Under the pieces are notes generated by a model, which was not told the DNA's origin, did not search any database, and was given only the letters and a program-made list of their open reading frames with translations. This document shows, one piece after another, positions 1-28,485 of a stretch of 28,485 bases of DNA. The first letter of the stretch is position 1. Every line of letters begins with the position of its first letter. Made by a program: the position numbers and the translations under genes. The stretch lies in IMG/VR virus record IMGVR_UViG_3300032163_000080, positions 1-28,485 of that record, one strand, 5' to 3'. Source of the DNA: a virus.

Positions 1-24
1 TTTTTCTTTATCTTTATATGGCAT
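1..24 (-). CDS. N-terminal fragment of a gene running off the left edge
   Basis: An ATG at 22-24 opens a frame that continues off the window and reads MPYKDKEK. It starts 10 nt after the stop of the preceding gene, as expected in this compact operon. The MPYKDKE opening is common in phage HNH endonucleases, but eight residues cannot establish identity. Function unknown; the call rests mainly on position and start codon. Confidence 0.35.
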
Positions 25-34
25 AATTATTTTT

Positions 35-367
35 TTACCATAAATTTGCTTGACTAACTGTGCTGTCACTTTCCACAGTTTCGTTTTTAATGTTTTTAAT
101 GTTGGTTTTCTCATTGAGTAAAGTCTTAGGGATATATCCAATTCTAGCACCTTTCCTCTCTTCAAACGACTTATGTTCCTTGATGAAGTCTCTGGCTTTC
201 TGGCAGTCTAGCTCATAGTCTACCTTGTCTACATTTACGATCAGCTTGTCATCTTGTAGCCATTTCTTCTCTATACCTAGACCTACTCTACCCAGTGATT
301 TATCTTTAGGCCACCAATGATCGCCACAAGACCAGAAGAATCCTTTTTCAATAGTAAGTTTTTTCAT
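35..367 (-). CDS. Hypothetical phage protein, 110 aa
   Basis: I do not recognise a named domain. The protein is charged and soluble, with an aromatic N-terminus (FFWSCGDHWWP), a central beta-like stretch (KLIVNVDKVDYELDC) and a polar Thr/Ser/Asn-rich tail. It has no signal peptide or membrane segment. The start overlaps the stop of the upstream gene as TAATG (365-369), so it is probably translationally coupled to the 99-aa gene. It lies in the block with an ssDNA-binding-like protein, so a role in early or replication functions is possible, but this is only inferred from context. Confidence 0.7.
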   Translation of the reverse strand: MKKLTIEKGFFWSCGDHWWPKDKSLGRVGLGIEKKWLQDDKLIVNVDKVDYELDCQKARDFIKEHKSFEERKGARIGYIPKTLLNEKTNIKNIKNETVESDSTVSQANLW

Positions 368-666
368 TAGTAGATTAGTCGGTATACCCTAGACTTTAAG
401 CTGTTAAGTAATTCTTTAGTGGCGAGTGTGTATCGTTTTAATACAATCAATCTTTGACCACTTGGTGTTGCTTTCCACTTTATCTTTGTAGCCGCCACAG
501 AAGGAGTAATCGTTCTTTCCATAAACAATGCTTCTTCTTTTTCCAATTCGGACATTTCTAGCATCATTTCTGCAAAGAGTTGGGACATCTGATCAGAATA
601 TGCCTCTAGTTGTTCCTTAGAGAGGTTCTTTTCCTTAACGGCAATGATAAGAGTTTTTAGTTCCAT
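367..666 (-). CDS. Hypothetical coiled-coil phage protein, 99 aa
   Basis: A mostly helical, acidic N-terminal half (about residues 10-50, rich in Glu, Leu and Met) probably forms a coiled coil. It is followed by a basic C-terminal half with the stretch WKATPSGQRLIVLKRY and a helix ending LLNSLKSRVYRLIY. Such helix-plus-basic proteins occur beside recombination or ssDNA-binding genes in phages, but I know no assigned function. It sits 6 nt downstream of the OB-fold-like gene and overlaps the next gene by TAATG. Confidence 0.7.
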   Translation of the reverse strand: MELKTLIIAVKEKNLSKEQLEAYSDQMSQLFAEMMLEMSELEKEEALFMERTITPSVAATKIKWKATPSGQRLIVLKRYTLATKELLNSLKSRVYRLIY

Positions 667-672
667 GTGCCT

Positions 673-1119
673 TTAAAAGCCTAGTAAGAAATATTCCTTC
701 CATTCCAACCATTTAGCCCTAATCTTTTCTTCCTTGTTAGATTCGTTGGCTAGTTCTGGGTAGAAAGTGGTAACTATTAAAGTCGCATCTCTGGCACTAC
801 CAGCCATCTTGATACTATTTTCTTTATTGTCTTGGAAACCTTTTATACTCTCCTCTTTACGCTCCATGGCTTTGGTGAAGTCTGGTTTAGTATATTTCCT
901 TTCCTTAATAGCGTTGGACTTTAAGTTTTTATAGCGACCATTCATTTCGATTTCCCCATCTATACTTACACCAGGTTTAAGATTTGCAAAATCAGGATAA
1001 TCATTAAAAAGATTAACATTATGAGTTTCTCCTTTTTCATCTTTCAAAACAACTTTCTTGTAAACTTTTCCAGTTTTTGCAGTAGCATTTTCGCACCAAT
1101 CTACTGTGAATTTTGACAT
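673..1119 (-). CDS. Putative ssDNA-binding / OB-fold-like protein
   Basis: 148 aa. The first ~75 residues look like a small beta-barrel: KFTVDWCENATAKTG, then KVVLKDEKGETHNVNLF, then PGVSIDGEIEMNGRYKN, that is, alternating strands with Gly turns and Lys/Arg/aromatic residues. The second half is a charged helix containing SIKGFQDNKENSIKMAGSARDA followed by a C-terminal helix with WLEWKEYFLLGF. Phage proteins of this architecture are often annotated as ssDNA-binding. The fold is inferred from pattern, not from a conserved motif. The start at 1119 lacks a Shine-Dalgarno motif and follows an A/T-rich leader. Confidence 0.6.
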   Translation of the reverse strand: MSKFTVDWCENATAKTGKVYKKVVLKDEKGETHNVNLFNDYPDFANLKPGVSIDGEIEMNGRYKNLKSNAIKERKYTKPDFTKAMERKEESIKGFQDNKENSIKMAGSARDATLIVTTFYPELANESNKEEKIRAKWLEWKEYFLLGF

Positions 1120-1120
1120 A

Positions 1121-1234
1121 TTATTTAATTAAACAAATTACTAATAAAATACACATTACTATAAACACTAAACCTAAGTAATCCTTTCGATATTTCCCTA
1201 CACGATCTAATGCTGTTTTTTTATCTCCGTACAT
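1121..1234 (-). CDS. Single-span membrane mini-protein, 37 aa
   Basis: Reads MYGDKKTALDRVGKYRK followed by a hydrophobic segment (YLGLVFIVMCILLVICLI) ending in Lys. A charged N-terminus and one C-terminal transmembrane helix are visible. The start overlaps the stop of the upstream 46-aa gene as TAATG at 1232-1236, and the stop lies 2 nt from the next start. Function unknown. It is supported by coupling and by the clean hydrophobic segment, although the size is small. Confidence 0.5.
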   Translation of the reverse strand: MYGDKKTALDRVGKYRKDYLGLVFIVMCILLVICLIK

Positions 1235-1374
1235 TATTGTTTTATTAAGTCTGCTAAGGTTTTCTCATACAACTCTTTTTTCATTTTAGCATCATTGATA
1301 TGCTCATTGTGGTAATTGATATTCCAGTCCATTTGTTCAATTTCTTTCTTTAAAAATTCTTGTTTTTTATCCAT
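1234..1374 (-). CDS. Hypothetical helical mini-protein, 46 aa
   Basis: Reads MDKKQEFLKKEIEQMDWN and continues as a charged amphipathic helix to DLIKQ. No cysteine motif or membrane segment is present. It starts 5 nt after the stop of the 32-aa zinc-ribbon protein and overlaps the next gene by TAATG. It looks like a small coiled-coil or antirepressor-size protein, but no function can be assigned. Confidence 0.5.
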   Translation of the reverse strand: MDKKQEFLKKEIEQMDWNINYHNEHINDAKMKKELYEKTLADLIKQ

Positions 1375-1378
1375 AGTT

Positions 1379-1477
1379 TTAATTTGTTATCCAGTTACAA
1401 CCCTTACAATAATAATAACTCTCATCACCGACTGTCTTGGTGGATGTCTCCTCTCCACATTTTTCGCATTCTTTCAT
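1379..1477 (-). CDS. Zinc-ribbon mini-protein, 32 aa
   Basis: The protein begins MKECEKCGEET and later has YYYCKGCNW, giving two CxxC knuckles (Cys4/Cys7 and Cys24/Cys27). That is the minimal form of a zinc ribbon. It starts 1 nt after the stop of another Cys-rich gene (1479-1730). A nucleic-acid or protein-binding role is typical of such proteins in general. The specific role is unknown. Confidence 0.5.
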   Translation of the reverse strand: MKECEKCGEETSTKTVGDESYYYCKGCNWITN

Positions 1478-1478
1478 A

Positions 1479-1730
1479 TTATTTTCTTATATAATCTAAA
1501 CATCCCTGACAACGACTGCCAATTTGATTTTCTGTATACTGTGGATCGACCTTGCCTCCGTGTATACAGTTTCTAGTCTTACATGGAACGCCAAGTGTTT
1601 CTATGGCAAATTCCAAAGCTTCACCTTTTAATCCATGATTCCCTTGCTCAAACCACTCTACACAGGTATTGCATCCATCTCCCAATGGAGTTCCGCAATC
1701 ATGTGTAGCAAATTCATTTTGTGTAACCAT
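1479..1730 (-). CDS. Cysteine-rich probable zinc-binding protein, 83 aa
   Basis: Seven cysteines are visible in 83 residues: Cys12, the pair CNTC (20/23), Cys50, Cys55 and a C-terminal CQGC (74/77). The spacing suggests a zinc-binding fold. There is no catalytic motif that I recognise. The gene sits directly behind a near-consensus promoter (1737-1764) with only 6 nt between the -10 hexamer and the ATG, so its mRNA is probably leaderless. It would be the first gene of the leftmost transcript. Confidence 0.65.
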   Translation of the reverse strand: MVTQNEFATHDCGTPLGDGCNTCVEWFEQGNHGLKGEALEFAIETLGVPCKTRNCIHGGKVDPQYTENQIGSRCQGCLDYIRK

Positions 1731-1736
1731 GCTTAG

Positions 1737-1764
1737 AGTATAGCACTACCAGAGCCACAGTCAA
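1737..1764 (-). promoter_or_regulatory. Sigma70-type promoter, probably giving a leaderless mRNA
   Basis: On the minus strand a TTGACT (-35) is followed after 16 nt by TATACT (-10), preceded by TG one base upstream (TGCTATACT, an extended -10). The ATG at 1730 is 6 nt beyond the -10 box, about where transcription should start. It would drive the left block (1479 down to 1 and beyond). Confidence 0.6.
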
Positions 1765-1785
1765 GCCCCCTATACCTGTGGATAA

Positions 1786-1932
1786 CTACTCAACATATCG
1801 CTTAGCCTTCCAGTAGTGATCTTTTAGTTTCTTTCGTTTACAGGAAAAACAGACAGCAATCCTTGTTCGGTTATGTCGCCATTGTTTCTCTCCACAATCT
1901 CGACATGGTACTGGCCAGTTATGTTCGATCAT
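1786..1932 (-). CDS. Zinc-ribbon mini-protein, 48 aa
   Basis: Reads MIEHNWPVPCRDCGEKQW then a basic stretch, then VCFSCKRKKLKDHYW. Two CxxC pairs (CRDC, CFSC) with many Lys/Arg/Trp suggest a nucleic-acid-binding zinc ribbon. It overlaps the stop of the cytosine methyltransferase gene as TAATG at 1930-1934, so it is co-translated with it. It is the last gene before the promoter at 1737-1764. Confidence 0.55.
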   Translation of the reverse strand: MIEHNWPVPCRDCGEKQWRHNRTRIAVCFSCKRKKLKDHYWKAKRYVE

Positions 1933-2798
1933 TAGAATAATTTACTCATTATAGCTTCTATTACATTGACTGTGACAGCGTTGCCACAGCATTTATATCT
2001 TTGGGTATCACTTACTCCTGCCGTCCAATTATCTGGGAATCCCTGCAAGCGTTCGCATTCAAGCGGAGTCAATCGTCTGATTCTAAGATTTGCGGTATGT
2101 GCCTGCCCCCCCCTGCTGTCGGTATTGTCGGACTCAATCCTTTCTTGTGGTAAACCCTGTTCGCCTGATTCTGGTTCTTCACTAACGATATAAGGGTCTG
2201 ACTGTCCTTGTTTATAGTACCGCTGCGTAATTGTGGGGGAAACTTGCCCCTGTCGTTCAGTAGAAAGTTCACCATTTTCTCCGAAAGGAAATACTTCGGG
2301 TCTACTTGTGCCTCTAAGATGTCCGACAATGAACACTCTTTCCCGATTCTGGGGGACTCCGAAATTCTTGCTGTTAAGCACTTGCCATTGGACGTCATAC
2401 CCCAGTTCATCAAGCGTGGAGATGATGGTTTTGAAAGTCTGCCCGTTGTCGTGAGAGAGAAGTCCTTTAACATTTTCAAGGCAGAATAATCTAGGTTTTT
2501 TAACTCGCAGTATTCTCGCAATGTCAAAAAAGAGCGTCCCTCTGGTATCTTCAAAGCCTCCCCTTTTACCTGCGATGGAAAAAGATTGGCAGGGGAATCC
2601 TCCAACGAGCAAATCAAAGTCTGGTAAAGTTCGTTCGTCAATTTTTGTGATGTCTCCATAGTTTTTGTGATCTGGGAAGTGTTTTTCATAGATTTTTGTG
2701 GCATAGCGGTCTACTTCCGAGAATCCAATGCACTCTCCTTTTCCCCCGATTCCCAAAGTAAATCCTCCAATACCTGAAAAAAGGTCTAAATATTTCAT
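1932..2798 (-). CDS. Orphan C5-cytosine DNA methyltransferase
   Basis: Transfers a methyl group from SAM to C5 of cytosine in DNA. 288 aa, a complete compact C5-MTase: motif I DLFSGIGGF (res 5-13), catalytic GGFPCQSFS with Cys70 (motif IV), ENV at 108-110 (motif VI), QNRERVF at 150-156 (motif VIII), then the target-recognition region, RIRRLTPLECERLQGFP (motif IX) and YKCCGNAV (motif X). No cognate endonuclease is adjacent, so protection from host restriction or regulation is likely. The start overlaps the HNH stop as ATGA (2795-2798). Oddity: between about 2083 and 2165 the family-like sequence lies in the +1 frame (see findings), so part of the recognition region may be scrambled or the assembly may carry indels. 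Enzyme class is certain; specificity is unknown. Confidence 0.9.
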   Translation of the reverse strand: MKYLDLFSGIGGFTLGIGGKGECIGFSEVDRYATKIYEKHFPDHKNYGDITKIDERTLPDFDLLVGGFPCQSFSIAGKRGGFEDTRGTLFFDIARILRVKKPRLFCLENVKGLLSHDNGQTFKTIISTLDELGYDVQWQVLNSKNFGVPQNRERVFIVGHLRGTSRPEVFPFGENGELSTERQGQVSPTITQRYYKQGQSDPYIVSEEPESGEQGLPQERIESDNTDSRGGQAHTANLRIRRLTPLECERLQGFPDNWTAGVSDTQRYKCCGNAVTVNVIEAIMSKLF

Positions 2799-3202
2799 TT
2801 GATAATGTTTTTAATCTTATTGTCATATTTAGAATGACACGACTCGCACATTCGTTTATAATCTTCTACATCTGCATAATTTCCATTAAGACTAGCCCAT
2901 TGGTATCTCCTATCGTCTTTATCATAACTACATTCATCACATTTCTGTGGTTTTCCTTTTGTATTATACACCCGATAATGCAATGCTGCATAGCCAGCTT
3001 CATCCCCTTTCCAACTACTATTATTAGAACCAAATTGGTTTCTTTTCTTGGCAATACGACTTTTATAACCGGCATTTTTAAATGCTCGCCATATTACTTT
3101 TTGAGTAGTTCCTAACTTTTTAGCAACTTCAATTTGAGTTAAACCTTTTTCATAAAGTTTAATTGCATCCCCGATGCCACTAAATAATGATAAATATCTC
3201 AT
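2795..3202 (-). CDS. HNH homing-type endonuclease with a methyltransferase-like leader
   Basis: 135 aa. After an odd leader MRYLSLFSGIG, a helix-turn-helix-like segment (AIKLYEKGLTQIEVAKKLG, res 13-31) precedes the HNH module: SSWKGDEAGYAALH, a CDEC knuckle, a YQWASLNG stretch and CESCHSKYD near the C-terminus. This is the small phage HNH family that recognises DNA through the N-terminal HTH. The leader is nearly the same as the start of the downstream methyltransferase (MKYLDLFSGIG) and is not typical of HNH proteins. The gene overlaps both neighbours by ATGA. A second, divergent copy of the family lies at 26848-27219. There is no alternative in-frame Met before the HTH. Confidence 0.85.
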   Translation of the reverse strand: MRYLSLFSGIGDAIKLYEKGLTQIEVAKKLGTTQKVIWRAFKNAGYKSRIAKKRNQFGSNNSSWKGDEAGYAALHYRVYNTKGKPQKCDECSYDKDDRRYQWASLNGNYADVEDYKRMCESCHSKYDNKIKNIIK

Positions 3203-3423
3203 TTATTTATTATATCCTGATACCTTTTAAGTGTCATCATAAAAGCCTTAGGATGTTTCTTAGACTTGCAATACACTACTTCCTTGAATGTGCCAAACTT
3301 TAAACGATTTCCGCACGAAGGACATCTCTTGTCACGCAACATCTTCCAGTCAGGGTCTTCTATGGAGTCTTTGAAGATTCTGAAGCGTTTAAGGTATGTT
3401 TCTTTGAAGGTTAGTTGTTTCAT
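3199..3423 (-). CDS. Zinc-ribbon hypothetical protein, 74 aa
   Basis: A basic protein with a central zinc ribbon: CPSCGNRLKFGTF followed by VVYCKSKKHPK. CxxC plus Cys and His can complete a metal site. The N-terminal half is helical and charged. It overlaps its neighbours as ATGA on both sides (3199-3202 and 3420-3423). Such single-ribbon proteins are common in phage early operons. The specific function is unknown. Confidence 0.65.
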   Translation of the reverse strand: MKQLTFKETYLKRFRIFKDSIEDPDWKMLRDKRCPSCGNRLKFGTFKEVVYCKSKKHPKAFMMTLKRYQDIINK

Positions 3424-3644
3424 TGAAAAAAGCCAAATTTTTCTTTTAATCTCCTGTATTGTTTTCGACCTTTACTTGGAGCATATCTCTCATTTCTGTG
3501 ACCTACCCTTGAATATTTCCTTAAATTACTCCACATCTGTATAAACTTCTCTTCGGAAACAGCTATCTCGTGCCATTCCCAAAGAAACTCGTATACTTTT
3601 GGATTGTTGTTTTTTTTGCAATACTTCCAATCAAATTGTTTCAT
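3420..3644 (-). CDS. Hypothetical basic protein, 74 aa
   Basis: Begins MKQFDWKYCKKNNNPK and ends in a very basic Arg/Lys/Tyr-rich tail (RNERYAPSKGRKQYRRLKE). Helical in the middle, with several Trp. No recognised domain. It overlaps both neighbours by ATGA, so it is an integral member of the early operon. The basic tail suggests nucleic-acid contact, but only by composition. Confidence 0.6.
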   Translation of the reverse strand: MKQFDWKYCKKNNNPKVYEFLWEWHEIAVSEEKFIQMWSNLRKYSRVGHRNERYAPSKGRKQYRRLKEKFGFFQ

Positions 3645-4087
3645 ATTTTTCTTTTAAGAAAGTCTGGTTTGTAATCCTTCAAAGAAGGTTTATCTTCTCT
3701 TAATTCTTCTTCTCTTATCTTATCTTCAGAACGAGTGGTCGTCGAGTACTCGTCGAGTGTCTTACTATATCTAGGGTATTTAGGCTTAGAAGGTCTATCT
3801 ATTCTTTGATGTTTTAAAAAGTTTTTGATCCACCAAAAATCTTCTCCTTTTGATTTAAAACTAACTATCTTACCTATCGACGATAGCTCGTCGAGTAGTC
3901 GTGGAATATCCACCTCTTCAAAAGGAAATACTTGTATTTTTAGCCACTTAGGTTTATTGGGAAAAGTAGCATAATTATCATCACATATCCCCCATAGCCC
4001 CATATAAAGAAGTCTTGCGTGAGGAGATACTGTCGCTATTTCCTCGTCTAACCAAAATTCTGGGTTCAACACCCTAATTCTTGCCAT
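3641..4087 (-). CDS. Putative replication-initiator-like winged-helix protein
   Basis: 148 aa from the ATG at 4087 (MARIRVLNPEFWLDEEIA). The first ~85 residues match the pattern seen in phage replication proteins: IRVLNPEFW, then HARLLYMGLWGICDDNYATF, then a run ending IDRPSKPKYP, a helix-rich winged-helix-like fold. The C-terminal third is a low-complexity acidic/basic linker (EDKIREEELREDK). A longer reading starting at a TTG at 4150 is rejected because the family-like sequence begins at the ATG. It is the first gene after the extended -10 promoter at 4180-4188, with an ~85-nt leader. Role inferred from resemblance and position. Confidence 0.6.
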   Translation of the reverse strand: MARIRVLNPEFWLDEEIATVSPHARLLYMGLWGICDDNYATFPNKPKWLKIQVFPFEEVDIPRLLDELSSIGKIVSFKSKGEDFWWIKNFLKHQRIDRPSKPKYPRYSKTLDEYSTTTRSEDKIREEELREDKPSLKDYKPDFLKRKI

Positions 4088-4179
4088 ATTTAGTTTTATT
4101 CTTAGCTCGCCCCCCACTTTGCAAGGAGAGAGCGAATTAAGAATATGCAAAGTTAATTATTAAGTTTTCAACCTCACTA
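4088..4179 (-). promoter_or_regulatory. Leader of the early operon, with GC-rich hairpin
   Basis: About 90 nt of 5' leader between the promoter and the ATG at 4087. On the minus strand it contains CGCTCTCTCC...GGGGGGCG (4108-4134), which can fold with several G-U pairs. The same segment carries one copy of the CCCCCACTT repeat (4111-4119). No Shine-Dalgarno motif is seen before the ATG. A regulatory role is speculative. Confidence 0.3.
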
Positions 4180-4188
4180 ATTATACCA
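4180..4188 (-). promoter_or_regulatory. Extended -10 promoter for the leftward early operon
   Basis: TGGTATAAT on the minus strand (TG plus consensus -10) without a clear -35. It lies between terminator-like hairpins and the first early gene, which is where a promoter is required. Confidence 0.5.
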
Positions 4189-4256
4189 AAAGAAAAAGCA
4201 CAAATCCATTGTGGATAACTAAGACAAAAGCCCCCTTTCCAAATGACTGGAAGAAG

Positions 4257-4290
4257 TAAAAAAGCAAAAGACTCGTCAGAAGACGAGCCT
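4257..4290 (-). terminator. Rho-independent terminator
   Basis: Minus strand: GGCTCGTC-TTCT-GACGAGTC stem-loop (8 bp, 4270-4289) followed by TTTTGCTTTTTT. A strong intrinsic terminator that would stop leftward transcription from the lysis region before the early promoter at 4180-4188. Confidence 0.75.
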
Positions 4291-4322
4291 AATGCAGTAT
4301 AAAAAGTCTTAGACAACTTTTT

Positions 4323-4347
4323 CTCACGGTTCAAATTGAGCCGTGAG
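4323..4347. repeat. 10-bp inverted repeat (hairpin)
   Basis: CTCACGGTTC-AAATT-GAGCCGTGAG is a 10-bp stem (one G-U if transcribed) with a 5-nt loop. There is no T-tract on the expected side of either strand, so it is not a classical terminator. It stands directly 5' of the tRNA-like sequence on the plus strand. Confidence 0.5.
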
Positions 4348-4351
4348 TTAT

Positions 4352-4394
4352 GGGGCGGTAGTTCAATGGATAGAACAACGGATTTGTAATCCGT
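4352..4394 (+). pseudogene. tRNA-Thr(UGU) 5' half, truncated
   Basis: The plus strand carries a textbook tRNA 5' half: a 7-nt acceptor strand GGGGCGG, TA at positions 8-9, D-arm GTTC-AATGGATA-GAAC with the GG pair in the loop, one spacer base, then anticodon arm ACGGA-TTTGTAA-TCCGT with anticodon TGT (4385-4387), which reads ACA (Thr). No matching CCGCCCC acceptor 3' strand or canonical T-arm follows. The only hairpin downstream (CCAGTA/TATTGG, 4403-4421) has loop AGTTCAA and a 6-bp stem. It is opposite in strand to all genes. Best read as a tRNA remnant or an integration-related relic. Confidence 0.6.
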
Positions 4395-4434
4395 ACCTTT
4401 CACCAGTAAGTTCAATATTGGAGAGTTCAATGGA
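4360..4434 (+). repeat. 11-nt direct repeat in the tRNA-like region
   Basis: AGTTCAATGGA occurs at 4360-4370 (inside the tRNA D-arm) and again at 4424-4434. The second copy is not in a tRNA context. It may be a remnant of a recombination between tRNA-like sequences. Confidence 0.4.
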
Positions 4435-4483
4435 CTAGCCAATGCTCTCACTCTTAATAGTACCATATATAGTGGAAATAGTA

Positions 4484-4512
4484 AACCCCCATCATGCCTT
4501 GCAAGTGGGGGT
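4484..4512 (-). terminator. Putative terminator after the 68-aa gene
   Basis: Minus strand: ACCCCCA ... TGGGGGT, a 7-bp GC-rich stem with a 14-nt loop, starting 1 nt after the stop at 4513. The following T-run is short (TTTAC), so termination may be weak. The stronger terminator at 4257-4290 lies further on. Confidence 0.45.
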
Positions 4513-4719
4513 CTAATAAAACGCAAAGGGAGGATAGTGGTTTCTTAAAACAGAAAACCATTTCTTTCTGCCGACTGAATCTCCAATAAAATGATTGCAG
4601 ACCATACATTTTCGCCAGAATGAAACGCACTCTCCATTGAGTTTGTTCTGTTGGAGCTTATGGGGTGTGTCGCTAAGACATTCCCCTCTGCAATAGACTT
4701 TACGGGTAATGATCTTCAT
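4513..4719 (-). CDS. Hypothetical Cys-containing protein, 68 aa
   Basis: Begins MKIITRKVYCRGECLSD and contains a later CMVC pair (KCMVCNHFIGD), so a zinc-binding role is plausible. The C-terminus is aromatic and basic. It starts inside the 3' end of the upstream membrane-protein gene (20-bp overlap) and its stop abuts a GC-rich hairpin. No named family recognised. Confidence 0.5.
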   Translation of the reverse strand: MKIITRKVYCRGECLSDTPHKLQQNKLNGECVSFWRKCMVCNHFIGDSVGRKKWFSVLRNHYPPFAFY

Positions 4720-4837
4720 AGCCGAAGGGTTTTAGAATTAGTGTGATTATCCAAAAGATCGTACATAAGGCCAATGCCACAGTCCAAAGCGTGAGCCAAC
4801 AGGTTTTTCCGAGAATCCAAAAGAACAGGTTTACCAT
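4700..4837 (-). CDS. Membrane mini-protein, 45 aa
   Basis: Reads MVNLFFWILGKTCWL followed by TLWTVALALCTIFWIITLIL and a short polar tail (KPFGYEDHYP). One long or two tightly packed transmembrane segments are visible. The start lies 7 nt beyond an extended -10 box (4845-4853), suggesting leaderless expression. Located at the end of the lysis region, it could be a holin or other envelope protein, but the small size limits the claim. Confidence 0.5.
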   Translation of the reverse strand: MVNLFFWILGKTCWLTLWTVALALCTIFWIITLILKPFGYEDHYP

Positions 4838-4844
4838 CTTGTAC

Positions 4845-4853
4845 AGTATAACA
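4845..4853 (-). promoter_or_regulatory. Extended -10 promoter
   Basis: TGTTATACT on the minus strand, 7 nt before the ATG at 4837. No -35. It touches the T-tract of the terminator at 4853-4886, forming a back-to-back terminator/promoter unit. Confidence 0.5.
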
Positions 4854-4886
4854 AAAAAATCCCCTAACGCCGATTGTTGGGGATTT
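4853..4886 (-). terminator. Rho-independent terminator
   Basis: Minus strand AAATCCCC ... GGGGATTT (8-bp stem, 4857-4864 with 4879-4886) followed directly by a run of seven T. It would end transcripts coming from the lysis genes. Confidence 0.7.
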
Positions 4887-5289
4887 AGTGCTTACCTAGT
4901 AGGGAGTTGATATTATATAAATGAAAAATTTTTAAATTGTTTTTGAGATTTGTTTTTTTGTACATAACGCCTTCGTTGGGTAAGTAGCAACGCCAGCTTC
5001 TGAATATATTATATCATGTATAAAACAAAAACCTACCAACCTTCTCGTAAGAAGATAAGCAGGCTTATGTTTCAGGATAGACACAGTGTCTTCGCAATTT
5101 CTCTTTCAAAGAAATATATTGGCAACTTAAAAAAATATGCTCCAATTTCTTTTTTGAATTGCTTTAGTGAAGAACCAGATCGTCCTTACATTCTAAGTAT
5201 ATACCATTTTCGACACGGACTTTACTTATAATGTTTTGAGGGCTTACAGAATACTAGTAATCATGCCCCTGTAAAGCGATATACGCCTA
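4887..5289. other. Gene-poor spacer of ~400 bp
   Basis: AT-rich spacer between the terminator and the transglycosylase gene. No minus-strand gene, RNA gene or strong repeat is seen. The only candidate is a plus-strand reading frame at 5016-5231. A weak imperfect hairpin (GCTTTACAG/CTGTAAGC, minus strand) lies just downstream of the transglycosylase stop. Confidence 0.4.
5016..5231 (+). CDS. Possible small plus-strand gene, 71 aa
   Basis: Opens with MYKTKTYQPSRKKISRLMF and continues as a basic, mixed-hydrophobic protein ending RHGLYL. It would be the only gene on the plus strand. There is no Shine-Dalgarno motif and no clear promoter. The first residues faintly recall ribosomal protein L34 (KxTYQPS), but the rest does not match. 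It may equally be a chance frame in non-coding DNA. It does not overlap any minus-strand gene, which is the main reason to list it. Confidence 0.25.
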   Translation: MYKTKTYQPSRKKISRLMFQDRHSVFAISLSKKYIGNLKKYAPISFLNCFSEEPDRPYILSIYHFRHGLYL

Positions 5290-5652
5290 TTACAGCGACT
5301 TTCCCTTCCAACAGCTCCAATGTCCTTGTCTTCCTTTAGAGAAGGCATAGGCGGTTAATTTCGATTGATCGTAAACTGACCAAATATCTAATTCTTCCCC
5401 TAATTCTTGACTAAACATATTCCATGTTGCTGTTTGATACTGGAAGATTCCCCTACTTCCACCTACTCCGTCTGTTCGATTAAAGGCTTGTGAATTAAGT
5501 TCACTTTCACAGATCGCTACACTTATCATATCTTGGGCGTTTACATGGTATACACTAGCCCAATGCTCTATCCATTCCGTACCTGTTTTAGCCGAAGAAA
5601 TATACGGAAAGAATAGGGTTAGAAACCCTATAAATAGTATTATTTTTTTCAT
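5290..5652 (-). CDS. Secreted lytic transglycosylase (SLT-like)
   Basis: 120 aa. An N-terminal signal peptide (MKKIILFIGFLTLFFPYISSA) is followed by a small lysozyme-like domain: ICESELN with Glu49 as the likely catalytic acid, GVGGSRGIFQYQTATW (the conserved G-x-F-Q core) and a C-terminal DQSKLTAYAF ... GHWSCW. This is the reduced SLT/goose-lysozyme-type fold that cleaves the MurNAc-GlcNAc bond. The signal peptide sends it across the inner membrane without a holin, so it may act in lysis or as an envelope-remodelling enzyme. It follows a 43-aa gene by 4 nt. Confidence 0.8.
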   Translation of the reverse strand: MKKIILFIGFLTLFFPYISSAKTGTEWIEHWASVYHVNAQDMISVAICESELNSQAFNRTDGVGGSRGIFQYQTATWNMFSQELGEELDIWSVYDQSKLTAYAFSKGRQGHWSCWKGKSL

Positions 5653-5656
5653 AATT

Positions 5657-5788
5657 TTATTTCTTAACTTTGGCTGGCTTTTCGGTAGGTTTTTCAGTTA
5701 TTTCCATAACTTGTTTAATATTTATCACCATATTGTTCTCACTTAGAATCTTGTTGATTTCGTCTGATATTTCTTTTGTTGTTTTCAT
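5657..5788 (-). CDS. Hypothetical small charged protein, 43 aa
   Basis: Reads MKTTKEISDEINKILSEN then MVINIKQVMEITEKP and a Lys/Pro-rich tail (TEKPAKVKK). Predominantly helical and soluble. It lies between an extended -10 promoter (5839-5847) and the transglycosylase gene. It is probably co-transcribed with that gene. No function assigned. Confidence 0.45.
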   Translation of the reverse strand: MKTTKEISDEINKILSENNMVINIKQVMEITEKPTEKPAKVKK

Positions 5789-5812
5789 ATAAGTTAAATA
5801 ATTACTTGTAAA

Positions 5813-5832
5813 GACCCCCACTTGTCAGGGTC
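5813..5832 (-). repeat. Hairpin in the 5' leader of the transglycosylase unit
   Basis: GACCC ... GGGTC (5 bp, 10-nt loop), followed on the minus strand by TTTAC. It includes GACCCCCACTTG, which is found again in opposite orientation at 4502-4513. It may be a weak terminator or attenuator. Confidence 0.35.
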
Positions 5833-5838
5833 GATAAT

Positions 5839-5847
5839 ATTATACCA
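5839..5847 (-). promoter_or_regulatory. Extended -10 promoter overlapping the end of the holin-like gene
   Basis: TGGTATAAT on the minus strand, just beyond the holin-like stop (5848). The TGG also forms the 3' arm of an ATACCACT/AGTGGTAT hairpin. It would drive 5657-5788 and the transglycosylase. Confidence 0.4.
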
Positions 5848-6021
5848 CTAAGCTGACGGAGTGGTATCAGGTGTTTTAGACTGTGTGAAATAGTAGCTGA
5901 AAGCGGAAACGCATAGAAGCATGAAATCTTTAGCTTCTAACTTGCCGAAATAAAATCCTACGCAAGCTGTGATGGTTAGGAAGATGAATACGATTCTCGA
6001 AGCACTTTTTAAAATTGTCAT
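5848..6021 (-). CDS. Holin-like membrane protein, 57 aa
   Basis: Two hydrophobic segments are seen: IVFIFLTITACVGFYFG (about 10-26) and FMLLCVSAFSYYF (about 32-44), joined by a short charged turn (KLEAKD), followed by a polar tail TQSKTPDTTPSA. The N-terminus has Lys/Arg. This topology and size match class II holins. It overlaps the amidase stop by ATGA (6018-6021), typical of a holin-endolysin pair though here the amidase is upstream. Identification is by topology only. Confidence 0.6.
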   Translation of the reverse strand: MTILKSASRIVFIFLTITACVGFYFGKLEAKDFMLLCVSAFSYYFTQSKTPDTTPSA

Positions 6022-6590
6022 ATTGTTTTAATAAAGGCTAAAACTTTTTCTAATTTCGACCTAGGTACTTGGATTGAAACTTGTTCTTCTGGTGTACAGA
6101 CATTCGGTTTAATCTTGGTAATGATTCGGTCAATAACAGTCTTATCAGTCGCAGGACAATGAGGTTTCAAACTGAAAATTTCATAGTGTCCTATAATATG
6201 ATCTCTATCTATTGGAATATTGTTTCGTGTGCAGATGTCTTTAACTAATTCTGCCGATACATTGAGTTGTGCATCAGTCCACTTAGAAAGGTCTTGACCC
6301 TCATGTTCGATTGAAATTGTGTAGAGATTGGGGTTAATTCCTGCCTTTAATAACTTAGCTGTTGGTTTGTCTGTTCTTCCATTTCCCCAAGCTACTTCAT
6401 TTTCAGGGACATATTGATGAATTTCTCCATTAAATCCTATCCCGTAGTGGGTAGAAACTTGCGACTTGGTTGAAGCAAACCAGCTATCTGTACCTACTAG
6501 AGTCCCTGACATTACATGGATTACTACTAATTCTGGCTTATAATTTCCTCTTGATCCTTTATTTGGTGATGGTTTTTGTATAATAATCAT
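6018..6590 (-). CDS. N-acetylmuramoyl-L-alanine amidase (endolysin)
   Basis: 190 aa, amidase_2/T7-lysozyme fold that cleaves the bond between MurNAc and L-Ala. Zinc ligands are visible: His25 in VVIHVMSG, His135 in IIGHYEI and Cys145 in KPHCPATD. Other family hallmarks are STHYGIGFNGEIHQYV (46-61), VAWGNG (66-71) and ISIEHEG (92-98). The last ~35 residues are basic and lack a recognisable wall-binding domain. There is no signal peptide, so it needs a holin, and candidates lie on both sides (6591-6701, 6701-7018, 5848-6021). Confidence 0.9.
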   Translation of the reverse strand: MIIIQKPSPNKGSRGNYKPELVVIHVMSGTLVGTDSWFASTKSQVSTHYGIGFNGEIHQYVPENEVAWGNGRTDKPTAKLLKAGINPNLYTISIEHEGQDLSKWTDAQLNVSAELVKDICTRNNIPIDRDHIIGHYEIFSLKPHCPATDKTVIDRIITKIKPNVCTPEEQVSIQVPRSKLEKVLAFIKTI

Positions 6591-6701
6591 TTAATTAGGT
6601 ACATATTTATCTAATAAACCTAGAATCCATGTGCCGAACACGACTATGAACATCACAGGGAGACCTACAAATACTGCTAATGCTTGAATAATAAATTTCA
6701 T
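6591..6701 (-). CDS. Membrane mini-protein, 36 aa (lysis region)
   Basis: MKFIIQALAVFVGLPVMF then IVVFGTWILGLLDKYVPN: almost entirely hydrophobic, with one long or two short membrane segments and a polar C-terminus. The start overlaps the upstream gene as TAATG at 6699-6703, and the stop meets the amidase start. A holin or antiholin role is plausible. Confidence 0.5.
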   Translation of the reverse strand: MKFIIQALAVFVGLPVMFIVVFGTWILGLLDKYVPN

Positions 6702-7018
6702 TACCGATGTATCAACATAAACATTAATCCCCCTACTACTGCCGACAACATGAGTCCACACATTCCATAAACTAACATTCTTACAGGAGCAAAGGTTTCA
6801 GTAGATACATATTTGTGGTCTAGCCTATCAAGAATTATAGCAATATCTTTTTTAATATAATTTATATCCGCCGCAGTTGAAGCGTGTACTGCAGAAGCTG
6901 TGGCAGTTGCCAAATCAACAATTTCTTTTGCCGCTTCTTTTGCTACTTGTTTAATTTTTTCTTCTTCTTGTATCATATGATGGTTTAAGATTGTTTCTCC
7001 TAGGTTATCGTTGGTCAT
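6701..7018 (-). CDS. Tail-anchored coiled-coil membrane protein (XhlA/holin-like)
   Basis: 105 aa. A long helical, charged N-terminal region (EEEKIKQVAKEAAKEIVDL ... INYIKKDIAIILDRLDHKYV) leads to one C-terminal transmembrane helix (LVYGMCGLMLSAVVGGLMFMLI) and ends HR. The coiled coil followed by a C-terminal anchor is the architecture of haemolysin XhlA-type lysis accessory proteins. It starts the lysis cassette, ahead of the amidase. Confidence 0.6.
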   Translation of the reverse strand: MTNDNLGETILNHHMIQEEEKIKQVAKEAAKEIVDLATATASAVHASTAADINYIKKDIAIILDRLDHKYVSTETFAPVRMLVYGMCGLMLSAVVGGLMFMLIHR

Positions 7019-7036
7019 ATTTAAAATTTAATCACC

Positions 7037-7105
7037 CTAACTCTTTTCAGGTAAGCTAATATCGTTTACTTTTTCTTCTATTGTTATGTTTGTTATTTCA
7101 TCCAT
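7037..7105 (-). CDS. Possible 22-aa peptide
   Basis: An ATG at 7105 opens MDEITNITIEEKVNDISLPE and stops after KS. It fills an otherwise empty 90-bp gap. Nothing but position and a clean frame supports it. Confidence 0.2.
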   Translation of the reverse strand: MDEITNITIEEKVNDISLPEKS

Positions 7106-7109
7106 ATAT

Positions 7110-7811
7110 TTAAACTAATCCATTAATTGTTTTGACTGAAGCTATCGCCAAGCCGTCTACTGTCTTCACAGAAGCTACTGCTAGTCCGTCTACTGTTTTT
7201 ATTGAAGTAGTAAAAGGAGCAAATGATGCCATAATACCCGTGACATTAGCTGATGAACAAGTAGCTGTCATACTTCGGCTTCCTGTTGCTTGGCCTCCAT
7301 TACTATCCATGATGGAATACGCCGTAGCCACAGGATTTACTGACCTCTCTAAAGTATTAGTCCCTGCTGTCCAAATAGAAGCATCATTTCTCCAAGCTCC
7401 AACAAGCCAAGAGTTTGCAGCTACAACAGTAACAGTTTGAGTTAATGAAGTTTGAGCTGCTACAGTTGTATTGATTACAGAAGCATCAGGAATTCCTGTT
7501 TGGGCTGCACCTGTATATGAAGCAGCAACTAAATCAGTATCTCCTGAACCAGACCGATTAAAAACAATATTATTTGCCCCAGTTGCAGGACCTGCTAAAT
7601 AATGCAAATACATATAATAACCACTATCCATTGCAGTCTTACCTAATAGAGTCATTGCCACTGCGTTATAAGTGACAGAAGTCATATTATCTCCTCCTGC
7701 TGTATAAGTTGCTACCCAAAGGATAAGATTGCTACCTGTGCAAGTATGAGAAACAGTTGTAGATGAACCACTTGAGTTACCATTTGAAGTTGAATCGATG
7801 GCGATTGCCAT
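7110..7811 (-). CDS. Virion surface/fibre-type beta protein with C-terminal 11-residue repeats
   Basis: 233 aa. The bulk (residues 1-200) is a Ser/Thr/Gly/Ala-rich beta-sandwich: MAIAIDSTSNGNSSGSS, then SNLILWVATYTAGG, then TQTVTVVAANSWLVGAW. The C-terminus has three tandem copies of an 11-residue unit, (I/V)KTVDGLAVAS. Such units recur in phage tail and fibre proteins. It is the last gene of the structural block, before the lysis genes. Receptor binding or capsid decoration is likely but unproven. Confidence 0.6.
   Translation of the reverse strand: MAIAIDSTSNGNSSGSSTTVSHTCTGSNLILWVATYTAGGDNMTSVTYNAVAMTLLGKTAMDSGYYMYLHYLAGPATGANNIVFNRSGSGDTDLVAASYTGAAQTGIPDASVINTTVAAQTSLTQTVTVVAANSWLVGAWRNDASIWTAGTNTLERSVNPVATAYSIMDSNGGQATGSRSMTATCSSANVTGIMASFAPFTTSIKTVDGLAVASVKTVDGLAIASVKTINGLV
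7113..7211 (-). repeat. Three 33-bp tandem repeats coding for KTVDGLA units
   Basis: Three 33-nt units encode KTVDGLAVASV, KTVDGLAIASV and KTINGLV. The first two are very similar in DNA, so expansion by slippage or recombination is possible. Confidence 0.6.
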
Positions 7812-7912
7812 TATAGTTTAAGATAAATACCTAATAAAAGGCCTACGACTATCAGCCCAAATATCGTCATCAGTATCGCTTCCTTATGCCATTGTTCTTT
7901 GAAGTTCATCAT
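7811..7912 (-). CDS. Membrane mini-protein, 33 aa
   Basis: MMNFKEQWHKEAILMTIF followed by GLIVVGLLLGIYLKL: an amphipathic N-terminus and one transmembrane helix. The stop overlaps the next start as TAATG at 7809-7813. It starts 2 nt after the stop of the 390-aa fibre gene. No function assigned. Confidence 0.5.
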   Translation of the reverse strand: MMNFKEQWHKEAILMTIFGLIVVGLLLGIYLKL

Positions 7913-7914
7913 TT

Positions 7915-9087
7915 TTATGTATGAGTTATCCAACTATTATCTGGATTAAAATAAATTTCGTCAGCCGTTAATGCCGAACCTACTATACGAATAACATAAT
8001 CAGTAGTACTAGGTTGAGCTACTACTATGTCTCCTGTTGTTGAAGCGTAAACTGCTGCACCAATCGTAAGTGCAGGGAAGTTTGCGTCTGCTCGGATTAT
8101 TCCTTGAAGTAATACTGTTACAGGAGTTCCATCAGTTGATGATGTAACAGCCATACCCATTATTCCTCTTGCGTCTCCTGTGGCGGCGGCGGCAACTGTA
8201 ATGTCTACCAGTTCCCAGCGAGAATCATCTTTGTCTAAGGTAATCAAATCTCCGAAAGCTATTGTTGCTCCACCTGTACCTGTAACTGTGATACCAGTAT
8301 ATTTTCCATCAGCAGAACCAGCAGGGTCAAGACCGATTGAAGCATTTTCAGATAATAAATAAGTACCTGTTGCTAGAGTTCCTGCTAGAATGTTTGCTGC
8401 TGGGATTCCTGTTATATTAGTTCCTGTTCCTGATGATGGTGTGCCTAAAGCACCACCAGAAACTAAGTTACCAGAAGCTGTACCAGTTAATGCCCCTATA
8501 AAAGTTGTAGTAGTTAAAGCATTTGCATTAGCGTCATAAGTTAAACCTGCATCAGTAGCTGGGGCTTGACTACCTGTTTGAGCATTACCTAATAAAACCC
8601 AAGTTGAAGTATCTCCTCCTGCATCAGCAGTTGTTACTGTGCCAGCATTACCAGAGACAGAAGTTTGATCTCCTGTATTTGTGCCTGAAACAGAAGCATC
8701 TAATGGAACTGTGAGAGTTTTACTTGCACCAGAAAAGGCAATCGTTCCTGCATTAGTCGTTATAGTAAGTCCTTTAGTAAGGACAAGTGCTTCTCCATCT
8801 GTTCCTGAAATCGTAATATTATTATTTGCAGTTAGAGTTTTACCAGCTCCTAAAGTAAGTGTTCCTGTACCTGTGGTTATAGTATTACCATTAACTGTAG
8901 TAGGAGTAATCGCTCCTAGAGTAAGAGTTATAGCAGGCGTTGTAGTAGCAGTCGCAACTGTACCAGATACTCCATTGGCTGTAGTTACTGATACAGAAGT
9001 AACAGTACCTGATCCTCCTGGACTGCCTCCTGGAGTAACTCCGTTTGCCCTTAAAAGAGCTGGAAATTTCTGTTCTACGGCCACCAT
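7915..9087 (-). CDS. Tail/head fibre-type protein, 390 aa
   Basis: A long Thr/Gly/Ala-rich beta-repeat shaft (residues 20-240, with repeated TGTGTLTLGAG and SGTNTGDQTSVSGNAG motifs) ends in a compact domain with DKDDSRWELVDITV, GIMGMAV and PVTVLLQGIIRADANFP. The last part resembles C-terminal caps of phage fibre and decoration proteins. The start is well supported: a strong Shine-Dalgarno (GGGGAGG, 7 nt before ATG) lies in the upstream gene. It overlaps the collagen-like gene by 13 bp. Confidence 0.7.
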   Translation of the reverse strand: MVAVEQKFPALLRANGVTPGGSPGGSGTVTSVSVTTANGVSGTVATATTTPAITLTLGAITPTTVNGNTITTGTGTLTLGAGKTLTANNNITISGTDGEALVLTKGLTITTNAGTIAFSGASKTLTVPLDASVSGTNTGDQTSVSGNAGTVTTADAGGDTSTWVLLGNAQTGSQAPATDAGLTYDANANALTTTTFIGALTGTASGNLVSGGALGTPSSGTGTNITGIPAANILAGTLATGTYLLSENASIGLDPAGSADGKYTGITVTGTGGATIAFGDLITLDKDDSRWELVDITVAAAATGDARGIMGMAVTSSTDGTPVTVLLQGIIRADANFPALTIGAAVYASTTGDIVVAQPSTTDYVIRIVGSALTADEIYFNPDNSWITHT

Positions 9088-9359
9088 AGTGATACCTCCC
9101 CGCCTCCTTTTCTAAAGGTTTGAGGTTGAGACCTGACTACTTCTTCTACGATATGGCGAATCTCCTCTTTAGTGGGGGTTTTTCCGTCTTCACCCCTTTG
9201 ACCTTGAGGGCCTTGAGAACCGACAATACTTATGCCATCTTTGCCAGGTGATCCATCAGAACCACGAACAGGTATTTTAACCTCTTTCACGAAATTACCC
9301 TTGGTTTTTAAGCCTTTTTCTTTTAATACTCTTATTAAGTTTTCTTTTATTATTGACAT
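9075..9359 (-). CDS. Collagen-like small virion protein, 94 aa
   Basis: Begins with a basic helix (MSIIKENLIRVLKEKGLK) and then ~9 G-X-Y triplets (GSDGSPGKDG ... GSQGPQGQRGEDGKTP), followed by an acidic helix and a Gly-rich end (KGGGEVSLWWP). Collagen-like triple helices are used as fibre stalks and attachment tags in phages. It probably forms a trimer that connects to the following fibre protein, with which it is translationally coupled. Confidence 0.65.
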   Translation of the reverse strand: MSIIKENLIRVLKEKGLKTKGNFVKEVKIPVRGSDGSPGKDGISIVGSQGPQGQRGEDGKTPTKEEIRHIVEEVVRSQPQTFRKGGGEVSLWWP

Positions 9360-9360
9360 A

Positions 9361-11304
9361 TTATTTTTTATGATCTAGCTTAGTAAACTTAGGTGATTCA
9401 CTGTTAATTCTAGCACGAATCTCTGGTGTTATTCTTATTCCTTGTTGGGTGGTTTTCTTTGTGGTAGTCTGTGTATATGACGACTTTGATTCTGATAATT
9501 TTGGTTGTGGTTTACTTACGCCTTCTTTGGCTGAATACAGAGGGTTTTTAATAAATCCCCCCTGTTTATTAGGCGTTTCTTTCACTTTCTTGATTATGGC
9601 TTTTAATTTATCTACTAAAGCCTTATAAACCTCCTTTAAATGTGAAACTAGGGTGAAATCCCCAGCTTTTATAGCCTTCTTTTGTTGTTCCACATTCCTT
9701 TCAATGTTCTTTTCTAATAGGGTTATTTCCTTAGTTTTTGGGATATTTGCAGGCACTCCTACCTTTACATCAGGCTTTTTTAGGTCTACTACAGGTTCTA
9801 GTTTGCCTTGTTGCTTGGCATATTCTAGAATAGGATTAGTTTTTACCTCTAATCCTCTAGGTTTGCCAAAAGTAGATGTCATTTGCCTACCTACTAAATG
9901 ACTAGCTAATTCACCACCAACTACTGCAGTAACAGCAGGTCCAGCAGGTCCTAAAGGCAAACCTGCAAGCCCTCCAGCGATGTTTCCCGCTATCTTAGCT
10001 GTATATCTGCCCAATTTACCACCTTTAACCTTCTTACCATCAAGACTTTTTAATCTATTTAGGTCTTCATAGTATGGAGATAGTTCTCCATTAACTTCAG
10101 ATACATTAAAGGAACTATTATCTTCCACTAATTTTTTATATGAACGAGCTACCGCTTTTCTATAAGTAGCAACTTCAGGAGGAGTAGAGAAATTTATATG
10201 CTTAGTTGAATTGATCTTAGCATCATGCACCACTTCTAAGGGAATATTACCAAACTCATCTGCTCTTAACTTCAATCCAGCTAATTCTTTCTTTACACCA
10301 TTTAAAGCTGTAATTAGATCAGAACCTTCAAAACCAGTATCATAAATTTCTGAAATTAAATCTCTTTTAATCTGATCTAAGTTCACAGTTTCTTTTAATC
10401 GAACTAGATTATCTCTTACCACCGATTCACTGCCATCAATAAACAACTTACTATATTGATCTACCGCACCGCCTGGTTCAATAGTTCGTATAGTTCCTGT
10501 ATCATCTACAGCACCAACCAATACATCAGTATTAGCGATTCTTTGTCTTGAAGCATTAGCATCTTTAGAAAATTCGTTCTGTTTTCGTAGTTTAGAGTAA
10601 TTGCTTTCTATATTAGCAATTTCATTAGCTACTTTATTGGATGATTCTATATTCTGTTGGACTGCTCTTTGAGTTGTGTAATCTTTAACTGTACTTTTTA
10701 ATTGAGTAGGAAGTTCTTTAGCTTTGGTCGCAATATCTCCAACTGTAAGTTTAGAAGTTTCAGCCCCTGTAGCCAATAAAGCAAAAGTACCTATATCTGA
10801 AGTGGCTTTTAAGTTCTTCTGCCATGAACTAAATTCTTCTGGGGAAAGGCTGGTAGCGAATTTCTGAACTGCTGGAATGTCTCCGATCTTATTACCAGCC
10901 CATTCTATTGCATCATTAAAAACTTTACCTATAACTTTCTGTGCTGTCCCTACAACTGGTATTTGTTCGATTCCCTTAAAAGCTAATTCTGAAGCTAAAC
11001 CAACTACATTTCCCACTTGTTGGTATGGGGTAGCTCCTACATTATCTGCACGCCTAGTAACCACTATATCCTTCACAGAGGGCATATTAGGGATATTACT
11101 ACCCAGAGGAACACCAGTATTTCTTATAGTCGCCCCTGTTAATTTACTCAATGATTGTTCTAGTAGAGTCCCATATTTAGAATTATATTCAGCTCTAGTC
11201 ATTCTTATCGGTGCGGGACTATTGTCAAAAGTATTAGACGAAGAAGCAACTGGAGCAACTCCATACTTTGCTTCATATTCACTTCTCGTCATTGTTATAA
11301 CCAT
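9361..11304 (-). CDS. Large internal/ejection-type virion protein, 647 aa
   Basis: Two copies of an 11-residue motif are present near the N-terminus: MTRSEYEAKYG (5-15) and MTRAEYNSKYG (35-45). A long helical, coiled-coil-rich middle follows (residues ~190-420). Next comes a glycine-zipper/hydrophobic stretch (AGNIAGGLAGLPLGPAGP) near residue 440 and a basic Lys/Pro-rich tail. Size, helicity and a membrane-insertable segment fit podovirus ejection proteins that pass into the host with DNA. No enzyme motif is seen. It sits directly downstream of the peptidoglycan-binding virion protein. Confidence 0.55.
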   Translation of the reverse strand: MVITMTRSEYEAKYGVAPVASSSNTFDNSPAPIRMTRAEYNSKYGTLLEQSLSKLTGATIRNTGVPLGSNIPNMPSVKDIVVTRRADNVGATPYQQVGNVVGLASELAFKGIEQIPVVGTAQKVIGKVFNDAIEWAGNKIGDIPAVQKFATSLSPEEFSSWQKNLKATSDIGTFALLATGAETSKLTVGDIATKAKELPTQLKSTVKDYTTQRAVQQNIESSNKVANEIANIESNYSKLRKQNEFSKDANASRQRIANTDVLVGAVDDTGTIRTIEPGGAVDQYSKLFIDGSESVVRDNLVRLKETVNLDQIKRDLISEIYDTGFEGSDLITALNGVKKELAGLKLRADEFGNIPLEVVHDAKINSTKHINFSTPPEVATYRKAVARSYKKLVEDNSSFNVSEVNGELSPYYEDLNRLKSLDGKKVKGGKLGRYTAKIAGNIAGGLAGLPLGPAGPAVTAVVGGELASHLVGRQMTSTFGKPRGLEVKTNPILEYAKQQGKLEPVVDLKKPDVKVGVPANIPKTKEITLLEKNIERNVEQQKKAIKAGDFTLVSHLKEVYKALVDKLKAIIKKVKETPNKQGGFIKNPLYSAKEGVSKPQPKLSESKSSYTQTTTKKTTQQGIRITPEIRARINSESPKFTKLDHKK

Positions 11305-11306
11305 AT

Positions 11307-13475
11307 TTAATCTGTGATTATTATTTGCTGTCCATCTGGTGCTGTAATCGTTGAACTTCCACCGCCGCTAGGAAGTTTAATCGTTTGTCCTATCTTGAGA
11401 GATGTAGGACTAATTCCTGAATTAGCTGACTGTAGAGCTTCTACTGTTGTTCCATTGGCTTGAGCTAGTTTATAGAAAGTATCACCTGATTTAATAGTGT
11501 ATGAACTTCCTCCACTACTAACTGTCGGAGAAGTATATTGGGTTATCTGTCTAGCTTTACCATTATAAGCATCGTCAATTTGTCTCTGATATTCAGAGTA
11601 AACTTGATCGTAAGATTTTTGTACAGCATTAAGCGATACTTGAATAGTCTTACTCATAGCTTGCCTAGCTTCAGGGGTTAGGATTCCAGTCGCAGAAAAG
11701 ATTCTTGAGATTTTAAGTCCAGTTCTTTGTAAGAGAGCTTGAGAATACTTTTCGATAGAGTTATATTCACCTTCCTTAACAGCAGAATTTGGATCAGCTA
11801 TTTTGGCGAAGGCATATATTCTTTGAATATCGTCTGTCGCACTACTTCCTAGATTATTAAATGTATCTACCTGTTGTTTTATCGTATTGTAATTCTTTAC
11901 AGTCGGTTCATTATCAAAAGCTCCAGCAATTTGATTTACAGTAGTGTTTATTTGAGCAGGAGTTAATCCTCCAACACCAGAAGCCTTAGCTTTTCTATTG
12001 GCATCTTCATTTTGATAATCTGAGAATGAACCTGTATAACCTTGAGATTGTGCAAATTTATATTCTTCAACTGAAGCTGGCTGACTACCAACTCCAGAAA
12101 GTTGTGCAGCAAGCTTCTTAGTTTCAAGTTCAAATGTTCTATCAGACTGCATTTGATCCACAGCCATCTTTGCGATAAACTGGATTTCATTCTGTGCATC
12201 GTCTAATTGCTTGGTAGAAATTTCAATAGACTTCAATAGGTTGCCTTCCTCGGTATCATATTTACCATCTAGGTTTCCAATTTGTCTTGCTCTAGTGGAT
12301 TCACTAATCCAAGGATTGTTATTTATACTCGTAGTTTCTTCCGCTTTTTTATTCCTTAAATCTAAGAGTTGTTTGTTTGTATCTTTGATACCTTCCTTTA
12401 AAGTATCTAGCCCTAGTTCTTTAGATAGGGTTTCCATGTAATCTTGTAGAGTTTTTTCCTTTAGGTTGTCAGAATAGGCTTGTTGAGTCTCGTTTAATGG
12501 TGGTTCTCCGGTAGCAGGGTCTACCCCACCAGCAGGAGGTTCAGTACCAGTTCCATCCATACCACCCTGTACTAATTCCCTAGACTTCGGACCAAAGTAA
12601 CCATAATCTCCAGATGGTAATTGCATACCCATAGACTTTTGCCATGCCGCAACAGCCGCCGTAGTCCTTGGGCCATAGATTCCAGGACCAGTAGCCATAT
12701 CTTGTGCCGTTAAAAATCCTTTAGAGACTAAGAAGTTTTGGAGTGCAGTAACTTCACTTCCTGAACTACCAGGAGCTAGGTTAGAGTTAATGCCTAGTAT
12801 CTGACCTATTGATTGTCCGGGTGCAGTTGTTCCTGTTTGTGTAGAACTTGCTCCTGCTGGAGTTGGAGTTGGAGTTGGTGTTGGTGTTGGTGTTGGTGTT
12901 GGTGTTGGTGGAGGTGGAGGTGGAGCGATAATACCAGGTTTACTGATAACAGTACCTGCGGTTGTGTTAGTAAGAAGCTGACCTGTATAGGGATTATATT
13001 TATCTCCTGCCTTAACTGTGTAAGTTGGTTGATTTATATCAAAGACAGCAGTTGTTCCTATTGGAGTTGGAGGAGTAGTAACTGCCGGAGTAGTTCCAGG
13101 CTTATTTATAACAGTACCTGCGGTTGTGTTAGTTAGGGCTTTACCTGTATATGGGTCGTATTTATCTCCCGTCTTAACAATATAAGTTGGTTGGTTTACA
13201 TCAAAAGGAGCGACTGTAGACGTGGTAGTAGGTGTAGGAGTAGGAGAAGAAGTGGGTGTAGAAGTGGGTGTAGAAGTGGTAGTGGTTGTTGGAGTTGGTG
13301 TTGGAGTGGAAGAAGTTGAAGTGGAAGTCGTGGAAGTAGAAGGAGCTTTTGTTCCATAGTCAGTTTTACCTGATGTATCTCCATATATGACTGTTCCTAC
13401 AGGATATGAAATAGCTGATCCAGTAAAAGGACTGAACTTATCTCCTGTTTTGATTGTATATGATGTATATGCCAT
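11307..13475 (-). CDS. Virion protein with peptidoglycan-binding and LysM domains, 722 aa
   Basis: The N-terminal region has three copies of a LysM-like repeat (YTIKTGDKFSPFTG, YIVKTGDKYDPYTG, YTVKAGDKYNPYTG), separated by Thr/Ser/Pro linkers and a long Pro-Thr repeat. Residues ~230-300 match the PG_binding_1 pattern (SSGSEVTALQNFLVSKG ... YGPRTTAAVAAWQKSMG). A long helical region follows, then a true LysM near the end (YTIKSGDTFYKLAQANGTT ... LKIGQTIKLP, about 658-703). A role in penetrating or anchoring to the cell wall during ejection is likely. No catalytic domain is seen. Confidence 0.75.
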   Translation of the reverse strand: MAYTSYTIKTGDKFSPFTGSAISYPVGTVIYGDTSGKTDYGTKAPSTSTTSTSTSSTPTPTPTTTTTSTPTSTPTSSPTPTPTTTSTVAPFDVNQPTYIVKTGDKYDPYTGKALTNTTAGTVINKPGTTPAVTTPPTPIGTTAVFDINQPTYTVKAGDKYNPYTGQLLTNTTAGTVISKPGIIAPPPPPPTPTPTPTPTPTPTPTPAGASSTQTGTTAPGQSIGQILGINSNLAPGSSGSEVTALQNFLVSKGFLTAQDMATGPGIYGPRTTAAVAAWQKSMGMQLPSGDYGYFGPKSRELVQGGMDGTGTEPPAGGVDPATGEPPLNETQQAYSDNLKEKTLQDYMETLSKELGLDTLKEGIKDTNKQLLDLRNKKAEETTSINNNPWISESTRARQIGNLDGKYDTEEGNLLKSIEISTKQLDDAQNEIQFIAKMAVDQMQSDRTFELETKKLAAQLSGVGSQPASVEEYKFAQSQGYTGSFSDYQNEDANRKAKASGVGGLTPAQINTTVNQIAGAFDNEPTVKNYNTIKQQVDTFNNLGSSATDDIQRIYAFAKIADPNSAVKEGEYNSIEKYSQALLQRTGLKISRIFSATGILTPEARQAMSKTIQVSLNAVQKSYDQVYSEYQRQIDDAYNGKARQITQYTSPTVSSGGSSYTIKSGDTFYKLAQANGTTVEALQSANSGISPTSLKIGQTIKLPSGGGSSTITAPDGQQIIITD
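12860..12925 (-). repeat. Hexanucleotide repeat coding for (Pro-Thr)n and poly-Pro
   Basis: GGTGTT-type 6-nt units repeat about ten times (coding-strand Pro-Thr dipeptides) followed by a Pro run. Slippage-prone; in frame, so copy-number change only alters linker length. Confidence 0.7.
12931..13208 (-). repeat. Direct repeat of ~115 bp (162-bp spacing) in the 722-aa gene
   Basis: Copy 1 at about 12931-13046 and copy 2 at about 13093-13208. A 26-bp core (12946-12971 and 13108-13133) is identical. Both encode QPTY(T/I)VK(A/T)GDKY(N/D)PYTG ... GTVI units. A more divergent third copy lies near 13384-13460. Confidence 0.7.
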
Positions 13476-13476
13476 A

Positions 13477-14130
13477 TTATGCTAATCTTTCGGCGATTAT
13501 ATAAGACATAGTAACTGTGTTATTTACCGATGATGCTCCGTAAGTTACTCTAAGAATTGCTGTCGTATCTTTTGTAAAATCTTCTACATAAGTTGCGTAA
13601 GCTAAAGTTGGCATATTGTAAGACTGTTTTAATGCTGTACTGTTCACACCATTTTCTGAAGTAAATCCATGACCATTCATTACTCCACTCTTGTTTGTAA
13701 TCGCTGAAACTATAAACTCTGCCCATCCTCCAGCGTTACTAGCAGAAGCATTTTTAAGAAATGTACCGATAGTTACATTGACTCCGTTACCTATGAAAAG
13801 AGATAAAATAGCAGATGAAGCTGCATCCCAGTCAATATTAGTAAGAGCCATATTGATTCTTAGTATTGATCCAGCTAATAATGTACCGGCAGGAATAGTG
13901 AATGTTGCCAAGTCATAAGAAGTGGTACTTACTGCCGTTACAGCAGTTGTGTTCGTATAGATTACTGTCTTAGCAACAGCAGAAGCTTGAGGTTTACCAC
14001 CAGCAGTACCTATGTAAGATTGCTCTCCATAACCCTGCAAAGAAGGCTCTTGTACTGTTAAGATTTCGTCTTGCTTTTCTTCGTTTGTTAATATATCTGC
14101 CATAAATTTTATTATATTCTTAATGCACAT
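13477..14130 (-). CDS. Beta-rich structural protein, 217 aa
   Basis: After an acidic N-terminal helix (DILTNEEKQDEILTVQEP) the protein is a Thr/Ser/Ala-rich beta-sandwich, including YDLATFTIPAGTLLAGS and VTMSYIIAERLA. It lies between the adaptor gene and the peptidoglycan-binding protein, so it may be a tail or capsid decoration component. Start choice: the ATG at 14130 overlaps the upstream stop as TAATG, a recurrent pattern here. An internal ATG at 14103 (MADILTNEEK) is an equally good start, giving 208 aa. Confidence 0.6.
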   Translation of the reverse strand: MCIKNIIKFMADILTNEEKQDEILTVQEPSLQGYGEQSYIGTAGGKPQASAVAKTVIYTNTTAVTAVSTTSYDLATFTIPAGTLLAGSILRINMALTNIDWDAASSAILSLFIGNGVNVTIGTFLKNASASNAGGWAEFIVSAITNKSGVMNGHGFTSENGVNSTALKQSYNMPTLAYATYVEDFTKDTTAILRVTYGASSVNNTVTMSYIIAERLA

Positions 14131-14843
14131 TAGAATTGATCCCTGTTAAATAAATCATCTCTAAAGCCTCCGTTAATAACATCTATCCTTTGCCACATAC
14201 CTTCACCATCTGTCGGACCATAAGCAAACTGCTCATTCTTAACCTTCTCCCAGATGTTATCTAGGATTTGGGTAGCTCTCTGGTGATAAAGCATCGCTGC
14301 ATTTGCATCCTTCTCTCGTGTATGTGCGTAAGATAACATTTCATTTACGATAGCTTCGTTTCCGTCAGGTTGTGCATTAGAGAAAGGAGTTAGCTCGTTT
14401 TCATCTGTAATATCTACTAGAGGAGTGTATTGACCCCAAGCTGTAACTGTACCTGAAAGGTCAATACTTGGATTTATATAATAAGATTGGTTGTAATCAC
14501 TAAAAATTCTCTCATCACTTCCTGAATTATCTTCTATAAATTTTCTAAATTCATAAAAGTTCTTTTTATCTACCTGCTTACCTGCAATAGTGAGTAAACG
14601 AATTGAGTCAGCTTTCCAACCTTCAGGATATTCACCCTTTAAATATCCATCTTCAGATGTTACTAGAGAAGCAAATGTAGTAGAGACACGACCTTCAGTC
14701 ATAGGCCATTTCTTATAAGCCGAAGACCATTGGTTAGATTGCATATACCAATTACGCATTATTGTGTCGGTGTAATAAGCGTTCGTTGTGCTTACGCTTA
14801 GTCGAACCAAAACTTCTGTAATTATTTCATCTTGTGTTCTCAT
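14130..14843 (-). CDS. Head-to-tail adaptor (neck) candidate, 237 aa
   Basis: Helical N-terminus (MRTQDEIITEVLVRLS), Trp-rich NWYMQSNQWSSAYKKWP, then a beta region with SYYINPSID and VTAWGQYTP and a C-terminal helical stretch rich in charged residues. The size, helical start and position (just after the nozzle-like gene and before tail proteins) fit podovirus neck adaptors such as P22 gp4. Similarity is only of pattern; I see no definitive motif. Confidence 0.45.
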   Translation of the reverse strand: MRTQDEIITEVLVRLSVSTTNAYYTDTIMRNWYMQSNQWSSAYKKWPMTEGRVSTTFASLVTSEDGYLKGEYPEGWKADSIRLLTIAGKQVDKKNFYEFRKFIEDNSGSDERIFSDYNQSYYINPSIDLSGTVTAWGQYTPLVDITDENELTPFSNAQPDGNEAIVNEMLSYAHTREKDANAAMLYHQRATQILDNIWEKVKNEQFAYGPTDGEGMWQRIDVINGGFRDDLFNRDQF

Positions 14844-14849
14844 ATATTT

Positions 14850-16370
14850 TTAGCCATGTAAATATCCTCTATCGTTTAGGTAACTTGTAATTGATAAAAT
14901 CTCTGGACTATCTCCTCCTGATGGGTTTAACTCTACCCCTACTTCGTAAATCTTTCCTGGACTTCCTAATTGCCATTCGCTTCCGATTGAATTAGTAAGG
15001 GCATAAGTCGTAGTATTGTTTGGAAGTATAGCGTATCTCCAATCAGTCTCCTTGTCCATCTTAAACTTAACTGAATATGAGGTGCTTGCAGCCATAGGAA
15101 CAGTCGCTATTTTGACTGTGTCTACCCACTTAGTTTCAAATGTTTTCCCTGCATCAAACTCTAGGTTCTCAAAGATCGCACTAGCTGATGTCGTGGAATT
15201 TATGCAATCAACACCATACTCATTTGTTGTAGTTGAAGTGTGAGAGTCTTCTGTACCCCATGAAGCAAATGTGATGCCATTGAAGTTAATCAATGCACCG
15301 ATTGTGCTTATAGTTGAACCACCTATCTGTGAAGCTAACTTATAGTTGTAGTTTAAGGAGAAAGGTCTGTTCTTATTCTTTCTTCCATAGCTCCAGATTC
15401 CTGGATATGAGACTGCTGTTCCTCCGTATATACCAAACAAAGCTAGGTTTGATTCAATAGTTGTTCCTGATGGTGAAACCCTACCTCCTCCTGGAATCAC
15501 ACTAATCGGAATAGCATTAGAGAAGTCTGAAAAGAATATCTCACCATTAGCTCCAGCTTGGAGTAGTGGTAGTTCTGTATAAATCAAAGAGTTCACTCCT
15601 TTAGATGGAATCTTCTTCTTTTGAACTGGGTTTACGGCAGTTGTAACCCATGACCAGATATGGCTTTCTTCTACTTGGGATGCTTGGTTAGAACCTATAA
15701 TAACGAAGTCATTTCTTTCTTCTAGGCATTGAGCAACAGTTCCTGGGGTTAATTGTACTGTAGCTGGATCAAAGACAGCAGTATAGCTGTAAACTGCAAG
15801 AGTATCTAAGTTACATATCATTAAATCTCCACCGACTTTCTTCATAGAGTGCCAGTTAGTGTTATTGAGGTCTGTATAGATGTTCTCTGTCTTATAAACA
15901 TTAACTGCATCAGACCAACGAGCTGTACCACTATCAGGAGGAACAGTTACTCCAGGCCAAGCCTTACGAGCTACCGCAGTTGAGGTTGCCCAATAGATGT
16001 AGTTAGCTCCGTTTATATCCTTATGTTCTTCTGCACCTGTGATAGATCCGTTAGGATCGTTATGCACGAATTGCCATTGACCATCACCAGTAACGCACCA
16101 GATTGAACCTCTTTCAGAGAACGCAAGCATAGAGCCATCTGAAGTTGGTAAGAATACATTTATGATACCTGTCATTGTAGAACCGGCAGATGAAGTACCG
16201 AATACTCCAACTGATTCACCTAAAACTGTAGCCATAGTAGAACCACAAGATAGAGAGTCTGTTCGTTTATGGATGTCTAGTCCATAACCATGCTTGAAAG
16301 AACCGACAACGCCCTTATTAGCCTCGTCAGATATTCCCCCTCTAAAAGTTTTAAGTAAATATGGGATCAT
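14850..16370 (-). CDS. Nozzle / stabilisation-type virion protein, 506 aa
   Basis: Beta-dominated throughout with repeated Trp and Gly blades (for example GSIWCVTGDGQWQFV, NYIYWATSTAVARKAWPG, ESHIWSWVTTAV, GIWSYGRKNKNRPF). This suggests a beta-propeller or repeat fold like the P22 gp10 family that plugs and stabilises the packaged DNA. It is located after the coat protein and ahead of the adaptor candidate, as in podoviruses. The start at 16370 is coupled to the 53-aa gene by ATGA (16367-16370). Confidence 0.5.
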   Translation of the reverse strand: MIPYLLKTFRGGISDEANKGVVGSFKHGYGLDIHKRTDSLSCGSTMATVLGESVGVFGTSSAGSTMTGIINVFLPTSDGSMLAFSERGSIWCVTGDGQWQFVHNDPNGSITGAEEHKDINGANYIYWATSTAVARKAWPGVTVPPDSGTARWSDAVNVYKTENIYTDLNNTNWHSMKKVGGDLMICNLDTLAVYSYTAVFDPATVQLTPGTVAQCLEERNDFVIIGSNQASQVEESHIWSWVTTAVNPVQKKKIPSKGVNSLIYTELPLLQAGANGEIFFSDFSNAIPISVIPGGGRVSPSGTTIESNLALFGIYGGTAVSYPGIWSYGRKNKNRPFSLNYNYKLASQIGGSTISTIGALINFNGITFASWGTEDSHTSTTTNEYGVDCINSTTSASAIFENLEFDAGKTFETKWVDTVKIATVPMAASTSYSVKFKMDKETDWRYAILPNNTTTYALTNSIGSEWQLGSPGKIYEVGVELNPSGGDSPEILSITSYLNDRGYLHG

Positions 16371-16528
16371 TTTTTAAAGCCTAACTCTTTTCCATTACTC
16401 CAGTTATTCTTCATCCATTCCTCATCTATCCAACAATCATCTACGGAATGTTTCTTCTCTCTCCTGATAGCATCTATGGCTGACTTAGCCATTATGTATT
16501 TCCTGATTATGAATCTTTTAGTAGTCAT
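16367..16528 (-). CDS. Hypothetical small protein, 53 aa
   Basis: Basic N-terminus (MTTKRFIIRKYIMAKSA), then an acidic, Trp-containing middle (DDCWIDEEWMKNNW), then KELGFKK. Overlaps the 204-aa gene by 11 nt and the nozzle-like gene by ATGA. Function unknown; the double coupling supports it as a real gene. Confidence 0.5.
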   Translation of the reverse strand: MTTKRFIIRKYIMAKSAIDAIRREKKHSVDDCWIDEEWMKNNWSNGKELGFKK

Positions 16529-17132
16529 ATTTATGATAGTCTACCTTCCAATACTTTCCACGAGCATAATACTTATCTGATTTAGATAGTGCTACTTTCT
16601 TTTGATCTAAGTTAGAAAGGAAATGCTGGGCTCGAAATCTGTAGGCATCATCTTCTTGTAAGAAGAAAGTCAGAACTTTTCTTATAAGTCTGATCCTTCC
16701 CTTCATGTCTTCAACGACTTCCATGTGTTCCAGTTCTTCTAGTCCTCGGTTGATTTCTCTGACCGCCGGACACATTCTTTCTTCTGGTAACATATCGTGT
16801 TCTGTCTCCTTAGACATCTTCTCGATTTCTTCAAAGACTTGGTTGAAAACCATGTTCTTAATCTTATTCTTCATCTTGGCTAATGGACCTACAAGCACAT
16901 GCCCTCGTGGGAATCCTTCAAACTTATATTTCTCTCCTTGAATCTCCATCTGAAGACCTCCATGCTCTGCTTTGACCAATCTGGCTCTAGCAGCTTCAGA
17001 CCTCTTGTAATAAGAGACTGATTCTGGTGGCTTAACTTTATAGAAAATATTAAAGAACTTTTTTACGCACCATGTAATTACTTTATTCATTGTTGATTGG
17101 CTTGCCGTCTTATGCTGGTCGAGAAGATTCAT
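16518..17132 (-). CDS. Hypothetical head-region protein, 204 aa
   Basis: A mixed protein: basic N-terminal helix, a small beta region (GGLQMEIQGEKYKFEGFPRG), a long helical section with many Glu, and a Tyr/Lys-rich end (SKSDKYYARGKYWK). The start at 17132 has an SD-like GAGGGG 7 nt upstream, unusual in this window. It sits between the coat and the nozzle-like genes, a place where podoviruses carry head-completion or neck proteins. No named family recognised. Confidence 0.55.
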   Translation of the reverse strand: MNLLDQHKTASQSTMNKVITWCVKKFFNIFYKVKPPESVSYYKRSEAARARLVKAEHGGLQMEIQGEKYKFEGFPRGHVLVGPLAKMKNKIKNMVFNQVFEEIEKMSKETEHDMLPEERMCPAVREINRGLEELEHMEVVEDMKGRIRLIRKVLTFFLQEDDAYRFRAQHFLSNLDQKKVALSKSDKYYARGKYWKVDYHKYDY

Positions 17133-17187
17133 AAGTAGTCCCCTCGACCCAACAAGCTATTAGGTTAATAACTAAACTCTATCGTAC

Positions 17188-18552
17188 TTAGAAAGTACAG
17201 AATAGAACTGCACCAGAGCTTCTTCGTAGAGCAGGGACTTTAGCACCGAATAGATGCAAGCCTTGATACTTGTTAGCAAACTGGTTTTCTGCGGGAACTA
17301 CACGAGACTCTGACCACTTGTCAGCGAATGTGACGAACGAAATGTGGTTAGCAAGAACTTGATATGTCGCAGCACCAGATGTAAGTACAGTTGATGCACC
17401 TATTCCAGTAGCGATAGCGTGAGCTACACGAGTTGAAACTCGTGAACCTGCAGCCATGTGAATATCGAATCCACCAACCTTACCTACCATTCCATTCAAA
17501 ACAACACCTTCGTAGGCCATAGAGATTGCAGGTTGCAATTCAGAAGCCTGTTTAAGCATTTGTTTCATGATTGGAGGAACAGTAATGTGTCTGTCTCCAT
17601 CTGGAATCTCATTCTTGTCCAAAGAAGTAGCAAGCATTGTTACAGCTTCGTATACATTAGAAGCTGAAATTGCAGTACCTGTAGCAGCTTGGAACTCGTA
17701 ACCCCAACCAGAGTTAGCACCTGCACCAGTAACTACTGCTGTAGGTTTTCCATCTCCATTTTGGTTATAAGTCTTTTCATCGTCTCCTGATCCTCCAGCC
17801 AAGTAACGTAGAACGTCTCCTGTAGGAATATCAGAACCAGATGTTGCTCCATCCCAGTTTTCGATTGTAGCTGTGAAAGAGTCAGTAACTGCTGTAATTC
17901 TGTACCAGCCAGTTGCCCATGTTTTACCTGAAGTCAAACGAATTGGCTTATCTACATCGGCTGAAGTAAATCCAGAGAAGTAAAGAACTCCATCTTCGGT
18001 ATTTTCAGTAGCGTGAGTAATTGTGCCGTTAGTGTCGTTAGCAGATGTAGAGTCTCCTTGAATAGTAAGAGTACCTCCAGTTGCTGTTGTAGCAATAGAA
18101 GCCTGTGTACCATCAGTAGCTCCACCTCCAGCAACTCGGAGGTTGATACCTACCCAGTTACCAGCCTTAGCGAACCTAGCGTTCTCAAGAACATAGCTGT
18201 CTATAGTTCTTTCAAGAACCTTAGAAGCATTTTCTACGAGAGTGTTACCTACATCGTCAGCGTATGTGAACAATGTCTCAAGTTTATCAAGAGTGAAGTT
18301 CCATGATTTTCGTTTCTCAACGACCAACTGGTCTTCAGTATCTACGATAACCTGTGAGGACATATCAGTACCAACGACATAGTCTTCGAGGGTAAGATCA
18401 GAAAGGAAGGAGAGGATGTTTACTCGATCTCCAGCTTTCTTGATTTCACCTTCATAGTTTCTATTTGCGATTGCATCGGTGATTGAGTTTTGGTAATACT
18501 TTCTAAGTGTCTTACCAGCAAACTGTTCACCGAAATTTGTTAATGTTGCCAT
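17188..18552 (-). CDS. Major capsid (coat) protein
   Basis: 454 aa. N-terminal helix and E-loop-like region (NFGEQFAGKTLRKYYQNS ... GDRVNILSF), then a spine-helix segment, a large Gly/Thr/Ser-rich insertion (about residues 140-280), and a C-terminal domain with YEAVTMLATSLDKNE, VGGFDIHMAAGSR and HLFGAKVPALRRSSGA. This is the pattern of P22-like HK97-fold coat proteins with an inserted domain. It follows the acidic scaffold-like gene and has a palindromic leader. Assembles the icosahedral head with the scaffold. Confidence 0.75.
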   Translation of the reverse strand: MATLTNFGEQFAGKTLRKYYQNSITDAIANRNYEGEIKKAGDRVNILSFLSDLTLEDYVVGTDMSSQVIVDTEDQLVVEKRKSWNFTLDKLETLFTYADDVGNTLVENASKVLERTIDSYVLENARFAKAGNWVGINLRVAGGGATDGTQASIATTATGGTLTIQGDSTSANDTNGTITHATENTEDGVLYFSGFTSADVDKPIRLTSGKTWATGWYRITAVTDSFTATIENWDGATSGSDIPTGDVLRYLAGGSGDDEKTYNQNGDGKPTAVVTGAGANSGWGYEFQAATGTAISASNVYEAVTMLATSLDKNEIPDGDRHITVPPIMKQMLKQASELQPAISMAYEGVVLNGMVGKVGGFDIHMAAGSRVSTRVAHAIATGIGASTVLTSGAATYQVLANHISFVTFADKWSESRVVPAENQFANKYQGLHLFGAKVPALRRSSGAVLFCTF

Positions 18553-18562
18553 TTGTTTATAT

Positions 18563-18579
18563 GTGTGTTAATTACACAC
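18563..18579 (-). repeat. Inverted repeat in the leader of the capsid gene
   Basis: GTGTGT-TAATT-ACACAC (6-bp arms, 5-nt centre) ends 11 nt before the capsid ATG. It could be an operator or a leader hairpin that tunes capsid expression. No T-tract follows. Confidence 0.4.
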
Positions 18580-18587
18580 CTGACGAC

Positions 18588-19172
18588 CTATTCGATGGTG
18601 TCTGGATTGATTTTCCCCTCCTTGAGCATCTTTTGATAGAGCTTAGGTTGAGTTGTTCTAATCCGTGCGACATCTTCAATAGACATTCCCTGCTTAGTTG
18701 GAGCTTTTGCTCCTCCAGTTGGCTTCTCTACGCCTAATCTCTTAGGAGCAGGAGCAGATAGTCCATGTTCAATAACGAAGACTCTAGCCAGTTTATCTAA
18801 AGCCATTGTTGGATATTCAGCACGAAATTCATTGAACTCGTCTTGCTTATCCTTCAAGGCTGGGTAAGTGGCGTATACATTTGAAAGAGTTGTTTTCTCT
18901 TGGAAAGAACTTAAAGTCTTCTCAAGATTGGCAATCTGGCCTTTCAATAGTTTCCCTTCGTCTGACATGGCTTCTTCAGGAATTTCCACAGGTGCGGAGG
19001 GTTTAATAATGTCCCTCTCATATTTGTGTTTAAGATGGTCTAATTTCCCATCTTTTTCTAATAATTGTTTTCTAAGCAAAGCTATTTCAGCTTCTTTAGC
19101 TGATAACTCTGGGTTTACAGTTTCCTCTGCATCTATTTCTGGAGTGATGATCTCCGTTGGTGTATGTTCCAT
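18588..19172 (-). CDS. Scaffolding protein
   Basis: 194 aa, very acidic at the N-terminus (EIITPEIDAEETVNPELSA), then a long coiled coil (AEIALLRKQLLEKDGKLD ... GQIANLEKTLSSFQEK) and a conserved-looking C-terminal helical part (YPALKDKQDEFNEFRAEYPT). It ends with a Pro/Gly-rich linker and a basic helix. The composition and position immediately before the coat gene are those of phage scaffolds that are expelled or cleaved. No Ser-His protease motif is visible, so it is probably not a fused protease. Confidence 0.65.
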   Translation of the reverse strand: MEHTPTEIITPEIDAEETVNPELSAKEAEIALLRKQLLEKDGKLDHLKHKYERDIIKPSAPVEIPEEAMSDEGKLLKGQIANLEKTLSSFQEKTTLSNVYATYPALKDKQDEFNEFRAEYPTMALDKLARVFVIEHGLSAPAPKRLGVEKPTGGAKAPTKQGMSIEDVARIRTTQPKLYQKMLKEGKINPDTIE

Positions 19173-19232
19173 AATGATTTGTAAGGTCTTTTCTGACCTA
19201 AATGATTTTATACGGGTTTTCTCCCAATTAAA

Positions 19233-19445
19233 TTATAATTTGCTAATGTCGCTGTTTAATCTCGCTATTTTGTTTTCAAGGTCTCCGATTGAATTGATTG
19301 CTAAACCTTTTAACTTTGCTAGCAACTCATACAGGTCTACTCTCTCATATTCTAGTTTCTCCTTTTGAGATGGGCCTGTATCTGCTAATGCTCCTGCTTC
19401 TTCGATTGCTTCCTCTATGTCTATTACTTTCTTTGGTCTTGCCAT
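19233..19445 (-). CDS. Hypothetical small protein, 70 aa
   Basis: Basic start MARPKKVIDIEEAIEEAG, followed by a helical C-terminal half with a heptad pattern (LYELLAKLKGLAINSIGDLENKIARL). Probably a small dimeric coiled-coil protein. It lies between scaffold and a basic mini-protein. No family recognised. Confidence 0.5.
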   Translation of the reverse strand: MARPKKVIDIEEAIEEAGALADTGPSQKEKLEYERVDLYELLAKLKGLAINSIGDLENKIARLNSDISKL

Positions 19446-19446
19446 T

Positions 19447-19620
19447 TTAGTAAACTACTTTACCTTTTCTTTTAATTCGACCTTTCATTGATTTCTTCTT
19501 GCCTTTTTTCTTACCCGCAACACTCATAGCAATCGCTATTGCTTGCTTTCGTGGCTTTCCGTGCATCATTTCAGTCTTTATATTCTTACCTATATTCATT
19601 TTTCCAGGCATTAGTGGCAT
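19447..19620 (-). CDS. Small very basic phage protein, 57 aa
   Basis: MPLMPGKMNIGKNIKTEM then HGKPRKQAIAIAMSVAG and a Lys/Arg/Gly-rich tail. The GKPRKQAIAIAMS stretch is typical of a small conserved phage family of unknown role (DUF6496-like) that is often near capsid or portal genes. The strongly basic tail suggests nucleic-acid binding, perhaps inside the head. The gene is short but the family pattern supports it. Confidence 0.6.
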   Translation of the reverse strand: MPLMPGKMNIGKNIKTEMMHGKPRKQAIAIAMSVAGKKKGKKKSMKGRIKRKGKVVY

Positions 19621-19640
19621 ATTATTGGCTTCTCATATAT

Positions 19641-20144
19641 TTATACTTTCTTTAAGACTGTTACAAGGTTAATGTAAGTCGTTGATAATGTACCTAAGAA
19701 TCCATAAACTAACCTATCACCTGCGGCTAGAGTTAAACTGGCTACTTGGTTAGTCATTGTACCTCCTGTTACTACATTGGCAGCAATACCCTTTAAGTTA
19801 AATCCTGTGTAGATATTACCTGTACCACTGAAAGCAACAGTAGTTATAAGGTCAAGAACTGCTGTTGTTCCTTGGAGGACACTTGGGGCGGTAGTGCCTG
19901 ATACTTTAGCAATTTGTAATGCCGCACCATCGGCTGATGTCATAGCTGTATCGTGGACTTCACTGATACTTACAATCTCATAAGCTCTATCTGCTAGGAA
20001 GTAAGCCCTGTTTCTTCCTTGGCTTGTTCCATCTAAGTCAGCATTGATAACAGGAATGATGGTATCTATTACTTTGTAATCAACTAAGGCTAAATCGCTT
20101 AGTCTCTTTGCTTCTGCTTCTGCTTGGTTTATTGTTATGGTCAT
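19641..20144 (-). CDS. Putative head decoration/stabilisation protein, 167 aa
   Basis: Acidic/helical N-terminus (NQAEAEAKRLSDLALVDY) then beta-rich Thr/Gly/Ala sequence with repeated strands, ending VYGFLGTLSTTYINLVTVLKK. The pattern is like small all-beta capsid proteins that bind the head surface. It lies between portal and scaffold. A terminator-like hairpin lies 10 nt before its ATG, which is unusual. Function inferred from location and fold pattern only. Confidence 0.45.
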   Translation of the reverse strand: MTITINQAEAEAKRLSDLALVDYKVIDTIIPVINADLDGTSQGRNRAYFLADRAYEIVSISEVHDTAMTSADGAALQIAKVSGTTAPSVLQGTTAVLDLITTVAFSGTGNIYTGFNLKGIAANVVTGGTMTNQVASLTLAAGDRLVYGFLGTLSTTYINLVTVLKKV

Positions 20145-20146
20145 TT

Positions 20147-20180
20147 AATTAAAAGACGACATCCCCTTGAGGATGCCGCC
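20147..20180 (-). terminator. Terminator-like hairpin directly before the 167-aa gene
   Basis: Minus strand: GGCGGCATCC-TCAAGG-GGATGTCGTC (long stem, two or three G-U pairs, 20155-20180), followed by TTTTAATTAA and then the ATG at 20144. It looks like an intrinsic terminator, but it occupies the ribosome-binding region of the next gene. It may be an attenuator or a translational control element. Confidence 0.6.
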
Positions 20181-20198
20181 ATTGTTTGGTTAGGCTTA

Positions 20199-20516
20199 TT
20201 AAATTAGTGAATTAAGATACTTTTCTAATGCTTCTCTTTCTTTCCTTGGAACTTCGACTGCACCCAAGATTGACTTATAAATATTGAATTGGATTATCAG
20301 GCGTTCATTCTTCTTGTCGGTATTCTCTAAATCTTTTAGTTTTACTTCTATCAATCCTATTTGATTATAACAGAATTTCTTGATACTTTCAACTGTTACT
20401 TCCCCTTCGCTTAAAATCTTTATCCATCTATCGTAGTCTCGTTTCTCATCTTCATCTAGTTGGCTAATATTTTGTATACCTCGCCTCTGAAATAAATTCT
20501 TTATTACTTCGTACAT
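20199..20516 (-). CDS. Hypothetical helical protein, 105 aa
   Basis: All-helical, charged: MYEVIKNLFQRRGIQNIS, a central segment with VTVESIKKFCYNQIG and a C-terminal segment EVPRKEREALEKYLNSLI. Such proteins are commonly encoded directly after the portal in phages, but the function is unknown to me. It starts 5 nt after the portal stop. Confidence 0.55.
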   Translation of the reverse strand: MYEVIKNLFQRRGIQNISQLDEDEKRDYDRWIKILSEGEVTVESIKKFCYNQIGLIEVKLKDLENTDKKNERLIIQFNIYKSILGAVEVPRKEREALEKYLNSLI

Positions 20517-20520
20517 AATT

Positions 20521-22221
20521 CTATGTTACCCCCACAGGGCTAGTTTGTAAAGGACTTGGCTGACCTTGTGGCTGACCTGGCATTGGTTGTCCTAATTGAG
20601 GTTGTTGCATAGCTTGTTCCTCGAAATTCTGAATAGATTTGATCTCCTCTGGACTTAACTTGAGGATATTCAATTCCCTTGCTAGAGCAATCTTTCGTAG
20701 AGGTATGTTATTAGGAGATTGCTGGATAACGAACTGGAACTTCTGTATCTCTTTGGTTGATTCTTGTTCTTGTTCACTACTTGACAAGACTGTTGCTTCA
20801 TAGCCTTGTTTAGATTGCCAATCAGACTTATATACAGCTTTAGGCCACATCTTCTCATCACGACCTCTCTTATAAAGGGTCATTTTACTTGAATAATTAG
20901 CCGCTACAATCTGGTAATATTTCATAGCAAATTCCTCTTTAGCCCTTCGGCGTAGTTTCATTAAGGTTGCTGATCTTTCGTTAGCTTTACCTACTAGTAT
21001 CTGAACCTCTCCCAAAGTCTGTACTCCTTGTTCAGCTTGTCCTTTCTCTATAGCTGTAGCACCTGAAGCTCGTTCAGCAATAGAAGTAAGGAAGTTAATA
21101 GCGTTCATTGTCTCATCTAAACCATCAACTGCAACGGGCATGATTGTCTTATTAGGATCGCCTGGAGCTGGAAGCATTCGTCCTGGGCCTGGCTCATAAG
21201 TCTGTGGTTGATAACCCTCAACTGTCGCATCATACCAGTGCATCTGGAAGTTTCTTAATGTCCTGTTCTCTACCATTTGAGAGAACCAGATGTTCAATAC
21301 CTTGTTAGGTGTTCTTATAAGATCAGCAACAGAATCAGACCAGAAGTCTTGAGTCTCTATATCTTCTGCCCATGTAACGAAAGGCCAGAAAGTAACGCCT
21401 AGTAGCTCCTCTAAGGTGTGATTGGATAGTTCAATCGTATCATTAGCATAACAGACTACTCGTCTCTCAAACTCTTTAGTCTTAGTATTCCATACTTCTG
21501 TGTAGTGTTCTGTTAGATTTATTACAGTATCTCCCCCAGCAAATGTGGGAAAGTCAGCTTCATTAACTCCCATAGACTTTAATCTATCCTGTTTCTTCTT
21601 CCATTCTTCTTCGTTCTCCGAGGAAAGGATTATTCCATCCGGTGAGGTTAAATACATTCTAAGAGCCTTTTTACCTACTTCGGTGTATCTATCAGAGGCT
21701 AGAATCTCTCTTAATGACCTGAATATATTGCGGTGAATGACAAACCTCGCAGTCTCAATATCCACAGGGTCTACCATAGGATCAATGATTACATCATATA
21801 TATCCAGAGCTTTTACACAGAAGCCATCGTCATCAAAGTTTAACTTCTGGAAGGCACGACCATACATAAGTACAGTCTTAGTGTCTTGGATGTCTATTTC
21901 ATGGATGTTAATTCTATCCATGTCCCTATTCCATATCTCTTGGAAGATAAGTTCTTTCTCTTGGTCGCCAGATAACTCACGCCAGTCTACAATCGTGATG
22001 TCATCTACTTTGGCTAGAATAGTCTTGATAGTTTCCTTCATTAAGGGAATGTTTACTGCTTGCCTCTGGGTTAGACGATTAGTCTTTACCTTATTGCGAT
22101 AAAGTTCATAGTTCTCTGTCCAGTCTAAATACTTTCTTTCCACGAACTTAACAGCCGAATCCTTTTCATTCTTCAGCTTGAACATTAAATCATTAGTTGT
22201 TATTTGAGGTTGTTTATCCAT
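20521..22221 (-). CDS. Portal protein
   Basis: 566 aa, forms the dodecameric DNA channel at the head vertex. N-terminal helical part (KFVERKYLDWTENYELYRNK), then the wing region with DIYDVIIDPMVDPVDIETARFVIHR, a long hydrophobic stem region (TFWPFVTWAEDIETQDFW) and a crown with ERASGATAIEKGQAEQGV. The C-terminus is a Gln/Pro/Gly-rich tail. Large size and the P22-like layout fit podovirus portals. It follows terminase and has a terminator-like hairpin 9 nt before the ATG at 22221. Confidence 0.75.
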   Translation of the reverse strand: MDKQPQITTNDLMFKLKNEKDSAVKFVERKYLDWTENYELYRNKVKTNRLTQRQAVNIPLMKETIKTILAKVDDITIVDWRELSGDQEKELIFQEIWNRDMDRINIHEIDIQDTKTVLMYGRAFQKLNFDDDGFCVKALDIYDVIIDPMVDPVDIETARFVIHRNIFRSLREILASDRYTEVGKKALRMYLTSPDGIILSSENEEEWKKKQDRLKSMGVNEADFPTFAGGDTVINLTEHYTEVWNTKTKEFERRVVCYANDTIELSNHTLEELLGVTFWPFVTWAEDIETQDFWSDSVADLIRTPNKVLNIWFSQMVENRTLRNFQMHWYDATVEGYQPQTYEPGPGRMLPAPGDPNKTIMPVAVDGLDETMNAINFLTSIAERASGATAIEKGQAEQGVQTLGEVQILVGKANERSATLMKLRRRAKEEFAMKYYQIVAANYSSKMTLYKRGRDEKMWPKAVYKSDWQSKQGYEATVLSSSEQEQESTKEIQKFQFVIQQSPNNIPLRKIALARELNILKLSPEEIKSIQNFEEQAMQQPQLGQPMPGQPQGQPSPLQTSPVGVT

Positions 22222-22223
22222 AA

Positions 22224-22252
22224 ATTAAAAGCGACACATTTGATTGTGCCGC
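22224..22252 (-). terminator. Terminator-like hairpin directly before the portal gene
   Basis: Minus strand GCGGCACA-ATCAAA-TGTGTCGC (8-bp stem, one G-U, 22231-22252), then TTTTAATTT and the ATG at 22221. Nearly the same sequence design as the hairpin at 20147-20180. Confidence 0.6.
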
Positions 22253-22290
22253 CTTTGGTTTAGGTCAGGTTATATATATTATACTACACT

Positions 22291-22491
22291 TTAAGATTTT
22301 TTCCTATAATACTTAACAAATTCGTGATCTACTTTCATGAGATTACTATCATTATCGTAATGCATGATAACACGACCATTCTTAACATTAAAACTTCCAT
22401 TAGCTAATAGAGTGTGGATAACTTCCCGAAGCCTCTTTGTTTCTTCAAAACTCACTCCTTCTAATAAGATTTCAATCTTTCCTGCTTCCAT
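22291..22491 (-). CDS. Hypothetical small protein, 66 aa
   Basis: Begins MEAGKIEILLEGVSFEETKR, continues with a short hydrophobic helix and a strand (NGRVIMHYDNDSNLMK). It has a small alpha/beta pattern, no motif that I recognise. Its start overlaps the terminase stop as TAATG (22489-22493), so it is translated with terminase. Confidence 0.55.
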   Translation of the reverse strand: MEAGKIEILLEGVSFEETKRLREVIHTLLANGSFNVKNGRVIMHYDNDSNLMKVDHEFVKYYRKKS

Positions 22492-23711
22492 TATATTGTT
22501 GGATATAAGTTAGGTGCTAAAGGACTAGCCATGCCTAGATTTCTCTGTGGACCTTTGTAAGAATAGATTGCATATCTCATAGCATCCATTAAGTGATCAT
22601 TCATCTTTTCTGGTACATCTTTGAAAGGCTTGCCGTCCACTCCTTCAGGGTATTGATAAGTGTTAAGTTCTTCAATCGTGTAAGTGCAGTTCTTTCCTAC
22701 CTTTAGTCGTTTCTCTTTGATTAAGTTCTGTATGTAAGATACTCCGCCTTCTATGTCCTTATTAGCTTCACGGCAGTTTATACCAGCTCGTCTACATTCT
22801 TCTATTCTATCTGGTTCTGCGGGGTCAGGGAATACTTGAATCACCTTATGTTCTGCTATCTTATTCTGCATAGCTTGAATTATCTCTGATGTAGTTCTAC
22901 CTGCGAGCTTCCAGTCTTCAGCTACTATCCATTCCTTATCTTTAAAGTATAACACAATGATTGCTGCTGGGTTTCTGAATCCCCAGTCTACTCCCATTAT
23001 TCGTGCTTCAGTTCTAATCTTAGTATCAATCGGTTCGATGATTTCACTTTCAGGCAGGTTATAGACAAGACCTTCAACTTTCCTGAAATCTGCAAGATAT
23101 TCTTGGGCAAATTGATTTTCATCAAGCTCGGACTTAGCTTTATCGAGTTCTTCTTTTTTATTGTGTGGGTTGTCATAGGATGTAAAGTGAAATGATTTAT
23201 AATCTCTATCTTCAAACTGCTTGTTGAAAAGTGTGTGGAAATGGTTGAAACCTTTAGGGGTAGAGATAAAGATTACTTGTCCTTCTCTATCTGTAAGAGT
23301 TGGCCTCAATACTTCAGACCAACCAGTCCAGAAGTTTCTCATAGAAGCTACCTCGTCAATTACCAAGAGATCGAAGGCTTGTCCTCTAAGTGTCTCAATA
23401 GCTTCCCACCCTCTTAACTTGATTAGACTTGTAGTTCCCTTCTGATTCCTTATCTCTAGTTCTAAACTAGGAGCTTCCTTTGCTTTTACTATGATTGGCT
23501 GTAATTCCTTCTTCAACATCGCCCACGCAATATCTCTAGCCTGTCCTATGGTTGGAGCTATGTAAGCTATAGTACATTCCTTAGAAAGTGCCTTAGCTTT
23601 CATTACTTCTACAGAGTATGTTGTTTTTCCCCAGCGTCTTCCACAGTTAATTACCTTAAATCTACTCCTGTCCTTCGCTATGATTTTCTGACTGGGATGC
23701 AATAATATCAT
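22491..23711 (-). CDS. Terminase large subunit
   Basis: 406 aa, the DNA-packaging motor. Walker A GRRWGKTT (24-31), Walker B LLVIDE with Asp119/Glu120, motif III FISTPKG (148-154), then a RNase H-like nuclease domain beginning RIMGVDWGFRNP (Asp242) and ending NDHLMDAMRYAIYS. It hydrolyses ATP to translocate DNA and cuts the concatemer. The length is at the short end but complete. It overlaps the small subunit gene by 50 bp. It is confidently identified. Confidence 0.93.
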   Translation of the reverse strand: MILLHPSQKIIAKDRSRFKVINCGRRWGKTTYSVEVMKAKALSKECTIAYIAPTIGQARDIAWAMLKKELQPIIVKAKEAPSLELEIRNQKGTTSLIKLRGWEAIETLRGQAFDLLVIDEVASMRNFWTGWSEVLRPTLTDREGQVIFISTPKGFNHFHTLFNKQFEDRDYKSFHFTSYDNPHNKKEELDKAKSELDENQFAQEYLADFRKVEGLVYNLPESEIIEPIDTKIRTEARIMGVDWGFRNPAAIIVLYFKDKEWIVAEDWKLAGRTTSEIIQAMQNKIAEHKVIQVFPDPAEPDRIEECRRAGINCREANKDIEGGVSYIQNLIKEKRLKVGKNCTYTIEELNTYQYPEGVDGKPFKDVPEKMNDHLMDAMRYAIYSYKGPQRNLGMASPLAPNLYPTI

Positions 23712-24102
23712 TTATTTCAGCTAAGTCTTTATCTACTGTGATTATTCTTAATGGGTTCTCACTGTCTCCTGCAATAGTTTGTTTAGGTTTGCCATCAATC
23801 ATTTCAACTACATGCTTTCTGTTTGCTGGATCGTCTCCATAGTCTTTAACGAATTTCTCAAATTTCTGTGGGTCTTCTTCAAACATTTGCTTGAGTCTAG
23901 CGATAGGCGAGATAGAACCTTTAGGGCGACCTGGACCTCCTTCCCATCCCTTAATGAATCTTCCATTCTCATCCCTTTTTTCACCATTTATATTTGGTTT
24001 GTCTACCCCATTTGACTGATTATTTGTAGATATGTCAATACCTTGATTCCCCATAGAATCGCTAGTATTCCCATCGCTATTTTTGTCAGTTGTATTATCC
24101 AT
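23662..24102 (-). CDS. Terminase small subunit (putative)
   Basis: 146 aa. A long polar, disordered N-terminus (Asn/Asp/Ser-rich) precedes a basic segment with GRFIKGWEGGPGRPKGSIS and a helical domain (ARLKQMFEEDPQKFEKFV) with VVEMIDGKPKQT. The GRPKGS box followed by such a helix pattern is typical of small terminase-like DNA-binding proteins. Its position directly before terL supports it. An AGGAG motif lies almost immediately before the ATG, closer than an ideal Shine-Dalgarno site. Confidence 0.65.
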   Translation of the reverse strand: MDNTTDKNSDGNTSDSMGNQGIDISTNNQSNGVDKPNINGEKRDENGRFIKGWEGGPGRPKGSISPIARLKQMFEEDPQKFEKFVKDYGDDPANRKHVVEMIDGKPKQTIAGDSENPLRIITVDKDLAEINDIIASQSENHSEGQE

Positions 24103-24115
24103 TCTCCTTTACTCA

Positions 24116-24586
24116 TTAGATTGACTTAATCATATCCTTTAACATATCTACTACTGATTTTAGGTTATCTATTGTCTGTCTTACTGAAGTTTGTCCTGCT
24201 GGTAGTGGACCATCCATCTGCATGTCTAGTGTCTCCATTTGCTTCTTTAGGCGGGCAATATCGTCTTCCTTTCCTTTAGCATTATTAGTCATTGTCTGTA
24301 TCACTTCTTTCTCCTCATCATTGAGCTTATAGTCCGCCTTTTCATTGCGGGCTTCCATAGCCTTTTCAGCGTTCTTCATTAGTTCCTTAGCTTTCTCCAT
24401 GCCGACTGATTGGATCAATTCCTTGTAAGTGTTTATTGCATCAAGTTCTTCTTTAATTCTATCATATTCTACCCTGAATCCCTCACGCATTAACTTATAC
24501 TGGGAGAGTAAAAATTCAACATCATAAATCTTCTTTTGAGTAATGAGTATCTTATCCTTATAGTGTCTTTTCTTCTTGTTAAACAT
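24116..24586 (-). CDS. Hypothetical coiled-coil protein, 156 aa
   Basis: Basic N-terminus (MFNKKKRHYKDKILITQKK), then nearly continuous heptad-rich helix (MREGFRVEYDRIKEELDAI ... GKEDDIARLKKQMETLDMQM) and a C-terminal helix after a short Pro-Gly turn (GPLPAGQTSVRQ). No catalytic motif. Overlaps the rhamnosyltransferase-like gene by 8 nt. It is located between the sugar genes and terminase, so it could belong to either unit. Confidence 0.6.
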   Translation of the reverse strand: MFNKKKRHYKDKILITQKKIYDVEFLLSQYKLMREGFRVEYDRIKEELDAINTYKELIQSVGMEKAKELMKNAEKAMEARNEKADYKLNDEEKEVIQTMTNNAKGKEDDIARLKKQMETLDMQMDGPLPAGQTSVRQTIDNLKSVVDMLKDMIKSI

Positions 24587-25481
24587 ATAGTTTCTTGTAT
24601 ATAAATCTAATAATTGGCTTAAATGGTAAATAATTATAAATCTTTCGGGCGATTATTCTCTTGTTGGGTTTCTGTATGATAGGTGGCGAAAAGTATATTC
24701 CTGCCTTAAATAATACCATATCGTCATGTACTGGTAAACCCTTATACGGGATGTTCCATGTGGTTGAAATATTCTCCTGATGCGTTCCTACGATGAATCC
24801 TCTGCCTTCCAGTTCTTTGAAACCTAGTTTAACTACATCCTCGTGGCTTTTAAAGTCCTTAATCCATTCATAGTGCTTCTCTGTGTCTAGGAATACATCT
24901 CTAGGGTATCTGATTGTAGCGAAAGGTGGCGTTGTATCTGGGTTGTATTCAGCTAATTCCTTAGTAGCGTAGTTGATTATATATCCCTTAGTCCATCCGA
25001 TAGCTTTCTCATCCTTCCAAGGAAACTCTTGAATAGTCTTTACAGTATGGGATAAGAACATATCATCTGACGGCTGACAGGTAACTAATACTTCATCTGC
25101 CCAGTCTACATAAGATTTAAGTTCTGGTACGAACCTTGAGATATTGGTTATCAGCCGATCCTTGGCTACTTCGTGAGGGTACTTATCGTCATACAGGAAT
25201 GTTCCCCCGAAAGTGAACACAGTCCTCATACTCTCTAAGTTATCCATGAGCTTCCAAAGTTCTCTTACTTGAGGATTTTCCTTTTCTTCTGGCCTCCAAG
25301 CAACCCAAATGATGAAGTTCTTATTGGTTTGGTTGGTTAAAGAAGGAAGAACATAGTCCGTAAAGACCTTGATCCTGTTTGCTAACCATGTATCTCCTCG
25401 GTAACCATTATGCCTTCCTAGCCCAGTAAAAGGTACTGCTAGTAAATGAACTCTTTTTATATCTTTGCTGTTATCAGACAT
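24579..25481 (-). CDS. Putative rhamnosyltransferase-like glycosyltransferase
   Basis: 300 aa from the ATG at 25481 (MSDNSKDIKRVHLLAVPF); a longer reading from a TTG at 25514 is less likely. Features: VLPSLTNQTNKNFIIWVAWRPEE, then TVFTFGG, an Asp-rich stretch around DWADEVLVTCQPSDDMFL, and EGRGFIVGTHQEN. This matches the order of motifs in the putative rhamnosyltransferase family (GT-A-like; flclPSl-Qt-nF and DDx elements). It would transfer a sugar from a nucleotide donor. Overlaps the methyltransferase stop by 25 nt. The donor and acceptor are unknown. Confidence 0.6.
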   Translation of the reverse strand: MSDNSKDIKRVHLLAVPFTGLGRHNGYRGDTWLANRIKVFTDYVLPSLTNQTNKNFIIWVAWRPEEKENPQVRELWKLMDNLESMRTVFTFGGTFLYDDKYPHEVAKDRLITNISRFVPELKSYVDWADEVLVTCQPSDDMFLSHTVKTIQEFPWKDEKAIGWTKGYIINYATKELAEYNPDTTPPFATIRYPRDVFLDTEKHYEWIKDFKSHEDVVKLGFKELEGRGFIVGTHQENISTTWNIPYKGLPVHDDMVLFKAGIYFSPPIIQKPNKRIIARKIYNYLPFKPIIRFIYKKLYV

Positions 25482-26077
25482 CCGTATGTTTTTTGAGGCT
25501 CGCCTGATGGCCAATCAGCCTCTGTTAGCTTATAAATTTCTATATCATAAAATCCATGCTTGGTTAAGAGTTTCTTGTAATTGTAAGAATTGTACCCACT
25601 CACCAATCTTAGAAACTGTCTCTTGAACCAATTAGTATGGTGAAACTCTACAAGGATTATACCATTTCTAGCTACTCTTTTCAGCTCTCCGATTGCCTTG
25701 TTTATATCAAAAGGAGATTGATAAATTAAGCACATATCAGTAAGCATTAAGTCCGAAGATTTATCCGAAAGGAATAGGTTATCAGCACTTGAGACTTCTA
25801 AGACTACTGCACCTGGTAACATTTCCTTAGCTTTAGTAATAGCATCTTGGCTTATGTCTATGCCTCCTATTTGGGTTCGTGGAAAGTTCTCCTGTATCTT
25901 AAATAGGTTATATCCACTAGCACAGCCAACTTCTAATATACTTCCGAACTTCATAGTCTTGAGAGTCTTGATAATTAAATCTCTATGAGGGTGATCTGCG
26001 AAGTATGAAGTCTCCCAGTTAACCTTACGATTAGCCCAATATTTACGATGTTTTGATGTGAGAAAGTTTTTTAGCAT
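25457..26077 (-). CDS. Class I SAM-dependent methyltransferase
   Basis: 206 aa. SAM-binding motif I is clear: GSILEVGCASGYNLFKI (res 45-61), followed by motif II-like IGGIDISQDAITKAKEML, the acidic DLMLTDMCLI loop and VARNGIILVEF. This is the methyltransferase-11/-25 fold. Given its sugar-gene neighbours it may methylate a sugar or glycan, though no substrate is determined by the sequence. It overlaps the glycosyltransferase-like genes on both sides (35 and 25 nt). Confidence 0.75.
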   Translation of the reverse strand: MLKNFLTSKHRKYWANRKVNWETSYFADHPHRDLIIKTLKTMKFGSILEVGCASGYNLFKIQENFPRTQIGGIDISQDAITKAKEMLPGAVVLEVSSADNLFLSDKSSDLMLTDMCLIYQSPFDINKAIGELKRVARNGIILVEFHHTNWFKRQFLRLVSGYNSYNYKKLLTKHGFYDIEIYKLTEADWPSGEPQKTYGCLITAKI

Positions 26078-26873
26078 TCCAAGGATAGCGATTTAAAGTC
26101 TTTAGGTAATAATTGCGACCTTTTATATTTGGAGTTTTCTTGAGTCTTATGTTGGTGAAAGGGTAATCTATTTCAGTCGCTGGATATTGCCCCCATAAAA
26201 TGGACTTTGCTGTTACCTCCGAGAATCCATCGTGTTCATTATATCTTATACTACCCTGCATTTTACTCGTCTCCCTATCCATCTGCTTTATAGGTATTCT
26301 ACCATGGACTATGACATTCTTATGTTTGGTTTTCCAACTAGCTCCGTATAAATGAAAAGTTACTGTCGGATAGTATGAAGCCATTTCTTCTATTAAGTTC
26401 CAGCCGTATTCCTTTTGCCGAAACTCACTAGCTGATAGCCAAAAATGGGGGTTTTTCTTGTATTTATATGTGATTTTGTATTTACTTACATCCCCAAGAA
26501 ACGAAGGGCAAACCTGACATTTGATACCAAATTTAGTTAATATACTCTTTTCCCATTCATTCTCAACCCAGTGTTCAGCCTTTTTTAACAACCTTATAAG
26601 TAAAGGTCTAAAGAATGGTAGCTTAGAAATCCAGCGTAGTTTTCCATCGTTGAGGATAAATCCTCTATCCAAGTTATTCAGATCACCTCCGCACCACAAT
26701 ATCCAAGCCTTTCCTTTGTGTCTCCAGAGAGCCAAGAAATCACGGGCATCGTACATACCAAAAAAACAGGTTGGCTTAGTCCTGTCGGTATAATCAATAG
26801 TCCTCCAAACTTCATGGGGAGTACCAGAGAATCCTCCTCCTAAACTTTTACTGTATCTTAATTGATAGGTCAT
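26043..26873 (-). CDS. Putative GT-B glycosyltransferase
   Basis: 276 aa. Contains an N-terminal part with GKAWILWCGGDLNN, a central region with a run of Lys and Trp, then VTFHLYGASWKTKHKN, VIVHGRIPIKQMDRE and EHDGFSEVTAKSILWG, an E-x7-E-like element as in retaining GT-B enzymes. The end reads NIKGRNYYLKTLNRYPWNAK. It is shorter than typical full-length GT-B proteins, so one of the two Rossmann domains may be reduced. Overlaps the HNH gene by 26 nt. Likely part of the glycan module. Confidence 0.5.
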   Translation of the reverse strand: MTYQLRYSKSLGGGFSGTPHEVWRTIDYTDRTKPTCFFGMYDARDFLALWRHKGKAWILWCGGDLNNLDRGFILNDGKLRWISKLPFFRPLLIRLLKKAEHWVENEWEKSILTKFGIKCQVCPSFLGDVSKYKITYKYKKNPHFWLSASEFRQKEYGWNLIEEMASYYPTVTFHLYGASWKTKHKNVIVHGRIPIKQMDRETSKMQGSIRYNEHDGFSEVTAKSILWGQYPATEIDYPFTNIRLKKTPNIKGRNYYLKTLNRYPWNAKKLSHIKTS

Positions 26874-27219
26874 ATTTTTTGTGGCAACTTATGCAAAGTT
26901 TCCTATAATTTTCTCTTTTGTGGTCATGTTGTTTGCCATGCACCTTAGCCCATTGATAGTTTTTTGATTTTTTAGAACACTTAAAGGATAAAAATGGTTC
27001 TTTTCTATTTTCACAATAGTCAGCTTTACCATAATTAAATTTTAACCATTTATGCTTGGCACTATAAGAAGCCTCCTCTCCTTTCCAAGTTGGGTTTTTA
27101 ACACCTGCTGTTTCTCCTTTCTTAAAATGAGTCCGCCCTGTATTAGAAGTTGGATGCCCAGACTTAAATTTTTTACCTAACTTATTCCCTTTTTGGAAAC
27201 CCCATTTACCTTTTGGCAT
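26848..27219 (-). CDS. HNH endonuclease, 123 aa
   Basis: A basic protein with MPKGKWGFQKGNKLGKKF, then NPTWKGEEASYSAKHKWL, a long linker, QWAKVHGKQHDH and CISCHKKYD at the C-terminus, the small phage HNH module with a Cys-based zinc site. It is related to the HNH protein at 2795-3202, but without the HTH and methyltransferase-like leader. The start overlaps the glutaminase gene by 14 nt and the stop overlaps the glycosyltransferase by 26 nt. It is probably a homing-type element inserted in the sugar operon. Confidence 0.8.
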   Translation of the reverse strand: MPKGKWGFQKGNKLGKKFKSGHPTSNTGRTHFKKGETAGVKNPTWKGEEASYSAKHKWLKFNYGKADYCENRKEPFLSFKCSKKSKNYQWAKVHGKQHDHKRENYRKLCISCHKKYDLSIKIQ

Positions 27220-27766
27220 TTATTTCTGATTTGCAAACCTTTAGAAAATCTGATAATAGTGGGTGTTTTTCCCGATACTCGGGATGGTATTGAACCCCTA
27301 TAAAAAACGGATGGTGTCTATATCTCATTATTTCAAGTATACCATTCTCAAAGTGCATACTCCAATCCTTTTCAAATAAAGGTCTGTATTTCTCGTTAAA
27401 AGAATAGTGATTCCAATGACTCTCCCAATTGCTCTCAACTTGGTGAATACCAACCCTAAGTTCTGGAAGTTTTACAATGACCGGATTAGGGGTTAAGGGA
27501 TCAATCTCTATAGAATTAGCATCCTTTAACCCTAAGACATTTCGTGCATATTCTATAACCATCAGTTGCATCCCCATACACACTCCGAAACATGGAATAT
27601 CTTTTTCCCTCGCATATTTGATAAGAGCCATTTTTCTATCAACATCTTCCGGATCATGCGAACCACAGATAACATAACCTGGGTATTGGTTATATTTATT
27701 ATCTATATCAGAAAAAGCCCTCTCAATGTTCGTAAAAAAATCTGACTCTGTTTTTACTATTTCCAT
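27206..27766 (-). CDS. Stand-alone class I glutamine amidotransferase (CTP-synthase-type glutaminase)
   Basis: 186 aa. The catalytic triad is visible: Cys63 in FGVCMGMQ, His161 and Glu163 in GVQYHPEY. VIEYARNVLGLKDANS and the PFFIGVQYHPEY end closely resemble the GATase domain of CTP synthase, but the synthetase domain is missing and the oxyanion strand (PGGFG in CTP synthase) is replaced by ICGSHDPED. It hydrolyses glutamine to supply ammonia. The adjacent gene (overlap 10 nt) is a sugar amidotransferase that needs an ammonia source, so the two probably act together. Confidence 0.8.
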   Translation of the reverse strand: MEIVKTESDFFTNIERAFSDIDNKYNQYPGYVICGSHDPEDVDRKMALIKYAREKDIPCFGVCMGMQLMVIEYARNVLGLKDANSIEIDPLTPNPVIVKLPELRVGIHQVESNWESHWNHYSFNEKYRPLFEKDWSMHFENGILEIMRYRHHPFFIGVQYHPEYREKHPLLSDFLKVCKSEINAKR

Positions 27767-28485
27767 AATTTATATATCTTTTGAAGTAAATTCCAGTGAT
27801 GTTCTTCGTTCTTAAAAGCTAAGTGTGAAGTAAATGGTTTGTTCCCTACCTTCTTTCCTTCGAGTTTCTTTAGTGCCTCCTCTCTAGTCATTTGCTTAGA
27901 GTTTATCATGCTTGAATAGTGTGCCTTGTCTTTGATTATACCAAATTGAGGTAAGTATTCGTCTTGAAACCACTTAGTGTACTTTGATTCTCCATGCTTC
28001 TCTCCGTAGGGCTTGTAACCATATTTTTTTTGAAGGATTTTAATAGCCTTCTCTCTGTCGTATTCATAGTAATCTAGCCAATTTATTATCTGAATCTTCT
28101 TCACGAAACGATACCAGAGATATTGGAATAGCGTTATCTTGGGTAAGTTTTTAATCTTTTTACTAAAGACCGACTCCACGAAAGTTAAATCTCTAGCGGA
28201 ATATCCCCATGCTTCCGGCATAATTCCTTCCGTAGAGTGATTGCCTCCTCCTATAATCCACTTGATTCCATGCTCGTTAGCCATCTGGTAAGTCATAGCT
28301 CGGATCACAAAATCTGTTGGAATTTCTATATTCAGAGTATTAGATTTCTCAAATGCTTCCTGTAATTCCTTGAACTCCTTTAGGTCAATAACCTTTCTGA
28401 TAAAAGGAACTTTAAGTGTTTCAACAATTCGCATTATATTCTCGTCAGCTTCTCTTGTATTGTGTCCGTTATCTAAGGAGAAACA
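27757..28485 (-). CDS. N-acetyl-sugar amidotransferase (PP-loop family), N-terminus off window
   Basis: The frame stays open to the right edge; 242 residues are visible, including 17 upstream of the first ATG at 28434 (SLDNGHNTREADENI). This upstream part is typical of the family, so the real start lies outside. The ATP-binding SGGxDS loop should be there. Motifs seen: GGNHSTEGIMPEAWGYSARD, then KYGYKPYGEKHGESKYTKWF and MTREEALKKLEG. These match the WbpG/PseA/LegA-type N-acetyl-sugar amidotransferases, which turn an acetamido sugar group into an acetamidino group using ATP and ammonia. It is the first gene visible in the glycan module. Confidence 0.85.
   Translation of the reverse strand, partial: CFSLDNGHNTREADENIMRIVETLKVPFIRKVIDLKEFKELQEAFEKSNTLNIEIPTDFVIRAMTYQMANEHGIKWIIGGGNHSTEGIMPEAWGYSARDLTFVESVFSKKIKNLPKITLFQYLWYRFVKKIQIINWLDYYEYDREKAIKILQKKYGYKPYGEKHGESKYTKWFQDEYLPQFGIIKDKAHYSSMINSKQMTREEALKKLEGKKVGNKPFTSHLAFKNEEHHWNLLQKIYKLWK

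Follow-up and report, generated by a model that had tools for sequence, protein, structure and literature searches.

A phage C5-cytosine methyltransferase gene that probably encodes a second, nested polypeptide bearing the distal recognition region

The window analyzed here, 28,485 bases long, is a linear virus record that encodes, among other products, a major head protein and the large subunit of a terminase. Dual coding of its methyltransferase gene, which has many relatives with the same frame relation, is strongly supported, and the probable explanation is an M.EcoHK31I-like C5-methyltransferase of two polypeptides, one nested within the gene of the other, in which the second polypeptide bears the distal recognition region. 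One gene would be read in two frames to give two polypeptides: alpha, the C5-methyltransferase core with motifs I-VIII, IX and X, and beta, nested in alpha's +1 frame (Table 1). Beta would start at an internal ATG, overlap the catalytic region and stop where the coding of motif IX begins. The part of beta that is conserved throughout the family would correspond to the segment that single-chain enzymes carry in frame after motif VIII; in the subgroup that includes the window beta would also bear the distal recognition segment, with a disordered linker left in alpha at that place. From the sequences, association of alpha and beta into one enzyme is most likely, to which beta would contribute the target-recognition region, wholly or in part, in trans, and we infer that beta may in this way affect specificity.

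Table 1. The methyltransferase gene and the features nested within it, in positions of the window.
Feature	Position	Strand	Description or basis
Alpha, C5-cytosine methyltransferase ORF	1932-2798	minus	288 aa; motifs I-VIII and IX-X
Beta, putative nested ORF in alpha's +1 frame	2069-2659	minus	196 aa from the ATG in TATGGAGAC
Tightest dual-coded stretch	2267-2332	minus	alpha VFIVGHLRGTSRPEVFPFGENG / beta SLSDILEAQVDPKYFLSEKMVN; synonymous-site identity 0.93
C-terminal recognition-like segment of beta, NRVYHKKGLSPTIPTAGGGRHIPQ	2090-2161	minus	codon changes; alignment with SPbeta mtbP
Alpha residues 176-234, poorly conserved linker at the expected place of the recognition domain	2097-2273	minus	pLDDT <50; no counterpart of HhaI 195-264
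Poly-G tract, G8 (plus-strand C8)	2106-2113	minus	direct reading; encodes GGG in beta
TGA stop of beta; shares bases with alpha's RRLT codons (motif IX)	2069-2071	minus	direct reading

Alpha matches both PF00145 (E 2.7e-93) and TIGR00675 (5.1e-99), and it holds motifs I, IV (PCQ), VI (ENV), VIII (QNRER), IX and X in order, as invariant columns in the alignment. Motif IX, IRRLTPLECERLQGF, lies in alpha's frame. Comparison with M.HhaI (5.5e-63) leaves HhaI residues 195-264 unmatched. In the predicted structure of alpha the core has a pLDDT of mostly about 90 or more, including most of the catalytic core and motifs IX-X; residues 176-234 fall below 50 and are predicted to be disordered. In neither the predicted structure nor the M.HhaI alignment does the alpha chain show a folded domain for target recognition between motif VIII and motif IX.

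The alpha ORF translates as ...SDPYIVSEEPESGEQGLPQERIESDNTDSRGGQAHTANLRIRRLTPLECERLQG, and the +1 frame of the same DNA as NQNQANRVYHKKGLSPTIPTAGGGRHIPQILESDD followed by a stop; between SDPYIV and IRRLTP the annotated frame reads SEEPESGEQGLPQERIESDNTDSRGGQAHTANL and the +1 frame NQNQANRVYHKKGLSPTIPTAGGGRHIPQI. The first-pass annotation of this DNA had described the annotated-frame segment as unlike a methyltransferase, and its peptide indeed has no match among annotated phages. It had also described the +1 frame as recognition-like, which is borne out by matches of the +1 peptide to phage methyltransferases, where it lies in frame in all three annotated matches that were checked. When the annotated peptide was re-coded synonymously 200,000 times, a comparable +1 motif arose in just 12 cases; the +1 recognition motif is therefore not a product of chance. 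The methyltransferase-like signal of the +1 frame begins well upstream of the site originally singled out, at motif VIII (2332, ...CSLSDILEAQVDPKYFLSEKM...), within a +1 ORF that ends at 2069 and begins at 2659 or, the frame being open 5' of that position as well, at an ATG at 2704. The LSDILE..KYFLS motif found here directly follows motif VIII, where alpha's VFIVGHLRGTSRPEVFPF is CSLSDILEAQVDPKYFLSEKM in +1. Among 104 distinct relatives this motif lies in the +1 frame in 89, in alpha's frame in none and in the third frame in none, and with the +1 motif thus found from motif VIII, a displacement limited to NRVY onward was dropped.

Conservation of the +1 frame extends across the family. Of 80 non-redundant relatives, 72 keep the LSDILE..KYFLS motif in +1, against 1.17 expected under within-gene synonymous codon shuffling, and in 69 genes no +1 stop falls between codon 55 and motif VIII, against 0.39 expected; these shuffling tests take the sequences as unrelated, and the effect sizes are very large. 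Synonymous-site identity, calculated from codon pairs for the same residue, stands at approximately 0.45 for much of the gene and reaches 0.93 at the tightest overlap, with lesser rises near codons 37-57 and 117-149. When 80 further loci were fetched with a beta profile, beta was located in alpha's +1 frame by script in 78 and by eye in the other two, and coordinate arithmetic placed it in +1 in six of six annotated phage records from diverse hosts; the 6/6 records and the 78/80 loci led us to reject the beta motif as a stand-alone phage protein. Records of Roseobacter, Mycobacterium, Vibrio, Enterobacter and Acutalibacteraceae phages contain beta in +1 with no separate annotation. A consensus probe, informative through its matches only, found the motif in 345 phage and 588 plasmid records, with the frame checked in a sample only. 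As in the M.EcoHK31I type, a second ORF overlaps alpha in another frame and is under protein-level selection. Such selection acts on both frames, and in the terminal segment of the window on +1 only.

Several contigs share the window's own arrangement. L012, from another metagenome, has 73% DNA identity over 435 bases of the gene and the same frame relation, and a degenerate scan for SPTIxTxxGG.RHIP across 2.9 million viral contigs returned three contigs (that of L012, L180 and L182), all of which carry the segment in +1 within an open methyltransferase ORF. L203, L224 and L225 were added to this set later than the other three. Over the 24-codon segment, codon differences number 136 synonymous to 105 non-synonymous in +1, and 11 to 242 in the annotated frame, where the counts cover all pairs of the window, L180, L182, L203, L224 and L225 and the pairs are non-independent; the single pair L180-L182 agrees, with 14:3 in +1 vs 1:17 in the annotated frame. 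Because changes in the segment are mostly synonymous in +1 and hardly ever so in the annotated frame, selection has acted on the +1 protein there. The NRVY..SPTI..GGRHIP segment is the C-terminus of beta, and not the result of mutation or error.

These results leave little room for the origins first proposed for the segment. A compensating pair of indels would have made a new recognition loop in the annotated frame, as suggested by an annotated frame that is open throughout and has normal flanks. The recurrence of the arrangement in six other contigs, and codon differences that are synonymous in +1 and not in the annotated frame, make two such opposing indels very improbable, and the same observations are at odds with the idea of an altered recognition loop private to the window. 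A gapless homologue of the annotated frame, which the first-pass annotation had itself named as a finding that would speak against its reading, does exist, in that L180 aligns over GLPQERIESDNTDSRGG in that frame (GEQGLLEEGAVADHPDGRRGQAHTA), but its +1 frame aligns better still.

The poly-G tract lies where the first-pass annotation had placed it. Its role as the point where the frames part is ruled out by a +1 frame that continues across G8, and the tract is not the cause of the window's frame relation. A sequencing or assembly error at or near G8 is conceivable in a metagenomic-type virus contig record, and odd single-base frame changes are seen in L206, L189 and L244. That the window itself reflects such an error is hardly credible, given the unbroken +1 frame, the selection upon it, and a frame relation that recurs both in contigs of other metagenomes (L012, L180, L182, L203, L224 and L225) and in sequenced phage isolates. 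The tract varies in length between relatives (G8 in the window, G7 in L012 and L182, G9 in L206 and G10 in L189) and is interrupted in L180. In L206 beta's frame runs into motifs IX-X and alpha's frame stops; at L206:1734-1768 and L189:2045-2079 the frame of the C-terminal motifs is altered relative to the rest of the gene. As judged from L206 (G9) and L189 (G10), tract length can apparently rewire the C-terminal frames, through either real slippage or assembly error. It is tempting to extend this to a model in which recognition segments move between overlapping frames, so that specificity is given in trans, and poly-G slippage shifts C-terminal motifs from alpha to beta, switching between split architectures, although we consider this model doubtful. 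L244 offers a separate observation: in the region near 1000-2300 its frame changes by one base at motif VIII, so that alpha's frame runs into beta's motif, and the C-terminus continues from beta's frame, whether naturally or through an assembly error.

How might beta be produced? It probably initiates independently at an internal ATG within alpha's N-Y-G-D codons. Among 73 relatives, the codon that lies 112 positions upstream of the LSDILE motif is ATG 50 times and TTG three times. No +1 stop is present downstream of the putative beta start in any of the 73, and in 10 of them one stands exactly three codons before the start position. The tyrosine codon that supplies beta's ATG is preferentially TAT (34:4 vs 640:327 gene-wide, p 0.001). 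Ribosome-binding signals of the nested starts appear weak: a Shine-Dalgarno-like tetramer is found at the right distance in only 27 of 68, and there is no obvious one at the window's own beta start.

Programmed ribosomal frameshifting could instead carry ribosomes out of alpha's frame into +1 close to motif VIII and return them ahead of motif IX, yielding a single protein with the recognition region inside it. The +1 stretch does suit the place that single-chain enzymes give it between motif VIII and motif IX, and constraint on +1 is strongest from motif VIII on. However, two efficient shifts would be required, and frameshifting needs neither a +1 frame held open for about 100 codons 5' of motif VIII, as in the 69 genes above, nor a conserved start at its 5' end, which sometimes comes directly after a +1 stop. 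Moreover, the same bases code for both VFIVG and SLSD, one of which a simple shift would therefore lose. A nested ORF that has its own conserved start accounts for more of the observations than frameshifting, which we regard as unlikely.

The window's +1 ORF matches PHROG_16143 (E 1.3e-29, profile positions 6-134 of 139). This family is labelled DNA methyltransferase and appears to be the nested +1 frame, not the catalytic domain. Residues 111-193 of beta align in one piece with residues 250-330 of SPbeta mtbP (36% identity, E 5e-11), and also with vir335 (E 6e-9), and the LSDILE..VD.KYFLSEK motif stands in frame after motif VIII in the single-chain C5-methyltransferases L183, L185 and L186. 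These alignments show the C-terminal half of beta to be homologous to the recognition region of single-chain enzymes. What alpha lacks and what beta has are complementary. The extent of beta differs within the family. In most relatives it ends 11-60 codons past the LSDILE..KYFLS motif and, where the RVY..SPT segment was found, that segment is in alpha's frame, so that in those relatives it cannot come from beta. Within the subgroup of the window, beta extends through RVY..G.SPT..GG..P, and in the window it ends in bases encoding the start of alpha's motif IX.

The first 80 residues of beta are predicted to be disordered and are only mildly constrained, its predicted model is poor (pLDDT 53) except around the motif and is not used for any structural argument, sequence and fold searches of the PDB gave no match to it, and Pfam and NCBIfam contain no model that matches. 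The single-chain enzymes compared contain nothing equivalent to the N-terminal part or to the WGM..NGK..T..SES stretch. This would suit a real, separate protein with another job, for instance against host defence, in which the recognition likeness reflects origin only. Such a role is improbable to much the same degree as frameshifting: the window's subgroup has the recognition segment relocated to the frame of beta and missing from alpha, which fits a shared enzyme.

The beta polypeptide of M.EcoHK31I reportedly comes from a different frame within the coding sequence of alpha, and activity in vitro is said to need both polypeptides. M.AquI and M.EcoHK31I are natural two-polypeptide C5-methyltransferases (PMC3404938). 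In M.EcoHK31I, which recognizes YGGCCR, the larger polypeptide has most of the motifs and the smaller is reported to have motif IX (PMC3404938). The window is alike in that two polypeptides are proposed, from its sequence, to form one C5-methyltransferase. However, motif IX of the window is in alpha, and LSDILE..KYFLS and the distal recognition segment are in beta. By motif distribution the window is thus not a member of the M.EcoHK31I type, yet under this explanation it would work like one. In M.AquI (CYCGRG) the second polypeptide has the distal recognition region, and the small subunit also carries motifs IX-X (PMC3404938). The window's beta likewise has the distal recognition segment, but motifs IX-X are kept in alpha, which places the window outside the M.AquI type. 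L206 looks closer to M.AquI, as G9 puts IX-X in beta's frame along with the distal recognition segment. Among single-chain enzymes, the catalytic parts of M.HhaI are similar to alpha and the recognition region of SPbeta mtbP to the C-terminal half of beta, but both parts are read in one frame, and no conserved open +1 frame was found in the phage single-chain genes checked.

The same nested +1 ORF occurs at the same place in homologous methyltransferase genes as ORF13/ORF14 of phage MM1, as gp44/gp45 of Streptococcus thermophilus phage P0092 and in PHROG_16143. In MM1 the nested ORF is annotated "putative methyltransferase" or "C5 methyltransferase beta subunit," and gp45 of P0092 "DNA methyltransferase." The MM1 and P0092 versions of beta are 139-141 aa long and end soon past KYFLS, whereas that of the window runs about 60 residues further through the recognition-like segment. 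In ShiLan, an insertion in a phage methylase has a hidden HNH endonuclease (PMC11855218), so that there too a second protein is concealed in another frame of a phage methylase gene. However, that insertion is mobile and encodes an endonuclease, whereas beta belongs to the family and overlaps conserved motifs of the methyltransferase itself.

The surroundings of these genes hold further features. In the window an HNH-endonuclease-like ORF at 2795-3202 on the minus strand (PHROG_8446 match, 9e-13) overlaps alpha's start by four bases and opens with the methyltransferase-like MRYLSLFSGIG, as though the 5' part of a methyltransferase gene had been taken over by an endonuclease of the homing type. 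In Mycobacterium phages Dove (L198:786-1904) and Phoebus (L202:789-1905) the methyltransferase region is annotated as two ORFs with differing end points and adjoins an HNH endonuclease gene, and the beta motif is in +1 of the first ORF. Elsewhere in the window, a degenerate array of 12-base, GTTGGTGTTGGT-like repeats at 12810-13345 lies within the ORF at 11307-13475 and encodes a low-complexity stretch.

A nested beta of this kind is already known through the "beta subunit" annotation of MM1. The breadth of the family and the relocated recognition segment appear to be new; a literature search of partial coverage found no description of the nested ORF, so that the family-wide description can be called novel only provisionally. 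A second +1 protein, almost nowhere annotated, appears to be encoded in hundreds of methyltransferase genes of phages and plasmids. If beta is required or sets specificity, clones of alpha only would be inactive or mis-specified and many predicted specificities would need rechecking. As an example of long genes that overlap on the same strand in prokaryotic viruses, the family is also unusually deep and statistically clean, and the subgroup that includes the window suggests that a functional segment can pass from one frame to the other.
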